This document shows, one piece after another, positions 1 to 64,000 of a stretch of 64,000 bases of DNA. Position 1 is the stretch's first letter. Every line of letters begins with the position of its first letter. The notes beneath the pieces were generated by a model. It had not been told where the DNA came from and made no database searches. It was given only the letters and a program-made list of their open reading frames with translations. Source of the stretch: Endozoicomonas sp. G2_2 (GTDB lineage: Bacteria; Pseudomonadota; Gammaproteobacteria; Nevskiales; Salinisphaeraceae); contig NZ_JAGHQU010000001.1 of assembly GCF_017744135.1 (NCBI RefSeq), positions 372,001 through 436,000 of the forward strand, in the 5' to 3' direction. A program made the translations under genes and the position numbers.

Positions 1-419
1 TGTCCGGCTCGATCACGCGCGGCGAGCATATTCTCTCGGCCCAGGCCATGGGCGCGGACTTTGCCTATATGGGCACGCGCTTCATCGCCAGTGCCGAAGC
101 CAACGCGGTCGACGACTACAAGGCGATGGTTACCGGGTCGAGCGCCAAGGATGTGATCTATTCCAACCTGTTCACGGGGGTGCACGGCAACTATCTGCGC
201 GGCTCGATCGAGGCCGCCGGGCTGGATCCGAACGATCTGCCCGAATCCGGCAAGGATGCGATGACTTTCGGCAGCGACCGCGAGAAGAAGAAGGCCTGGA
301 AGGATATCTGGGGCGCGGGCCAGGGCGTGGGCAGCATCGACAGTGTGCTGCCGACCGCCGAGATCGTCGATCGCCTGGAAAACGAATACCGGGCCGCACG
401 GACGCGCATCGCCGGCTAG
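1..419 (+). CDS. Nitronate monooxygenase family protein, C-terminal part
   Basis: Partial gene entering from the left edge; the reading frame is open from base 3 and stops at 417-419. The visible 138 residues contain the FMN/TIM-barrel phosphate-binding end of the 2-nitropropane dioxygenase family (SGSITRGEHILSAQAMGAD, then AYMGTRFIAS), followed by the usual helical C-terminal extension. The family oxidises alkyl nitronates, or reduces enones in some members, with FMN in the cytoplasm. The true start and the catalytic His region lie outside the window. The family call is firm; the exact substrate cannot be told. Confidence 0.85.
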   Translation, partial: SGSITRGEHILSAQAMGADFAYMGTRFIASAEANAVDDYKAMVTGSSAKDVIYSNLFTGVHGNYLRGSIEAAGLDPNDLPESGKDAMTFGSDREKKKAWKDIWGAGQGVGSIDSVLPTAEIVDRLENEYRAARTRIAG

Positions 420-624
420 ATGGAACGGGTCTGTCGGGCGCGTCGTGCCCGTCAGGTGACGCAAGCGCGCGGCGGGCACCCAAGCCCGTCGCGCCGACAT
501 GGGCGCTCATGAACGCGCCGACGACACCCTCCGTAGGACTGCCCATATACCTGGCGCATGGCTGCCGGTTTTCATCCTTCCCACAACGCCGAGCCCGTTC
601 GGGTATTGGCGCCCGACACGATAT

Positions 625-643
625 GCCGCTCGGAACGAGCGGC
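625..643 (+). promoter_or_regulatory. Perfect hairpin just before the Csp-like gene's ribosome site
   Basis: GCCGCTCG-GAA-CGAGCGGC is an 8-bp perfect GC-rich stem with a 3-nt loop. It ends six bases before the Shine-Dalgarno AAGGAG (650-655), which sits 7 nt before the ATG at 663. In mRNA it could limit ribosome access or protect the 5' end. A regulatory role is inference from position. Confidence 0.4.
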
Positions 644-662
644 CCATGGAAGGAGATAAGCC

Positions 663-1061
663 ATGCAAGCACAAGCCATGCTCAAGACGCATCCGAATCC
701 GCTGTCCGTGCAGGACGCTCTCGCCGAATGCGTGGAGGCCTGTTTCGACTGCGCGCTGCATTGCAGCAGCTGTGCCGATGCCTGTCTCGCGGAAGACGGC
801 GTGGCCGACCTGCGCGGCTGCATTCGCACCGATCTCGACTGTGCCGATATCTGCAATGCCACGGCGCGGGTGTTGTCGCGCCAGACCGCGTTCGGTGAAT
901 CGCCGGCGGCGACGCAGGTCAAGGCCTGTCGTGACGCCTGCCAGAAATGCGCCGAACACTGCGAGGGCCATCGGGACCATCATCAGCATTGCGCGCTGTG
1001 TGCCGATGCCTGCAATGCCTGTGTCACGGCCTGCGACAACCTGCTCGGCCTGATCGATTGA
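663..1061 (+). CDS. Csp3-like cytosolic copper-storage four-helix-bundle protein (DUF326)
   Basis: 132 residues with 18 cysteines, nearly all in CxxxC or CxxC spacings on predicted helices (for example ECVEACFDC, CSSCADAC, CALCADACNAC), plus a His-rich turn EGHRDHHQHC near residue 107. This is the DUF326 / copper-storage-protein pattern, in which Cys lining a four-helix bundle binds many Cu(I) ions. There is no signal peptide, so it matches the cytosolic Csp3 type, whose length and Cys count are similar. The start is fixed by AAGGAG 7 nt upstream. It stands alone, preceded by a hairpin and followed by a terminator. The metal is inferred from the family; no copper operator was recognised. Confidence 0.88.
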   Translation: MQAQAMLKTHPNPLSVQDALAECVEACFDCALHCSSCADACLAEDGVADLRGCIRTDLDCADICNATARVLSRQTAFGESPAATQVKACRDACQKCAEHCEGHRDHHQHCALCADACNACVTACDNLLGLID

Positions 1062-1103
1062 TGGGTCGCGCTGCGTAATGGGCCCGCCACACGGGCGGGC
1101 ACG

Positions 1104-1138
1104 AAAAAGGCCGCTTCGATGCCGAAGCGGCCTTTTTT
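1104..1138. terminator. Bidirectional rho-independent terminator
   Basis: AAAAAGGCCGCTTC-GAT-GCCGAAGCGGCCTTTTTT type stem flanked by A and T runs. It serves the Csp-like gene (+) and the converging crotonase operon (-). A second GC hairpin (about 1082-1100) lies just before it. Confidence 0.9.
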
Positions 1139-1160
1139 ATGCTGCGGTTTGTGAGCGGCG

Positions 1161-1943
1161 CTATTTCGCGCGTTTGAGGAACTTGTTCATGATCGCCCGG
1201 ACTTCGTCGGAAAACAGGCGCTCGCCGAAGCGCTCGGCTTCGCGCTCGATCTGGCCGTCCACGTCGTCGCTGCCGATGCCCTGACGCAGAAGCTGCTTGG
1301 TCTGGCGGACGGCTTCGGGCGCCTTGGCTGCGAGTCGGGCGGCGACCGCCTGGGCTTTTTCGGCAAGCGCTTCGTCGGGCACGCGATAGGCGATCAGGCC
1401 CATGCGCAATGCCTCGTCCGAGTCGAGCGTATCGCCGGCGAGCAACAGGCGCGCGGCGTTCTGGCGGCCGATCAGGCCCGGCAACAGCAGGCTGGAGCCG
1501 GCTTCGGGCACCAGGGCCAGGTCGATGAAGGCGGTGAAGAAGCGCGCGCTCTCGGCGCCGACCACGAGGTCCGCATGCAGCAGCATGGTGGTGCCGATGC
1601 CGGTGGCCTGGCCCTGCACGGCGATCACCACCGGTTTGTCCAGCGCGCGCAGCCGCTTGATGAAGCTCAGCGCCGGTCCGGCGCTGCCGGCTTCGCGGGT
1701 GTCCGGCGTGGCGGCGGCGAATTCGGCCACGTCGTTGCCGGCGCAGAACATGTCGCCTTCGCTGTCGATGAGCAGCGTACGCACGCTGTCGTCGGCGCCG
1801 GCATGCTCGACGCAGCGCGACATGTCTTCGTACATGTCGCGGGTGAGCGCGTTGCGCTTGTCTGCGCGGTCGATGGTCACGCGCAGGATGCCGTCGCGCG
1901 TTTCGGCACGGATGAAGCCGCTGGTGAGTTCGGGTTGGGCCAT
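1161..1943 (-). CDS. Enoyl-CoA hydratase/isomerase family protein, isomerase-like active site
   Basis: 260-residue crotonase-fold protein with the CoA-binding region DMFCAGNDVAEF (about 64-75) and the oxyanion-hole stretch GQATGIGTTM. Both hydratase glutamates are missing: Thr119 sits where rat crotonase has Glu144, and Phe139 where it has Glu164. The stretch FFTAFIDLALVPEAGSS instead resembles delta3-delta2-enoyl-CoA isomerases, whose single base is the Glu of PEGxSS; here that is Glu147. It probably shifts double bonds of unsaturated acyl-CoAs rather than hydrating them. It is the last gene of the minus-strand group, 9 bp after the MaoC gene. Confidence 0.85.
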   Translation of the reverse strand: MAQPELTSGFIRAETRDGILRVTIDRADKRNALTRDMYEDMSRCVEHAGADDSVRTLLIDSEGDMFCAGNDVAEFAAATPDTREAGSAGPALSFIKRLRALDKPVVIAVQGQATGIGTTMLLHADLVVGAESARFFTAFIDLALVPEAGSSLLLPGLIGRQNAARLLLAGDTLDSDEALRMGLIAYRVPDEALAEKAQAVAARLAAKAPEAVRQTKQLLRQGIGSDDVDGQIEREAERFGERLFSDEVRAIMNKFLKRAK

Positions 1944-1952
1944 GAATGCTCC

Positions 1953-2411
1953 TTAGAAGATGATCAACGACAGCGATTCGGCGATGCACGCCGGCTTGTC
2001 GCCATTCTCGATTTCGATGGTGACCGTATTGCGCAGCATGTAGCGGTTGTCGCCGCGTGGCTCGACCGCTTCCAGCTTCTGGCGTGCGCGCACACGCGAA
2101 CCCACGGGCACAGGCGCGATGAAGCGCACCTTGTCCAGGCCGTAGTTCACGGTGGTGGTCACGCCCTCGATACGCTTGATCTGGCTGGTGAGCTGCGGCA
2201 ACAGCGACAGGGTGAGAAAACCGTGGGCAATCGGAGCGCCGAACGGCGATTCGCGCTTGGCACGCTCGACATCCACATGGATCCACTGGTGGTCCGCGGT
2301 GGCGTCGGCAAAGGTGTTGACGCGCTCCTGGTCGATCGTCATCCAGTCACTGGCGCCGATCTCTCGGCCGACCCAGCCCTGCAGCGCTTCAATGCTTTCT
2401 ATGACTTGCAC
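1953..2411 (-). CDS. MaoC-family (R)-specific enoyl-CoA hydratase
   Basis: Hot-dog hydratase with the hydratase-2 signature: Asp40 and His45 in [11 protein letters not shown], then the substrate loop [11 protein letters not shown] start at a GTG (2409-2411) because AGGAG lies 6 nt upstream (2418-2422). A longer in-frame reading to 2462 would add 17 residues without a ribosome site and run into the etfA terminator. The 152-residue length is normal for the family. It likely hydrates trans-2-enoyl-CoA to (R)-3-hydroxyacyl-CoA. It is co-transcribed with the crotonase gene 9 bp downstream. Confidence 0.88.
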
Positions 2412-2465
2412 AGGCGACTCCTGTAATGGCGCCCGGGCACGCATGGCGGGCAGGGCGCGCAATAA

Positions 2466-2512
2466 AAAACCGGCACACGCGACGCTCGGCGAGGAGCGGC
2501 GCGTGGACCGGT
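2466..2512 (-). terminator. Terminator after etfA
   Basis: Read on the minus strand: a stem of ACCGG..CACGCG against CGCGTG..CCGGT followed by TTTTTTA. It lies between etfA (ends 2538) and the MaoC gene and separates two transcription units. Confidence 0.7.
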
Positions 2513-2537
2513 CGAACAGCCATTGCCGGCGTCGCGA

Positions 2538-3488
2538 TCAGCTGACGGCGGCGTCGAGTTCCGGAATGATGGTGAACAGATCGCCGACGAGGCCGATGTC
2601 GGCCACCTCGAAGATCGGCGCTTCCGGATCCTTGTTGATGGCCACGATGGTGCCGGCGTCCTTGATACCGGCCAGATGCTGGATCGCACCCGAGATGCCG
2701 AAGCACATGTACAGCTCGGGCGAGATGATCTTGCCGGTCTGGCCGACCTGCATGTCGTTGGGCACGAAGCCCGCGTCGACAGCGGCACGCGACGCACCCA
2801 CGCCGGCGCCGATCTTGTCGGCGAAGTCGTAGATGATCTTGAAGTTTTCTTCGCTGCCGACGCCGCGGCCACCGGACACCACCTTGGGCGCGGTCTGCAG
2901 ATCGGGACGATCGCTCTTGGCCTGCTCGAGGTTCACGAAGCGGGTGTGCGACGGCAGTTCCGCGTCCAGCGACAGCGTCTCGATCTCGGCGTTGCCGCCC
3001 TCGGCCGCAGCCGGGTAGGAGGCACAGCGCACCGAGGCGACCAGGGTCTGGTCTTCCGGCGCCTTGACCGTGATCACGGCGTTGCCGGCATAGATCGGGC
3101 GGTCGAACTCGTGCGCGGAATGCACGGCCATGATATCGGTGATCATGGCCACACCCAGCTTGGCGGCCACGCGCGGCATCAGGTCCTTGCCGTAGGTGGT
3201 GTTCGGACCGAGCACGTGGCTGTACTCGCCGTTCTGCGCGGCAGCCACGATCTGCGGGGTGAGCGTGGCGGCCATCGGATGCGCGTTGGCGGCGTTGTCG
3301 GCCTGCAGCACCTTGGTCACACCGTCGAGCTTGGCGGCCTGCGCGGCGATGTTGGCGCCGTCGTCACAGAGCACGAGCACGTCGATGGCGGTCGGGCTCA
3401 TCTGCTGCGCACAGGTAACCGCGCGCGCCGTGGACTGGTTGAGTTCGCCGTTGAGATAGTCGGCGACGATCAGAATCTTGTTGCTCAT
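2538..3488 (-). CDS. etfA: Electron transfer flavoprotein alpha subunit
   Basis: 316 residues, the usual length for EtfA/FixB. The C-terminal FAD domain has the hallmark pattern [20 protein letters not shown] followed by [19 protein letters not shown] and the [11 protein letters not shown] strand. It carries FAD and, with EtfB, accepts electrons from the many acyl-CoA dehydrogenases in this window. It overlaps etfB by 4 bp (ATGA), so translation is coupled. A strong terminator follows. Confidence 0.97.
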
Positions 3489-4231
3489 AGCAGGCCCTTC
3501 TCCTTGAGTTTGCTCACCAGTGCGTCGACGGAATCGACCATCTCGCCGGATTCACGCTGCGGCGGGGCGGTCGTCTTGACGGTCTCGAGCATCGCGGCGC
3601 GCTCGACGCCGAGATCGTCGAGGCTGGTGTCTTCGATCGGTTTCTTCTTCGCCTTCATGATGTCCGGCAGCTTGAGATAGCGCGGCTCGTTCAGGCGCAG
3701 GTCGGCGGTGATCACGCCGGGCAGGTCGATATCCAGCGTTTCCAGGCCGGCGTCGATTTCACGCGTGACCTTGGCGGTGTCGCCGTCGAGTTCGATCTTC
3801 GAGGCGAATGTCGCCTGCGGCCATTCCAGCAGGGCCGAGGTCATCTGCCCGGTCTGGTTGGAGTCGTCATCGATCGCCTGCTTGCCCATCAAAAAGACCT
3901 TGGGCTCTTCCTTCTTGGCGATGGCTTCGAACACGCGTGCTGCGGTGAGCGGCTGAACCGGCTCGTCGGTCTTGACGTGGATGGCGCGGTCGCAACCGAA
4001 GGCCAACGCGCTGCGCAGCTGCTCCTTGGCGGCCTCGGGGCCGATGGTCACGGCCACGACTTCCTCGGCGTCACCGGACTCTTTCCATTTCATGGCCTGC
4101 TCGACCGCGATCTCGTCGAACGGGTTCATGCTGTGCTTGACGCCGTTCTCGACGACGCCGGAACCGTCCGGCTTGATCTGGATGCGCACGTTGTAGTCGA
4201 TCGCGCGCTTTACGCTCACCAGTACTTTCAT
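3485..4231 (-). CDS. etfB: Electron transfer flavoprotein beta subunit
   Basis: 248 residues beginning MKVLVSVKRAIDYNVRIQIK, typical of EtfB, with the AMP-binding region and the recognition-loop segment around DLPGVITADLRLNEPRYLKL that docks partner dehydrogenases. It forms the soluble EtfAB heterodimer. It is first of the etfBA pair and lies 89 bp after ETF-QO on the same strand. The gap holds a perfect 12-bp palindrome (4254-4265) but no obvious terminator, so one ETF-QO-etfBA operon is plausible. Confidence 0.97.
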   Translation of the reverse strand: MKVLVSVKRAIDYNVRIQIKPDGSGVVENGVKHSMNPFDEIAVEQAMKWKESGDAEEVVAVTIGPEAAKEQLRSALAFGCDRAIHVKTDEPVQPLTAARVFEAIAKKEEPKVFLMGKQAIDDDSNQTGQMTSALLEWPQATFASKIELDGDTAKVTREIDAGLETLDIDLPGVITADLRLNEPRYLKLPDIMKAKKKPIEDTSLDDLGVERAAMLETVKTTAPPQRESGEMVDSVDALVSKLKEKGLL

Positions 4232-4253
4232 GTGTCGTTTCTCTTGTCGCTAT

Positions 4254-4265
4254 TTCTTCGAAGAA
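4254..4265. promoter_or_regulatory. Perfect 12-bp palindrome upstream of etfB
   Basis: TTCTTCGAAGAA lies 22 bp upstream of the etfB start, in the 89-bp gap after ETF-QO. It could be an operator or an RNA processing stem. No known regulator motif was recognised. Confidence 0.3.
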
Positions 4266-4320
4266 TATTCATCCGCTGATCGATGATTCGCTCGACCGGC
4301 GATGCGCACGGCTGTCGGCG

Positions 4321-5970
4321 CTACATCGCCGAGTATTTCGGCCCGCCGCCGCCCTCCGGCGGCACCCAGGTGATGTTCTGGGACGGGTCCTTGATATCGC
4401 AGGTCTTGCAGTGCACGCAGTTGGCGAAGTTGATCTGGAAACGCGGCTTGCCGGCGTCGTCCTCGACCACTTCGTAGACGCCGGCCGGACAGTAGCGCTG
4501 CGCCGGCTCGGCGTACTTGGGCAGATTGTGCTCGATCGGAATCGACGAGTCCGTGAGCTTGAGGTGACAGGGCTGGTCTTCCTCGTGGCCCGTGTTGGAC
4601 AGATGCACCGAGGACAGGATGTCGAAGGACAGCTTGCCGTCGGGCTTGGGATATTCGATTTCCGTGCACTGGTCGGCCGGCTTGGTTGCGGCGTAGTCGG
4701 GCGTGGTGTCGTGCATGTTCCACGGCGCCTTGCCCTTGAACCAGTTCTGCTCGATGTAATTGAGCGCGCCGCCCTTGAACGTGCCGAACTTGTGCAGCGA
4801 GGCGCCGAAGTTGCGGCTCGCGTAGAGCTCTTCGTACACCCAGCTGTTCTTGAACGCCTCGGTATAGGCGGTGAGTTCATCGCCGCCTTCGCCACCGCTT
4901 GCCAGTGCATCCGCTGCGGCTTCGGCGGCGAGCATGCCCGACTTCATGGCCGTGTGGTTGCCCTTGATTTTGGCGAAGTTGAGCGTGCCGGCATCACAGC
5001 CGATCAGTACCGCGCCCGGCATGGTCATCTTCGGCAGCGAGTTCAGCCCGCCCTTGGCGATCGCGCGCGAGCCGTAGGAGACACGCTTGCCGCCTTCCAG
5101 ATACTGCGCGATCTTCGGATGATGCTTGAAACGCTGGAATTCCTTGAACGGCGAGAGATAGGGGTTTTCGTAGTTCAGGTCCACGATCAGCCCGACGGCG
5201 ACCTGGTTGTCCTCCAGGTGATAGAGGAAGGAGCCGCCGCTGCCGGAGAGGTTGAGCGGCCAGCCGGCACCGTGCACCACCAGGCCCGGCTCGTGTTTTT
5301 CCGGGTCGATCTCCCAGATTTCCTTGAGGCCGATGCCGTAGTGCTGCGGATCGACGCCCTTGTCGAGCTCGAATTCGCGGATCAGACGCTTGCCGATATG
5401 CCCGCGACAGCCTTCGCCGAAGAGGGTGTACTTGGCGCGCAGTTCCATGCCCGGCACATGGCTGTCCTTGGGTGTGCCGTCCTTGCCGACACCCATTTCG
5501 CCGGTGACGATGCCCTTCACGACGCCGTCCTCGACGATGGGCTCCTGGGCCGCGAAACCGGGGTAGATCTCCACGCCCAGCGCTTCGGCCTGCTCGCCGA
5601 GCCAGCGGCCGAGCTGACCGAGGGAGATGACGTAGTTGCCCTCGTTGTGCATCGGCGCCGGCACGAAGGCGTTCGGCATCTTGGTCGCCTTGCTCTCGCT
5701 AGTGAAGAAGTAGACGTCGTCGCGCGTGACCGGCACGTTCAGCGGTGCGCCGTTGTCTTTCCAGTCCGGGAACAGTTCGTCGAGAGCGCGCGGTTCGAAT
5801 ACCGCGCCGGAGAGCAGATGCGCTCCGACTTCGGCGCCTTTCTCGACGATGCAGACTTCCAGCTCTGCGTTCTTCTGCTTGAGACGACAGGCCGCGGACA
5901 GGCCGGCAGGGCCGGCGCCGACGATCAGCACGTCGTACTCCATTACGTCTCGTTCGATTTCTTCACTCAT
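4321..5970 (-). CDS. Electron transfer flavoprotein-ubiquinone oxidoreductase
   Basis: 549 residues. The N-terminal dinucleotide fold is DVLIVGAGPAGLSAACRL (about 13-30), and the FAD-binding GCDAGTLNFAKIKGNHTAMK region lies mid-protein. The C-terminal 4Fe-4S ligands are Cys494, Cys518, Cys521 and Cys524 (RYCPAGVYE ... NCVHCKTCDIKDP). It passes electrons from reduced ETF to ubiquinone at the cytoplasmic face of the inner membrane, linking beta-oxidation to respiration. A copy of the repeated operator-like palindrome lies about 120 bp upstream (6089-6103), suggesting co-regulation with the other acyl-CoA operons. Confidence 0.96.
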   Translation of the reverse strand: MSEEIERDVMEYDVLIVGAGPAGLSAACRLKQKNAELEVCIVEKGAEVGAHLLSGAVFEPRALDELFPDWKDNGAPLNVPVTRDDVYFFTSESKATKMPNAFVPAPMHNEGNYVISLGQLGRWLGEQAEALGVEIYPGFAAQEPIVEDGVVKGIVTGEMGVGKDGTPKDSHVPGMELRAKYTLFGEGCRGHIGKRLIREFELDKGVDPQHYGIGLKEIWEIDPEKHEPGLVVHGAGWPLNLSGSGGSFLYHLEDNQVAVGLIVDLNYENPYLSPFKEFQRFKHHPKIAQYLEGGKRVSYGSRAIAKGGLNSLPKMTMPGAVLIGCDAGTLNFAKIKGNHTAMKSGMLAAEAAADALASGGEGGDELTAYTEAFKNSWVYEELYASRNFGASLHKFGTFKGGALNYIEQNWFKGKAPWNMHDTTPDYAATKPADQCTEIEYPKPDGKLSFDILSSVHLSNTGHEEDQPCHLKLTDSSIPIEHNLPKYAEPAQRYCPAGVYEVVEDDAGKPRFQINFANCVHCKTCDIKDPSQNITWVPPEGGGGPKYSAM

Positions 5971-6088
5971 ACGTCATCGCTCTCGGATGCTCTTCCAAAG
6001 AAGATGCGCACCGCGGGCCTGGCGTGGGCATGCCCGACGCGGGCTTCGCGGGCGCTGGTGATCGGCGCAATCATGTCACCGATGCATT

Positions 6089-6103
6089 CAAAACGCCATT
6101 TCG
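6089..6103. promoter_or_regulatory. Weak copy (F) of the repeated GAAAC-N3-GTTTC-like operator
   Basis: CAAAACGCCATTTCG, upstream of ETF-QO. It keeps the AAAC-N3-rTTTC core of the better copies at 7019, 23729 and 27858 but has A for G at both symmetric positions, as does the copy at 41668. Function is inferred from recurrence. Confidence 0.4.
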
Positions 6104-6157
6104 ACAAGAACGCTTTCTGTATCGGGCGCGCCGGTCGAAAAAGGGGGCCGGGGGTGG

Positions 6158-6943
6158 TCAGACCTTCATGCCCGGCATGTTCAGCGAGGCGGTGTTGCCG
6201 CCATCCACAGGCAGGAACTGCCCGGTGATATAGCTGGCATCGTCGCTCGCCAGAAAGGTGATCGCAGCCGCGATCTCCTCGGGCCGGCCGAAGCGGCGCA
6301 GTTCACAGCGCGTGCCCAGTTTGTGGGTCTTGTCGTTGGCTTCGGCGTAGTCGAAAACGGGCTTCGTCATGCCGGTCTTGATCAGCCCCGGACAGACGGC
6401 GTTCACGCGTACGTTGTATTGCCCCAGATCGCAGGCGCTGGTCTGGGTGAGGTTGATTACCGCCGCCTTCGAGGCGCTGTAGGCATTGCCGCCCGCGCCG
6501 GAGCGCACGCCCGCGACCGAAGCCGTATTGACGATCGCGCCCGCGCCAGCGTCGCGCATGTGGCGGCCGGCGGCGCGGGTGAAATGCATGGTGCCGAACA
6601 GGTTCACGTCGACGATGTCGCGCCAGGTCTGCAGATCGTTCTCGGTGACCGGCGCATAGTCGCCACCGGCGATGCCGGCATTGTTGCAGACGACGTCGAT
6701 GCGCCCGTGCGTATCCGCAACGCGATCGACCAGGGCAGTCACGGCCGGCTCGTCGCGGACATCGACCGCGGCGGCTTCATGACCGCTGCCGGCGAGGGTG
6801 GCGACGACGCTTTCGAGCGCGTCGGCCTCCCGGTCGACAAGCACCACCGTTGCGCCTTCTTCGGCGAAACGCGTCGCACAGGCGCGGCCGATGCCGCTGG
6901 CGGCGCCCGTCACTATCACTATCTTCTTGTCGAATCGTTTCAT
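6158..6943 (-). CDS. SDR-family NAD(P)-dependent oxidoreductase
   Basis: 261 residues of a classical short-chain dehydrogenase: cofactor motif TGAASGIG (about 13-20), NNAGIAG after strand 4, catalytic Ser in NTASVAG and the YSASK Tyr/Lys pair. The C-terminal GQFLPVDGG is typical. Asp after strand 2 (VLVDRE) favours NAD(H). It probably interconverts a hydroxy and an oxo group, perhaps a 3-hydroxyacyl-CoA. A good sigma70-type promoter and an operator copy lie directly upstream, divergent from the first ABC transporter operon. Confidence 0.9.
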   Translation of the reverse strand: MKRFDKKIVIVTGAASGIGRACATRFAEEGATVVLVDREADALESVVATLAGSGHEAAAVDVRDEPAVTALVDRVADTHGRIDVVCNNAGIAGGDYAPVTENDLQTWRDIVDVNLFGTMHFTRAAGRHMRDAGAGAIVNTASVAGVRSGAGGNAYSASKAAVINLTQTSACDLGQYNVRVNAVCPGLIKTGMTKPVFDYAEANDKTHKLGTRCELRRFGRPEEIAAAITFLASDDASYITGQFLPVDGGNTASLNMPGMKV

Positions 6944-6984
6944 GGCGCCCGGTGTCCTTTTTATCTCCTGTTATCGCGCGTCGA

Positions 6985-7012
6985 ATTCTACACAAGGGCG
7001 AAAAGCCGTCAA
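6985..7012 (-). promoter_or_regulatory. Sigma70-type promoter of the SDR gene
   Basis: Minus-strand -35 TTGACG (7012-7007), 16-bp spacer, -10 TAGAAT (6990-6985), about 40 bp before the start codon. The operator-like palindrome at 7019-7033 lies 6 bp upstream of the -35 box, the same arrangement as at 14 kb and 23.7 kb. Confidence 0.7.
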
Positions 7013-7018
7013 TAAAAC

Positions 7019-7033
7019 TGAAACGGCATTTCA
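7019..7033. promoter_or_regulatory. Copy A of the repeated operator
   Basis: TGAAACGGCATTTCA, a 5-bp perfect inverted repeat TGAAA/TTTCA around CGGCA. It lies in the divergent region between the SDR gene (-) and the first binding-protein gene (+), immediately upstream of the SDR -35 box. One of six related copies in the window. Confidence 0.6.
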
Positions 7034-7232
7034 CGCTGACGCCCTGCTTGCGCACGGCGTGCCCGAACGAAGTCGCCAATGCTGCGGTACAGCATGATTT
7101 TTATGCAGAAAGCCGTATTGGACACATACTTTTGCTGCAATCCAGACACGGTGCTAGCTTCCGCTGACGGGTGCAGCGAGGGCGCCCCATAACAAGCGGC
7201 AAAAATGCCGCAACAAAACCGGAGGAGACGCG

Positions 7233-8495
7233 ATGAAGGATTACAAGGGGCTTGTGCGCAAGGCCGTTGCCGGGGTGACGATGGCCGCTGCGCTGGCGGT
7301 ACCCACCATGGCCAGTACGGCCGAGGACACGATCAAGATCGGCTTGATCGATCCGCTGTCAGGCCCGTTCGCGAACGTGGGGGACCTCGGCGTCAAGACG
7401 TTCGGTTACCTGGCCGAGCGCATCAACGCCGACGGCGGGGTGCTCGGGCGCGATATCGAGATCGTGCCGTTCGACAACAAGGGCAGCGCGCAGGAGTCCC
7501 TGCAGAACCTCAAGGAGGCGGCCGACGACGGTATTCACTACGTGACCCAGGGGCTGGGTTCGCATGTCGGTGGCGCGCTGATCGACGGCGTGGAAAAGCA
7601 TAACCGTCGCAATCCGGACAACCGGATCATCTACCTCAACTTCGCTGCGGTGGACCCGGCGTTCACCAACGAGCAGTGTTCGTTCTGGCATTTCCGCTTC
7701 GACGCGAACAGCGCGATGAAGATGAAGGTGATCACCGATGTCATGGCCGAGCAGAAGGACATCAAGAAGGTGTTCCTGATCAATCAGGACTATTCGCACG
7801 GGCAGTACATCTCCAAGGCCGGCAAGGAGATGCTCGCCGAGAAGCGCCCGGATATCGAGATCGTGGGCGACGTGCTGCACCCGCTGGGCAAGGTCAAGGA
7901 CTTCGCGCCCTACATCTCCGAGATCAAGTCCTCGGGCGCGGATGCGGTGATCTCCGGCAATTGGGGCAATGACCTTGCGCTGCTGGTCAAGGCCGGCGCA
8001 CAGGCGGGCCTGGACGTCGACTACTACACCTACTACGCCGCGCTCGTGGGCGCGCCGAGAGCGCTGGGCAAGGCCGCCGCCGGCAAGGTCAAGATCGTCA
8101 CCGAGTTCCAGGAGAATCTGGCCGTCGATCGCGATGCCGACGAGCTGACCGAGATCGTGGAAACCTTCGGCGATCGTTATGCGCCGTTCGATTTCACCGT
8201 GCTGCGCATCAAGACCGAGCTCGACATGCTGGTCAAGGCCATGGAGAAGGCCGGTTCCACCGACCCGCTGGCGGTCGCCAAAGCCATGGAAGGCATGAGT
8301 CTCGATACGGCCATGGGCACAGCCACCATGCGCGCGCAGGATCATCAGCTGATCCAGCCGCTGTTCATCTCGACCCTGTCCGAAAAATACAAGAAGTACG
8401 ACGCCGAGGGCACGGGCCTGGGCTGGGTGATGGATAGCGAGATCCCGGCCGACGAAACCGCGGTCGCCTCGTCCTGCGAGATGGAACGGCCCTGA
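7233..8495 (+). CDS. Liv-type ABC transporter periplasmic binding protein (first of a tandem pair)
   Basis: 420 residues. The Sec signal peptide has positive charge (KDYKGLVRKAV), a hydrophobic core and a likely cut near ASTA-ED. The mature part begins IKIGLIDPLSGPFANVGD, the start of the type I Leu/Ile/Val-binding fold (Peripla_BP_6). It binds a substrate in the periplasm for the permease encoded downstream. GGAGGAG precedes the ATG. The next gene is a close paralogue, and a stable hairpin (8519-8548) separates them. Substrates of this subfamily include branched amino acids, amides and carboxylic acids; here co-localised acyl-CoA genes hint at an organic acid. Confidence 0.9.
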   Translation: MKDYKGLVRKAVAGVTMAAALAVPTMASTAEDTIKIGLIDPLSGPFANVGDLGVKTFGYLAERINADGGVLGRDIEIVPFDNKGSAQESLQNLKEAADDGIHYVTQGLGSHVGGALIDGVEKHNRRNPDNRIIYLNFAAVDPAFTNEQCSFWHFRFDANSAMKMKVITDVMAEQKDIKKVFLINQDYSHGQYISKAGKEMLAEKRPDIEIVGDVLHPLGKVKDFAPYISEIKSSGADAVISGNWGNDLALLVKAGAQAGLDVDYYTYYAALVGAPRALGKAAAGKVKIVTEFQENLAVDRDADELTEIVETFGDRYAPFDFTVLRIKTELDMLVKAMEKAGSTDPLAVAKAMEGMSLDTAMGTATMRAQDHQLIQPLFISTLSEKYKKYDAEGTGLGWVMDSEIPADETAVASSCEMERP

Positions 8496-8518
8496 GATAG
8501 CCGGGCCGTCGATCGCAA

Positions 8519-8548
8519 GGCCCCGGGCGCGCGAAACGCCCCGGGGCC
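8519..8548 (+). other. GC-rich intercistronic hairpin
   Basis: GGCCCCGGG against CCCGGGGCC with a loop of about 12 nt and no T run. It lies between the two binding-protein genes. Such stems often stabilise the upstream mRNA so that binding protein is made in excess. Confidence 0.5.
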
Positions 8549-8636
8549 GCCGCGAAGATAGACAATCGAACAATCCAAGAAGAACCACCCGGCTTAGCGC
8601 AACGCAAGCCGGGCCACGCGAGCAGGGGAGATCACC

Positions 8637-9923
8637 ATGAGCGAGCGTGAAGCCGCCCTGAAAGGGGCCGTTGCCGGCCTGATTCTGTCATCCGCGTCGG
8701 CGCTGGCGGTCATGCTGCCGACAGCGGCGATGGCCCAGGAAGAGCCGATCCGTATCGGTTATATCGATCCGTTGTCCGGGCCGTTCGCCAACGTGGGCGA
8801 CGCGGGACTGAAGCAGTTTCGATATCTGGCCGAGAAGATGAACGCCGAGGGCGGCATCCTCGGGCGCGATATCGAAATCGTCGGCTTCGATAACAAGTCC
8901 AGCGCGCAGGAGTCGCTGCAGATTCTGCGCGAGGCCGCGGACGAGGGTATTCACTACGTGACCCAGGGCAACGGGTCGCACGTGGCCGGTGCGCTGGTGG
9001 ACGGCGTCGAGAAGCACAACCGCCGCAACCCGGACAACCGCATCGTGTTCCTGAACTACGCCGCGGTAGATCCGACCCTGACGAACGAGAAATGCTCGTT
9101 CTGGCACTTCGGCTTCGACGCCAACAGCGCGATGAAGATGAAGGCGATCACCGACTACATGGCCGATCAGGACCAGATCAAGAAAGTGTTCCTGATCAAC
9201 CAGGACTATTCGCACGGCCAGTTCATTTCCCAGGCGGGCAAGGATCTGCTGGGTGAAAAGCGTCTGGATATCGAGATCGTCGGTGACGTGCTGCACCCGG
9301 TCGGCAAGGTGAAGGACTTCTCGCCCTATATCTCGCGCATCAAGGCTTCCGGGGCCGACACCGTCATCACCGGCAACTGGGGCAACGACCTGTCGCTGCT
9401 GGTCAAGGCCGGCGATCAGGCCGGGCTCGATGTCGACTGGTACACCTATTACGCGGGTGGTCTGGGTACGCCGACGTCGCTGGGCAAGGCGGCCGCGGGC
9501 AAGGTCAAGATGATCACCGAATGGCAGGAAAACCTGGCCGTGCGCTACGAGGCGCCCGAACTGCGGTCCATGCTCGAGGAGTTCGAACAGCGCTATAGCG
9601 GCATCGAGTTCTACTACCTGCGCGTCAAGACCGAGATGGACATGCTCAAGAAGGCTATGGAAAAGGCCGGTTCGGCCGACCCGCAGGCAGTAGCCTTCGC
9701 GCTCGAGGACATGTCGATCGAGACGCCGTTCGGCACCGCCACCATGCGTGCCGCCGATCACCAGCTGATGCAGCCGCTGTTCATGTCCACCTTCGGCGAG
9801 GACTACCTCGAATACGATTCCGAGGGCACGGGGTTCGGCTGGAAGATGGACGCCGAAATTCCCGCGGACGAGACCCGCGTCGAGACCTCCTGTGAAATGA
9901 AGCGTCCCACGCGTGCCTCGTAG
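8637..9923 (+). CDS. Liv-type ABC transporter periplasmic binding protein (second of a tandem pair)
   Basis: 428 residues, strikingly similar along its whole length to the protein at 7233 (shared PLSGPFANVGD, NQDYSHGQ, SGNWGND/TGNWGND, ATMRA.DHQL.QPLF segments), so it arose by tandem duplication. The signal peptide ends near AAMAQE. It differs in the pocket-proximal stretch after YTYYA (GGLGTPTSLG versus ALVGAPRALG), so ligand preference may differ. GGGGAG precedes the ATG. A short GC hairpin (about 9942-9960) separates it from the permease gene. Confidence 0.9.
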   Translation: MSEREAALKGAVAGLILSSASALAVMLPTAAMAQEEPIRIGYIDPLSGPFANVGDAGLKQFRYLAEKMNAEGGILGRDIEIVGFDNKSSAQESLQILREAADEGIHYVTQGNGSHVAGALVDGVEKHNRRNPDNRIVFLNYAAVDPTLTNEKCSFWHFGFDANSAMKMKAITDYMADQDQIKKVFLINQDYSHGQFISQAGKDLLGEKRLDIEIVGDVLHPVGKVKDFSPYISRIKASGADTVITGNWGNDLSLLVKAGDQAGLDVDWYTYYAGGLGTPTSLGKAAAGKVKMITEWQENLAVRYEAPELRSMLEEFEQRYSGIEFYYLRVKTEMDMLKKAMEKAGSADPQAVAFALEDMSIETPFGTATMRAADHQLMQPLFMSTFGEDYLEYDSEGTGFGWKMDAEIPADETRVETSCEMKRPTRAS

Positions 9924-9992
9924 TTCGGGGACGCCTGCGAGCCGGCGCCCCGCGCCGGCGATGCGGCCAAAGCAAGGGGGAACTTTGCCGTC

Positions 9993-10931
9993 ATGATTGA
10001 ATCCGTCGTTTTCTCGCTGCTCAACGGCGTGCTGTACGGCATGTTGCTGTTCATGCTCGCCAGCGGGTTGACCCTGATCTTCGGGATGATGGGCGTGCTG
10101 AACTTCGCCCATGCCAGCTTCTACATGCTCGGCGCCTACTGCGCCTACTCGATCAGCCAGGTTCTGGGCTTCTGGGGGGCGCTGGTCATTGCGCCGATCA
10201 TCGTGGGTCTGCTCGGCGCGCTCATCGAGCGGGTCGGGCTGCGCAACGTGCACAAGCACGGCCATGTGGCCGAGCTGCTGTTCACGTTCGGACTGGTCTA
10301 CGTGATTGACGAGCTGGTGATTCTGGTCTGGGGCCAGTTGCCGGTCGACTACCGTATTCCCGAGGCGCTCGATTTCACCCTGTTCTCGCTCTACGGCAGC
10401 GACTTCCCGGCCTATCGCGGGTTCATCCTGTTCATGGCGGTAGCGATGTTCGTGGCGATCTACCTGCTTCTGGTGCGCACGCGCGTGGGCATGATCATTC
10501 GTGCCTCGTTGTCGCATCCGGACATGGTGGGCGCGCTCGGCCATAACGTGCCGCGCATCTTCACCTTCGTGTTCGCCTTCGGTACCGGCCTTGCCGGCCT
10601 GGCCGGGGTGATGGCCGGCAACTACTTCATCACCGAGCCGGGGATGGCGTTCGCGATGGGGCCGATCGTGTTCGTGGTGGTCGTGCTCGGCGGCCTCGGG
10701 TCGCTCGGGGGCGCGCTCGTTGCGTCGCTGATCATCGGACTGGTAACCACGTTCGCGGTCGGCATGAACTATTCGATCGCCGACATGCTGGCGTCGGCCG
10801 GTATCGCCTTCGGTCAGGACAGCGTGCTCGGGATCAACCTCTCGCGCTTCGGGCCGATGCTGCCGTATCTGCTGATGGTCCTGATCCTTATATTCCGTCC
10901 GCGCGGGCTGATGGGGTCACGCGAATCATGA
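9993..10931 (+). CDS. livH: ABC transporter permease, LivH family
   Basis: 312 residues, about eight hydrophobic segments, with the LivH N-terminal signature MLFMLASGLTLIFGMMGVLN and FAHASFYMLGAY, and the conserved GGLGSLGGAL near residue 232. It forms one half of the membrane channel of the first Liv-type importer. It overlaps livM by 4 bp (ATGA), giving coupled translation. AAGGGGGA lies upstream of the ATG. Confidence 0.95.
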   Translation: MIESVVFSLLNGVLYGMLLFMLASGLTLIFGMMGVLNFAHASFYMLGAYCAYSISQVLGFWGALVIAPIIVGLLGALIERVGLRNVHKHGHVAELLFTFGLVYVIDELVILVWGQLPVDYRIPEALDFTLFSLYGSDFPAYRGFILFMAVAMFVAIYLLLVRTRVGMIIRASLSHPDMVGALGHNVPRIFTFVFAFGTGLAGLAGVMAGNYFITEPGMAFAMGPIVFVVVVLGGLGSLGGALVASLIIGLVTTFAVGMNYSIADMLASAGIAFGQDSVLGINLSRFGPMLPYLLMVLILIFRPRGLMGSRES

Positions 10932-12208
10932 GTACATCCAATTTTCCCGGCGGCGCTATCGTGCGTCATGCCGCAGTGTGGATCGCGGCAATCGTCGTGA
11001 TCATCGTCATGCCCTATGTGTTCACGTCGAGCAGTTCGGTCTCGATGATGAGCCAGATGGGCGTGTTCATCGTGTTCGCGCTTTCGTACAACATGCTTCT
11101 CGGCGAGGCCGGGATGCTGTCGTTCGGCCATGCCGTCTATTTCGGTCTCGGCGGGTTTCTGACCCTGCACGCGATTCGGGCAGTCAACGACGATGTCTGG
11201 TCCTTTCCGCTCGAACTGATGCCGCTGGTCGGCGGTCTCGGCGGGCTGGCCTTCGGCGTGATATTCGGGTCGGTGTCCACCCGGCGGGCAGGGGTCACCT
11301 TTGCCATGATCACGCTGGGCATTGGTGCGATGGTCGAAGCCAGCGCGAACATGTTCACCAATTTCTTCGGTGGCGAGAGTGGCGTATCCGGCAACCGGGT
11401 CACCGAGGTGACCCTGCTGCCGTTCTCCTATGGCCCGCAGATCGAGGTGTATTACCTCATCGGCGCCTGGACGATCGTGGCTGCACTGCTCATGTTTCTG
11501 CTGACCAAGACGCCGCTCGGGCGTATGGCCAACGCGGTGCGCGACAACCCCGAACGCGCGCAGTTCGTTGGCTACAGCACCACCATTGCACGCTTCATCC
11601 AGTTCGCGTTGTCCGGCTTCTTCGCCGGTATCGCGGGTGGTCTGTTCGCGATCCTGTTCGAGATCATGACCGCGCCCAACGTGGGCCTGATCCAGTCCGG
11701 CGCGGTGCTGCTGATGACGTTCATCGGCGGACTCGGGGTCTTTTTCGGGCCGATCATCGGTGCGGTGCTCGTGACCTATATGCAGATCGCGCTGAGTGGT
11801 TTCTCGGAAGGCTGGATCCTGTATTTCGGTCTGCTGTTCGTGCTCATGGTGATGTACGTGCCCAACGGCATCGCCGGCGTGATCGTGAGCCATTTCGCGC
11901 CCTGGCAAGCCGGCCTCGCGCATCGTTTCGCGGTGCCTTATCTGTTGGCCATCGTGCCGGCACTGCTGGCGCTGGCGGGGTTGGTCACGATGATCGAAAT
12001 GGGCTATCACCTGTCGCTTGCCTATGACCCGAGTCGCCCGATCGAGCTGTTCGGCATGGAGATCACGGCCACCAGCGTGGCCGCCTGGGTCGTCGCGGTG
12101 GCGTTGTTCGCGGCCGGGCTCGTGGCGCTGCGATGGGTCGCCGGGAGAATCCGCCAGCGTTGGGGCGAAGTGAATCAGGCCATGGATGCGCAGAGGGCGA
12201 AGCAATGA
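10928..12208 (+). CDS. livM: ABC transporter permease, LivM family
   Basis: 426 residues, longer than the usual 300-350 because of an extra C-terminal section (about 330-426) with two more hydrophobic segments after the conserved core. The LivM hallmarks are present: YNMLLGEAGMLSFGHAVYFG and GGLGVFFGPIIGAV. It pairs with LivH as the inner-membrane channel. It starts inside the livH stop and overlaps livG by 4 bp. Confidence 0.94.
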   Translation: MSTSNFPGGAIVRHAAVWIAAIVVIIVMPYVFTSSSSVSMMSQMGVFIVFALSYNMLLGEAGMLSFGHAVYFGLGGFLTLHAIRAVNDDVWSFPLELMPLVGGLGGLAFGVIFGSVSTRRAGVTFAMITLGIGAMVEASANMFTNFFGGESGVSGNRVTEVTLLPFSYGPQIEVYYLIGAWTIVAALLMFLLTKTPLGRMANAVRDNPERAQFVGYSTTIARFIQFALSGFFAGIAGGLFAILFEIMTAPNVGLIQSGAVLLMTFIGGLGVFFGPIIGAVLVTYMQIALSGFSEGWILYFGLLFVLMVMYVPNGIAGVIVSHFAPWQAGLAHRFAVPYLLAIVPALLALAGLVTMIEMGYHLSLAYDPSRPIELFGMEITATSVAAWVVAVALFAAGLVALRWVAGRIRQRWGEVNQAMDAQRAKQ

Positions 12209-12945
12209 CGGACGCACTGACGTTATCCCAGGTCAAGAAGCGTTTCGGGCCTGCGGAGATCATCCGCGGCGTGGATCTGGCGCTGGCGCCCGGCGAGCGG
12301 CACGCGATCATCGGGCCCAACGGGGCCGGCAAGTCCACGCTGTTCAATCTGATCAGCGGGCGGTATCCGCTCAGCAGCGGGCAGGTGCAGTTGCACGGCC
12401 GGCGCATCAGCGGGCTGGCGCCGCACCAGATCAACCGCCGAGGTCTGAGCCGCAGTTTTCAGATCACCAACCTGTTCCAGCGCATGACCGTGTTCGAGAA
12501 CCTGCGTTGTGCACTGCTGTGGGCGCGTGGCTACGGGTATTCCTTCTGGCATCTCGTGGGGCGCCAGTCGGCGCTCAACGAGGAGGCGGAGCAGCATCTC
12601 GAGAAACTCGGGCTGCAGAAGCGACGCGACGTACCGGCATCGCTTCTGACCTATGCCGAACAGCGCACGCTCGAGATCGGCACGACGATCGCGGGCGGCG
12701 CCAACGTGATTCTGCTCGACGAGCCGACAGCCGGCATGAGCCTGTCCGAACGCGACCATGCGATCGAACTGATACGCAACGTCACGGTGGACAAGACGCT
12801 GCTGATCGTCGAGCACGACATGGGCGTGGTCTTCGACCTCGCCGATCGGATCAGCGTGCTTGTTTACGGACAGATCATCGCCAGCGACGAACCCGACCAG
12901 ATTCGTGGCAATGCCGAGGTCCAGAACGCCTATCTTGGAACCTAG
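12205..12945 (+). CDS. livG: ABC transporter ATP-binding protein, LivG family
   Basis: 246 residues from the ATG at 12205, which overlaps the livM stop (ATGA). An upstream in-frame extension to 12133 lies inside livM and is not used. Walker A is GPNGAGKST, the signature helix is the LivG-type LTYAEQRTLEIG, Walker B is VILLDEPTAGM and the switch His is in VEHDMGVVF. It hydrolyses ATP together with LivF to drive import. Confidence 0.95.
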   Translation: MTDALTLSQVKKRFGPAEIIRGVDLALAPGERHAIIGPNGAGKSTLFNLISGRYPLSSGQVQLHGRRISGLAPHQINRRGLSRSFQITNLFQRMTVFENLRCALLWARGYGYSFWHLVGRQSALNEEAEQHLEKLGLQKRRDVPASLLTYAEQRTLEIGTTIAGGANVILLDEPTAGMSLSERDHAIELIRNVTVDKTLLIVEHDMGVVFDLADRISVLVYGQIIASDEPDQIRGNAEVQNAYLGT

Positions 12946-12996
12946 CGCCGTTCGGCCCGAAAAGGCGGCGCGCACACTGACACCAGAGATCGCTCC

Positions 12997-13692
12997 ATGC
13001 TCGAAGTAGAGAACCTGCACGCGTATTACGGCAAGAGCCATATCCTCCAGGGCGTGGCATTCGACGTCGGCGAAGGCGAGATCGTGAGTCTGCTCGGTCG
13101 TAATGGCGTCGGGCGCTCGACGACTTGCAAGTCGATCATGGGGCTGGTGCCGCCGCGTGGCTCGATTCGTTTCAAGGGCGAGGAACTGGCCGGGATGAGT
13201 GCGCACCGCATCGCGCGCAAGGGCATCGGCTATGTACCGGAAGATCGCCTGACCTTCAGCGGGCTGAGCACCCGTGAAAACCTGGAAATGGGCGTGCAGA
13301 AGGTCGGCGCCGAATCGCGCTGGACGATCGACGACGCCTATCGACTGTTTCCGCGCCTGTCCGAGCGCGCCGACGTCAAGGCAGACCTGCTCTCCGGCGG
13401 CGAACAGCAGATGCTGAGCATGTGCCGCACCATGATGGGCAATCCGGCGCTGGTGATGATCGACGAGCCCACCGAAGGGCTGGCGCCGCAGATCGTCGAG
13501 CAGGTGGGTGACTTTCTGCTCGAGGTTGCGGCCAGCGGCGTGTCGATTCTGCTGGTCGAGCAGAAGCTGAGCATTGCCATGCGCGTGTCGCACCGGGTGT
13601 ACGTAATGGGGCACGGCCAGATCGTGTTCGAAGGCACCCCGCAGGATCTCCAGGCCGACGATGCCGTGCGTCGGGAGTGGCTCGAAGTCTGA
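12997..13692 (+). CDS. livF: ABC transporter ATP-binding protein, LivF family, with Arg in Walker A
   Basis: 231 residues with signature LLSGGEQQMLSM, Walker B LVMIDEPTEGL and LVEQK switch region. The P-loop reads GRNGVGRST (34-42), so the nearly invariant Walker A lysine is Arg40. The second LivF in this window (17061) keeps [10 protein letters not shown] recall such Arg variants in some LivF-like proteins. With LivG as partner, the transporter could still use one canonical ATP site. It is last in the first transporter operon, 51 bp after livG. Confidence 0.93.
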   Translation: MLEVENLHAYYGKSHILQGVAFDVGEGEIVSLLGRNGVGRSTTCKSIMGLVPPRGSIRFKGEELAGMSAHRIARKGIGYVPEDRLTFSGLSTRENLEMGVQKVGAESRWTIDDAYRLFPRLSERADVKADLLSGGEQQMLSMCRTMMGNPALVMIDEPTEGLAPQIVEQVGDFLLEVAASGVSILLVEQKLSIAMRVSHRVYVMGHGQIVFEGTPQDLQADDAVRREWLEV

Positions 13693-14010
13693 CTTGGGCG
13701 CTCTTGCGCGGTGTCGGTCACGGGCTGCGGGGCGCGGTCGTCGCAGGGGCGTTGCCGTTCGGTCGCCCGGTATCCGGCATGCGTTTCAGGCGCGTATTTC
13801 GCGCGCCCGGCGCACTGGCGCCACGATCCGCGGGCGGTAATCGCGCGGCGCCTTGAGGCGTCTTCTGCTTTGGTCTTATAGCTCGATCAAGACGCTTTGC
13901 GTAATCGTCTGACGAACGTTCGATCGGTATCGCTTGTCGCGCATGGCTTTCGCCGTTCCGGCGCTTTCCGCCGTCGCCACAGAGCGCCCACGGTGCCTGC
14001 AGACTGCAAG

Positions 14011-14025
14011 TGAAATGTGGTTTCA
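14011..14025. promoter_or_regulatory. Copy B of the repeated operator
   Basis: TGAAATGTGGTTTCA, a perfect TGAAA/TTTCA inverted repeat with a 5-bp centre, 8 bp upstream of a TTGACG -35 box. It precedes the second Liv-type transporter operon. Confidence 0.6.
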
Positions 14026-14033
14026 AAATCCTG

Positions 14034-14062
14034 TTGACGCCGGTGTGGGGGCGTGGCAGCTT
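14034..14062 (+). promoter_or_regulatory. Probable promoter of the second Liv-type operon
   Basis: TTGACG (14034-14039), 17-bp spacer, CAGCTT (14057-14062). The -10 box is poor, but the 23.7-kb promoter has the matching TTGACG-N17-CAGTTT beside its own operator copy. A weak -10 might indicate dependence on an activator. Confidence 0.45.
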
Positions 14063-14158
14063 TGATCGCGAGAAATAAAAACGACGTCGACGGCCCAACC
14101 GACACAGATCGGAAAACACCCCGCCGCGACGCCAACACAGGATGAGGAGATACCCCGC

Positions 14159-14374
14159 ATGGCTGATCGTCAGATCAGGTTGCGGTCGCTGGTCGGGCTG
14201 CGTCCGTCGGCCAAGGCCAGCGCCCACAGGCCCGCTGCCTTTCGCACGTCGTGTATTCGTCACCGGCCTGCCCGTCGTTCCTCCCTGTCGTTCCGCGCCA
14301 CGCCGGCTCACGCGTGCGGCGTTGCGGACTCATTTGCCTGTCGTAACGCCGCTTTGCGCCGGCGCTGCGCCTGA
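14159..14374 (+). CDS. Possible 71-residue leader ORF (doubtful)
   Basis: An ATG with GAGGAG 9 nt upstream opens a 71-codon frame (MADRQIRLRSLVGLRP...) rich in Arg, Ala and Ser, with no recognisable domain. No gene lies opposite, so it is not a shadow, and the ribosome site is better than that of the following livH. It could be a leader peptide, a decayed gene or chance. I do not recognise it. Confidence 0.25.
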   Translation: MADRQIRLRSLVGLRPSAKASAHRPAAFRTSCIRHRPARRSSLSFRATPAHACGVADSFACRNAALRRRCA

Positions 14375-14410
14375 TCTAGCCACCGTTCTTTCAACTGGGG
14401 AGAGACCGTC

Positions 14411-15274
14411 TTGGATTTGTTCCTACAACAGGTGCTCAACGGCCTGACGCTCGGCAGCATCTACGGGCTCGTCGCCCTGGGGCTGACGCTGGTGTACGGC
14501 ATCCTGCACGTGCCCAATTTCGCCCATGGCGCGCTCTACATGGTCGGCGCCTATGTCTGCTATTTCACGATGGTGGAACTGGGGCTGAACTATTGGTTCG
14601 CCATTGCGGCGGCGGCGATCGTGGTGGCGGCCCTTTCGGTGATCTGCGAACGCCTCGTGTTTCATCCGCTGCGCCACGCGCCGCCGATTCACGACAAGAT
14701 CGCGGCCATCGGCATCCTGCTGTTCCTCGAGGCGGTGGTGCAGATGCACTGGGGCGCGGACTTCCGTCGTATACCCACGCCGTACAACGAGATTCTGCGC
14801 CTGGGTGACCTCACCCTGCCGGCCCAGCGCCTGCTGATCATCGTCGGCGCCTTCTCGCTGATGGGCGTGCTGCATCTGTACCTGAAAAAGACGATGACCG
14901 GCGCCACCATCGTGGCCATGGCGCAGAACCGCGAGGGCGCCTTTCTGGTCGGGATCGACGCCAACCGCGTGGCGATGATGACCTTTGCCATTGCCGGCGC
15001 GCTGGCCGCGGTCGCGGCCGGGCTGTTCGCGCCGATCAATCTGGTCTATCCGGCCATGGGTCACCTGGTGCTGCTCAAGGCCTTCGTGATCATCATTCTC
15101 GGCGGCATGGGCAGTATCCCGGGCGCGATCATCGGCGGGCTGATCATCGGCTTTTCCGAAGCGCTCGGCGGTTTCTATGTGTCGAGCACCTACAAGGACG
15201 TGATCGCGTTCGTGCTGCTGGTGGTGATTCTGTCGATCAAGCCCACCGGCCTGTTCACCAAGGGGGTTCGCTGA
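14411..15274 (+). CDS. livH: ABC transporter permease, LivH family (second system)
   Basis: 287 residues starting at a TTG preceded by GGGGAGAG. It has the LivH signature GSIYGLVALGLTLVYGILHVPN and FAHGALYMVGAY, and the conserved GGMGSIPGAIIGG near the C-terminus. It is half of the inner-membrane channel of the second Liv-type importer. Its stop codon shares one base with the start of the next gene. No other good start was found nearby. Confidence 0.93.
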   Translation: MDLFLQQVLNGLTLGSIYGLVALGLTLVYGILHVPNFAHGALYMVGAYVCYFTMVELGLNYWFAIAAAAIVVAALSVICERLVFHPLRHAPPIHDKIAAIGILLFLEAVVQMHWGADFRRIPTPYNEILRLGDLTLPAQRLLIIVGAFSLMGVLHLYLKKTMTGATIVAMAQNREGAFLVGIDANRVAMMTFAIAGALAAVAAGLFAPINLVYPAMGHLVLLKAFVIIILGGMGSIPGAIIGGLIIGFSEALGGFYVSSTYKDVIAFVLLVVILSIKPTGLFTKGVR

Positions 15275-16317
15275 TGAACCGCGCCATCGATTTCTTTCTC
15301 GGCTCGACCATGCGCTGGCTGCTGCTGGGTCTGGCCATCGTGTTTCCGCTGGTCACCAGCAGCGAATACCACATCTATGTCATGGCGCTGGCGTTCATCT
15401 GGGCCATCGCGGTCTATGGCATGAACATCATCACTGGCTATTGCGGCCAGTTGAATCTGGCCCACGGCGGCTTTTTCGCCATCGGCGCCTACGTGGTGGC
15501 GATTCTCACCGTGGATCACGGCTGGCCGTTCTGGCCGGCGTTTCTCGGGGCCGGACTGTTCGGCGCGGTGTTCGGGTTCTTCGTCGGTATCGTGTCGCTG
15601 CGGCTCAAGGAGCACTACTTCGCGATCTTCACCCTCTGCGTGGGCTACATCATTTATCTGATGATCGACAAGTGGGAGGCGCTGACCCACGGTTCGCTGG
15701 GCATCATCAACATCGCGCCGCCCGAGGGTTTCGGCCTGATCGACTTCACGCAGACGGTGCCGTTCTACTATCTGGTTCTGGCGTTTCTGGCCCTTGCGAT
15801 CTGGCTCAGCCGGCGGATTTCCGAATCCCTGCTGGGACGCACATTCCGGGCCATTCGCATCAGCGACGACCTCGCGCAGTCACTCGGCATCAACCTGATG
15901 CGCAACAAGATTCTCGCGTTCGTGATCTCCACCGTTTACGCAGCGCTGGCCGGCGGTCTCTATGCCGGTGTGGTGCGCTTCATCGGTCCGGAGGAAGCCA
16001 ACTTCATCCACACCTTCGACATGATCGCCTATCTGCTGGTCGGCGGTATCGGCACGCTCATGGGGCCTCTGCTGGGCACGTTGATCGTGACCTGGCTGAC
16101 CCAGGCAGTGCAGTCGCTCGAGGAGTACCGGATGATCGTGTTCGGCCCGATGCTGGTGCTGCTGGTCATCTTCTTCCCGCGCGGACTGGTCGGCAGTTTC
16201 CTCGGCTGGCGCGGTCGGCGCCTGGCCCGTCAGGCGCCGCGCGCTGCACGCCAGGCCAAAGTCGACACCGCCAACGACGACGGTGTGGAAACGCAAGGAG
16301 CGCGCAACAATGCTTAA
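15274..16317 (+). CDS. livM: ABC transporter permease, LivM family (second system)
   Basis: 347 residues with about eight to nine membrane segments and the LivM signatures YGMNIITGYCGQLNLAHGGF and GGIGTLMGPLLGTL. The cytoplasmic tail after residue 310 is basic, then acidic. It starts one base into the livH stop (TGATG) and overlaps livG by 8 bp. It forms the channel with the upstream LivH. Confidence 0.93.
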   Translation: MNRAIDFFLGSTMRWLLLGLAIVFPLVTSSEYHIYVMALAFIWAIAVYGMNIITGYCGQLNLAHGGFFAIGAYVVAILTVDHGWPFWPAFLGAGLFGAVFGFFVGIVSLRLKEHYFAIFTLCVGYIIYLMIDKWEALTHGSLGIINIAPPEGFGLIDFTQTVPFYYLVLAFLALAIWLSRRISESLLGRTFRAIRISDDLAQSLGINLMRNKILAFVISTVYAALAGGLYAGVVRFIGPEEANFIHTFDMIAYLLVGGIGTLMGPLLGTLIVTWLTQAVQSLEEYRMIVFGPMLVLLVIFFPRGLVGSFLGWRGRRLARQAPRAARQAKVDTANDDGVETQGARNNA

Positions 16318-17074
16318 TATCCGCAATCTCACCAAGCGCTTCGGGGGCCTGGCGGCGGTGAATGACGTGAGCGTCGAATTCCCGGCCAACCAGATCAACG
16401 CGATCATCGGCCCGAACGGCGCCGGCAAGACCACGTTCTTCAACCTCATCGCGGGCGCCATGCCGCCGACCGAGGGGGTGATCGAATACAAGGGCCAGGA
16501 TCTGGCCGGCAAATCGCCGGATTCGATCGCCCGGCTGGGCGTGGCGCGTACTTTCCAGACCACGATGCTGTTCGAGGAGTCGACGGTGCTCGACAATCTC
16601 ATCGTCGGCCATCGGCTGCGTACCGAGTCGCATCTGTGGGACGTGATCATCAACTCCAAGCGCCTCAAGGCAGACGAGAAGCGTTGTCGCGAGCGCGCGG
16701 CCGAGACGCTGGATTTCGTCGGCCTGTCGCATATCGCCAACCGTTATATCGCCGACACCAGCCAGGAGGAGCGCAAGCGCATTGCCTTCGCGCTCGCGCT
16801 GGCGACCGATCCGGAACTGGTACTGCTCGACGAGCCGGCCGGCGGCGTGAATCCGGAAGAGACCGACGGCCTGGTCGATCTCATTCACAAGATGGTCGAG
16901 CACGGCGTGACCGTGTGCCTGATTGAACACAAGATGGACATGATCATGCGCATCGCCGACAAGATCATCGTGCTCGATCATGGCGAGAAGATTTCCGAAG
17001 GCACGCCCGAGCAAGTCAAGAACGATCCGGTGGTGATCGAAGCCTATCTGGGGAAAGAAGATGCTGAAGCTTGA
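16310..17074 (+). CDS. livG: ABC transporter ATP-binding protein, LivG family (second system)
   Basis: 254 residues from the ATG at 16310, chosen because AAGGAG (16295-16300) is 9 nt upstream; a longer reading from 16283 has no such site. Walker A is GPNGAGKTT, the signature is [16 protein letters not shown], Walker B is [11 protein letters not shown] and the switch is LIEHKMD. It overlaps livM by 8 bp and livF by 14 bp. Confidence 0.95.
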
Positions 17075-17768
17075 GGGCGTCGACGCGAAGTACGACAGTT
17101 TCAAGGCGCTCGATGGCGTCTCGATGGAGATCGACCGCGGCGAGCTGGTCGTTCTGCTGGGCGCCAACGGCGCCGGCAAGACCACGCTGTTCAACACCAT
17201 CAGCGGGCTGATGAAGCCGGCTGCCGGGCGGATCAGCGTCGACGGCAAGGACGTCACCGGGCGTAAGCCCTCGGCGCTGGTAGCGGCCGGCGTCGTGCAA
17301 TGTCCCGAAGGCCGCAAGCTGTTTCCCGGCATGTCGGTGCTGAAGAACCTGCGCCTGGGCGGCTATGTACACCGTCGCGATCGCGCGGGCATGAACGAAA
17401 CACTCGAGCGCATTCTGGCGATGTTCCCGATTCTCGACGAGAAGAAGGATGAATCCGCAGGTTCGCTGTCCGGCGGCCAGCAGCAGATGGTGGCGGTCGG
17501 GCGTGCGCTGATGGGCCGGCCCAAACTGCTGATGCTCGACGAACCATCGCTTGGCCTGGCGCCACTGGTGGTCAAGCAGGTCTTCGAAACGGTGAAACAG
17601 ATCAACGCCGAAGGCACCACTGTGCTGCTGGCCGAACAGAATGCCTACGCCGCGCTGAAGATCGCCACGCGTGCCTATGTGATCGAGAACGGCAAGCTGG
17701 TCATGCAGGGCAACCGCGACGAAATGCTCGGCAACGAAGCCGTGCGCAAGGCCTATATCGGCGCGTAA
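17061..17768 (+). CDS. livF: ABC transporter ATP-binding protein, LivF family (second system)
   Basis: 235 residues with canonical motifs: Walker [10 protein letters not shown], signature [16 protein letters not shown], Walker [12 protein letters not shown] and switch LLAEQNAY. It starts 14 bp inside livG, so translation is coupled. It pairs with LivG to energise the second importer. The binding-protein gene follows 76 bp later. Confidence 0.95.
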
Positions 17769-17844
17769 CAGGCCGCTAACCGACAAAGAATCTCGTGACC
17801 CACGAGCTGTAGCAACCAACCCGAATAAAAGAGGGGAGATGTAG

Positions 17845-19014
17845 ATGACGTTCAAGAAAACGGTACGCCGGGCAGCAGTTGCCACGGCTCTGGCCATGGG
17901 TATGGCCGGCGCGGTCCAGGCCGCGGAGAAGGTTAATATTGGTTTCACCGGGCCGCTGTCCGGTGGCGCCGCGCTCTACGGCGAGAACACCCTGGAAGGC
18001 CTGCGCATGGCCGCCGAGGAAATCAACGCGGGCGGCGGTATCGATGTCGACGGCACGAGCTACGAGATCAACATCGTCAGCCTCGACGACATGTATTCGC
18101 CCAGCCGCGCGGCCGTCAACGGCAAGCGTCTGGTCCAGCAGTACAGCACGCCGATCGTGTTCACGCCGCACTCCGGTGGCACGTTCGCGCTGCAGGCGTT
18201 CAACGAACGCGACGGCTTTCTGGTGATGTCGTATACCTCGATTCCGTCGGTCACCGAAAAGGGCAACGAGCTCACGGTCAAGATACCGCCGAACTTCACC
18301 GACTACGTGAAGCCGTTCACCAAGCTCACCATGGACCGCTACGGCAAGAAGCTGGGCGTGGCCAATGCCACCCACGACTATGCCAAGTACTGGACCAAGG
18401 CGTTCGTGCCTGCGTGGGAAGCGGCCGGCGGTGAAGTCGTGGCCAGCAACCCGATGGATTACAACAAGTCCGCGGACTTCTACACCGGCGTGAGCAAAGT
18501 ACTCGCCTCGGATCCGGACGTGCTGTTCGTGGGCGGTGCTTCCGAGCCGACTGGTCTGGTCGTGCGTCAGGCGCGTGAACTCGGCTTCGAGGGCGGCTTC
18601 GTGATCATGGACCAGGCCAAGATCGACGAAGTGGCGAAGGTGGCCGGCGGCATGGAAGCCGTCGAGGGCGGCGTGGGCGTCACCCCGCTGGTCTACTCGG
18701 ACAATCCGGGCGCGGCCGATTTCGTGGAGCTCTACAAGGAAGACCACGACGGCGTGCCGACCTCCGAGACCGCCTACAACTACTTCGCCATGTATCTGAT
18801 CGCCCGCGCCATGGAGCAGGCCGGTACCGTGGAGGACGCCAAAGCCATTCGTGCGGCCATTCCCGACGCGCTGGGCAAGGTTGCCACCAACCACAACCCG
18901 TATGAGGTCAAGGACATCAGCGATTCCGGCAATCTCGCCGTGGATGTCGAGATCGCGGAAGTGATCGATGGCAAGGTCGAGCTGCGTAAGATCTCCGAGA
19001 TCGGCGCCGAATAG
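17845..19014 (+). CDS. Liv-type ABC transporter periplasmic binding protein (second system)
   Basis: 389 residues. The signal peptide has KKTVRRAA, a hydrophobic core and a likely cut after VQA, before AEKVNIGFTGPLSGG, the start of the Peripla_BP_6 fold. Similarity to the two proteins at 7.2-9.9 kb is low beyond the family motifs, so it likely binds a different ligand. GGGGAG lies before the ATG. A clear terminator follows, closing the livHMGF-binding-protein operon. Confidence 0.9.
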   Translation: MTFKKTVRRAAVATALAMGMAGAVQAAEKVNIGFTGPLSGGAALYGENTLEGLRMAAEEINAGGGIDVDGTSYEINIVSLDDMYSPSRAAVNGKRLVQQYSTPIVFTPHSGGTFALQAFNERDGFLVMSYTSIPSVTEKGNELTVKIPPNFTDYVKPFTKLTMDRYGKKLGVANATHDYAKYWTKAFVPAWEAAGGEVVASNPMDYNKSADFYTGVSKVLASDPDVLFVGGASEPTGLVVRQARELGFEGGFVIMDQAKIDEVAKVAGGMEAVEGGVGVTPLVYSDNPGAADFVELYKEDHDGVPTSETAYNYFAMYLIARAMEQAGTVEDAKAIRAAIPDALGKVATNHNPYEVKDISDSGNLAVDVEIAEVIDGKVELRKISEIGAE

Positions 19015-19041
19015 AGTCCGAAGGGGACGCTCCCGCAATTT

Positions 19042-19069
19042 CAGGGGCACTTCGGTGCCCCTGTTTTCT
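19042..19069 (+). terminator. Rho-independent terminator of the second Liv-type operon
   Basis: CAGGGGCAC-TTC-GGTGCCCCTG stem followed by TTTTCTT. Confidence 0.88.
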
Positions 19070-19134
19070 TTGCAGCGTCCGATCATTCAGGCCGCGTGCG
19101 GCGCGGCGCCACGAACGACCCAGGAGCCTACCCG

Positions 19135-20166
19135 ATGAGCGTCAATCGTCAGATCATCCTCGCCCAGCGCCCGCAGGGTATGCCGGACGAAACCCACCTG
19201 CAGTTGCAGAACGCCGAGATGCCGAGCCCCGGCCCGGGTGAAGTGCTCGTGAAAACCATCTACATGTCGCTCGACCCGTACATGCGGGGTCGCATGAGCG
19301 CAGCCAAATCCTATGCGGCGAGCGTCGCCGAAGGCGCGGTGATGGAAGGCGCGACCGTGGGCGAAGTCGTCGAATCCAACGACAACGGGTTTGCCGTGGG
19401 TGACTACGTCCTCGCCCATGGCGGCTGGCAGGAATACGCCGTGCAGCCGGCCAAGGGCATTCGCCGGCTCGACCCGGCGGCTGCGCCGATCAGCACCGCG
19501 GTCGGTGTTCTGGGGATGCCCGGTTTCACCGCCTATGTCGGCCTCGACGAGATCGGCGAGCCGAAATCCGGCGAGACGGTGGTGGTCTCCGCGGCGGCAG
19601 GGGCGGTCGGTCAGGTGGTGGGCCAGATCGCGAAGATCAAGGGCTGTCGCGTGGTGGGCGTGGCCGGCGCCGAGGACAAATGTCGGCACGTCGTGGACGC
19701 CTACGGCTTCGATGCCTGCGTGAACTACAAGGACGACGATTTCGCCGACCAGTTGGCCGGCGCCTGTCCGGACGGCATCGACGTCTATTTCGAGAATGTC
19801 GGCGGGGTGGTCTTCGACACCGTACGTGGTCTTCTCAACGATTTTGCACGCATGCCGGTCTGCGGGCGCATCGCCCACTATAACGACAGCGAAGCGCCCC
19901 GCGGCCCGGACCGGCTCGTGGCCTTCATGGGGCAGGTGCTGGTCAAGCGATTGCGCGTACAGGGCTTCATCCAGTTCGATTACCGCCACCGCTACGGCGA
20001 TTTCCAGCGCGACATGAGCGCCTGGGTGCGTAACGGCGACGTGCGCTATCAGGAAGACATCGTCGAGGGGTTGGAGAATGCGGTCACCGCCTTCCAGGGG
20101 CTGCTCCAGGGGCGCAATCGCGGCAAGTTACTGGTACGGGTCGCGCCCGACCCGACGCGTGACTGA
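19135..20166 (+). CDS. Zinc-independent NADP-dependent MDR oxidoreductase (PTGR/CurA type)
   Basis: 343 residues from an ATG with AGGAG upstream; a longer frame from 19096 overlaps the ribosome site and is not used. The MDR features are the substrate-domain motif MSLDPYMRGRM and the nucleotide motif AAGAVGQVVGQIAKIKG, with no zinc ligands. It belongs to the leukotriene-B4-dehydrogenase-like group that reduces alpha,beta-unsaturated ketones with NADPH. The MFS gene follows after 9 bp. Confidence 0.9.
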   Translation: MSVNRQIILAQRPQGMPDETHLQLQNAEMPSPGPGEVLVKTIYMSLDPYMRGRMSAAKSYAASVAEGAVMEGATVGEVVESNDNGFAVGDYVLAHGGWQEYAVQPAKGIRRLDPAAAPISTAVGVLGMPGFTAYVGLDEIGEPKSGETVVVSAAAGAVGQVVGQIAKIKGCRVVGVAGAEDKCRHVVDAYGFDACVNYKDDDFADQLAGACPDGIDVYFENVGGVVFDTVRGLLNDFARMPVCGRIAHYNDSEAPRGPDRLVAFMGQVLVKRLRVQGFIQFDYRHRYGDFQRDMSAWVRNGDVRYQEDIVEGLENAVTAFQGLLQGRNRGKLLVRVAPDPTRD

Positions 20167-20175
20167 TCTGCCCGG

Positions 20176-21627
20176 GTGAACGCAACGCCGGACAATCAGC
20201 GCACCATCGCCGGCCTGACCGAGCACTACGGCAGTGCCTACAAGTGGTACGTCACCGCGACCGTCATGCTGGGCACGTTCTCGGTGGTGCTGGCCGCCAC
20301 CATCATCAACGTTGCCGTGCCGGCGATCATGGGCCGTTTCGACGTCGCCCAGGACGAGGTGCACTGGCTGGCCACGGGTTTTCTGGCCGCGATGACGGTC
20401 GGCATGTTGCTCAATGCCTGGGCGGTGGCACGCTTTGGTTCGCGGCACGGGTTCGCGCTGGCGATGGCCGGGTTCATCGTGGCGTCGCTGATTGGCGGCT
20501 TTAGCGGTGACTTCGGCGTGCTGGTGGGAGCGCGGGCGCTGCAAGGGCTTACCGCGGGCATGATCCAGCCGCATGCATTGATCGCGATCTTCCAGGTCTT
20601 TCCCGTGCATCGGCGCGGCCAGGCCATGGGCATCTACGGCATGGGCGTGATTCTCGGCCCCGCGATCGCGCCCGCGCTGGGGGGCGTGCTGGTCGATGGC
20701 ATTTCCTGGCGCGCGACGTTTTTCGTCGTTTTGCCGGCCTGCGCGCTGGCGATGGGCATGGCCTGGCGGTTCCTGCCGGGCCGCAGCGAGAACCGTCGCG
20801 TGACGCTCGACTGGGCAGGGCTCGTGCTGCTGAGCGTATCGCTGGTGGCGTTGCTGTGGGCGGTGGCGTCGCTGCACCGGCGTGGCGTATTCGATCCCCT
20901 CCTGGATGCCGCACTTGCCCTGGGCCTCGTTCTGGCGGTGGTGTTCGTGCTCTGGCAGCGCCGCTGTCGCGAGCCACTGCTGGATCTGCGCCTGTTCCGG
21001 CGCCCGGGGTTTGCCGGCGGTTTCGCGTTGTCGATCGTGATGGGCGCGGGTCTTTTTGCCAGTACCTATCTGGCTCCGCTGTATTTCCAGCAGTCGGCGG
21101 GCATGAGTGCGTCTGCGGCCGGCATGATGCTGGTACCGGCGGGCCTCGCGATGGCTTTCGTGTTTCCGCTCGCCGGGCATTTGTCCGATCGCATGCCGAT
21201 CGCCTGGATGGTCACCATCGGCCTCGGGTTCTTTATTGCCAGCATGGTGCTGCTCAGTCTGTCGCAGACCAGCACCGCGATCGCCTGGCTGGTGATCTGG
21301 ACGCTGCTTGGCCGGCTCGGTGTCGGGCTGATGATGCCGCCGATCACCACGGCCAGCCTGACCGTGCTCTCCGAGGATCAGCTCGACCGGGGCTCGGGCA
21401 TCATCAATTTCGGCCGTCAGATCGGCGGCGCGCTCGGGGTGAATCTGTGTGCGGTGCTGGCTCAGTACGCCAGCGATTTCGTGCGTATGCGGCATCCCGA
21501 GATGGATGCCGCGACCGTGTTCGAAGCCGGTTTCGACTATGCCTTCATGGCTTTGGCGATCCTGTTCGTGATCGCTTTCTGGCCGTTGAGCCGCCTGGCG
21601 CGTGCGCGGCGCGCACTGGCCTCCTGA
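20176..21627 (+). CDS. MFS transporter, DHA2 (14-helix) drug-efflux family
   Basis: 483 residues starting at a GTG without a clear ribosome site, probably translated by coupling to the preceding gene 9 bp away. It has about 14 hydrophobic segments and the DHA2 motifs: ATIINVAVPAIMG in helix 1, VGARALQGLTAGMIQP, and MGVILGPAIAPALGGVLVD (motif C, typical of antiporters). It likely exports a toxic compound by proton antiport. It is unrelated in position to the TetR-linked EmrAB set at 53-57 kb. Confidence 0.9.
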   Translation: MNATPDNQRTIAGLTEHYGSAYKWYVTATVMLGTFSVVLAATIINVAVPAIMGRFDVAQDEVHWLATGFLAAMTVGMLLNAWAVARFGSRHGFALAMAGFIVASLIGGFSGDFGVLVGARALQGLTAGMIQPHALIAIFQVFPVHRRGQAMGIYGMGVILGPAIAPALGGVLVDGISWRATFFVVLPACALAMGMAWRFLPGRSENRRVTLDWAGLVLLSVSLVALLWAVASLHRRGVFDPLLDAALALGLVLAVVFVLWQRRCREPLLDLRLFRRPGFAGGFALSIVMGAGLFASTYLAPLYFQQSAGMSASAAGMMLVPAGLAMAFVFPLAGHLSDRMPIAWMVTIGLGFFIASMVLLSLSQTSTAIAWLVIWTLLGRLGVGLMMPPITTASLTVLSEDQLDRGSGIINFGRQIGGALGVNLCAVLAQYASDFVRMRHPEMDAATVFEAGFDYAFMALAILFVIAFWPLSRLARARRALAS

Positions 21628-22110
21628 CGATGTGGGGCCCGTCCGATGCAGGGTGTCGGCGCGAACATGCGTTCGTGCGGCGAACGGGGTTTGCTTGAAG
21701 TTTGGCGCACGTAGACGCACTGCTGCGCGGAATATGGCGCAGATTGTTCTTTAGAGCGCGTGCACGCCGTTTAGATGGCCGAGTGCCGCGTATGAAGCGG
21801 ATCATTTGTGTTTTTAAAAGCGTAATGAATACAGATTCTTGGCGTTCATAGGCTGCGACACAAACAGAATCTCGACGATATGCGACCTTTTCGGTATGGC
21901 ATGTGCACGGAAAAATCCATAATGTTTCGTTTTGCCATCGGCTCGCCTGTACTATCCGAGCCCGGATAGTGCTTGCGACGGCACCTGTCGTATCGCTGGC
22001 ATACCTTCTGGCCGACGGGCCATACCACGACAGAACAATAAAACCGGCGCGGCATCGTGGGTGCACGGCCGGCGCGACAGGGAAATAATGCTTCGGGGAG
22101 CAATCAGACC
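21628..22110. other. 483-bp intergenic region upstream of the IclR gene
   Basis: Apart from the inverted repeat at 21951-21970 with an overlapping TACTAT -10-like box, I see nothing: no gene, no clear terminator after the MFS gene. It is somewhat more AT-rich than its neighbours around 21800-21950. Confidence 0.5.
21951..21970. promoter_or_regulatory. Inverted repeat, candidate IclR-type operator
   Basis: ACTATCCG-AGCC-CGGATAGT: perfect 8-bp arms around a 4-bp centre. It overlaps a -10-like TACTAT (21950-21955) about 140 bp upstream of the IclR-family gene, so autorepression is plausible. Confidence 0.5.
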
Positions 22111-22914
22111 ATGCGAAAGACAGAGTTGACCGACGGCCCAGATCAGAACAAGGGGCACAACTACGTCACCGCGCTGGCGCGTGGTCTGGAGCTGCTGCGC
22201 TGCTTTGGCGACGCCGCGGAATATCTGGGCAACGCCGAACTCGCCAAGCGCACGAACGTGCCGCGGCCGACGGTGTCGCGTCTCACCGCGACGCTCACCC
22301 AGCTCGGCTACCTGCTGTATATGCCGCATCTCGAAAAATACCGGCTCGGGCCGCGCGTGCTCGATCTGGGGTATCGCTATCTGGCCAGCGAGGGTGTCGG
22401 CGGCATTGCGCGGCCGTTCATGCAGGATCTGGCCGATGCGACCGATTGCATGGTCGCGCTGGGCGTACCCGAGGGCGCGCACCTGACCTACACACAGACG
22501 TGCCAGGGCAAGGGGCCGTTGATACTGCGGCTGCAGGTCGGGTCACGGGTGCCGATGGCGCTGTCCTCCATGGGGCTGGCTTTTCTGGCCGCGCACGACG
22601 AGGCCGACCGCGAGGTCTACTACGAAAAGATTCGCGCCGAATCACGCGCCGAATGGTCCGAGATCGAGCCGCTGCTCGAGCGCGCGTTTGCCGACTACGA
22701 TCGCTACGGCTTCTGCATGACCGAGAGCACCTGGAGCCGCGATATCAGCGGTGTGGGTGTACCGCTCGTGCTCGAGAACGGCCAGCGCGTGATGTCGTTC
22801 AATTGCGGCGGCGCCTCGCAAAGACTCACGCGAGACGTCATGATCGAGAACCTCGGCCCGCGCCTCAAGCAGGTGGTGGAACAGGTTCGACAACTCGTGG
22901 TGGGTGGTGACTGA
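22111..22914 (+). CDS. IclR-family transcriptional regulator
   Basis: 267 residues from the ATG at 22111, preceded by CGGGGAG. The N-terminal winged helix contains YLGNAELAKRTNVPRPTVSR and LTATLTQLGYL. The C-terminal IclR effector domain includes LGVPEGAHLTYTQTC and the final GPRLKQVVEQVRQL helix. IclR proteins bind small acids and control catabolic genes. It overlaps the thioesterase gene by 11 bp, so the two are co-expressed. Targets may include itself (repeat at 21951) and nearby acyl-CoA genes; the latter is inference. Confidence 0.9.
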   Translation: MRKTELTDGPDQNKGHNYVTALARGLELLRCFGDAAEYLGNAELAKRTNVPRPTVSRLTATLTQLGYLLYMPHLEKYRLGPRVLDLGYRYLASEGVGGIARPFMQDLADATDCMVALGVPEGAHLTYTQTCQGKGPLILRLQVGSRVPMALSSMGLAFLAAHDEADREVYYEKIRAESRAEWSEIEPLLERAFADYDRYGFCMTESTWSRDISGVGVPLVLENGQRVMSFNCGGASQRLTRDVMIENLGPRLKQVVEQVRQLVVGGD

Positions 22915-23422
22915 CAACAACGCAGGCGACACGGCGTCGCCGCAGACCGGCAGCAACGAAGACGCGACGGCACAAGGCGCAGCATTCACGCTCGACCATG
23001 CCAACGCCCGCTACGACCGCGGCTTTGCCGCACATCTGGGGTTCGAGTTTCTCGAGTGGGAGCCGGATCGGGCGGTGCTCGGCCTGGAGATCCAAGACTG
23101 GCATCTGAATCTTGCGGGCGTTTTGCACGGCGGCATTCTCGCGTCGCTGCTCGACATCGCCGGCGCCGCCGCGGGCAGCTATTGCCCCTATCCCCGGCGC
23201 ATCCGCGAGGCGATCACCCTGTCGATGACCACCACGTTCACCGGCCAGGCCAGCGGCGGCCACGTGCGCGCCATCGGCCGGCGCCGGGCCGGTGGTCGCC
23301 GTATCTTCAATTCCAGCGTCGATATCGTCGATGCGCACGATCGACTGCTCGCCATGGGCGAGGGCACCTATCGCTTGCGCAGTGGCTGTGAAGGCCCGGA
23401 AGGCATTCCGATCGACGCATAG
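22904..23422 (+). CDS. PaaI-family hot-dog acyl-CoA thioesterase
   Basis: 172 residues starting at GTG 22904 (an alternative GTG follows at once), inside the IclR gene end. The N-terminal 35 residues are polar and unstructured-looking. The hot-dog core contains the PaaI signature NLAGVLHGGILASLLDIAGAAAG, with the HGG loop and an acidic Asp on the long helix. It likely hydrolyses stalled or excess acyl-CoA in the cytoplasm. Coupling to an IclR regulator and proximity to acyl-CoA operons support a catabolic housekeeping role. Confidence 0.87.
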   Translation: MVTDNNAGDTASPQTGSNEDATAQGAAFTLDHANARYDRGFAAHLGFEFLEWEPDRAVLGLEIQDWHLNLAGVLHGGILASLLDIAGAAAGSYCPYPRRIREAITLSMTTTFTGQASGGHVRAIGRRRAGGRRIFNSSVDIVDAHDRLLAMGEGTYRLRSGCEGPEGIPIDA

Positions 23423-23728
23423 CGCCGTGCCCGCCGAATCGGGCGAGCAAAATCACGTTCTCGAAACACCACGACGCGTGTCGCGCCGAGCGGAGCGCCT
23501 TGTGCAGATGCGGCTGCCACGGCGCGCGCCGCCGGCGTCGGCGCGTCCGTGCACCGAGGCGACGAATTTTCCTGCGACGAAAACAGTCGAATTACGCCGC
23601 GAATAGGCGTAGGCTTTCGAGCGGTGAACGATCGTTCGGTTTCGTGGCATCCTGCCGGACCGCAACGCGCCGAACCGAGTTCGGTGGCGTCGCGGGCATG
23701 ACTGGACGAACCGCGCACCGGCAGTAAG

Positions 23729-23743
23729 TGAAACGCCGTTTCG
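23729..23743. promoter_or_regulatory. Copy C of the repeated operator
   Basis: TGAAACGCCGTTTCG contains the perfect inverted repeat GAAAC-GCC-GTTTC. It lies 5 bp upstream of a TTGACG -35 box and 117 bp upstream of the ACAD start. It matches the published PsrA-type consensus (G/C)AAAC-N2-4-GTTT(G/C). Confidence 0.65.
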
Positions 23744-23748
23744 GAAAA

Positions 23749-23777
23749 TTGACGGCCTGTTGGCGCTATGTCAGTTT
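23749..23777 (+). promoter_or_regulatory. Probable promoter of the ACAD11-like operon
   Basis: TTGACG (23749-23754), 17-bp spacer, CAGTTT (23772-23777). It mirrors the TTGACG-N17-CAGCTT next to operator copy B. Confidence 0.5.
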
Positions 23778-23859
23778 TCAGCTTCAACAACAACACGCTC
23801 GGGATCGATCGGCCCTGCCATCGCCCTTGAGTACGACAGCCCGACAAAGAGGAGATGCC

Positions 23860-25074
23860 ATGCTGGCGCTATCCAAGCGTGCCGAGGACCTGCATTCCCG
23901 GCTACTTGCGTTCATGGACGCACACGTCTACCCGGCCGAAGCGGTCTACAAGCAGCAACACGACGACAGCGACGATCGCTGGTCCTGGCCGCCGATCATG
24001 GAAGAGCTCAAGGCCAAGGCCAAAGCCGAAGGGCTCTGGAACCTGTTCCTGCCGGAGAGCGAATACGGCGCGGGCCTGTCGAACTACGACTACGCCCATC
24101 TGTGTGAAGTCATGGGCCGCTCCTCGATCGCGCCGATCGTGTTCAACTGCAGCGCGCCCGACACCGGCAACATGGAAGTGCTGGCCCGCTACGGCAGCGA
24201 AGCGCAGCAGAAACAGTGGCTGGAGCCGCTGCTCGACGGCAAGATCAAGTCCTGCTTCTCGATGACCGAGCCGGACGTGGCCTCTTCGGACGCCACCAAC
24301 ATCGCCACCGAAATCAAGCGCGACGGCGACGAATATATCGTCAACGGCCGCAAGTGGTGGTCCTCGGGTGCGATGGCGCGCAACTGCAAGATCGCCATCG
24401 TCATGGGCAAGAACGACCCCACGGCCGAAAAACATCGTCAGCAGTCGATGATTCTCGTGCCGCTGGATACACCGGGGGTGAAGATCGAGCGTGACCTGCA
24501 CGTGTTCGGCTACGACCACGCGCCCAAGGGCCATGCCGAAATCCACTACGACAACGTGCGCGTGCCGGCCGAAAACCTGATCCTCGGCGAAGGTCGCGGT
24601 TTCGAGATCGCCCAGGGGCGTCTGGGCCCGGGGCGTATCCATCACTGCATGCGCACCATCGGCCTGGCCGAGCGGGCGCTGGAAGCGATGTGCGCACGCG
24701 TGGAAAGCCGCGAAGCCTTCGGCCGCAAGATCTCCGAGTTCGACTCGATCCGCAAGAACATCGCGCGTTCGCGCATCGAGATCGAGCAGGCCCGTCTGCT
24801 CACGCTCAAGGCGGCGAAGATGATGGACGAGGTGGGCAACAAGGAAGCGCGTCAGGAGATCGCCATGATCAAGGTGATCGCCCCCGAGATGGCGCTCAAC
24901 GTCATCGACCGCGCGATCCAGGCCCATGGCGCCATGGGCGTGTGTCAGGACACCTTCCTGGCCTCCGCCTGGGCGAATGTCCGCACCCTGCGGCTCGCCG
25001 ACGGTCCGGACGAAGTGCATCTGGACAGCATCGCCAAGCTCGAGCTGCGTCGCCAGCGCGCGGCCCGCGGCTAA
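23860..25074 (+). CDS. ACAD10/11-like acyl-CoA dehydrogenase family protein (LvaC-like)
   Basis: 404 residues from the ATG at 23860 with AGAGGAG upstream; a frame extending to 23728 is a non-coding continuation. It has the complete ACAD fold: FAD contacts [14 protein letters not shown] and [12 protein letters not shown], and the helical C-terminal domain with [12 protein letters not shown]. The usual catalytic YEGT near the end is replaced by ADGPDEVH, putting Asp381 where medium-chain dehydrogenase has Glu376. This is the ACAD10/11 pattern, whose members act on 4-phospho-acyl-CoAs. It is followed by an SDR and an APH-type kinase, the partner domain fused to ACAD10/11 in animals. Confidence 0.88.
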
Positions 25075-25139
25075 TACTCTAAAAAAGAGCGTGCCGGGCC
25101 CAACGGTGCCGGCACGCGCCCGAATCGAGAGGAGCACCC

Positions 25140-25904
25140 ATGTCGAATCTTTTTGATCTGACCGGCAAGGTCGCGGTCATCACCGGCTCGAGCCGCGGTA
25201 TCGGCAAGGCGATCGCCGAACAGATGGCCGCCGCCGGCGCCAAGGTCGTGATCTCCAGCCGCAAGCCCGAGGCCTGCGAGCCGGTCGCCGAAGAATTGCG
25301 CAAGGCAGGTTATGAGGCGATGGCCATCGCCTGCCATGTCGGCAAGAAGGACGATCTGCAGAACCTGGTCGACAAGACCAAGCAAGCCTACGGCCAGATC
25401 GACGTGCTGGTCTGCAATGCCGCCACCAACCCGGTTTACGGCACCACGGCCGAGCTTTCCGACGAGGCTTGGGACAAGATCATGGAAACCAACGTGCGCG
25501 GCACGTTCTGGCTGTGCAACATGGTGCTGCCCGACATGGCCGCGCAGGGTGGCGGCAACGTGATCGTGCTCTCGTCGATCGCCGGCCTGCGTGGCAATAC
25601 CGTGATCGGCGCCTACGGCGTATCCAAGGCCGCGGAAGCTGCGCTGGTGCGCAACCTCGCGGTCGAATGGGGCCCGAAGAACATTCGCGTGAACGCCATC
25701 GCGCCCGGCCTGGTCCGTACCGACTTCGCCAAGGCATTGGTCGAGGATCCGAAGCGTCTGGAACAGGCCGAGCAACGCACGCCGGTGCGGCGTATCGGCG
25801 AGCCGGTGGATATCGCCGGCGTGGCGATGTTCCTGGCCACCCCGGCCAGTGCCTATGTGACCGGCCAGACCCTCGTCGCCGACGGCGGCGAAACCATCTG
25901 CTGA
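25140..25904 (+). CDS. SDR-family oxidoreductase, possible LvaD-like 4-oxoacyl-CoA reductase
   Basis: 254 residues. Cofactor motif TGSSRGIG (about 16-23), Arg after strand 2 (ISSRKPE) favouring NADP(H), CNAATNP in place of NNAG, catalytic Ser in LSSIAG and the YGVSK Tyr/Lys pair. GAGAGGAG precedes the ATG. It ends one base before the kinase gene, so the two are tightly coupled. In the levulinate pathway an SDR reduces 4-oxo- to 4-hydroxyacyl-CoA before phosphorylation; the same role here is inference from the neighbours. Confidence 0.88.
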   Translation: MSNLFDLTGKVAVITGSSRGIGKAIAEQMAAAGAKVVISSRKPEACEPVAEELRKAGYEAMAIACHVGKKDDLQNLVDKTKQAYGQIDVLVCNAATNPVYGTTAELSDEAWDKIMETNVRGTFWLCNMVLPDMAAQGGGNVIVLSSIAGLRGNTVIGAYGVSKAAEAALVRNLAVEWGPKNIRVNAIAPGLVRTDFAKALVEDPKRLEQAEQRTPVRRIGEPVDIAGVAMFLATPASAYVTGQTLVADGGETIC

Positions 25905-25905
25905 T

Positions 25906-26988
25906 ATGGCGTCGGATGCCAACGCCGGGGCGCCGGAGATCGTGGCGGTGCGCGAGGCGCATCGCCTCGACCGCGCCGCGCTGGAAAGCTATCTGAGCGA
26001 TCATGGTCTGCTGGACGGCGGGCTCGAGGTCAGCCAGTTCCAGGGCGGCCAGTCGAACCCGACGTATTTTCTGACGACCGGCAGCGCCGATGCGCCCACG
26101 CACTACGTGCTGCGCAAACAGCCGCCGGGCCAGATCCTGCCGTCGGCGCATCGGATCGATCGCGAATATCGGGTGATGTCGGCGCTGGCCGACGCGCCCG
26201 GCGTGCCGGTGCCGCGTATGCATGTCCATTGCGAGGATGCGGACGTGATCGGCACGCCGTTCTACGTGATGGACTATATTCCCGGCCGGGTGTTCGGCGA
26301 TCCGGCGCTGCCCGAGCTGGCTGCCGCGGACCGCGGCGGCGTCTATCATTCGCTGGTGGATACGCTCGCCGCGCTGCACCGTGTCGATGTCGACGCGGTC
26401 GGTCTGAGCGATTTCGGCCGCCCGAGCGGGTATGTCGAGCGCCAGATCAAGCGCTGGCGCGGACAGTACGAAGCGTCGGCCACCGAAACCGATCCGGCCA
26501 TGGATGCCCTTGGTCAGTGGCTCACCGACCATATCCCGGCCGATACCACGCCTGCGATCGCGCATGGCGATTTCCGTATCGGCAACCTGCTGCTGGCGCC
26601 GGATTCGACATCGGTGGCCGCGGTGCTCGACTGGGAGCTGGCCACCATCGGCCACCCGATCGCCGATCTGGCCTATGCCTGCATGCCGTATCACCTGCCA
26701 TACGGCGTGAAAGGTGTGCGCGGTATCGAAGGGCTGGATCTGGCCGCCCATGGCATTCCCGGCGAATCGTCGCAGCTGGCCCGCTATTGCGAGCAGCGCG
26801 GTATCGGCGACATCGACGACTGGCCGGTATTCGTGGCCTTCTCGCTGTTTCGTACCGCGGCGATCCTGCAGGGGGTCTATGCGCGCGCGCTGCAGGGCAA
26901 TGCCAGCAACAGCGATGCCCTGGACGTCGGGCGGCGCGCCGGCCTGATCGCGGAGCGCGGCTGGGCCGTGGCGCGGGCGCACGATTGA
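25906..26988 (+). CDS. APH-family phosphotransferase, candidate 4-hydroxyacyl-CoA kinase (LvaA-like)
   Basis: 360 residues of the aminoglycoside-phosphotransferase/choline-kinase fold. The N-terminal lobe has YVLRKQPPG with the ATP-binding Lys and PVPRMHVHCED. The catalytic loop is HGDFRIGNLL (Brenner motif HGDxxxxN) and the metal-binding DWE is in AVLDWELATIGHP. This matches the kinase domain of ACAD10/11 and LvaA, which phosphorylates the 4-hydroxy group of an acyl-CoA. It lies one base after the SDR, downstream of the ACAD11-like gene. True antibiotic resistance is unlikely in this context. Confidence 0.87.
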   Translation: MASDANAGAPEIVAVREAHRLDRAALESYLSDHGLLDGGLEVSQFQGGQSNPTYFLTTGSADAPTHYVLRKQPPGQILPSAHRIDREYRVMSALADAPGVPVPRMHVHCEDADVIGTPFYVMDYIPGRVFGDPALPELAAADRGGVYHSLVDTLAALHRVDVDAVGLSDFGRPSGYVERQIKRWRGQYEASATETDPAMDALGQWLTDHIPADTTPAIAHGDFRIGNLLLAPDSTSVAAVLDWELATIGHPIADLAYACMPYHLPYGVKGVRGIEGLDLAAHGIPGESSQLARYCEQRGIGDIDDWPVFVAFSLFRTAAILQGVYARALQGNASNSDALDVGRRAGLIAERGWAVARAHD

Positions 26989-27021
26989 ATACCCAGTGAT
27001 CCGGTTCATCGATAGACGGCA

Positions 27022-27840
27022 ATGTCCATGAAGAATCTCGGCCGCGTGCTCGTGACCAATGACGACGGTATTGACGCCCCCGGCCTGGCGGTCATCGAGC
27101 GCCTGGCCGCGCGCCTGGCCGAGGAGGTCTGGGTGGTCGCCCCCATGGCCGACCAGAGCGGTGTCGGCCAGGGCATTTCCATGCATCACCCGCTGCGGGT
27201 GACGGAATACGGGCCACGCCGCTATGCGCTGACCGGCACGCCGGCGGACTGCGTGATGGTGGCGATGGCCGATTGGCTGCGCGACAGCCCGCCGGATCTC
27301 GTCCTCTCCGGGGTGAACTGGGGCGCGAACCTGTCCGATTCGGTGATGTATTCCGGCACGGTGGGGGCAGTGCTCGCGGCCGATCATCTCGGCCTGCCGG
27401 CGGTCGCGCTGAGTCAGGCGTTCACCGACCGCAGTGCGGTGGATTTTTCCGCGACCGAGGCGTTTGCCATCGATACCATCGCGCGTCTGTGGGCAAGCCA
27501 TGACCAAAGCGACGGCGCGTCCCGCTGTTGCTGGAACATCAACTTCCCGATGCGCGATCCGGCAGATATTCGCGGGCTGCGATTCACGCGCCAGTCCGGC
27601 GGCGCGATCGTGGCGCCGCAGCTTATCGACGGCGCCGACGGCCGCGGGCTGGCCTATCACTGGCTAAGCTTCGAGCGCGACACCAGCGCGGTGGTCGATC
27701 CGCAGGCGGATGTCGTCGCGTTGCGCGACGGGTATGTATCGGCCACGCCGCTACACGGCAGCCGCTGTGATGAACGATCGTTCGAACGCCATGCCGCGGG
27801 CGGCGAATGGCGACTGGACATCAGCGACCACGCGGAGTAA
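27022..27840 (+). CDS. surE: SurE-family 5'/3'-nucleotidase
   Basis: 272 residues. The metal site is VTNDDGIDAPG (about 10-20) and SGVNWGANLSDSVMYSGTV carries the conserved Asn and Ser; the GTPADCV loop is also present. SurE removes phosphate from nucleoside monophosphates and short polyphosphate. Usually it sits with pcm or nlpD; here it is 33 bp behind an acyl-CoA kinase-like gene and just before an acyl-CoA ligase operon. It might dephosphorylate AMP from acyl activation or a stalled phospho-intermediate, which is speculation. Confidence 0.9.
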   Translation: MSMKNLGRVLVTNDDGIDAPGLAVIERLAARLAEEVWVVAPMADQSGVGQGISMHHPLRVTEYGPRRYALTGTPADCVMVAMADWLRDSPPDLVLSGVNWGANLSDSVMYSGTVGAVLAADHLGLPAVALSQAFTDRSAVDFSATEAFAIDTIARLWASHDQSDGASRCCWNINFPMRDPADIRGLRFTRQSGGAIVAPQLIDGADGRGLAYHWLSFERDTSAVVDPQADVVALRDGYVSATPLHGSRCDERSFERHAAGGEWRLDISDHAE

Positions 27841-27857
27841 AAAAGCCGCTGCAAAAA

Positions 27858-27872
27858 CGAAACAGCGTTTCA
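27858..27872. promoter_or_regulatory. Copy D of the repeated operator
   Basis: CGAAACAGCGTTTCA contains the perfect GAAAC-AGC-GTTTC inverted repeat, 18 bp after surE and 151 bp before the acyl-CoA ligase gene. Confidence 0.62.
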
Positions 27873-27894
27873 ATCCATGAAAGCGTACGGGCGT

Positions 27895-27909
27895 GCGTAG
27901 CGCCTACGC
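27895..27909. promoter_or_regulatory. Perfect inverted repeat in the ligase leader
   Basis: GCGTAG-CGC-CTACGC, 6-bp perfect arms, 22 bp downstream of operator copy D. It is either a second protein site or a small leader hairpin. Confidence 0.3.
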
Positions 27910-28023
27910 CAACGCGTCGAGACGAGGCCGCGAGCCGCGCCGGCGTCCGGTTCAAGCAGTCGTCAATCGCACCGGCTAGAGTGCGAGCGCGGCGTCAGTC
28001 GTGAAAACGAGGAGATATTCGTC

Positions 28024-29682
28024 ATGTTCGATCGGCATCACGCCGTCTGGCCCGCCAACCTGCCGCATTCGCTGGCGTTGCCGCAGACCAGTATCTATAC
28101 CAATCTCGAGATCGCCGCGCGCCGTTATCCGGACCGCGCCGCGATCATCTATTACGACACGCCGCTGAGCTATCGCGAACTCGATGCCCAGGTCTGCGCA
28201 CTGGCCGGCTACCTGCAGGCCCAGGGTGTGAAACGCGGCGACCGCGTGCTGCTATTCATGCAGAACGCGCCGCAGTTCGTGATCGGCTACTACGCCATTC
28301 TGCGGGCCGACGCCGCCGTGGTTCCGGTGAACCCGATGAACCGCAGCGTCGAACTCGAGCACTATGTCGAGGATACCGACGCCGCGATCTGCATCTGTGG
28401 TCAGGAGCGTTACGAGGCCGTCGCGCCGCTGCTCGAGGCCGGCAAGCTGGCGCATGCGATCGTCGCCAACTACGGCGATTACGTCACCGAAAGCACCGAT
28501 CTCGATCTGCCCGCCGAAGTACAGGCCGAACCCCAGACCCTGAACAACGACAAGGCGATCACGTGGCGTGATGCGCTGGATGCCGGCCACACGCCGAGCG
28601 CGCACGAAGCCGGCCCCGACGATCTGTGCGTGCTGCCCTACAGTTCCGGCACCACGGGCGCGCCCAAGGGTTGTGTACACACCCATCGCAGCGTGATGGC
28701 GACCGCCGTGCACAGTGTCTACTGGAGCCGCAGCACGTCGGAAGGCAAGTCATTGGCTACGCTGCCGTATTTTCACGTGACCGGAATGCAGAACGGCATG
28801 AACGCGCCGATCTTCATCGGCTCCACCGTGGTGCTGATGACGCGCTGGGAGCGGCGAACGGCGGCGAAGCTCATCGAGCGCTACCGCATCACGCGCTGGA
28901 CCAATATCGTGACCATGGCGATCGACATGCTTTCCGACCCGGAGATCGACCAGTTCGATCTGTCGAGCCTGGAAAACATCGGCGGTGGCGGGGCGGCGAT
29001 GCCCGAAGCGGTCTCCGAGAAACTGTTCAAGCTGACCGGCCTGCGCTATATCGAAGGCTATGGGCTGTCCGAGACCATCGCCGGCACGCATATCAACCCG
29101 TTCGATCGGCCCAAGCCGCAGTGCCTGGGGATCCCGGTATTCGATGTGGACTCGCGCATCATCGACACCGAGTCGCTCGCCGAGCTGGGGCCAAATGAAG
29201 TCGGCGAGATCGTGTCGGCCGGGCCGCAGATCTTCACCGGCTACTGGCGCCGCCCGGAAGAAACCGAGGGGGCGTTCATCGAGCTCGACGGCAAGTCGTT
29301 CTTTCGCACTGGCGATATCGGCTACTACGACGACGAGGGTTATTTCTTCATCGTCGATCGGGTCAAGCGCATGATCAATGCATCCGGCTACAAGGTCTGG
29401 CCGGCCGAGGTCGAGAGCCTGATGTATCGTCACCCCGATATCCGTGAGGCCTGCGTGATCTCCACGCCGGATCCGCGCCGCGGCGAAACCGTGAAGGCCT
29501 GCGTGGTGCTCAACAACGAGGGTGCGGCCAGCGCCGACGAGATTCGCGACTGGTGTCGCGAAAACATGGCGGCCTACAAGGTGCCGCGGGTGGTGGAATT
29601 GTGCGAGACGCTGCCGCGTTCGCCCACCGGCAAGGTGATGTGGCGCGCGCTGCAGGAGCAGGAGTGGCCGGAGGCCGGCTGA
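28024..29682 (+). CDS. Acyl-CoA ligase (AMP-forming), fatty- or dicarboxylic-acid type
   Basis: 552 residues of the ANL superfamily. Motifs: P-loop YSSGTTGAPKGCVHTHRS, GYGLSET, FRTGDIGYYDDEGYF and the hinge/C-terminal DRVKRMINASGYKVWPAEVE, with the adenylation Lys in SPTGKVMW. It activates a carboxylic acid to acyl-CoA with ATP, releasing AMP and pyrophosphate. GAGGAG precedes the ATG. It heads the operon ligase, FadB-like, two dehydrogenases, the same functions as pimA, pimF, pimC and pimD of Rhodopseudomonas palustris. It could also serve as the LvaE-type ligase for the upstream kinase module. Confidence 0.92.
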   Translation: MFDRHHAVWPANLPHSLALPQTSIYTNLEIAARRYPDRAAIIYYDTPLSYRELDAQVCALAGYLQAQGVKRGDRVLLFMQNAPQFVIGYYAILRADAAVVPVNPMNRSVELEHYVEDTDAAICICGQERYEAVAPLLEAGKLAHAIVANYGDYVTESTDLDLPAEVQAEPQTLNNDKAITWRDALDAGHTPSAHEAGPDDLCVLPYSSGTTGAPKGCVHTHRSVMATAVHSVYWSRSTSEGKSLATLPYFHVTGMQNGMNAPIFIGSTVVLMTRWERRTAAKLIERYRITRWTNIVTMAIDMLSDPEIDQFDLSSLENIGGGGAAMPEAVSEKLFKLTGLRYIEGYGLSETIAGTHINPFDRPKPQCLGIPVFDVDSRIIDTESLAELGPNEVGEIVSAGPQIFTGYWRRPEETEGAFIELDGKSFFRTGDIGYYDDEGYFFIVDRVKRMINASGYKVWPAEVESLMYRHPDIREACVISTPDPRRGETVKACVVLNNEGAASADEIRDWCRENMAAYKVPRVVELCETLPRSPTGKVMWRALQEQEWPEAG

Positions 29683-29763
29683 TCCGGTTCGCCGACAACG
29701 AACAAGTAGCGGCCTGCACTTCAAGCGTGTCGGGCCGGCAACCGTCAAAGAGAAGGAGTGGTT

Positions 29764-31854
<2,091 letters not shown>

Positions 31855-31877
31855 CGCTGCGCACTACGGAGTAATCA

Positions 31878-33065
31878 ATGGATATTCAATACAACGAAGC
31901 CGAACTGGCATTCCGCGACGAGGTCCGTGCCTTCGTCGCCGAGAAGCTGCCCAAGAGCATTTCCGACAAGGTGAAATCCTCCGAGCATGTCTCGCCGGAG
32001 GACATGATCACCTGGCAGCGCGCGCTCTACGAAAAAGGCTGGCTGGCGATCAACTGGCCGGAAGAGCACGGCGGCCCGGGCTGGAGCCCGATCCAGAAGC
32101 ATATCTTCGAGGAGGAAACCGCCGAGGCCGGCGCGCCGCGCATCCTGCCCTTCGGCCTGAACATGGTCGCCCCGGTGATCATCAAGTTCGGCACCCAGGA
32201 ACAGAAGGACTACTACCTGCCGCGCATCCTCAAGAGCGAGGACTGGTGGGCCCAGGGCTATTCCGAGCCGGGTGCCGGTTCGGACCTGGCCGGGCTGAAA
32301 TGTCGCGCCGAGCGCGACGGCGATCACTACATCGTCAACGGCCAGAAGACCTGGACCACGCTGGGCCAGCACGCGAACATGATTTTCGTGCTGGTGCGTA
32401 CCGACACCACGGTCAAGAAGCAGGAAGGCATCTCGTTCCTGCTGGTGGACATGGAAAACACGCCCGGCGTGACCGTGCGCCCGTTGATCACCCTCGACGG
32501 TGCGCACGAAGTCAACGAAGTGTTCTTCGACAACGTGAAGGTGCCGGTCGAGAACCTCGTCGGTGAAGAGAACAAGGGCTGGACCTGTGCCAAGTACCTG
32601 CTCACCTTCGAGCGTACCGGCATTGCCGGCGTGGGTATTTCCAAGGCCGCGCTGGAGCATCTCAAGCAGATCGCGCGCACCGAGAAGGCCGAGGGCAAGC
32701 CGCTGATCGAGCACCCGCGGGTCGCCGAGCGCCTGGTCGAGCTGGAACTCGAACTCATGGCGGTCGAGATGACCAACCTGCGTGTGGTTTCGGCTGCGGA
32801 AGCCGGCGGCGTGCCGGGCGCGGAAAGCTCGTTTTTGAAGATCATGGGTACGGAAGTGCGCCAGAAGATCTCCGATCTGTATCGCGAGCTGGCCGGCCCC
32901 TACGCGCTGCCGTTCCCGGACGAGGACGTGGTCGAGGATGCGATCGGTCCCGAGTTCAGCGGTTCGGCTGCGACGACGTACTTCAATCTGCGCAAGCTGT
33001 CGATCTTCGGCGGCTCGAACGAGATTCAGAAGAACATCATTTCCAAGGCGATCCTCGGACTGTAG
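31878..33065 (+). CDS. Acyl-CoA dehydrogenase, PimC-like large subunit
   Basis: 395 residues beginning MDIQYNEAELAFRDEVRAFV. FAD contacts are YSEPGAGSDLAGLKC and GQKTWTTLGQHAN; the C-terminal pattern is IFGGSNEIQKN, so the MCAD-type Glu of YEGT is Gly here and the base must lie elsewhere, as in FadE28-like enzymes. It resembles the large subunit of pimeloyl-CoA dehydrogenase. With the next gene it probably forms a heteromeric dehydrogenase feeding electrons to ETF. Gap of 27 bp to the partner gene. Confidence 0.9.
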   Translation: MDIQYNEAELAFRDEVRAFVAEKLPKSISDKVKSSEHVSPEDMITWQRALYEKGWLAINWPEEHGGPGWSPIQKHIFEEETAEAGAPRILPFGLNMVAPVIIKFGTQEQKDYYLPRILKSEDWWAQGYSEPGAGSDLAGLKCRAERDGDHYIVNGQKTWTTLGQHANMIFVLVRTDTTVKKQEGISFLLVDMENTPGVTVRPLITLDGAHEVNEVFFDNVKVPVENLVGEENKGWTCAKYLLTFERTGIAGVGISKAALEHLKQIARTEKAEGKPLIEHPRVAERLVELELELMAVEMTNLRVVSAAEAGGVPGAESSFLKIMGTEVRQKISDLYRELAGPYALPFPDEDVVEDAIGPEFSGSAATTYFNLRKLSIFGGSNEIQKNIISKAILGL

Positions 33066-33092
33066 TCCGGTACGCAGGAAAAGGAATAGACA

Positions 33093-34244
33093 ATGGATTT
33101 TTCCTATAGCGACGAGCAGCGGATGCTCAAGGACATGGTCGATCGCGTCGTGGCCGACCAGTACGGTTTCGAGCAGCGCGAGAAGATCATCAAGTCGGAC
33201 GCCGGCTATTCGCCGGAGGTCTGGTCGCAGTTCGCCGAACTCGGCCTGCTGGCTGTGCCGTTCTCCGAAGCTGCCGGCGGCTTCGATGGCGGCGGCGCCG
33301 AGCTGATGGTGGTGGCCGAAGGCTTCGGCCGCGGGCTGGTGGTCGAGCCGTATCTGTCCAGCGTGGTGCTGGCCGGTACCTTCCTCGATGCAGCATTGGA
33401 TGACGACACCAAGGCCGAAGCGCTGGAACCGATCATCGGCGGCGAGCAGCGTTATGCGCTGGCCTGCTACGAGCCGGCCGGCCGTTACGACGCGCACTGG
33501 ATTGAAACCACCGCGAAGAAAGACGGCGACGGCTACGTGCTCAACGGCCAGAAGGCGGTCGTGCTCGGCGGCGACAGCGCCGATCGCCTGCTCGTGATCG
33601 CGCGCAGCAGCGGCGACAACCCGTCGGCTAGCGGTTTGAGCGCGTTCATCGTCGAAGGCGATGCCGAGGGCGTGTCCCGCGAGGGCTATACCACTTTCGA
33701 CGGTCATCGTGCGGCCGAGATCACGCTCGATAACGTGAAGGTCGGCGCGGATGCGCTGGTCGGCGACGAGGGCAGTGCGGCGAAGCCGCTGCAGCATGCG
33801 CTGGATCGCGGCATCGTGGCGATGTGTGCCGAGGCCACGGGCGCCATGGAAATGGCCTGCGACCTGACGCTGGACTACATCAAGGAACGCAAGCAGTTCG
33901 GCGTGCCTATCGGCAGCTTCCAGGCGCTGCAGCACCGCATGGTCGACATGCGCATCTCGCTGGAGAAGGTGCGTTCCATGACGCTCTGGGCGGCCTGCTC
34001 GCTGGACGCCCCGGAAGCCGAGCGTCGCCAGCGTCTGGCCGCGGCCAAGTACATGGTCGGCAAGGCCGGTCGTCACGTGGCCGAGGAAGCGATCCAGCTG
34101 TTCGGCGGCATGGGCATGATGGACGAATCGTCGATCTCCCACTACGCCAAACGGATCGTGCTGATCGATCATTATCTGGGTGATCGCAACTATCACCTCG
34201 ATCGGCTGATCGACCAGCTCACCGAGGAAAACGCGGCTGCCTGA
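33093..34244 (+). CDS. Acyl-CoA dehydrogenase, PimD-like small subunit
   Basis: 383 residues beginning MDFSYSDEQRMLKDMVDRVV. It has the ACAD N-terminal and C-terminal helical domains (ERKQFGVPIGSFQALQHRMVD, QLFGGMGMMDESSISHYAKR), but the middle-domain FAD motifs are degenerate (CYEPAGRYDAHW) and the YEGT region is HYLGDRNYH. Such partner subunits occur in heteromeric PimC/PimD and FadE28/FadE29 dehydrogenases. It is last in the operon, followed by a terminator. Confidence 0.9.
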   Translation: MDFSYSDEQRMLKDMVDRVVADQYGFEQREKIIKSDAGYSPEVWSQFAELGLLAVPFSEAAGGFDGGGAELMVVAEGFGRGLVVEPYLSSVVLAGTFLDAALDDDTKAEALEPIIGGEQRYALACYEPAGRYDAHWIETTAKKDGDGYVLNGQKAVVLGGDSADRLLVIARSSGDNPSASGLSAFIVEGDAEGVSREGYTTFDGHRAAEITLDNVKVGADALVGDEGSAAKPLQHALDRGIVAMCAEATGAMEMACDLTLDYIKERKQFGVPIGSFQALQHRMVDMRISLEKVRSMTLWAACSLDAPEAERRQRLAAAKYMVGKAGRHVAEEAIQLFGGMGMMDESSISHYAKRIVLIDHYLGDRNYHLDRLIDQLTEENAAA

Positions 34245-34269
34245 TCCCGTGATCGGGTCGCGACGGACA

Positions 34270-34304
34270 ACGGGTTGTCGGTAGATGCCGGCAGCCCGTT
34301 TTTT
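34270..34304 (+). terminator. Terminator of the ligase-FadB-dehydrogenase operon
   Basis: ACGGG..CCGG-type interrupted stem (ACGGGTTGTCGG / CCGGCAGCCCGT) followed by TTTTTT. Confidence 0.85.
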
Positions 34305-34449
34305 ATGGATGCAACCCGGCGCACGATCAGGGCGATGCCGGGGATACGGCGGATTGCTGTAGTCTGCAGTCGGCCGTCTTGCGATGACGGCGGGCGGTGG
34401 CACGGCCCAGCGCTCGCCTGTGCAGGCTCAACAGGAAAAGGACGATGCG

Positions 34450-35388
34450 ATGAGTGAAGTCACCCGAGTGGTCATGGTCGGTGCGGGCGCGATCGGCAGT
34501 TTCTACGGTGCGATTCTCAAGCGCGCCGGCTGTCATGTCAGCGTGGTGCTGCGCTCGGAATACGATGTGGTGCGCGAAAACGGCTTCGCGATCGACAGCC
34601 CGCTGGGCGATCTGTCCTATCAGCCGGATGCGGTCTACCGGGACGGCGACACGCCCGACCAGGCGCCGGACTACGTGATCTGTTGCGTGAAGGTGCTGCC
34701 GGATGTCGACCGCGGCGCGTTGCTCAAGCCCTGGGTGGGCGATAACACGCGCATCGTGCTGATCGAGAACGGGATCGATATCGAGCGTGCGGTGGCCGAC
34801 GTCTTTCCGTCCAATCCGCTCATCAGCTGTTTGGCGTTCATCGCGGTCAGCCGTACCGAGCCGGGCCGGATCGAGCACAAGGCCTTCGGCCAGCTCACCA
34901 TGGGCGCCTGGCCCGAGGGCATCAGCGACGACTGCCGCGAGATCGCCTCCAAGTTCGAGGCCGGCGGCATCAACATCAAGCTGTCGGAGTCGGTGGTGGC
35001 CGAACGCTGGCGCAAGAGCCTTTGGAATACCCCGTTCAATCCGTTGTCGGTGCTGGCCGGCGGTGCGGATACCGTCACCATGCTCGATACCGAGGGCGGC
35101 GAAGCGCTCGCGCGCGAGATGATGGCCGAGGTGATGGCGGTCGCTGCCGCCGACGGCCACCCCATGCCCGAGGACGCCATCGACAAGAACATTTCGGGTA
35201 CGCGCAAGATGCCCGCCTACCGCAACAGCATGGCACTGGACTATCTCAACGGCCGGCCGATGGAGATCGACGCCATTCTCGGCAACGTGGTCGCCATCGC
35301 GCGCCGGCACGGGGTGCCCGTGCCGCGCCTGGAAACCATGCGCGCGGCGCTGGCCATGCGCGAGGTGCTGGCAAGCAAGTCAGCCTAG
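34450..35388 (+). CDS. Ketopantoate reductase family protein (PanE/ApbA)
   Basis: 312 residues from the ATG at 34450 (AGGAAAAGG upstream). The Rossmann motif is VVMVGAGAIGSFYG; the catalytic Lys is in ERWRKSLWNTPFNPLSVL with the usual downstream Asn; the C-terminal domain has GTRKMPAYRNSMALDYLNGR. The family reduces 2-dehydropantoate with NADPH for pantothenate, hence CoA, synthesis. Several paralogues of this family act on other 2-oxo acids, so the substrate is not certain. It has its own position between a terminator and the deacetylase gene. Confidence 0.88.
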   Translation: MSEVTRVVMVGAGAIGSFYGAILKRAGCHVSVVLRSEYDVVRENGFAIDSPLGDLSYQPDAVYRDGDTPDQAPDYVICCVKVLPDVDRGALLKPWVGDNTRIVLIENGIDIERAVADVFPSNPLISCLAFIAVSRTEPGRIEHKAFGQLTMGAWPEGISDDCREIASKFEAGGINIKLSESVVAERWRKSLWNTPFNPLSVLAGGADTVTMLDTEGGEALAREMMAEVMAVAAADGHPMPEDAIDKNISGTRKMPAYRNSMALDYLNGRPMEIDAILGNVVAIARRHGVPVPRLETMRAALAMREVLASKSA

Positions 35389-35503
35389 CCAGCGGCGGGC
35401 ACAGGGACTCGGATGAAATATCCCGCCCTGCGGAATATTGACCTGCACCCGGCATGGGGCCGGGCTGCTACGCTTGCGTGATGTTTGCCAAGGAGCGGAT
35501 GCC

Positions 35504-36610
35504 GTGGTGGGCGATCGTGATGTACTGGTGATCTATGACGAGCGGGTGCTGTCGCACCGGCCGGAAGCGGAAGAGGAATTCCTGCCGGGGCGCATGAACA
35601 AGCGTATCCGCGGCATTCTCGATGGCCTCGGGCTCGAAGCAAAGTGGAGCTATCCGGAGCATCCGGGGCGTGTCATCGCGGTCAACGATCTGCTCAAGGC
35701 GGAGCCCGTGCCGGGCGTGCGCATGGCGGCGGGCCAGGCCGCGACACGCGAGCAGCTCAATCGCGTACATACCAGCTCGTATCTGGAGAGTCTCTACGAT
35801 CTCGAGGGCAAGCAGGCCTGGCTGGACGTCGACACCACCGCGATTTCCGCCGGCAGCCTCGATGCCGCGGAGGTGGCGGCCGGCTCGGCGATCGCCGCGG
35901 TGGACGCCGTGTTCGAGAAGAAGGCCCGGTCCGCGTTCGTCATCAGCCGCCCGCCGGGCCATCACGCCAATGCCGTACGGGCTCGCGGCTTCTGTCTGTT
36001 CAACAATATCGCAGTGGCCGCCGCCCACGCCCAGTTCCAGTGGGATATCGAACGCGTGCTGATCATCGACTGGGACGCGCATCACGGCAACGGGACGCAG
36101 GATATCTTCGCGGCCGACCCGAGCGTGATGTTCTTCGATACCCATCGCGCGGCGCCGTTCTATCCGGGTACCGGCGATCTCGAGGAAATCGGCGAAGGCC
36201 TCGGCGAGGGTACGACGGTGAACGTACCGCTGCCCGAGGATGCTGGCGACCTGGCGATCGTCAACGCCTTCGAGAATATCCTCGTGCCCGCGGTGGAATG
36301 GTTCGATCCGGAGTTGATCCTCGTCTCCGCCGGGATGGACGCGCATCGCACCGAGCTGTGTCTGAACATGAGCTACGACGGTTACAGCGCGTTGACCGGT
36401 ATCGTCCAGCGCCTGGCCGATCAGTATTGCGACGGTCGGCTGGTGATGGTCCTGGAAGGCGGCTACAACCCGGATACGCTCGCCAAGTGCACGCGCCGGG
36501 TGCTCGAGGTCATGGCCGGCGGCGAACCGGCCGGGGTGCGAGAGCCCGGGGTCGCGGAAGTCGCCGAGATTGCCGAGTTTCACCGCTCGGCTTTCGCCGA
36601 CATGGAATGA
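35504..36610 (+). CDS. HDAC-like deacetylase (acetylpolyamine amidohydrolase family)
   Basis: 368 residues from GTG 35504, chosen because AAGGAG (35490-35495) is 8 nt upstream. Arginase/deacetylase-fold motifs: catalytic His pair in RPPGHHANAVRARGFC, zinc ligands in IIDWDAHHGNGTQDIF and the second Asp in VSAGMDAHRTE. The glycine-rich LEGGYNPDTLA closes the site. It likely removes acetyl groups from acetylpolyamines or small amides using zinc. A GNAT acetyltransferase gene follows after 18 bp, suggesting a paired acetylation cycle. Confidence 0.88.
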   Translation: MVGDRDVLVIYDERVLSHRPEAEEEFLPGRMNKRIRGILDGLGLEAKWSYPEHPGRVIAVNDLLKAEPVPGVRMAAGQAATREQLNRVHTSSYLESLYDLEGKQAWLDVDTTAISAGSLDAAEVAAGSAIAAVDAVFEKKARSAFVISRPPGHHANAVRARGFCLFNNIAVAAAHAQFQWDIERVLIIDWDAHHGNGTQDIFAADPSVMFFDTHRAAPFYPGTGDLEEIGEGLGEGTTVNVPLPEDAGDLAIVNAFENILVPAVEWFDPELILVSAGMDAHRTELCLNMSYDGYSALTGIVQRLADQYCDGRLVMVLEGGYNPDTLAKCTRRVLEVMAGGEPAGVREPGVAEVAEIAEFHRSAFADME

Positions 36611-36628
36611 CAAGACGCCGGACGCCCC

Positions 36629-37081
36629 ATGAGCCTTAGCGACAAGCGCCCGATCCATCTGCAACCGGTCACGCTCGACAACTGGCAGCGCTGCATCCAC
36701 CTGCGCCTGTCGCCGCAGCAGGCCAGGCGCGTTGCGTCGAATCTGTATTCCTTGGCGGAAGCCTATGTGCAACCGCGCTGCACGCCGCAGGCGGTCTATG
36801 CCGGTGAGCAGATGATCGGGTTCGTGATGACCGAATACATCGCCGCGACCGGCGCCTACAACATTCCGCGCTTCATGATCGACATCGACTGGCAGGGCGC
36901 GGGTTTCGGTGGCGCCGCGCTGCAGGCCGTCATCGACGCGCTCAAGAGCGAGCGTGAGGACGCCCCCATTCTCATCAGCCTCACCCCGGAGAACGAGGCC
37001 GCGCGCCGCCTCTACGAACGGTACGGGTTCGAGGATACCGGCCAGCGTTTTCACGGCGAAGACGTGCTGCGTCACCCCTGA
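36629..37081 (+). CDS. GNAT-family N-acetyltransferase, diamine-acetyltransferase-like
   Basis: 150 residues of the GNAT fold. The acetyl-CoA loop is DWQGAGFGGAALQAVID (R/QxxGxG/A type) and the end has LTPENEAARRLYERYGFE, common to spermine/spermidine acetyltransferases such as BltD and PaiA. The N-terminus is HLQPVTLDNWQRCIHLRLS. It sits 18 bp after the deacetylase gene. The polyamine substrate is inferred from resemblance and context. Confidence 0.8.
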   Translation: MSLSDKRPIHLQPVTLDNWQRCIHLRLSPQQARRVASNLYSLAEAYVQPRCTPQAVYAGEQMIGFVMTEYIAATGAYNIPRFMIDIDWQGAGFGGAALQAVIDALKSEREDAPILISLTPENEAARRLYERYGFEDTGQRFHGEDVLRHP

Positions 37082-37201
37082 AGCGCGGCGCGCATCGATA
37101 GCGCGTTGTTCTGACGCGGAAAATACGGGTTGCCGCATCGGATCCGGCGCGCCGTCACGTATAGCCGACGCATTTTCTGACTATGGTCGAGGAGAGTTTC
37201 G

Positions 37202-37738
37202 ATGCGGTCCCGAATCTTCACGCTGTCGCTGCTGTTGGCCTTGCTGCTTGCCGGCTGCGCGAGTGCGCCACCGACGTTCGGTGATCGTGTCATGGCCGAC
37301 GGCCAGGCACGCGTCGACATTGCGCAACAGTGGGAGCAAGGCAGCGCGGCGGCAACCCGCGGCGAGGCACAGGTCAAGCAGGGGCGTCGTCTGCTCGAAA
37401 AAGGCCGCGCGGAACTGCGCGAAGGCGAGGCATGGATCGCTGCCGGCAACGCTGCCGTCCAGAACAGCCGGCAGGCGTATCGGTCGCTATCGCAGATCGG
37501 CGAAGCGAACATGTCGGCGCGCGAAGCGGCGCGTCGCAACGACAAACTCGATCGGCTGGTCGATCAGTGGCGTGAGGGCGAAACGCGTATCAAACAGGGC
37601 AGAGAGCGCGTCGAACGGGGCAACGCCCATATCGAAAAAGGCGAGGCGCAACTACGCACCGGCCAGCAGCTGATCGATCGCGGGCGCAATCAGATGCAGG
37701 CCGCGCAGGAGCGCTATCAGCAACAGACGCAGTCCTGA
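37202..37738 (+). CDS. Lipoprotein with two blocks of glycine-marked heptad repeats
   Basis: 178 residues; GAGGAG lies before the ATG. The signal peptide ends in the lipobox LLAGC, with Cys19 the likely lipidated residue. The rest is helical, charged and Cys-free. Glycine recurs exactly every seven residues in two blocks, at 47, 54, 61, 68, 75, 82 and at 126, 133, 140, 147, 154, 161, with units such as GRRLLEK and GNAHIEK. The linker between blocks is 44 residues, breaking the register. I do not recognise the family; an envelope-anchored amphipathic helix or coiled coil is likely. Confidence 0.8.
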   Translation: MRSRIFTLSLLLALLLAGCASAPPTFGDRVMADGQARVDIAQQWEQGSAAATRGEAQVKQGRRLLEKGRAELREGEAWIAAGNAAVQNSRQAYRSLSQIGEANMSAREAARRNDKLDRLVDQWREGETRIKQGRERVERGNAHIEKGEAQLRTGQQLIDRGRNQMQAAQERYQQQTQS

Positions 37739-37801
37739 CCGGCATCCCGGCCTCGGGCGCCCGGCGCACGCACAGACGCGAGGCGACAAACGAACCCTGT
37801 C

Positions 37802-37972
37802 ATGGCCCGAATGCGCAAGAAGGCGGATCTGCCGTCGAAGACCTGTCTTTACTGCGAGCGACCGTTTTCCTGGCGGCGAAAGTGGGCGCGTGACTGGCCG
37901 CAGGTCCGGTTCTGCAGTCAAGCCTGCAAGCGGGCGTACAAGCGCGGTGGTAACCTCGACCCGGACGTATAA
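37802..37972 (+). CDS. DUF2256-family small zinc-ribbon-like protein
   Basis: 56 residues: starts MARMRKKADLPSKTC, with Cys15 and Cys18 (CLYC) and Cys38 and Cys42 (FCSQAC), an aromatic/basic middle (FSWRRKWARDW) and end KRGGNLDPDV. This is the DUF2256 pattern: a four-Cys zinc-binding miniature protein of unknown function, often near photolyase or small redox genes. It lies 26 bp before the alpha/beta hydrolase gene on the same strand. Its shortness means automatic callers may skip it. Confidence 0.85.
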   Translation: MARMRKKADLPSKTCLYCERPFSWRRKWARDWPQVRFCSQACKRAYKRGGNLDPDV

Positions 37973-37998
37973 AACCCGATAAAAAAGAGGAGAGTGCG

Positions 37999-38790
37999 AT
38001 GCCTGTCGCTGCGGTCAACGGTCAGGAACTGTATTACGAGGACAGCGGCGGGCACGGCCCCGTGATCGTGTTCTCGCACGGTCTGCTCATGGATCGCGAG
38101 ATGTTCGCGCCGCAGGTGGCGGCGCTGAGCGATCGGTATCGCTGCATCACGTGGGATGAGCGGGCGCATGGCGAAACCGCCGGCGATGAACCGCCCGCGC
38201 CGTTCAGCTACTACGACTCGGCCAACGATCTGGCGGCGCTCCTGGATCATCTGGGTATCGAGACGGCGATCCTGGCCGGCATGAGCCAGGGCGGGTTCCT
38301 GTCGCTGCGTTGCGCGTTGACCCACCCGCAGCGCGTGCGCGCGTTGATACTGCTCGACACCCAGGCCGGTCTCGAGAACCCGGACAACATGCCCGGCTAC
38401 GAGCAGATGATCGAGACCTGGGCCACGCACGGCCTGCCCGACGAGATCGCGGACACCATCGCCGGCATCATTCTCGGCGATGGCTGGTCAGGCACGGGCG
38501 CATGGCAGGACAAGTGGCGTGCCTGGCAGGCGCACAATCTCATCGCTGCGTTCCAGACACTGGTTTCGCGTGACGACATCACCGAACAACTGTCGCGCAT
38601 CTATCAGCCGTCTCTCGTGGTACACGGCGATGCCGACATGGCGATTCCCATGACACGCGCGGAACAGCTGGCGGACAACCTGCCGAACGCTGAGCTGGTG
38701 GTCGTACCCGGCGGTGGCCATGCCGCCAATCTCACCCATCCGGCGCCGGTCAACGCTGCGATCGAATCGTTTCTCGAGCGGCTCGGCTGA
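37999..38790 (+). CDS. Alpha/beta-fold hydrolase
   Basis: 263 residues with the full alpha/beta hydrolase pattern: oxyanion HGLLMDREMF after strand 3, nucleophile elbow GMSQGG (Ser about 97), an Asp in HGDADMAIP and the catalytic His in GGGHAANLTHP. AGAGGAGAG precedes the ATG. It resembles 3-oxoadipate enol-lactonase and non-haem haloperoxidase relatives, so esterase or lactonase activity is likely; the substrate is unknown. Confidence 0.87.
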   Translation: MPVAAVNGQELYYEDSGGHGPVIVFSHGLLMDREMFAPQVAALSDRYRCITWDERAHGETAGDEPPAPFSYYDSANDLAALLDHLGIETAILAGMSQGGFLSLRCALTHPQRVRALILLDTQAGLENPDNMPGYEQMIETWATHGLPDEIADTIAGIILGDGWSGTGAWQDKWRAWQAHNLIAAFQTLVSRDDITEQLSRIYQPSLVVHGDADMAIPMTRAEQLADNLPNAELVVVPGGGHAANLTHPAPVNAAIESFLERLG

Positions 38791-38852
38791 GCGGTGCATC
38801 ATCCACGGCAGGCAAACACGCGCTGCGTGTCCCTGCGTTATCAGGATCTGTC

Positions 38853-39797
38853 ATGACACTCGATCCCCAGGCCGCGCGTGTACTGGAAGCGGCCGAACAG
38901 AGCGGTCTGCCGCCGTTGGAGACGCTGCCGCCCGCCGAGGCACGTCGCCAGTACGAGAAAGGCGCCGTGATCGTGGGCGGCCAGCCGCCGGCGGTTTTTT
39001 CCGTGCGCGATATCGAAGCGCCCGGGCCGCTCGGCGCGATCCCGCTGCGCGTCTACGTGCCTCGTGATCCGGGTGACGAGGCATTGCCCTTGCTGATCTA
39101 TATCCACGGTGGGGGCTATGTCATCGGCAGTCGTGACAGCCACGATGTGCCGTGTCGTTATCTGGCGCTCGGCGGCGACTGTATCGTGGTATCGGTCGAC
39201 TATCGCATGGCGCCCGAGCATCCCTACCCGCAGCCGGTCGACGACTGCTGGGCGGCGGTGAACTGGATAGCGGAAAACGCAGTCTCGCTCGGTGCGCGCG
39301 CCGACCGCATCGCGATTGGCGGCGACAGCGCTGGCGGCAATCTGGCCACCGTCATGTGCCTGAAAGCCCGAGACGCGGGCGGGCCTGCGTTCGTCTACCA
39401 GCTGCTCATCTATCCGGGCACCGACAAGAGCCGCAGCCATGCGTCGCATGCCGAATTGGCCGAAGGTTACCGGCTCACGCGTTCGTTGCTGGCCTGGTTC
39501 ATGGCGTATTACTTCAGCGGGGAGCCGGCCGATCCGGATGATCCATACGCCTCGCCGCTACATGCCAAGGATCTGTCCGGGCTGCCGCCTGCGCTGGTGG
39601 TTTCGGCCGGCTACGATCCGCTGCGTGACGAAGACATCGCCTATCACGAAAAGCTGCTGTCACACGGCACCGAATCCGAGCATCTGCATTATCCGGGCAT
39701 GATTCACGGCTTCATCAATATGCCGGGGGTGCTCGACGTGGCCCGCGAGTGCCTTGATGAATGCGGTCATCGTCTTCGGCGGGTGTTTGCTGAGTAG
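38853..39797 (+). CDS. Alpha/beta hydrolase, HSL/acetyl-esterase type
   Basis: 314 residues of the hormone-sensitive-lipase family: oxyanion motif YIHGGGYVIGS, nucleophile GGDSAGGNLA, catalytic Asp in AGYDPLRDED and His in PGMIHGFINM. An N-terminal cap region precedes the HGGG. It hydrolyses short-chain esters in the cytoplasm. It is the last plus-strand gene before the non-coding repeat element. Confidence 0.9.
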   Translation: MTLDPQAARVLEAAEQSGLPPLETLPPAEARRQYEKGAVIVGGQPPAVFSVRDIEAPGPLGAIPLRVYVPRDPGDEALPLLIYIHGGGYVIGSRDSHDVPCRYLALGGDCIVVSVDYRMAPEHPYPQPVDDCWAAVNWIAENAVSLGARADRIAIGGDSAGGNLATVMCLKARDAGGPAFVYQLLIYPGTDKSRSHASHAELAEGYRLTRSLLAWFMAYYFSGEPADPDDPYASPLHAKDLSGLPPALVVSAGYDPLRDEDIAYHEKLLSHGTESEHLHYPGMIHGFINMPGVLDVARECLDECGHRLRRVFAE

Positions 39798-39868
39798 ACT
39801 CGAGAGCTTGAAGTTTTGAATCAACGTTTGGGGTGAATTTTCGCTTGGGGTTTCGCGCTGCTGCGCGA

Positions 39869-39902
39869 CTTACTTTCTTTTGCTTGTCCAAAAGAAAGTA
39901 AG
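39869..39902. repeat. Left-end hairpin of the element
   Basis: Perfect 14-bp stem CTTACTTTCTTTTG / CAAAAGAAAGTAAG around loop CTTGTC. Confidence 0.85.
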
Positions 39903-40389
39903 CAAACAAAAAGACACCCTGTCTTGCGTCGATGCTGCGCATCGATGCCCTGCGCGGCTCCGTCCGCAAGCGGGCCAGCCGGAAACTCGCTGCGCTCAGA
40001 CATCCGGCTGTCTTAATCCGCTTGCGGCCTCCACTGCTCGGCGCTACGCCCAAGGGACCCAATACAGACAAGCTCGCTGTCGCTCGCTCAAGGTCGCGCT
40101 TCTTTATGTCGAATTATGCGTTCGCCTAATTCGACAAGAACGGAGCCGGAGGCTACGTGGCCACTAGCCAGGTTAAGTAACTCTCTCTGTAGGCCTGACG
40201 TTTGTATTCGGACCCGTTGCACGGCGACGCAGACACGGAGTGGCGACGGGTGTCCGGCGCACTGCGCCGGTGCGTACAGCATGTCTGAGGATCGCCAAAG
40301 CGATCCGAGTTCTGTACGCATCCCGTCGCCGCTGCGTGTCGGAGTGAACCGGCGCAGCCGGCGCTGTGCCCGGGTGTCCTTTTCCTTTG

Positions 40390-40423
40390 CTTACTTTCTT
40401 TTGGACAAGCAAAAGAAAGTGAG
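40390..40423. repeat. Right-end hairpin of the element
   Basis: The same 14-bp stem with one mismatch around loop GACAAG, which is the reverse complement of the left loop; this is therefore the inverted copy. Confidence 0.85.
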
Positions 40424-40560
40424 TCGCACTGCAGTGCGAAACCGTAGGTCCGACAAACTCGTGAGTGGAGCCCGCCTATAAAAGGGGACATTAACGACTA
40501 CGGACCGCCACCGTTCGGCTTCATCGCGTGAACTGTTTTACTGCCATTTCCTGGCGAGCG

Positions 40561-40592
40561 AAAAAAGCCCCGATTCGTCGCCGAACCGGGGC
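40561..40592 (-). terminator. Terminator of the class II aldolase gene
   Basis: On the minus strand GCCCCGGTTCG-type stem pairs with CGAATCGGGGC, followed by TTTTTT. Confidence 0.85.
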
Positions 40593-40623
40593 GTGCGCTG
40601 TCCCACACCGTGGTGCCGAGCAA

Positions 40624-41382
40624 TCAGGTCGCGTAGTCGCTACCCATGCGCTCGAGCTTGCGGATGAGGGCCGGCCAGGCCAGCTTGTGGGCCGCGCCCA
40701 GGCTCTGGGCCTGATCGGCCGTGGTATCCAGTGCCTGCTGAGACGGCACATGACCGGCGCCCATGGCCAGGGTGCGCACCTGAATCTGACAGGCCTTCAT
40801 CAAGAAATACATGTAGATGAAGGCTTCGCCGACGTTCTTGCCCACGGTGAGCGTGCCGTGGTTGCGCAGCAGCATGATGTCGTGATCGCCGAGATCGGCG
40901 ACCAGGCGCTCGCGCTCGTCGAGGTTGAGCGCCACGCCCTCATATTCATGAAAAGTGATATGCGGAATACACAGCATCGCGGTCTGGCTCAACGGCAGCA
41001 GGCCGTCGGGGTGTGCGCTCACGGCAACGCCGTCGGCCGCATGCAGATGCAATACCGCGCCGGCTTCCTCGCGGGCCATGTGCACGGCACTGTGAATGGT
41101 AAAGCCGGCGGGATTGACGCGGTTGGTCGCGCCCGGGTCGACGATCTGGCCGTCCTCATCGACCTTGACCAGCGAAGAGGCGGTGATTTCGTCGAACAGC
41201 CAACCGTAGGGGTTGATCAGAAAATGGTGTTCCGGTCCGGGCACGCGCGCGGACAAATGGGTGAACACCAGGTCATCCCAGCCATAGAGAGAGACGAGGC
41301 GATAAGCTGCGGCTAGATCCTTGCGGACCTCCCACTCGGCTTCGGACATCGTGGCGGAACGATCGGTTGCGGCAGTCGCCAT
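40624..41382 (-). CDS. Class II aldolase/adducin family protein
   Basis: 252 residues. Conserved elements are HLSARVPGPEHHFLINPYG near the N-terminus, the zinc histidines of AVLHLHAADG (about 115-120) and NHGTLTVG, the third metal His region. The start has a strong AAGGAGG. Family members cleave or decarboxylate phospho-sugar acids, but many in this adducin-like branch have unknown substrates. It is a single-gene unit, divergent from the thiolase operon and closed by its own terminator. Confidence 0.87.
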   Translation of the reverse strand: MATAATDRSATMSEAEWEVRKDLAAAYRLVSLYGWDDLVFTHLSARVPGPEHHFLINPYGWLFDEITASSLVKVDEDGQIVDPGATNRVNPAGFTIHSAVHMAREEAGAVLHLHAADGVAVSAHPDGLLPLSQTAMLCIPHITFHEYEGVALNLDERERLVADLGDHDIMLLRNHGTLTVGKNVGEAFIYMYFLMKACQIQVRTLAMGAGHVPSQQALDTTADQAQSLGAAHKLAWPALIRKLERMGSDYAT

Positions 41383-41838
41383 GGCTACTCCTCCTTGGGG
41401 CGAACGATTGATTATCTGTGGAATTCAATTTCGTTGTGCAAGCAAATTAGACCCTGGCCGGGTTCGGGTCAATTCATCGCCGGGCGCGTCGCGCAGGCAC
41501 CGCCGCGTGTTTGCTGCGACCCGGTTCGAATCCCGGCAGACTTAAGATCTAAGGTCGATAAAACACGGGCACGATGCTGCATTGCGGCATGCGCGACCCG
41601 CGCCAGGCAAGGAACGTACTGTGGTTGCGTTGGCCCGGGTCACCGCCTATTCTTGCCCGCAGATTTTTAAAACAGTATTTCGTTTGTCGCGCGAGTGCGG
41701 GGATAACGCCCAGCCGGCAGGCGAAACTCGAGGTGCGGATCGGAACGGCAGGCGGTGCGGCGCAGTCCAAATGACAGCGTTGCCGCGCGCGATCGGATCG
41801 GGCGTGACCCCGAATGCTGCGACCCCGATGGAGATTTC
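41383..41838. other. 456-bp divergent regulatory region
   Basis: It lies between the aldolase gene (-) and the thiolase gene (+) and contains operator copy E at 41668-41682. A possible minus-strand promoter (TTGCAC-N17-CAGATA) lies near the aldolase end. No gene seen. Confidence 0.5.
41668..41682. promoter_or_regulatory. Copy E of the repeated operator
   Basis: TAAAACAGTATTTCG, weaker symmetry (A for G at both inner positions), like the ETF-QO copy. It is 157 bp upstream of the thiolase start. Confidence 0.42.
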
Positions 41839-43047
41839 ATGCTGGATGCCTATATCTACGACGGCCTGCGGACCGCTTTCGGCCGCCATGGCGGCGTGCT
41901 TGCGCCGGTACGTCCCGATGACATGCTCGCCGCAGTCATCCGCACGCTGGTCGAGCGCAACGCGTTCGACGCCGCCGATTACGAGGATGTGATCGCCGGC
42001 TGTACCAACCAGGCGGGCGAGGATGCGCGCAATGTCGCGCGCCACGCCGGCCTGCTGGCCGGGCTGCCGGTCTCGGTGGCGGGTCAGACCGTCAATCGAC
42101 TGTGCGGCAGCGGCCTGGCCGCGACCGTCGACGCGGCGCGCGCGGTCACGGTCGACGAGGGCGCGCTGGTGATCGCCGGCGGTGTCGAATCCATGAGCCG
42201 CGCGCCTTTCGTGATGGCCAAGGCCGATAAGGCGTATTCGCGCAATGTTTCGGTGTTCGATTCGACCATCGGCGCGCGTTTTCCCAACCCGAAGGTGCTC
42301 GAGCAGTATGGTGCCGACGCCATGCCCGAGACCGCCCAGAACGTGGCCGATGATTTCGGCATCAGCCGCGAGGCCGCCGATGCCTATGCCGCCCAGTCGC
42401 AGGCGCGCTACGAGGCCGCGCGGGCCGACGGTTTCTTCGACGACGAGATCACGCCGATCGAGGTGCCGCAGGGTCGCAAGCAACCGCTCGTGTCGGTGGA
42501 TGCCGACGAACATCCGCGCCCGACCAGCACCGTCGACAAGCTCGCCCAGCTGCCGCCGATCGTGCGTAACGGCATCATCACCGCGGGCAACGCATCGGGC
42601 GTGAACGACGGCGCCGGCGCGCTGATCATCGGTTCGAAAAAGGCCGGCGAGGCCGCCGGGGTCGCGCCACGAGCGCGTATCCTGGCTGGCGGCGTGATGG
42701 GCGTGCCGCCGCGGGTGATGGGCCTGGGTCCGGTCGGCGCCTGTCGGAAGGTGCTCGATCGCGCCGGGCTGACGCTGGATGACATGGACGTGATCGAGAT
42801 CAACGAGGCGTTCGCGGCCCAGGTGCTGGGCTGCTGTCACGAACTCGGCCTGAAGGGCGACGATGCGCGTCTCAACCCGAACGGCGGCGCGATCGCGGTC
42901 GGTCACCCGCTGGGCGCCTCGGGCGCGCGGCTGGCACTGACCGGCCTGCGTCAGCTGGAACGTATCAATGGACGCTACGCGCTGATCAGCCTGTGCATCG
43001 GCATCGGGCAGGGCGTGGCCATGCTTATCGAGAGGACACCGGAATGA
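41839..43047 (+). CDS. Acetyl-CoA acyltransferase (3-oxoadipyl-CoA-thiolase type)
   Basis: 402 residues from the ATG at 41839 with GGAG upstream; a longer frame to 41755 has no support. Catalytic residues are Cys89 in NRLCGSGL, His356 in [12 protein letters not shown] and Cys386 in SLCIGIGQG. The stretch [18 protein letters not shown] followed by IGARFPNP and [12 protein letters not shown] is characteristic of PcaF/PaaJ-like thiolases, which cleave 3-oxoadipyl-CoA, though related enzymes act in general beta-oxidation. It overlaps the glutaryl-CoA dehydrogenase gene by 4 bp (ATGA). Confidence 0.93.
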
Positions 43048-44210
43048 TCGACTTCTCCTGGTCGGATGCGCTGAACCTGGACGGACAGCTCACCGAAGAC
43101 GAACGCATGATTCGCGATGCGGGTCACGACTACTGCCAGAACAGCCTCATGCCGCGCGTGCTCGAGGCCAATCGCCACGAGATCTTTCATCGCGAGATCA
43201 TGACCGAGCTCGGCGAGCTGGGCATGCTCGGCGCGACGATCCCGGAAGAATACGGCGGCGCCGGACTCAACCATGTCTGCTACGGCCTGCTTGCGCGCGA
43301 GGTCGAGTCGGTGGATTCGGGCTACCGCTCGGCGATGAGCGTACAGTCCTCGCTGGTCATGTTTCCGATCTACACCTTCGGCAGCGAAGCAGTGCGCAAG
43401 AAGTACCTGCCCAAGCTCGCCAGCGGGGAATGGGTCGGCTGTTTCGGCCTCACCGAGCCGGACCACGGTTCCGATCCGGGTTCGATGAGCACCAAGGCCA
43501 AGAAGGTCGACGGTGGCTACGTGCTCAACGGCGCCAAGACCTGGATCACCAATTCGCCGATCGCCGATGTGGCCGTCGTCTGGGCCAACCTGGACGGCAA
43601 GATCAACGGCTTCGTAATCGAACGCGATTTCGGCGGCATGGAGACGCCAAAGCTCGAAGGCAAGTTCTCGCTGCGCGCATCGGCCACCGGCCAGATCATG
43701 CTCGACGACTGCTTCGTGCCCGAAGAAAACCGCCTCGACGTGGAAGGCCTCAAGGGGCCGTTCTCCTGTCTCAACAAGGCGCGCTACGGCATCTCCTGGG
43801 GCGCCATGGGTGCTGCGGAGTTCTGTTGGCAGGCAGCCCGCGAATACACGCTCGAACGCAAGCAGTTCAAGCGTCCGCTCGCCGCGACCCAGCTGATCCA
43901 GAAAAAGCTTGCCGACATGCAGACCGAGATCACGCTCGGCCTGCAGGGCAGCCTGCGCCTTGGCCGTCTCATGGACGAGGGCAACTGGGCGCCTGAAATG
44001 GTCTCGCTGATGAAACGCAACAACTGCGGCAAGGCGCTGGATATCGCCCGGCAGGCGCGTGACATGCACGGTGGCAACGGCATTTCCGACGAGTACCACG
44101 TGATCCGCCACGTGATGAACCTGGAAGCCGTAAACACTTACGAAGGGACCCACGACGTGCACGCGCTGATCCTCGGCCGGGCGCAGACGGGAATCCAGGC
44201 CTTCGGCTAG
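43044..44210 (+). CDS. gcdH: Glutaryl-CoA dehydrogenase
   Basis: 388 residues from the ATG in the thiolase stop. Hallmarks are [17 protein letters not shown], the glutaryl-carboxylate-binding Arg region shared with human [19 protein letters not shown] for FAD, and the catalytic Glu367 in [15 protein letters not shown]. It oxidises and decarboxylates glutaryl-CoA to crotonyl-CoA, giving electrons to ETF. With the thiolase it would finish odd-chain dicarboxylate, lysine or aromatic catabolism. Confidence 0.95.
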
Positions 44211-44236
44211 CGTTCGCCCACGCGTGCCCGGTGCCA

Positions 44237-44270
44237 AGCCCGCTCGACGGTTTGTCGGGCGGGCTTTTTT
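44237..44270 (+). terminator. Terminator of the thiolase-gcdH operon
   Basis: AGCCCGCTCGAC-GGTTT-GTCGGGCGGGCT stem followed by TTTTT. Confidence 0.92.
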
Positions 44271-44393
44271 ATGGTCGAGCCGCGGCCGGGTGGCTGCGAT
44301 TATTCACGCGCGATTAAGCGCTCCTGCGCTCCAATTCGCTTACGAACTGGCGCGCAGCGACCGTGTCTGCGCAGGATCGACGGGAGAGAAACA

Positions 44394-44702
44394 ATGAAAA
44401 ATCGCACACTCGGACACATCTGCATGGCCGGCGCGCTGGCGCTGAGCATGAGCATGCCGGCGATGGCTCTGGACGACGACACGGTCGACGCAGCCGTCGG
44501 CGGTGGTCTTGGCGGCGCGGCCGGTGCCGCCATCGGCAATGAAGTCGGTGGGCGTACCGGTGCCGTGCTGGGTGGCGCCGCCGGCGCCGCGGGCGGAGCC
44601 GCCATCACCACCGACGACGATGACCACGACCACCATGGTCGGCACGACTATCACGGTGGTGGCCATTGCCCGCCGGGTCAGGCTAAGAAAGGGCGCTGCT
44701 GA
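44394..44702 (+). CDS. Small exported glycine-zipper, His-rich protein
   Basis: 102 residues from the ATG at 44394 (GGGAGAG upstream). The signal peptide is cleaved near MAL-DDD. The mature part has a glycine-zipper hairpin, GGGLGGAAGAAIGNEVGGR and GAVLGGAAGAAGGAA, then an Asp/His-rich tail (DDDDHDHHGRHDYHGGGH) that could bind metal. The whole plan is repeated by the protein at 50869. Similar proteins are often annotated as glycine-zipper 2TM envelope proteins of unknown function. Confidence 0.75.
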   Translation: MKNRTLGHICMAGALALSMSMPAMALDDDTVDAAVGGGLGGAAGAAIGNEVGGRTGAVLGGAAGAAGGAAITTDDDDHDHHGRHDYHGGGHCPPGQAKKGRC

Positions 44703-44716
44703 GGCAAACTGCATTC

Positions 44717-44743
44717 GCCCGGCCGCCGGGGCCGCGGCCGGGC
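44717..44743. terminator. GC-rich hairpin between convergent genes
   Basis: GCCCGGCCG / CGGCCGGGC stem followed by CTGTTCTT; probable weak terminator. Confidence 0.5.
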
Positions 44744-44749
44744 CTGTTC

Positions 44750-45382
44750 TTACAGCTGGTTCTCGAGCCAGCGCTGCAGATGATGGCGTGCGCGGCGTTT
44801 GGCCATGCGCTTGGTGGTCGTGGCTACCGGGCGCATCAACTCGTTGTCGTCGCCGCGAACGATGAATTTGCGCTGTGCGCCGACCACGCCGCCTTCCGGG
44901 CCGTAACTGGCGATCGCGGTGATCTTGAAGTTCTCGACCTCGAGCGAGCGGATCGGCTTCTTGTCGTCGTGGTCGAGATTCTTGTGGCGCTTGCCGGTTT
45001 GCCGGATCAGCGAACGAAAGGTGCCCAGGTTGATCTGCTCACCCGCGCGTAGCGGCCCCTGGCGGGTGACTTCCTGCGGATGATCCTCGCTGTCGCTGGG
45101 TTGGGCGGTGTCGAAATCGGTGATCGATTCCGTGTACTCGCCACTCTGCGTGCGAATCGTCATTAGCAGGCTGTGTATGTAGATCGGCTCCTGGCTCATG
45201 TTGCTGATCAGGCACACGGAGTCGACCTGCTGGCCCCAGCCCTGATTGATCAGGATGCGGGCCTTGCGTTGTCGTTTGAATCCGGAAAACAGCAGGTGCG
45301 CGTAGAAGAGCCAGACGGCAAGCGTGCCGAGACTGGCGAAAAACGATAGCGCCTGCGCGTTCTGGTTAATCCACTGCCACAT
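44750..45382 (-). CDS. Single-pass membrane protein of unknown function
   Basis: 210 residues from the ATG at 45382; a longer frame reaches 45475 but neither start has a good ribosome site. One membrane segment near the N-terminus (ALSFFASLGTLAVWLFYAHLL) is followed by basic FKRQRKAR and a mostly beta-like soluble domain with VDSVCLISNMSQEPIYIHS. The C-terminus is basic (TTKRMAKRRARHHLQRWLE). I recognise no family. It is convergent with the gene at 44394. Confidence 0.65.
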   Translation of the reverse strand: MWQWINQNAQALSFFASLGTLAVWLFYAHLLFSGFKRQRKARILINQGWGQQVDSVCLISNMSQEPIYIHSLLMTIRTQSGEYTESITDFDTAQPSDSEDHPQEVTRQGPLRAGEQINLGTFRSLIRQTGKRHKNLDHDDKKPIRSLEVENFKITAIASYGPEGGVVGAQRKFIVRGDDNELMRPVATTTKRMAKRRARHHLQRWLENQL

Positions 45383-45496
45383 AGCGGTTCGGTTGCTGCA
45401 TTGGAGAGGCGCGAAAGTCTGCGTAATTCGGTATTGCGGCACCATGGGTACATTCACCGAGCGCGCGCGCAGCACTGACTGCGTCTAGAGGTAGGC

Positions 45497-45946
45497 TCAG
45501 CCGAGTGTATTGGCGAGTTCCATAATTCGCTGGCGCAGTTCCATGGCGTCCGGTCGAGTAAGCTCGATCTGGCAGAGCATGGAATCCGAAACTTCGTTGG
45601 CCTTGGTGCGCAGGTTACGGCCCTCGTCGGTCAGCGAGATCAGCACGCGACGTTCGTCCTCGCTGTCGCGTTCGCGCAGCACCAGGCCGGATTTTTCCAT
45701 GCGCTTGAGCAGGGGCGTCAACGTGCCGCTGTCCAGGTGCAGCTGCTGACCCAGGCCGCCCACGGAGCGCGGCGCGGACTCCCAGAGCACGAGCATCACG
45801 AGATACTGCACATAGGTCAGCCCCAGTGGTTCTAGCAGTGGCCGATAGGCGCGAATGATTCGATGTGTTGCCGTGTAAAGCGCGAAGCACAATTGCTCGT
45901 GCAGTACCGGCAGGCTTTCGGTTTCACGTTCTGGGGAGACGCCCAT
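45497..45946 (-). CDS. MarR-family regulator, OhrR-like peroxide sensor
   Basis: 149 residues from the ATG at 45946; a TTG 18 bp earlier is an alternative. The N-terminal helix carries the OhrR-type sensing cysteine, Cys20 in LHEQLCFALY, followed by LGLTYVQYLVMLVLWE. The winged helix is LHLDSGTLTPLLKRME with wing RDSEDERRVLISLT. OhrR proteins repress peroxide-reductase genes until the Cys is oxidised by organic hydroperoxides. No ohr gene is adjacent; an OsmC-family gene lies at 62.5 kb. A palindrome lies upstream (46024-46037). Confidence 0.85.
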   Translation of the reverse strand: MGVSPERETESLPVLHEQLCFALYTATHRIIRAYRPLLEPLGLTYVQYLVMLVLWESAPRSVGGLGQQLHLDSGTLTPLLKRMEKSGLVLRERDSEDERRVLISLTDEGRNLRTKANEVSDSMLCQIELTRPDAMELRQRIMELANTLG

Positions 45947-46023
45947 ACGGTCGGGTCCGGTCAAATGTGCTGAATGGCATTGTGACGCTTTTAGGTCTTG
46001 AGCGCGAACCGAAAATGCAATTC

Positions 46024-46037
46024 GGGATTTAAATCCC
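46024..46037. promoter_or_regulatory. Perfect 14-bp palindrome upstream of the OhrR-like gene
   Basis: GGGATTTAAATCCC, AT-rich centre, about 78 bp upstream of the start. MarR-family proteins bind such palindromes, so it may be the autoregulatory operator. Confidence 0.45.
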
Positions 46038-46092
46038 TAAACTCGCGGCCGGGTTGGCGAATATTCAATAGTCTGGCGCCGGGACACTGTCA

Positions 46093-47082
46093 TTACCTCA
46101 TGGCCTGCGCGACGAGTTCGTAACTTTGCAGTCGCTTCGCCGGATCGTGGATGTTCGACACGATCATTATTTCGTCGGGTTCGCCGTCGGCGAAAAGCGC
46201 ATGAAGCTGATCGCGAACGGTTTCCGGGCTGCCGATGACGTGGCGGTCGCGGTTTTCAAGAATCGCGCTGCGTTCCATGTCGGTGTATTCGTAGGCCAGC
46301 GCTTCTTCTGGCGAAGGCAGCGGCGAGAATTCGCCCTTGCGCAGCCTCAGCCACATCAGGTCCACCGTCGAAGCGAGATATTCCGCTTCCTCGTCGGTCG
46401 GTGCGCAGATCACCGATACGCCGAGGATGGCGTGCGGCTCGGGGAATGCCGGCGAGGGTGAGAACGCACCGCGATAGCGCCGTAGCGCAGGTTCGGCCGG
46501 TACCGGGCTGAAATGGCTGGCGAAGCTGTAGCCCATGCCGGCCGCGCCGGCGACATGCGCGCTGGCGCCGCTCGATCCGAGTATCCATATCGGCGGTAGG
46601 GCCACGTCGCTGGGGCTTACCGTGACACCGTGATACGGGTGGCCGCGCCGCAAGGTGCCGCGCGACAGCGCCAGCATTTCGTTGAGCAGATCGGCGAACT
46701 GTTCGCCGGAAGCCGCGCGCAGAGCGCGGCTGGCGCGTGCGTCGGAACCCGGCGCCCGACCGAGCCCGAGGTCGATGCGCTCCGGATAGAGCGCTTCCAG
46801 CGTCTGGAAGATTTCGGCGACGCGCAAGGGCACGTGGTTCGGCAGCATGATGCCGCCCGAGCCGACGCGGATGCGTTCCGTGAGAGCCGCGGCGCGCGAC
46901 AGCAGCACCTCGGGTGCCGAACTGGCGATGCTCGGCATGCTGTGGTGCTCGGAAATCCAGTAGCGCTTGTAACCGCAACGCTCGGCAGTACGCGCGAGGT
47001 CGATACTCGCACGCACGGCCTGGGATGCGTCCGTGCCGCTGGGCACCGGAACCAGATCGAGTACGGAAAGGTCTGCCTTCAT
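46093..47082 (-). CDS. Luciferase-like (LLM class) flavin-dependent monooxygenase, YhbW-like
   Basis: 329 residues of the bacterial-luciferase TIM-barrel family. Typical stretches are [37 protein letters not shown] and [17 protein letters not shown], with [19 protein letters not shown] contacting flavin phosphate. It would use reduced FMN to oxygenate an unknown organic substrate. It is on the same strand as, and upstream of, the OhrR-like gene, with 146 bp between. Confidence 0.88.
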
Positions 47083-47157
47083 ATGCCTTGGCTGCCGAGT
47101 TGCGCGTCGTGCCTGCCCATACGATGGGCACGAATGACGTGTTTTACAGCCCGCGGC

Positions 47158-47316
47158 TCATCGCCTGGCGATGATATAGACCGCGTGAACAATACCCGGG
47201 ATATAGCCGAGCAGGGTGAGCAGGATGTTGATCCAGAAATGCAGGCCGATGCCCACCTGCAGGAACACGCCCACCGGCGGTAGCAGGATGGAAAGCAGGA
47301 TGCGGATGAGATCCAT
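47158..47316 (-). CDS. YqaE/Pmp3-family small membrane protein
   Basis: 52 residues: MDLIRILLSILLPPVGVFL, then GIGLHFWINILLTLLG and YIPGIVHAVYIIARR. This is the complete two-helix Pmp3 (UPF0057) pattern, with the LPPVGVFL and YIPGIVHA hallmarks. These tiny inner-membrane proteins are linked to salt or cold stress and membrane potential. It lies 75 bp upstream of the LLM gene start on the same strand. It is too short for many gene callers. Confidence 0.93.
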   Translation of the reverse strand: MDLIRILLSILLPPVGVFLQVGIGLHFWINILLTLLGYIPGIVHAVYIIARR

Positions 47317-47392
47317 GGCGATTCGATTGGTGAATGTCAGACCGACATCCTAGAGCATTTGTCGAATCCAGCCTGAATGAAATCGGCGGAAT

Positions 47393-47419
47393 CCGGCCGC
47401 GGCATGACACCGCGGCCGG
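47393..47419. other. Perfect 10-bp stem-loop after the acetamidase gene
   Basis: CCGGCCGCGG-CATGACA-CCGCGGCCGG with no T run; perhaps a terminator-like or mRNA-stabilising hairpin. Confidence 0.45.
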
Positions 47420-47429
47420 AAGGGCCGTG

Positions 47430-48650
47430 CTAGTCGGCGGCTTCGAGGTCCTGGAAGTCGGCCTTTCGGATCAACGCATGAATGCCCTTGGTCTTGTCGA
47501 CCACCTGCGATACTTCGAAGTCGGTCGCGGCACTCAGATAGGCCAGCGCGAGCGCTTCGTCGATATCGTACTGCGCATGCAGGAAACGGATGGACTCGCG
47601 TACCGCGTCCTTCATTGCCAGATCCAGATCCTCGTCGAGACCGACCGTGATCCAGTAGTCGTTCGTCTCGCCGAGGAGTTTGTCGACCTGCTTGCCCGGC
47701 AGTTCCGCCTGGCCGCTCTCGAGCAGGGTGAGCTTGAGGGTGGCGCGCAGCGAGCCTTCCAGTGCGGTGAGTGCGACTTCGCCGTCACCCTGGGTGAAGT
47801 GGCTGTCGCCGGTATAGAACAGGCCGCCGTCGACCTCGATCGGGTAATACACGGTGCTGCCCGCGCCGAGGTCGTTGATATCAGCATTGCCGCCGATACG
47901 CGACGGCGGCACCGAATTCACCGGCTCGGCGGTGTCGGGGGCGACGCCCATGATGCCCATGAACGGATGCAGCGGGAACCGGATCTCGCGGTCGTTGCCG
48001 GCATCCAGCACGCCGTACCACTGATCGCCTTCCGCTTCGATCGGCGCGAAGGTCGACACGTTGGCATAGCGTTCCGGATAGGCGCTGCTCGGATTGTCCT
48101 TGGGTTCGGTCTTGGGGTACTCGCCGGGCAGTGCGCCCTTGCCGTGGCGGTTGGAAATCACGCCGTAGGGAACGCGCGGCTCGAGCTTGACGACCTCGAC
48201 CTTGAGAACGTCACCCGGTTCGGCGCCTTCGATGGCGACCGGGCCGGTGACGATATGCGGTCCGTCGTTGAAGAAGTCGTGCTCGATGTCGGAGCCGGTG
48301 ATCGCAATGGCGTCTGCCAGGACCTGATCCTTGGCGACATCCTTGGTTGCGAAGTAGGCCACGGGGTCGCGGCCCTGATCCTCGAGAATGCCCTCGTGCG
48401 AAACGGTGTCGAAGGTCACGGTGCTGCCGGACGGCACGGTCAGTACCGGCTTTGCACTGTTATTGGGCAGATACCCCCAGCGTACGGTGTCGACTGTGGA
48501 CGGCACGTAGTAGTTGCCGCTGTAATCGCCCGTCGTCATTTTCTGGGGGGTTTCCGCCAGCGGCTGGAGAATGGCGAAGTCGTCGGTGGCGGCTTGTGCT
48601 GAAAGCGCGGTGCAGCACAGTGCTAGCGCGCCGGCGAGGTGGCGTTTCAT
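47430..48650 (-). CDS. Acetamidase/formamidase family protein with signal peptide
   Basis: 406 residues from the ATG at 48650; a frame to 48728 has no ribosome site. The N-terminus MKRHLAGALALCCTALSAQA is a typical Sec signal peptide, so the enzyme is probably periplasmic. The FmdA/AmdA fold is seen in SGSTVTFDTVSHEGI, PVAIEGAEPGDVLKVEVVKL and IGGNADINDLGAGSTVYYP. Members hydrolyse formamide or acetamide to ammonia and acid. It is divergent from the BCCT gene. Confidence 0.88.
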   Translation of the reverse strand: MKRHLAGALALCCTALSAQAATDDFAILQPLAETPQKMTTGDYSGNYYVPSTVDTVRWGYLPNNSAKPVLTVPSGSTVTFDTVSHEGILEDQGRDPVAYFATKDVAKDQVLADAIAITGSDIEHDFFNDGPHIVTGPVAIEGAEPGDVLKVEVVKLEPRVPYGVISNRHGKGALPGEYPKTEPKDNPSSAYPERYANVSTFAPIEAEGDQWYGVLDAGNDREIRFPLHPFMGIMGVAPDTAEPVNSVPPSRIGGNADINDLGAGSTVYYPIEVDGGLFYTGDSHFTQGDGEVALTALEGSLRATLKLTLLESGQAELPGKQVDKLLGETNDYWITVGLDEDLDLAMKDAVRESIRFLHAQYDIDEALALAYLSAATDFEVSQVVDKTKGIHALIRKADFQDLEAAD

Positions 48651-48953
48651 CGTTGTCCTGTATGTCGATGGGTGAATATCGACGAGGCTTGCGCAAGAGT
48701 CGGGCCAGCCGTGCGCCGCGCAGGGCATACCCGCGAGTAATGCCGAATATCGTACGGCGGCCGCGGTGGGTGAAGGCGCACGCGCGGGGCAGTGCCCGGC
48801 GTGGGCGCCCGGTGCGTATACCGACAGGGCGGGCGACGACCCGGGCTGTCACCCCATCGAGCGCCGCGATCCGATGCCGAGGCGGGTTTGATCGCTTGCC
48901 GCGGTGATGGCGAATCGCGGCGATCCGGTGTCAGTGCAAGGCATGGCAAGCGT

Positions 48954-48982
48954 TTGCGGGTACTCGGGCTAAGTGCTAGTAA
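48954..48982 (+). promoter_or_regulatory. Probable promoter of the BCCT gene
   Basis: TTGCGG (48954-48959), 17-bp spacer, TAGTAA (48977-48982). The start site would be near 48989, leaving an ATG at 49002 almost leaderless and a TTG at 49080 with a normal leader. Confidence 0.5.
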
Positions 48983-49079
48983 TGTTGCATACGGCAGACG
49001 TATGTCGTCGGCCATCCTCTCTCGCCCCGTTGAGCTCGCGTTTGCTCCAGGGGGCGTCAATTCAAATACCGGGGGTTCC

Positions 49080-50741
49080 TTGAGTAATTTGCTAACGCGC
49101 AGCCAACGCGTCTATACCGGCTCCGCACTCGTGATCATCGCTCTGGTGATCGTCGGTGCTGCATTTCCCGAGGCCTTCGGCCGGTTTGCCAACAGTGCGT
49201 TGGACTCCGTCTCCCATGTGTTTGGCTGGCTCTATCTGATTTCGGTGTTCGGGTTCGTGATCTTTCTGGTGGGGCTGGCGTTCAGCCGTTACGGCAAGAT
49301 CCGACTCGGCGAACCCTACAGCGAACCCGAGTACAGCTTTTTCTCCTGGGTCAGCATGTTGCTGGCGGCGGGCTTCGGCGTCGGGCTCGTGTTCTACGGT
49401 CTGGCCGAGCCGATACTGCATTATCTGAATCCGCCGTATAACGACATGCCGGGCTCCACCCCCGAGTCGGCGCGCTACGCAATCCAGTACAGCTTCTTTC
49501 ACTGGGGCATCAGCCAGTGGGCAGGCTTTTCGATCGTGGGCCTGATCATTGCCTACTTTCAGTTTCGCAAGAAGAAGTCGGGGCTGGTTTCGACGGTCAT
49601 GGAACCCATGACCGACAAGCTGCCCGCCGGCGCGCGTCAGCCCACCAGCGATGCGCTCAACATCTTCGCGGTCGTCGCCACGGTCATGGGTGTCGCCACT
49701 TCGCTCGGGCTGGGCGTACTGCAGATCAACGGCGGGCTCAATCAGATGTTCGGCGTGCCGGACACCACCCTGTGGAAATTCATCATCCTCGGCGTGATGT
49801 GTGCCTGCTACACGATGTCGAGCTACTCGGGCCTGGACAAGGGCATCCAGTGGTTGTCGAACATCAACCTGGCGCTGTGTCTCGGCCTGATGGGCTGGGT
49901 GCTTTCTACCGGGCCGACGATCTTCATTCTCAACACCATCGTGGTCGGTATTGGCGACTACATGGAAAACTTCATCGCCATGAGTCTGCGCATGAACCCG
50001 TTCGAGGATACCGGCGAGAACTGGATCTCGAGCTGGACGGTGTTCTACTGGGCGTGGGTGATCGCCTGGTCGCCGTTCGTGGGTACCTTCGTGGCGCGTA
50101 TCTCGAAAGGGCGCACCATTCGCGAATACGTCATGGGCGTGCTGATCGTGCCGCCGCTGCTGGCCTGCGGCTTCATCGGTGTATTCGGCGGCGCCGCGCT
50201 GCATATGGAGCTGTTTGGCGATGCCGCCGGCACGCTGACCAGCGCCGTGGACGAAAACATCACGTCCGCGCTGTTCACCTTCTTCGAGATGATGCCGTTC
50301 ACCAATGTGCTCTCGATCCTGGCGATGTGCCTGATCTTCGTGTTCCTGGTGACCTCGGCGGATTCGGCCTCCTATATCGTGGCCCAGATGACCGACGAAG
50401 GGTCGCTCGAGCCGCCGCTCTACAAGCGCCTGTCCTGGGGGCTGATGATCTCGGCGATCTGTCTCACGCTGATCGTGGCCGGCGGTCTCAAGGGCCTTCA
50501 GACCGGGTCGCTGCTGGCGGCGTTGCCGTTTTTGGTCATCCTGTACTTCATGGTCTTCGTGCTGACGCGCGAATTGCGTGACGACAGACGTCGCATGCTC
50601 ATGGATCTCTATGAGAAGCATGAATCCATGCCCGTTGGCGCCGACGCGTTCGAGGCCCGGGACATTCTCAACGATGTCTGGGACGACGACGACTACGAAG
50701 ACGCCGACGACGAAGGCAAGCGGTCGCGCTCCAGCGGCTGA
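49080..50741 (+). CDS. BCCT-family betaine/choline/carnitine transporter
   Basis: 553 residues if started at TTG 49080, which has GGGGG 5-9 nt upstream; ATG 49002 would add 26 residues. Twelve membrane helices. The substrate-site helix has FYWAWVIAWSPFVGTFVARISKGRTIRE, quoted here by key residues Trp, Trp, Ser-Pro-Phe; GVATSLGLGVLQINGG is the unwound glycine-rich helix. The C-terminal tail is very acidic (WDDDDYEDADDEGK). It imports compatible solutes with sodium or protons, fitting a salt-exposed organism. Confidence 0.93.
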   Translation: MSNLLTRSQRVYTGSALVIIALVIVGAAFPEAFGRFANSALDSVSHVFGWLYLISVFGFVIFLVGLAFSRYGKIRLGEPYSEPEYSFFSWVSMLLAAGFGVGLVFYGLAEPILHYLNPPYNDMPGSTPESARYAIQYSFFHWGISQWAGFSIVGLIIAYFQFRKKKSGLVSTVMEPMTDKLPAGARQPTSDALNIFAVVATVMGVATSLGLGVLQINGGLNQMFGVPDTTLWKFIILGVMCACYTMSSYSGLDKGIQWLSNINLALCLGLMGWVLSTGPTIFILNTIVVGIGDYMENFIAMSLRMNPFEDTGENWISSWTVFYWAWVIAWSPFVGTFVARISKGRTIREYVMGVLIVPPLLACGFIGVFGGAALHMELFGDAAGTLTSAVDENITSALFTFFEMMPFTNVLSILAMCLIFVFLVTSADSASYIVAQMTDEGSLEPPLYKRLSWGLMISAICLTLIVAGGLKGLQTGSLLAALPFLVILYFMVFVLTRELRDDRRRMLMDLYEKHESMPVGADAFEARDILNDVWDDDDYEDADDEGKRSRSSG

Positions 50742-50766
50742 CGGTGGTTCCGGTTTGGCTGGCACG

Positions 50767-50797
50767 GGCCGCGTCGGGAAACCGGCGCGGCCTTTTT
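50767..50797 (+). terminator. Terminator of the BCCT gene
   Basis: GGCCGCGTCGG-GAAA-CCGGCGCGGCC stem then TTTTT. Confidence 0.88.
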
Positions 50798-50868
50798 GTT
50801 GGTTCAGCGGTAGTTCACGCCCGATCGCTAGATTGAGCGCGTAACAACGACCCTGTCAGGAGCAGCAC

Positions 50869-51183
50869 ATGAAGAAGACCATCGCCATACTCGCCACCGG
50901 TACCGCACTGTCGTTCGCAAGCACGGCCGGCATGGCGGGCGACACGCTCAATTCGGCGATCGGCGGGGGCCTGGGCGGGGCGGCCGGCGCGGCGGTCGGC
51001 CAGGCGCTTTACGGCTCGACCGGGGCAGTCGTCGGCGGCGGTCTGGGCGGCGCGGGCGGCGCCGTACTCGCCAACGAATATAACGACCGGGGCCATGATC
51101 GCCATTACGACCGCGGCCGCCGTCACGGCAAGCACTATCGCAAGCACCACAAACACCACGGTAAGCATCACCGGCATCATTAA
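50869..51183 (+). CDS. Small exported glycine-zipper protein with His/Lys-rich tail
   Basis: 104 residues; AGGAG precedes the ATG. Signal peptide cleaved near GMAG-DTL. The glycine zipper GGGLGGAAGAAVGQALYGS and GAVVGGGLGGAGGAV is followed by a tail of alternating His, Lys and Arg (HYRKHHKHHGKHHRHH). It shares the plan of the protein at 44394, but the tail is basic rather than acidic. Metal or polyanion binding by the tail is a guess. Confidence 0.78.
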   Translation: MKKTIAILATGTALSFASTAGMAGDTLNSAIGGGLGGAAGAAVGQALYGSTGAVVGGGLGGAGGAVLANEYNDRGHDRHYDRGRRHGKHYRKHHKHHGKHHRHH

Positions 51184-51231
51184 TGAGTGCGTGCGATTGC
51201 ACGCCTCGCTGATGCACAGCGGGCCCCGAAC

Positions 51232-51266
51232 AAAAAAAGCCGGGTGGTGTGCCACCCGGCTTTTTT
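51232..51266. terminator. Bidirectional terminator
   Basis: AAAAAAAGCCGGGTGG-TGTG-CCACCCGGCTTTTTT between convergent genes. Confidence 0.92.
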
Positions 51267-51297
51267 CATGAGCGTGCGTTCGCGAGCGCGGCGCCGG

Positions 51298-52800
51298 TCA
51301 GGCGTTGGTATCCGTGGACGCAACGCAGAATAGCTCGGCCAGTGAATGGCGCTTGCGCGTGTTCTCGGGCGCGAGCGCGAACGCTGCGTTCACGCTGCTG
51401 GCACGGGTACAGCCGTGTCGCGCGTCCACGCTTGCACTCGACGCGATCAGGGTATTCGGCATGTCCGGCACGTTGTCGAGCTTGGCGATCAGCGGCTGGA
51501 TACGGTTGGTGAATGCGGCAAGCCGGTCCTGCGCCAGGGAATGGCCGTCAGGCAGCCGCATGGTCAGGGGATTGTGGGCCGTGCCGTTGCGCCGCACCTC
51601 GTAGTGCAGATGCGGGCCGGTGGCTTCGCCCGTGGCGCCCACATAGCCGATCACGTCGCCCTTGCGCACCCGATCGCCTTTCTTGAGATCGTCGACGAAC
51701 TGATACATGTGTCCGTAGCGCGTGGTGTAGCCATCGAAGTGACGCAGCTGCACGATGCGACCGTAGCCGTGCTTGCGGCCGACGAACGTCACCACGCCGT
51801 CCCCGGCTGCGTGAATCGGCGTACCGCGTGCTGCGGCGAAGTCCACGCCCCAGTGCGGGCGTCGCACCCGCAATATGGGATGCAGGCGGTTCGGGTTGAA
51901 CGGCGAACTCACGCGCTTGTAGTTCACCGGATGACGCGACAACGACGGTTCGTAGGGTTTGCCCGCGGCGTCGTAGTAGCGGGCTTCGCCGTCGTCGTTG
52001 ACCGCACGGAATGCCTTGAGGTTCTGCCCGCCGGTGGTGATGCTCGCCGCGATCACCGGCCCGGCCGCCACGCGCTTGCCGTCGGCATACTCGGCGTCAT
52101 AAACCACGCTGAAGGTGTCGCCGGGATGCATGTGGCGAGACAGGTTCGCGCGATAGCGGTAGATATGCGCCAGCTGGGTGGCGATGTTCGGGGGCACGCC
52201 CGCACTCGACAACGACTGCGCCAGCGAGCCGTCGACCACGCCGCGCGCACTCAGGCGCCGGGTATGGGTATCGAGATGCACGATCTCGGCCTCGAGGGCG
52301 CCGGGCGTGGCCGTGTCGCTGCCGAGCCCGGTGCGGCTGACAGACAGCGTATCGACCGCGTTGAGCTTGAAGCGCAATTCCGCGAGCCGTCCGCCGGTCG
52401 TCTTGCGCAGCTCGAGCGTATCGCCCGGGCGCAGTCTCTCCAGCGGTTTGACGGTCTCGCCGAGTGCCAGCAGATCGACCCATTCGCGCGCGGGCAGACC
52501 GGCTCGCGAGAAGATCTTGGACAGGGAATCGCCGGGTTCGACGGTGATCTGGCGCCAGGGCGTGATTTCCGGCGCGCTCTTGGCAAGCAGCGCCTGGCGC
52601 TCGTCCGGCGCGAGCTGGGCCGCGAGCAGGGGGCGGGACTCATGGGTGCCGAGGACGGCGGCGCTGTTGAAGCCGCTGGTGTGCAGGTTCGCGCTCGCAC
52701 CGTGCGAGAACGGGTTTGCATGGGCGCTGCCCATACAAACGAACAAACCTATTCCCAGCGCGCCGTGCGAGCCGGCACGCAAAAAATCCAACCAACGCAT
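51298..52800 (-). CDS. M23-family murein endopeptidase (MepM/OapA-like)
   Basis: 500 residues. A hydrophobic N-terminal signal/anchor (LGIGLFVCMGSAHA) is followed by a LysM-like/OapA segment ITVEPGDSLSKIFSRAGL (about 86-103), a Csd3-like middle domain and the LytM peptidase domain. Zinc ligands are in HWGVDFAA (HxxxD) and HLHYEV (HxH). It cleaves peptidoglycan cross-links in the periplasm. The tail of about 50 residues after NRIQPLIAKL contains two cysteines and has no known domain. Confidence 0.92.
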   Translation of the reverse strand: MRWLDFLRAGSHGALGIGLFVCMGSAHANPFSHGASANLHTSGFNSAAVLGTHESRPLLAAQLAPDERQALLAKSAPEITPWRQITVEPGDSLSKIFSRAGLPAREWVDLLALGETVKPLERLRPGDTLELRKTTGGRLAELRFKLNAVDTLSVSRTGLGSDTATPGALEAEIVHLDTHTRRLSARGVVDGSLAQSLSSAGVPPNIATQLAHIYRYRANLSRHMHPGDTFSVVYDAEYADGKRVAAGPVIAASITTGGQNLKAFRAVNDDGEARYYDAAGKPYEPSLSRHPVNYKRVSSPFNPNRLHPILRVRRPHWGVDFAAARGTPIHAAGDGVVTFVGRKHGYGRIVQLRHFDGYTTRYGHMYQFVDDLKKGDRVRKGDVIGYVGATGEATGPHLHYEVRRNGTAHNPLTMRLPDGHSLAQDRLAAFTNRIQPLIAKLDNVPDMPNTLIASSASVDARHGCTRASSVNAAFALAPENTRKRHSLAELFCVASTDTNA

Positions 52801-53211
52801 CTATTGCCCTCGGTTCCTCGCGCTCTTGCAGCGAAAGCTTTTGCCCAACAGTCGCCTTCGACGGCGGCCAGCGGTAAAAGTTTCGTAACAGTCGCATGAT
52901 CGTCTGCCCCGGTCCCCAACCGTGGCGTCGTGTTCTGCCGCAGCGAACTGCGGGTTATACAGTAACATCGAACAGATCGGCGTGAAGCTTGAGCCCGATC
53001 GCGATTCGTGTCGCTCCCGAGCGGGCGACATCGGCGCGGCCAGAGTTTTGCAGACGCGACAAGCGCTAGCGCGATACTTGTGCGGCATCGCCTGAATTGT
53101 GTGTTGTGCTGCGCCAATGCGTGTCGCCGGTAAAGCGGGCGGTGTGGATGCGCAAATCCAGCGCGAGTGACAGCGCAGCGGTTGCCGGTGGCGCGACCGG
53201 GCGGCGGGGGA
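52801..53211. other. 411-bp region upstream of the M23 gene
   Basis: No gene or terminator recognised. A TATAAC -10-like box on the minus strand is present near 52960, without a convincing -35 box. Confidence 0.4.
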
Positions 53212-54734
53212 TCAGCCCCGCGGGCGCGAAAGCCAGACCAGGACGGTAAGCGACAGAAACACGCAGCCGGCAAGGAAATACATCTCGTTCAGGCCGAGCA
53301 TGAACGACTGCTCCGAAATCGTGCGTGCCAGCGCGCCGTAGGCCTGATGTTCGGTCAGGCCCTGGGCCTGTGCCTGCGCGAGCCATTGCTGTGTCAGCGG
53401 GTCGGACATCGACGTGTGCGCACTCAGCACATGATCGTGGTAGGCCTGCCGTCGATCCCACATCGTCACCGAAAGCGAGGTGCCGAAACTCAGGGCGATC
53501 AGGCGCATGAAGTTGAACAGCCCGGAGGCGCTGGCCACCTTGCTGCTCGGCAGGCCGGTCAGCGACAGCGTGATCAGCGGGATGAAGAAACAGGCCAGCC
53601 CGATGCCCCACGGCAGGCGGGTGAGAAACAGCTGTTCGAAACTGATCTGCGTGTTGGCGTCGGCCTTGACGAACGACAGCCCCGCGAACAGCAGCATGCC
53701 GAAGGTGACGATCACCCGGATATCGATCTTGTCGGTCAACCGGCCGACGATGGGCGAGAAAATGGCGCCCATCAGGCCCAGCGAGGCGGTGGTGATACCG
53801 GCCCAGGTCGGCGTGTAGCCCTGCTCATTCTGCAGCCAGAGCGGCAGCAGCACCACGCCCGCGAAATAGGTCATGAAGCCGAGCGTCACGCACAACGTGG
53901 CGATGGTGAAATTGCGCCGGCCGAACAGTTTGAGGTCACCACTGGGTTGTCGTCGGTCAGCTCCCAAACCACGAAGAAGGCCAGGAACACGGTTGCCGTG
54001 ATCGCGAGCGTGACGATGAACGGCGACTGGAACCAGGCCTCGTCGTTGCCCTTGTCGAGCATGATCTGCAGCGCACCGACACCGACGATCAGAAGCGCCA
54101 GGCCCACGAGGTCGATCGGCAGCTTCTGGGTTTCGGTTTCGCGGTTGCGCAGGATGAACCAGGTGCCGGCCGCGGCGAATATCCCCACCGGCACGTTGAT
54201 ATAGAAGATCCACGACCAGCTCACGTTGTCGGTGATCCAGCCGCCGAGAATGGGCCCGGCCACCGGCCCGACTACGGCGGTCATCCCCCAGATGCCGTTG
54301 GCGAAGCCGCGCTTTTCCGGCGAATAGTTGGCCAGTAGCAGGCTCTGGGACAGCGGGATCATGGGCCCGGCGACCACCCCCTGCGCGGCGCGCATCACCA
54401 GCAGCATCACGAACGATCCGGAAATGCCGCACAAAAACGAGAACAGGGTGAACAGCACCGTGCACCACACGAACAGCTTCACTTCGCCCACGCGCTTGGC
54501 CAGCCAGCCGGAGACCGGTACCGCAATCGCGTTGGCCACCGCGAACGACGTGATCACCCACGTCCCGTTGCTGGTGGACACGCCCAGGTTGCCGGCGATG
54601 GTCGGAATCGACACGTTGGCGATCGACACATCCAGCACGTTCATGAACACCGCCAGCGCCAGACTCAGGGTGACGAGTACCAGCGCGCCCGGCGGCAGCG
54701 GCGCCGGGGCGCTGTCGTCGGCGGTGGTGCTCAT
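53212..54734 (-). pseudogene. emrB: EmrB-type MFS efflux transporter, frameshifted
   Basis: The N-terminal part (54734 to about 53940) reads in one frame, ending in sense ...ELTDDNPVV; the rest (about 53937 to 53212) continues in another, ...DLKLFGRRNFTIATLC. Together they make a normal DHA2 transporter of about 507 residues if one base is restored between 53937 and 53938 (GTGGT-GAC instead of GTGGTCGAC or similar). The 14-helix pattern, AGPMIPLSQSLLL and MTAVVGPVAGPILGG are present. As read, the protein stops early at 282 residues. Either a recent inactivation or a sequencing error. It overlaps emrA by 4 bp. Confidence 0.85.
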
Positions 54735-55978
54735 GACTGCGGCGAAAGCCGGCCGATGGTGTTCGCGGGTGCGGCGGCCGTCGTGGCGGGGTCGCCGTCG
54801 TTGACCGCGATGATGCGATCGATCAGCTGTGCGGCGCCGTCGTCACGCTGGCGATAGACATCGGTGCGCATGCGCGTGGATTCGGGGGCGTGTTCGGCCA
54901 GCGGTTTGCCGCTGGTGTCGTGCAGATCGACGCTGACATGCATGGACAGGCCGATACGCAGCGGATGACCCGAAAGATCGTCCTCGTCGATGACGATGCG
55001 GACCGGCACGCGGCGCACGATCTTGATCCAGTTGCCCGAGGCGTTCTGCGGCGGCAGCAGCTCGAAGGCCGCGCCGGTACCGGGGCTGATGCCGGCGACG
55101 TGGCCGTGGTAGTGGGTTTCGTCGCCGTAGAAATCCGAATATACGTCGGCGGGCTGACCGATGCGCATGGCCGCGAGCTGGGTCTCCTTGAAATTGGCGT
55201 TCACCCAGACCTGGTCGATGGGCACGATCGCCAGCATCGGCTTGCTCGGGTCGACGCGCTGGCCGAGTTGCACGTCGCGCTGTGCGACATAACCGGATAC
55301 CGGCGCGGGCACACGGCTGCGGCGAACGTCGAGCCAGGCAGCGCGCAGGGTCGCCGCTGCCTGGCGCACTTCAGGATGACCGCGCAGGGTGGTGCCCTCG
55401 GTCTGGGCCTCGAGTTCGGTCAAGCGATGCCTTGCCGCGGCCAGCTGCGACTGTGCCTGCTGATAGGTCGCGCGGCTGTGTTCGAAAGCCTTCTGCGTCA
55501 CGCCGTGGACCTTGACCAAGCGCTGGTCGCGATTGAAGTCGCGGCGCGCCTGCTCGAGCTGGGTGCTGTACATGGCCACGGTGGCGCGCTGGGCGTCCGC
55601 CTGGGCGAACAGCTGGTGGACATGACGCGCGGCCCGCGCGAGGCCGGCACTGGCGTTTTCCAGCGCGTTGTCGACATCGGTGTCGTCGAGCTCGACGACC
55701 GTATCACCGGCGTTCACGCGGTCGGTGTCGTCCGCATGGATCGCGGTGACGGTGCCGCCACGTTGCGGCGTGAGCATGATGCGGTTGCCGTGGACATAGG
55801 CGTCGTCCGTCTCGGCATAGAATTGCGCAACGAGCAGGTAATACGCGCCGTAGGCCACGCCGATGAGAAGGAACACGGCGGCCAGGCCGAGCAGGTACCA
55901 CTTGCGTCGCGGGTTGCCCGTGCGGGCGGGGCGGTTCTCGCGGCGGGAGGGAGCGGGCGTGTTGGATTGATCGGCCAT
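54731..55978 (-). CDS. emrA: HlyD/EmrA-type membrane fusion protein
   Basis: 415 residues from the ATG at 55978 (AAAGGA upstream); a longer frame to 56107 lies inside the preceding gene. A basic cytoplasmic N-terminus precedes one membrane helix (WYLLGLAAVFLLIGVAYGAY, about 48-67), then the biotinyl-lipoyl half ETDDAYVHGNRIMLTPQRGG, a long coiled-coil hairpin (about 120-215) and the second half SGYVAQRDVQLGQRVDPSKP. It bridges EmrB to the outer-membrane channel. It is the only gene of the three-gene set without a frameshift. Confidence 0.93.
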   Translation of the reverse strand: MADQSNTPAPSRRENRPARTGNPRRKWYLLGLAAVFLLIGVAYGAYYLLVAQFYAETDDAYVHGNRIMLTPQRGGTVTAIHADDTDRVNAGDTVVELDDTDVDNALENASAGLARAARHVHQLFAQADAQRATVAMYSTQLEQARRDFNRDQRLVKVHGVTQKAFEHSRATYQQAQSQLAAARHRLTELEAQTEGTTLRGHPEVRQAAATLRAAWLDVRRSRVPAPVSGYVAQRDVQLGQRVDPSKPMLAIVPIDQVWVNANFKETQLAAMRIGQPADVYSDFYGDETHYHGHVAGISPGTGAAFELLPPQNASGNWIKIVRRVPVRIVIDEDDLSGHPLRIGLSMHVSVDLHDTSGKPLAEHAPESTRMRTDVYRQRDDGAAQLIDRIIAVNDGDPATTAAAPANTIGRLSPQS

Positions 55979-55988
55979 GGGCGTTCCT

Positions 55989-57535
55989 TTAATCGACGGA
56001 TGCCGTGGTGGCGTCGTCCGGCGTGGCGAGCGGCGACGTGTCGGCATTCCACCAGCCGCCGCCGAGGGCGAGGAAGAGATCGGCGCTGTCGCTGTAGCGG
56101 GTAACACGCGCGCTTGCGACGTCGAGCAGCGTCTGCTGGTACTGCGCCTCGGCGGTGTAGAGCGAGATATGGCTGGCGGCGCCGTTGTTCACGCGGGCAC
56201 GCACGGTTTTGAGATTACGGCGCGCCTGCTCGGCGGCATCCTGCTGGTCGCGCAGCGCGCGGGCGTCGGATTCGATCGAGCGCAGACTGTTGGAGACCTC
56301 GCCGAAGGCGGCCAGCGCGGTCGCCCGGTAGTCGGCCAGGGCCGCAACGTACTGCTGCTGGGCGGCGCGTTTCTGTGCGCGCAGCCGCCCGCCGGCAAAC
56401 AGCGGCGCGCTCACCGAAGCACCCAGTTGCCAGAGCGCATTCATTGGATCGGTTAGATCGCCCAGGGCGAGCCCTTCGCGGCTGTAGGAACCGGTGATCG
56501 AGAAATCCGGCAGCAAGTTGGCACTGGCGATGCCGATCTGTGCACTGGCGGCATGTACCAGCGCTTCGGCGGCGAGGATGTCCGGTCGCTGGCGCACCAG
56601 CGCGCTCGGCACGCTCACCGGCAGCGTGTCGGGCAGCGTGAGTTCATCCATGACGAACTGCGGATCGTCGAAGTCGCCGGGCGCGGCGCCCACGAGCGTG
56701 GCCATGCGGTTGACCGCGATCGCGCGTTGCTTGCGCAACGGCTCGAGCGAGGCGCGCGTGCGCGCCAGACGCGTACGAATCTGGGAGGCGTCGGCATCGA
56801 TGGCCGCGCCGTAGCGCACCTGCTCCTCGACGATGTCGAGCGTGCGCTGCTGGCTGTCGATGATCTGCCGGGTGGTGTCGATCGCCGCATTGAGACCGGC
56901 CTCGGCGACGGCCGTGGCGACGAGGTTGTTCACCAGCGTCACGTAGGTGTCGAGCACCTGGTAACGCGCGAAGTCGAGTTGCGCTTCGCTGCGCTCGATC
57001 CGGCGGCGGTTCTTGCCGAATACGTCGAGATCGTAGCTGGCACTGATCCGGCCGCTGTACAGGTTGAAGACGTTGATGAACATCGGGTCGTCGATGCCCA
57101 GTTCGATGCCGCTGGCGCGTTGACGCGACACGCCGGCCGACGCGCCGATTTGCGGGAACAGTGCCCCTGACTGGCGTTCACGGCCTCGCGTGCTGCATTG
57201 AGCCGTGCGCGTCCGGCGGCGAGCGTCGGACTGTCGGAGAGCGCCCGCTCGATCAGGCCGTCGAGCTTGTCCGAGCCGAATACGCGATACCAGTCCGCCC
57301 GTACCGCGCCGGCGCGATCGAACATCTGACGGGTGAGCGCCGCGGAGGCCTCGTGGCCTGCCGTGGCCTGCGGTATGTCGTAGGCGTCGTCGGGCGCCGC
57401 GGCGGGGCGCTCGTAGTCGGGCCCTGCGGCGCAGCCGGCAAGCAGGGCGATAACGAGTGCGCCCATGCAGGCGCGGCGTCGCACGGGCGCGAAGGCAATA
57501 CGCGAGTGGCCCGAAGGCGTGGTCGTGGCGGGCAT
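55989..57535 (-). pseudogene. NodT-type outer-membrane efflux lipoprotein, frameshifted
   Basis: The N-terminal frame (57535 to about 57165) has lipobox LLAGC and AGPDYERPAAAPDDAY, and runs to REAVNASQG; the continuing frame gives ALFPQIGASAGVSRQRASG and the rest of the OEP family beta-barrel/coiled-coil domain to 55989. The break is in a run of four C on the plus strand (57164-57167) where five would restore a protein of about 515 residues. Homopolymer loss suggests slippage or a sequencing error. It is first in the efflux operon, 10 bp before emrA. Confidence 0.85.
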
Positions 57536-57560
57536 GGCAGGTGGCCGGCGGGTGAAACGG

Positions 57561-57578
57561 CTGAACTGTACGGTTCAG
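57561..57578. promoter_or_regulatory. Candidate TetR operator
   Basis: CTGAACTGTACGGTTCAG, an 18-bp inverted repeat matching its reverse complement at 16 positions. It lies just downstream of the efflux operon's -10 box and between the divergent tetR and efflux genes, well placed to block transcription. Confidence 0.7.
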
Positions 57579-57590
57579 TTCAGTTCGGGT

Positions 57591-57620
57591 AATTTAGATG
57601 CATATGACAATAACTGTCAA
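57591..57620 (-). promoter_or_regulatory. Promoter of the efflux operon
   Basis: Minus-strand -35 TTGACA (57620-57615), 18-bp spacer, -10 TAAATT (57596-57591). Confidence 0.65.
57605..57619. promoter_or_regulatory. Second inverted repeat in the tetR-efflux gap
   Basis: TGACA-ATAAC-TGTCA overlaps the -35 box of the efflux promoter; possible secondary regulator site. Confidence 0.4.
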
Positions 57621-57670
57621 ATACACGCAAGCGCCGGCGCGGGCCGGTCCGCATCCAACGGGAGTCGAAG

Positions 57671-58312
57671 GTGAGTGAGCGCGACAACATAGAAGCCGAA
57701 ACGCCGGCCAAGTCCGTGCTCGTGCTCGACGCCGCCCGTGCGTTGTTCATCGAGCACGGTTTCGGGGCCACCAGCATGGATGCCATCGCCGCCCGCGCCG
57801 GGGTGTCGAAGGCCACGGTCTATGCCCATTACGCGAGCAAGCAGGCCCTGTTTGCAGCCACCACCCAGCGGGAATGCCGGCGCGTGCACGAGCGCATGGC
57901 CCTGCCGCAGGACGTGGCCGGCCTGCCGCTCGCGCAGGCCCTGTCGACGATCGGTCATGCCTTTCTGCAGGCAATCCTGTCGGCACAGAATCTGACGCTG
58001 CTGCGCATGGTGGCGGCCGAACTGCCGCGGTTTCCCGAACTGGGAACGATTTTCTACGACAGCGCGCCGGGACGTACGCTGGCCAGTGTGCGCACTTATC
58101 TCGAGCAGGCACGCGCCCACGGCCTGATCGGCGATTGCGACTGCGCGCTGGTCGCCGCCCAGTTCCTCGGCGCCCTGCGCGGCGACCTGCAGATTCGCGC
58201 GCTTCTGGGGATCACGCCCGCGGTCGCGGACATGGATGCGGTGGTCGACGAGGCCGTGGCGGTGTTCGTCACCCGTTACGCGGTCGTTACACCGGCCGAA
58301 GGCGGGCGGTGA
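57671..58312 (+). CDS. TetR/AcrR-family repressor of the efflux operon
   Basis: 213 residues. The N-terminal helix-turn-helix is AARALFIEHGFGATSMDAIAA with recognition helix GVSKATVYAHYASKQALF. The C-terminal ligand domain resembles AcrR C-terminal domains (TetR_C_7-like: LLRMVAAELPRFPELGTIFYD). Divergent from the OMF-emrA-emrB operon with the candidate operator between, it most likely represses that operon and itself until a toxic ligand binds. Confidence 0.9.
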   Translation: MSERDNIEAETPAKSVLVLDAARALFIEHGFGATSMDAIAARAGVSKATVYAHYASKQALFAATTQRECRRVHERMALPQDVAGLPLAQALSTIGHAFLQAILSAQNLTLLRMVAAELPRFPELGTIFYDSAPGRTLASVRTYLEQARAHGLIGDCDCALVAAQFLGALRGDLQIRALLGITPAVADMDAVVDEAVAVFVTRYAVVTPAEGGR

Positions 58313-58373
58313 TAGGCTGAGTTCAGGGAGAGAGCGCGAACATGCAACGGCCCGACGGGGCCGGGGGTAATCG

Positions 58374-59777
58374 ATGACGATCAGCGGTGAGACACCACGG
58401 TTCGTGCGTGTTCTGGCCCGCAAGGATGTGCTGGCACTCGCCTTCGGCGCGATGATCGGCTGGGGCTGGATCGTGATGACCGGCACCTGGATTCTGTCCG
58501 CGGGTAGTCTGGGTGCGGTCAGCGCCTTTCTGATTGGCGGCGTGGCGATTGTCTTGGTCGGGCTCACCTACGCCGAGCTGGCGGCGGCCATGCCACAGGC
58601 GGGCGGCGAGCACGTGTACAGCTATCGGGGGCTGGGCCATCTGGCGTCGTTCGTATGCACCTGGGCGATCGTGCTCGGTTACATGACCGTGGTGTCGTTC
58701 GAGGCCGTGGCGCTGCCGACGGTGGTGGAGAATCTCGTACCGGGCTATAGCGTCGGCCATCTCTGGACCATCGCCGGCTGGAATGTCGAGGCGACATGGG
58801 TAGCGGTCGGCGTGGCCGGGTCGCTGCTGATGATGTGGATCAACTACATCGGCATCCGCACCGCGGCGCTGGTGCAGAAGCTGGTGACCGCGTTGATCGT
58901 GGTCGTCGGCCTGATGTTTCTCACCGGCGCGCTGTTCACCGGCGATGGCGGCAACCTGACCCCGCTGTTCACCGGCGACAACTCGGTGCCGGGCGGCATC
59001 ATGAGCGTGCTCGTGATGGTGCCGTTCATGTTCGTCGGCTTCGACGTGATTCCGCAGGCCGCCGAGGAAATCGATCTGCCACAGCGTGATATCGGCCGCC
59101 TGCTGATGTTTTCGGTGTTGCTCGCGGTGTTATGGTACGCGGCGATCATCTTCGGGACGGCCCTGTCCCTTGGCCCGGACGCGATCGATCCGGACTCGCT
59201 GGCTGTGCCGGACGCGATGGCGGCGGCCTTTTCCAGCAACTGGGCTGGAAAGCTCATGGTGCTGGCGGGCATGGCCGGTATTCTCACCAGCTGGAATGCG
59301 TTCTATATCGGTGGCTCGCGCGCGATCTATGCGCTCGCCAAGGCCGACATGCTGCCGCGCATGTTTGCCGAGCTGCATCCGCGCTACAACACGCCGACGA
59401 ACGCGATTCTGCTGATTGGCGCGGTCAGTTCGCTGGCGCCGCTGCTCGGCCGCAGCGCCATGGTCTGGCTTGTGGATGCCGGCGGGCTCGGCATCGTGCT
59501 CGCCTATCTGTTCGTCGCCGCGTCGTTCGTGGTGCTGCGCTACCGCGAACCGGAGATGCAGCGGCCGTTTCTCGTGCCGGGTGGCAAGGGCGTCGGTATA
59601 GTAGCCATCGCGCTGTCGCTTGCGCTTGTCGCACTGTATCTGCCGGGCAGCCCGTCGGCGCTGTTGCCGGTGGAATGGGTCATTTTCGGTGTCTGGATGA
59701 TCGGCGGTGCGGCGATGTACGGCTGGGCTCGTGTACGCTACGGCGTGCACGCCCCGGATTCGGCGGCGGGGCCGTAG
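58374..59777 (+). CDS. APC-family amino acid permease
   Basis: 467 residues, about 12 membrane helices. The first helix has the APC substrate-binding break in AFGAMIGWGWIVMTGTW, followed by LTYAELAAAMPQAGGEHVYSY; helix 6 has FMFVGFDVIPQAAEEIDLPQRD. It imports an amino acid or polyamine by cation symport. GGGGG lies before the ATG. It starts 61 bp after tetR and may be co-transcribed with it, which is unusual for an efflux regulator. Confidence 0.9.
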   Translation: MTISGETPRFVRVLARKDVLALAFGAMIGWGWIVMTGTWILSAGSLGAVSAFLIGGVAIVLVGLTYAELAAAMPQAGGEHVYSYRGLGHLASFVCTWAIVLGYMTVVSFEAVALPTVVENLVPGYSVGHLWTIAGWNVEATWVAVGVAGSLLMMWINYIGIRTAALVQKLVTALIVVVGLMFLTGALFTGDGGNLTPLFTGDNSVPGGIMSVLVMVPFMFVGFDVIPQAAEEIDLPQRDIGRLLMFSVLLAVLWYAAIIFGTALSLGPDAIDPDSLAVPDAMAAAFSSNWAGKLMVLAGMAGILTSWNAFYIGGSRAIYALAKADMLPRMFAELHPRYNTPTNAILLIGAVSSLAPLLGRSAMVWLVDAGGLGIVLAYLFVAASFVVLRYREPEMQRPFLVPGGKGVGIVAIALSLALVALYLPGSPSALLPVEWVIFGVWMIGGAAMYGWARVRYGVHAPDSAAGP

Positions 59778-59894
59778 TTGCAGGGGGACAGACGCGCCGG
59801 CGCCGGCTATTTGACCGTGCGCTTCGGGTCTGGTTAAAAGCACTTTCAATGAGGGGTTCGCGGCCGTCAGAAGGCCGCAATGCAAGGATTGAGC

Positions 59895-60893
59895 ATGAAA
59901 AAGACAGCGATCGCACGGCTCGCGGTTATAGCGTTCACCGCCTTCGCGAGCGTGACCAGCGCCGTGGCACAGGCGCCCAGCGAAGAAGAGGCCGCGGAAG
60001 TTCTCAAGACGGCTCGCCCGCTCGCCGACAACGGCAACGCCAATGCCCAGTACAACATGGGCGTGCTCTACGACGAGGGCTACGGCGTCGAGCAGGACTA
60101 CGCCAAGGCGCGGCAATGGTACGAGAAGGCCGCCGCGCAGAACTACGCCAAGGCCGAACACAACCTCGGCATCATGTACCAGTCCGGACACGGGGTGGAA
60201 AAGAGCAGCGCCAAGGCCGCGGAATGGTTCAAGCGCGCCGCCGAACACGGCGAGCCCGCCGCCCAGAACAACCTCGCCGTGCTTTACGTGCGCGGGCAGG
60301 GGGTAAAGCAGGATCTTGGCGAGGCCGCGAAATGGGCGGCGAAGGCGGCCGAAGCCGGCAATAGCTCGGCCAAGAACAATCTGCCGCAGATCATGCAGAA
60401 TCTGCCCCAGTCGCGTATCGACGGCGACAACGTCAACATCCGCAGCCAGCCGAGTACCCGCGGGCGCGTACTGCGCCAGGCCGATCGCAACACGCGTGTC
60501 GCGGTTCTGGACACGCGCAGCGACTGGGCACAGGTCGTGTTCCGCGACGACTACACGGTGGGCTGGGTCGCCGGTTTCCTGCTTGCCGGCAGCACGGCGC
60601 CGTTGCGCAATGCCGACGATGGCGGCGGCCAGCAGGCCGGCTCGGGTCAGCGCGGCGGTGGCCAGGACAGTGGCGAGGCCTTGCCGCAGGCGGTATCCGA
60701 AACCGGGCCGATCCGCTATATCGGTGGCGATGTGGTCAACGTGCGTTCCGGGCCCTCGACCGGGAACGGCGTCAAGTTTCAGGCCAAGCGTAACGAGCGC
60801 GTGATGGTCACCGGCCGTGAAAAGGACTGGCGCCGTATCCGGTTCGACGACGGCCGCACCGGCTGGATCGCCGCCTTCCTGCTCGTGGAATAG
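59895..60893 (+). CDS. Exported Sel1-repeat and double SH3 domain protein
   Basis: 332 residues from the ATG at 59895, which has AAGGA 6 nt upstream; an ATG 15 bp earlier is less likely. Signal peptide cleaved near VAQ-APS. Three Sel1-like repeats (about 50-155), for example AQYNMGVLYDEGYGVEQDY and AEHNLGIMYQSGHGVEKSS, are followed by two bacterial SH3_3 domains (about 178-232 and 278-332), each with VN(I/V)R..PST and GWVAGFLL / GWIAAFLL, joined by a Gly/Gln/Ser linker. Likely a periplasmic scaffold or peptidoglycan-associated protein. Confidence 0.88.
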   Translation: MKKTAIARLAVIAFTAFASVTSAVAQAPSEEEAAEVLKTARPLADNGNANAQYNMGVLYDEGYGVEQDYAKARQWYEKAAAQNYAKAEHNLGIMYQSGHGVEKSSAKAAEWFKRAAEHGEPAAQNNLAVLYVRGQGVKQDLGEAAKWAAKAAEAGNSSAKNNLPQIMQNLPQSRIDGDNVNIRSQPSTRGRVLRQADRNTRVAVLDTRSDWAQVVFRDDYTVGWVAGFLLAGSTAPLRNADDGGGQQAGSGQRGGGQDSGEALPQAVSETGPIRYIGGDVVNVRSGPSTGNGVKFQAKRNERVMVTGREKDWRRIRFDDGRTGWIAAFLLVE

Positions 60894-60917
60894 CCGCAAC
60901 CGGCGAAACGGTGGGAC

Positions 60918-60954
60918 AAAAAAACCCGGCGTTGCGAACAACGCCGGGTTTTTT
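60918..60954. terminator. Bidirectional terminator
   Basis: AAAAAAACCCGGCGTTG-CGAA-CAACGCCGGGTTTTTT between convergent genes. Confidence 0.93.
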
Positions 60955-60993
60955 CATGCCCGGTCTCGGCATAGCTATCGGGCGCTCGCGCGG

Positions 60994-61686
60994 TCAGTCT
61001 TCGATCTTCGGCGTCGGCCGTACGAGTATCTCGTTGACATCGACGCTCGCCGGACGCGACAGGGAGAACAGTATGGCCTCCGCGATGTCACGATCGGTGA
61101 GCGCATGTTCCGGCTTGTCGTCGAAGAACGGGGTATCGACCATGCCCGGCTCTATGAGCGTGACGCGTACACCGGTACCGCGCAGTTCCTCACGCACGCC
61201 ATAGCCGATCGCGGAGACCGCCCATTTGGTCGCGCTGTACATGGAACCGGGGATCGTGGCACGACCGGCAGCCGAACCGGTGATCAACAGATGCCCGCGG
61301 CTTTGCTTGAGCGCATCGGCACAGGCCTGAATCGTCAGACCCACACCGTAGACGTTGGTCAGGATCATGTCCTTCCAGACATCGCTATCGGCCCCGCAGA
61401 AGCCGCCCGGCTTGCCGCCGATGCCGGCATTGGCGAACACGGCATCGATACGGCCGAAATGCGCGAGCGTGTTCGACACCATCTGCTGCTGAGAGGTCTT
61501 GTCGGTCACGTCGCAACTCACGGCCAGCGCCAAGTCGGCGCCGCCGAGCTCGTCGACCAATGCTTCGAGCTTGTCGGCCGAGCGCGCGGCGAGCGCCACG
61601 CGATAGCCCTGTTCCACCGCATGACGCGCGGTGGCGGCGCCGATCCCGCTGGAAGCGCCGGTAATCAGAAGAACCGGTTCACTCAT
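60994..61686 (-). CDS. SDR-family oxidoreductase
   Basis: 230 residues, on the short side for the family. Cofactor motif TGASSGIG (about 10-17), Arg after strand 2 (AARSADK) favouring NADP(H), NAGIGG, catalytic Ser in TGSAAG and the YSATK Tyr/Lys pair. The C-terminus NEILVRPTPKIED resembles YdfG-type serine/3-hydroxy acid dehydrogenases. Substrate unknown. Single gene, 118 bp downstream of slyD on the same strand. Confidence 0.88.
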   Translation of the reverse strand: MSEPVLLITGASSGIGAATARHAVEQGYRVALAARSADKLEALVDELGGADLALAVSCDVTDKTSQQQMVSNTLAHFGRIDAVFANAGIGGKPGGFCGADSDVWKDMILTNVYGVGLTIQACADALKQSRGHLLITGSAAGRATIPGSMYSATKWAVSAIGYGVREELRGTGVRVTLIEPGMVDTPFFDDKPEHALTDRDIAEAILFSLSRPASVDVNEILVRPTPKIED

Positions 61687-61804
61687 GATCTGGTCTCCCG
61701 TGCGAAGACATTCCTTGGGGCTGCATCGACAGCGATCGGCGCAGGTAAGCAGCGCCCGCGCGCCATATCGCGCCCGGGCGCTGCCTCGCGCCGGTCACCG
61801 CATG

Positions 61805-62284
61805 CTAGCCGTGCGTCGAGCCATCGTGCACGTGGCCGTGCTCGATCTCTTCGCTGCTGGCTTCGCGGACTTCCGCGATGTTCACGGTAAAATCGAGCGT
61901 CTGGCCCGCAAGCACGTGGTTGCCGTCCACCGTGACTTCTTCGCCCTCGACTTCCTTGACGGTCACGATCATCGGACCGGCATCGGATTCGGCGCGAAAG
62001 CTCATGCCGGGTGCCAGTTCGTCGACGCCCTGGAACGCATCGCGGCTGACCTTCTGCACGAGTTCTTCACGGTAGGGGCCGTAGCCGTCTTCCGGCTCGA
62101 TGGTCGCCTTGACCTCTTCGCCTTCGGCGTGGCCTTCGATCGCCTTCTCGAGACCCGGCACGATATTGCCGTGGCCGTGAAGATACGACAGCGGCTGTTC
62201 CTCGCCGGACTGATCGATGATTTCGCCCTCGGTGTCGCGCAGCACGTAATGAATGCTGACGACGCTGTCCTGCTTGGCTTGCAT
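61805..62284 (-). CDS. slyD: SlyD-like FKBP-type peptidyl-prolyl isomerase
   Basis: 159 residues from the ATG at 62284; a frame to 62371 is unsupported. FKBP half-domains flank the IF chaperone insert: SVVSIHYVLRDTEGEIID, PLSYLHGHGNIVPGLEKAIEG, then the insert with EDGYGPYREELVQKV, and GNHVLAGQTLDFTVNI. The tail HGHVHDGSTHG is a short remnant of the metal-binding His-rich tail of E. coli SlyD. It catalyses prolyl isomerisation and chaperones folding, possibly aiding nickel enzymes. Confidence 0.93.
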   Translation of the reverse strand: MQAKQDSVVSIHYVLRDTEGEIIDQSGEEQPLSYLHGHGNIVPGLEKAIEGHAEGEEVKATIEPEDGYGPYREELVQKVSRDAFQGVDELAPGMSFRAESDAGPMIVTVKEVEGEEVTVDGNHVLAGQTLDFTVNIAEVREASSEEIEHGHVHDGSTHG

Positions 62285-62448
62285 GCTTTTCTCGCTTGAA
62301 TATTGGCGCGTATGAAAGACAAGACCTTGCGACGATAAGTGAAAAAACAATGCCCGCCGCGCCAAAATCATGGTTTTCGCCGCTCACCGGGCCCATGCGA
62401 GCGGGTGCGCTGTCGGTCGGCCGGCGTTCGGGCGCGACAAGCCGGCAT

Positions 62449-62474
62449 AAAAAAGCCGGGCGCTGGGCCCGGCT
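62449..62474 (-). terminator. Terminator of the OsmC gene
   Basis: Minus strand AGCCGGGCC-CAGC-GCCCGGCT followed by TTTTTT. Confidence 0.85.
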
Positions 62475-62507
62475 ATCATGAAGACACGCGTGACCGCGCG
62501 AAGGTGT

Positions 62508-62933
62508 TCAGCCTTCGAGCGCGGCGTCGAGCGTGATTTCAGCGCCCTTGTAGAGACGGGAAACCGGGCAGGCGTCCTTCGCCTTGGCCGCGATGTCCTT
62601 GAACTGCGCGTCGTCCATGCCGGGCACCTTGCCGCGGGTGATGAGCTCGATGCGCTCGATCGTGGGCGTATTCTCGACCGAGAAATGCACTTTTGCCTCG
62701 GTCTGGACCGAATCCGGCGCATGGCCTTCCTCGGCGAGCATGGCCGAGAACTGCATGGAAAAGCAGCCGGCGTGGGCAGCACCGACGAGTTCTTCCGGGT
62801 TGGTGCCGTTGCCTTCCTCGAAACGCGTCTTGAACGAGAACTGGCCTTCATAGGCCCCGCTGTCCAGCGCCATGTTGCCCTTGCCGGACTTCAGATCACC
62901 TTGCCACTGCGCATTTGCCTTGCGAACGGGCAT
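62508..62933 (-). CDS. osmC: OsmC-family peroxide reductase
   Basis: 141 residues; AAGGAG before the ATG. The two redox cysteines are in [14 protein letters not shown] and [14 protein letters not shown], with the conserved Arg and Glu around [14 protein letters not shown]. OsmC proteins reduce organic hydroperoxides with dithiol help. The [16 protein letters not shown] pattern is OsmC proper rather than Ohr. It is a single-gene unit closed by a terminator. Confidence 0.93.
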
Positions 62934-63110
62934 ACATCACTCCTTGTTTGTCAATGACATGTCTGACGGTAAGGCCGTTGGATGGCAAAGACAAGTATTG
63001 TGCACAATCGAAATGCGCGCTGGTGGCGGTGAATACCGGGATATCTTGGCCGGCTGACCGCGGGCCGAATGCCCGCGCGCAGGGTTGATCGGATCCGTGG
63101 CTCGTGATTT

Positions 63111-63899
63111 CTAGTGCTGGTAGATCATCTTGCGGGTCATGCCGCCGTCGGCGACCAGCGTCTGGCCGGTGATGAAACCGGCGTCCGGGCTGCAGAGGAA
63201 GGCCACCAGGCCCGAGATGTCGTCACCACCGCCGACACGGCCGCCCGGGTGTTGTGCATGGTCGACTGCGCGTAGTGGCGCCGGCGTGTCGTCGCCCGGC
63301 TGCTGGTCACGGACGTCGATCCAGCCGGGCGCGACCGCGTTCACGCGCACGTCCGGGCCGAGGCTTATCGACAACGCATGGGTGAGGGCGACGATGCCGC
63401 CCTTGCTGGCGGCATAGGCTTCGGTTTCGGCTTCGGACTGGTAGGCCCGGCTCGATGCCATGTTGACGATGCAGCCCCGGCGCCGACGCAGCAGCGGCGC
63501 GGCGTGTTTCGTGCACAGGAAATAGCCGGTGAGATTGGTGCCGATGACACGATTCCAGTCGGCGAGCGACAGCGACTCGATCGGGCCGTTGAACGGATCG
63601 GCGATCCCGGCATTATTGACCAGTACGTCGAGCTGGCCGTGCGTCGAAACCAGCTGCTCGATCGCACTCTGCACCGCCGACTCGTCGGCCACGTCGGCAA
63701 CCAGCGTCTGACAGTGCGCGCGCAGACCCGCCGCGAGGCCGGTCTGCAGATCGGCCAGCGCGCTGGCGTCGTGGTCGAGCGCGCCCACGTGATAACCGTC
63801 GCCCAGCAACCGGCGCGTGACGGCGCGGCCGATGCCGCGTGCGGCGCCGGTCACCAGCGCGACCGGCGGGGTTAACGAAGCATCCTGATCGTTCGTCAT
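63111..63899 (-). CDS. SDR-family oxidoreductase
   Basis: 262 residues from the ATG at 63899 with GGGAGAG upstream; a frame to 63989 overlaps a terminator and is rejected. Cofactor motif TGAARGIG, Asp after strand 2 (ALDHDA) favouring NAD(H), NNAGIAD, catalytic Ser in NMASSRA and YAASK. A loop of about 35 residues around RDQQPGDDTPAPLRAVDHAQ replaces the usual substrate-binding helix. The final GQTLVADGGMTRKMIYQH resembles D-arabinitol/xylulose-type reductases. Substrate unknown. Confidence 0.87.
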   Translation of the reverse strand: MTNDQDASLTPPVALVTGAARGIGRAVTRRLLGDGYHVGALDHDASALADLQTGLAAGLRAHCQTLVADVADESAVQSAIEQLVSTHGQLDVLVNNAGIADPFNGPIESLSLADWNRVIGTNLTGYFLCTKHAAPLLRRRRGCIVNMASSRAYQSEAETEAYAASKGGIVALTHALSISLGPDVRVNAVAPGWIDVRDQQPGDDTPAPLRAVDHAQHPGGRVGGGDDISGLVAFLCSPDAGFITGQTLVADGGMTRKMIYQH

Positions 63900-63950
63900 T
63901 GAATCGACTCTCCCGATTGAGCGGGCCACGCCCACCCCATGGCGCCCATT

Positions 63951-63984
63951 AAAAAGGCCCGCCGCGGATCGCGACGGGCCTTCT
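63951..63984 (-). terminator. Terminator of a minus-strand gene beyond the right edge
   Basis: Minus strand AAGGCCCG..CGGGCCTT followed by TTTAA; it implies a minus-strand gene ending just past base 64000. Confidence 0.75.
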
Positions 63985-64000
63985 GGCAATACGAGATTGC

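Follow-up and report, generated by a model that had tools for sequence, protein, structure and literature searches.

A dispersed non-coding repeat of inverted multi-hairpin units that probably fold as single-stranded DNA

Among the dispersed repeats described in bacteria, REPINs and BIMEs are the closest to the element reported here: both are extragenic and non-coding, comprise inverted pairs of hairpin units, form mosaic arrays and show compensatory changes (PMC3116915, PMC2817692). The present repeat differs from them in its four-stem unit of about 200-245 nt, where REPINs and BIMEs have a palindrome of 20-40 nt, and in a loop that is almost identical across phyla. Furthermore, RAYT transposases are linked to REPs and REPINs (PMC3116915, PMC2817692), while no RAYT was detected in several genomes rich in the present units. 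The R0, R2, R178 and R200 repeats of Pseudomonas fluorescens (PMC2718517) are likewise intergenic hairpin repeats with a bias towards tail-to-tail genes; with 89-320 bp and other structures they are set apart from the present repeat by description only. MITEs share shortness, lack of coding content, inverted ends, multiple copies and empty sites in relatives, whereas the present element shows, among the copies fetched, neither a visible target duplication nor a parent transposon, has a structured and covarying interior, and varies between its lineages in the phase of the inverted pair. Finally, loops of the GNA or GNNA type with two or more closing G-C pairs, e.g. in d(GCGAAGC), form extraordinarily stable and nuclease-resistant DNA mini-hairpins (PMC4686876). 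This motif is known as an isolated biophysical structure; here it appears as the bottom-strand apex GCGNAGC, occasionally GCGNNAGC, in unit A and in units elsewhere, and caps a conserved dispersed repeat.

The element lies between convergent genes in the window, i.e. the whole stretch of 64,000 nucleotides that was analysed. An earlier note on this DNA had described positions 39849-40443 as a non-coding element with inverted ends of about 71 bp, each comprising a self-pairing hairpin. The arms 39849-39913 and 40379-40443 are indeed 91% complementary without gaps, and extend over 71-72 nt at 90% complementarity if gaps are allowed. The 14-bp stem of each end was found at 39869-39902 and 40390-40423, with the loops CTTGTC and GACAAG, whose mutual reverse complementarity follows automatically since the ends are inverted copies. 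The folding energy of the segment lies at z = -16 compared to dinucleotide shuffles, and chance is therefore ruled out. The absence of coding content was confirmed as well, since almost no indel among copies is a multiple of three (90 of 91 break the frame in unit A; for unit B the count is 88 of 97). The limits of 39849-40443 enclose the core of the element, but conservation continues beyond both sides, by about 45 bp on the left and about 30 bp on the right according to the alignment of copies. The picture of a spacer with inverted ends was rejected: homology to the inverted right half (40200-40443) covers the left half (39849-40069) in full and is not limited to the 71-bp ends, and the two halves are structured units of about 220-245 nt in tail-to-tail arrangement. 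The order within a unit is hairpin H0, hairpin H1, consisting of a pyrimidine arm and a purine arm, a CAAAAG/CCC linker, hairpin H2 and the long stem P3. The features of the locus are as follows.

ending at 39797, plus strand: alpha/beta-hydrolase-like gene, named from a reading of its translation
39803-40471, no strand: whole element, approximate outer limits from conservation among 29 copies and the left end motif
39803-39848, plus strand: left outer flank, ending ..TTGAATCAACG..GTGAATTTTCGCTTGG
39849-40069, plus strand: unit A, about 220 nt, from the 28-copy alignment and homology to unit B
39853-39868, plus strand: H0 hairpin of unit A, resembling a terminator together with the adjacent T-rich arm
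39869-39902, plus strand: H1 hairpin of unit A (pyrimidine arm/purine arm)
39927-39947, plus strand: H2 hairpin of unit A, apex GCTGCGC
39962-40028, plus strand: long stem P3 of unit A, loop AACTCGCTGCGCTCAGACA at 39984-40002
40070-40199, no strand: inter-unit spacer, which differs from copy to copy; relatives have about 10-50 bp
40200-40443, minus strand: unit B, from the 28-copy alignment; about 245 nt, in the opposite orientation to unit A
40290-40305: P3 apex of unit B, GATCGCTTTGGCGATC (plus strand GATCGCCAAAGCGATC)
40390-40423, minus strand: H1 hairpin of unit B
40424-40439, minus strand: H0 hairpin of unit B
40444-40471, plus strand: right outer flank, AGGTCCGACAAACTCGTGAGTG..
40561-40592, no strand: pre-existing bidirectional terminator outside the element, also in relatives without the element
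40624-41382, minus strand: class II aldolase-like gene, named from a reading of its translation

The left end motif TTGAATCAAC (39816-39825) is almost confined to copies of the element, and the direct TTGAATCAAC-like repeats seen at both ends of some copies are part of the element itself. A test for dispersal of the outer flank on its own was negative. The P3 stem of unit A, which bears GCGCAGC, an apex of the GNA mini-hairpin type, on its bottom strand, was matched by the covariance model at 39954-40040 with 88.4 bits.

A search of the genome revealed 30 dispersed copies with 71-89% identity to the window copy. The other 13 species of the genus all carry copies as well (14 of 14 genomes), often as half elements in alternating arrays. 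At the window site three sister species are empty: in G003, G005 and G007 the orthologous genes have no element between them but a short spacer plus the bidirectional terminator that is also seen in the window, which places the insertion after the split from these species. A tree of the copies shows 28 of this genome's 30 as an expansion specific to the species; the copy at L044 is paired with a partial one from another species, and the copy at L065, a site common to five species, groups with those of the relatives. The empty site together with this lineage-specific amplification indicates that the element has moved. The movement is real but slow, since the very close species G011 and G012 have most sites in common. 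Hence the mobile, genome-wide spread proposed in the earlier note is supported, but its comparison to a MITE finds no support in the strict sense: neither a target duplication nor a transposase with matching ends was found among the copies fetched, and the ends are hairpins inside a larger structured unit. In the flanks of the 30 copies, whose exact ends are not sharp, no target duplication was visible, and no exact insertion junction was found among the copies compared.

Several copies showed alterations of their own. In G011, one copy (L184:66-1649) is interrupted by a gene for an IS110-family-like transposase (307 aa), the G012 orthologue (L183) being intact, and the copy at L039 ends in an IS3-like reading frame at the contig end. 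Next to another element, 155 bp are present in G011 (L179) and absent in G012 (L178); they comprise both outer flanks without units and are bordered by the GAGT-TTGAATC motifs of element ends. Within one unit of G267 the P3 stem-loop is tandemly duplicated as a 66-bp repeat (L148:1463-1615). In some copies P3 contains, always at the same place, one more small hairpin (CCTAGTCAGTTAACTAGG or similar) (A1 columns 178-190, A2 137-149), which suggests that blocks are exchanged between copies.

The copies prefer the 3' ends of genes. Gene calls from a home-made program place 18 of 28 copies between convergent genes and a single one between divergent genes, while convergent pairs make up 5 of the 55 in the window (p = 2.6e-7, Fisher test). 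The same tendency was observed in Noviherbaspirillum (9 of 17 copies between convergent genes and none between divergent ones), while the small deltaproteobacterial sets showed no clear convergent excess. This preference fits an insertion that is tolerated at gene ends. The earlier note had also considered a dual terminator. In favour of this, each end comprises a GC-rich hairpin (H0) followed by a T-rich arm, and convergent genes are the favoured sites; on the other hand, the site has kept its own bidirectional terminator beside the insert, and termination leaves the conserved interior unexplained. A terminator scan lists H0 with the T-rich H1 arm at the left end on the plus strand, whereas the mirrored site at the right end, where the same layout is seen by eye, is absent from the list. 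The T tracts are interrupted. Judged from this layout, H0 and the T-rich H1 arm form a candidate terminator that may add termination, possibly as a by-product of the element.

The stems of the units covary strongly and are almost free of G-T wobbles. Within the genome, 12 of 60 predicted pairs in unit A and 13 of 62 in unit B were changed on both sides and still paired; examples are the H1 variants TTTTATTTG/CAAATAAAA, CTTTCTTTTG/CAAAAGAAAG and CTTCTCTTTG/CAAAGAGAAG. Across genera, the P3 arms showed -49.4 kcal/mol in their native combination compared to -29.7 kcal/mol when swapped between genera, and a covariation score of 0.459 compared to 0.163 +/- 0.014 after shuffling and at most 0.216 after sliding. 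Since the stems fail to align across genera, no single consensus fold was obtainable from a cross-genus MAFFT alignment of whole units, and P3 was therefore modelled alone (model R1). The training units of R1 were mostly chosen by the exact loop, so that the conservation of AACTCGCTNCGCTCARACA, the almost invariant loop capping the P3 stem of unit A as well as that of units elsewhere, is partly due to ascertainment.

Bacteria from at least five phyla, as assigned, contain multiple copies of units built to this plan. With R1, units were found in 31 of 185 sampled gammaproteobacterial genomes, representing 29 genera, often as close inverted pairs; the other 154 gave no match. Beta-proteobacteria, Desulfobacterota, Bacteroidota, Bacillota and Nitrospirota, several of them represented by MAGs, contained 2-72 units per genome, the numbers of R1 matches in twelve named genomes being 22, 35, 6, 48, 11, 2, 14, 10, 56, 72, 9 and 10. 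Outside the genus, the exact 22-mer of P3 was found in named genomes, mostly MAGs, in a total of 48 stretches; they come from Desulfobacterales, Desulfatitalea, Herminiimonas, Noviherbaspirillum suwonense (an isolate), Methylophaga, Nitrospirota, Bacteroides, Parabacteroides, Lachnospiraceae and Negativicutes. In every case tested the 22-mer forms the loop of a stem with genus-specific sequence, and in most lineages the H1 hairpin and the CAAAAG linker recur upstream of it. Allowing up to two mismatches, 10 of 397 other genomes of the phylum gave a match, and none did with a reversed control pattern. Some of the matches of the mismatch search (GGCAACTCGCTGCGCTCGGACA, G457, also G154 and G362) fall in apparent coding sequence, so that G457 is probably not a true carrier of the unit. 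Most close relatives outside the genus are without close copies. Two queries, the window element and an f13-family unit, gave no match in 72,556 plasmid and 50,697 phage records, apart from a hairpin match in three large Pasteurella records, and the 22-mer was not found in viral contigs. In open-licence papers, several of which on repeats hold no searchable sequence, no description under any name was found; an earlier description of single lineages of the repeat is possible.

Three groups deviate from the arrangement in the window. In Pasteurella multocida (NZ_CP020346.1, 244465-244885; L299:700-1120) an intergenic locus beside dapF shows the same layout of H1 hairpin, CAAAGAAAA linker, CACCCC and an inverted second unit, with a different P3 loop that is unmatched by R1; the record is labelled as a plasmid, carries dapF and may be a chromosome fragment. 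In Noviherbaspirillum suwonense (L252-L271) the units have their heads inward, the core is about 99% identical among copies, and both outer tails pass into variable (GGCAAC)n hexamer repeats. In Desulfobacterales, the WY2 MAG and Desulfatitalea (L084, L092, L098, L104 and similar) the loop caps a single imperfect hairpin of about 180 nt, which has the same apex and no recognisable H1 and represents a second architecture.

With modest confidence we favour the explanation that the locus is a copy of a non-autonomous, non-coding dispersed repeat, whose units most likely fold as single-stranded DNA. RNA stems usually tolerate G-U pairs, and a strand acting as RNA should accumulate them in one reading. 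Among about 2460 cells of well-aligned stems in 28 copies, G.T was found in 6, one invariant G-T column being left out of this count, and A.C in 16. Folded as DNA, the bottom strand of unit A reaches -64.0 kcal/mol compared to -56.9 kcal/mol for the top strand. Nearly all R1 matches (n=43) showed the apex CTNCG and three showed CTNNCG, which correspond to GNA and GNNA on the bottom strand; these three come from outside the training set and are not built into the model. H2 often, but not universally, has a C-TNC-G apex, while unit B of the genus, unlike unit A, has a CAAA apex, and the mini-hairpin argument therefore draws mainly on unit A. Altogether, the predicted bottom-strand fold and the GCGNAGC apex are suggestive of a DNA form and fit it, although they are not proof, and the scarcity of wobbles could also stem from template-switch correction of palindromes without any function of single-stranded DNA.

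In the favoured explanation, the building block would be the unit of about 200-245 nt with its fixed set of hairpins, two inverted units making up the element. The functional form would be a folded single strand of DNA, probably the bottom strand of the unit with the GCGNAGC apex on P3. An enzyme recognising the folded unit would copy it to new sites in trans, and copies would survive where insertion harms least, downstream of genes, where they may also stop or insulate transcription. No gene for a mobilizing enzyme was found in the genomes examined.

A family of structured RNAs, i.e. a transcribed 3' UTR element or small RNA that regulates or stabilises the flanking transcripts and/or terminates them in both directions, would likewise account for a covarying multi-stem structure at gene 3' ends with terminator-like H0 and T-rich arms at both ends. 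We regard it as unlikely: Rfam gave no covariance-model match at either threshold, the gathering score included, a promoter-like site was not found, the few wobbles show no strand bias, the units occur in both orientations and a working terminator was already present at the site and has been kept.

A classical MITE, derived by deletion from a DDE transposon whose transposase would move it via the terminal inverted repeats of about 71 bp, is distinctly improbable. The element is non-coding, shorter than about 1 kb and multicopy, with inverted ends and empty sites in relatives, all as in MITEs. But conservation extends beyond the inverted ends, the interior is conserved as well as they are, a target duplication was not seen, and the units of Noviherbaspirillum are reversed in arrangement, with heads inward and the hexamer-repeat tails outside. 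Nor was a long copy with an open reading frame or interior transposase of its own found among those fetched: of the two longer ones, one carries an inserted IS110-like gene (L184) and the other ends in an IS3-like frame (L039), two different insertion sequences.

Selection of many copies as a chromosome-maintenance site for a nucleoid protein or single-strand initiation, in place of selfish spread, would agree with the near absence from plasmid and phage records, the GNA mini-hairpin apex and the retention of some sites over five species, but is very improbable, as copy number and sites vary greatly between sister species, close copies are missing in most close relatives outside the genus and 154 of the 185 gammaproteobacteria lack a match. 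A REPIN or BIME proper, spread by a RAYT (Y1 HUH) transposase, is extremely improbable and already largely refuted: the inverted palindromic pair, the extragenic mosaic arrays and the compensatory changes are as in REPINs (PMC3116915), but Y1_Tnp (PF01797) was undetected in Noviherbaspirillum suwonense DSM 26001 (72 unit matches) and in G342, G531, G630, G635, G637 and G639, it is missing in element-carrying relatives such as G033 and G036 and thus does not track the element, neither of the two Y1 genes of the window genome is flanked by an element, and in place of REP palindromes of 20-40 nt the inverted pair consists of multi-stem units about 8 times longer.

Beyond the favoured reading of the locus as a non-autonomous repeat folding as single-stranded DNA, we propose tentatively, and hold to be unlikely, that the units form a class of mobile DNA that has so far gone unrecognised and is present in at least five bacterial phyla; it would spread as a GNA-capped folded single strand via a conserved host enzyme or another trans-acting one, without a RAYT or DDE transposase. 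To our knowledge, large dispersed families of structured non-coding repeats without a known mover are rare, and the same anatomy with a nearly invariant loop across several phyla is unexpected. The repeat probably explains many spurious 'hypothetical proteins' annotated over its units. Furthermore, it offers a clean test of whether selection on a bacterial repeat can act on folds of single-stranded DNA as its unit, as opposed to RNA folds or the ends of transposons.
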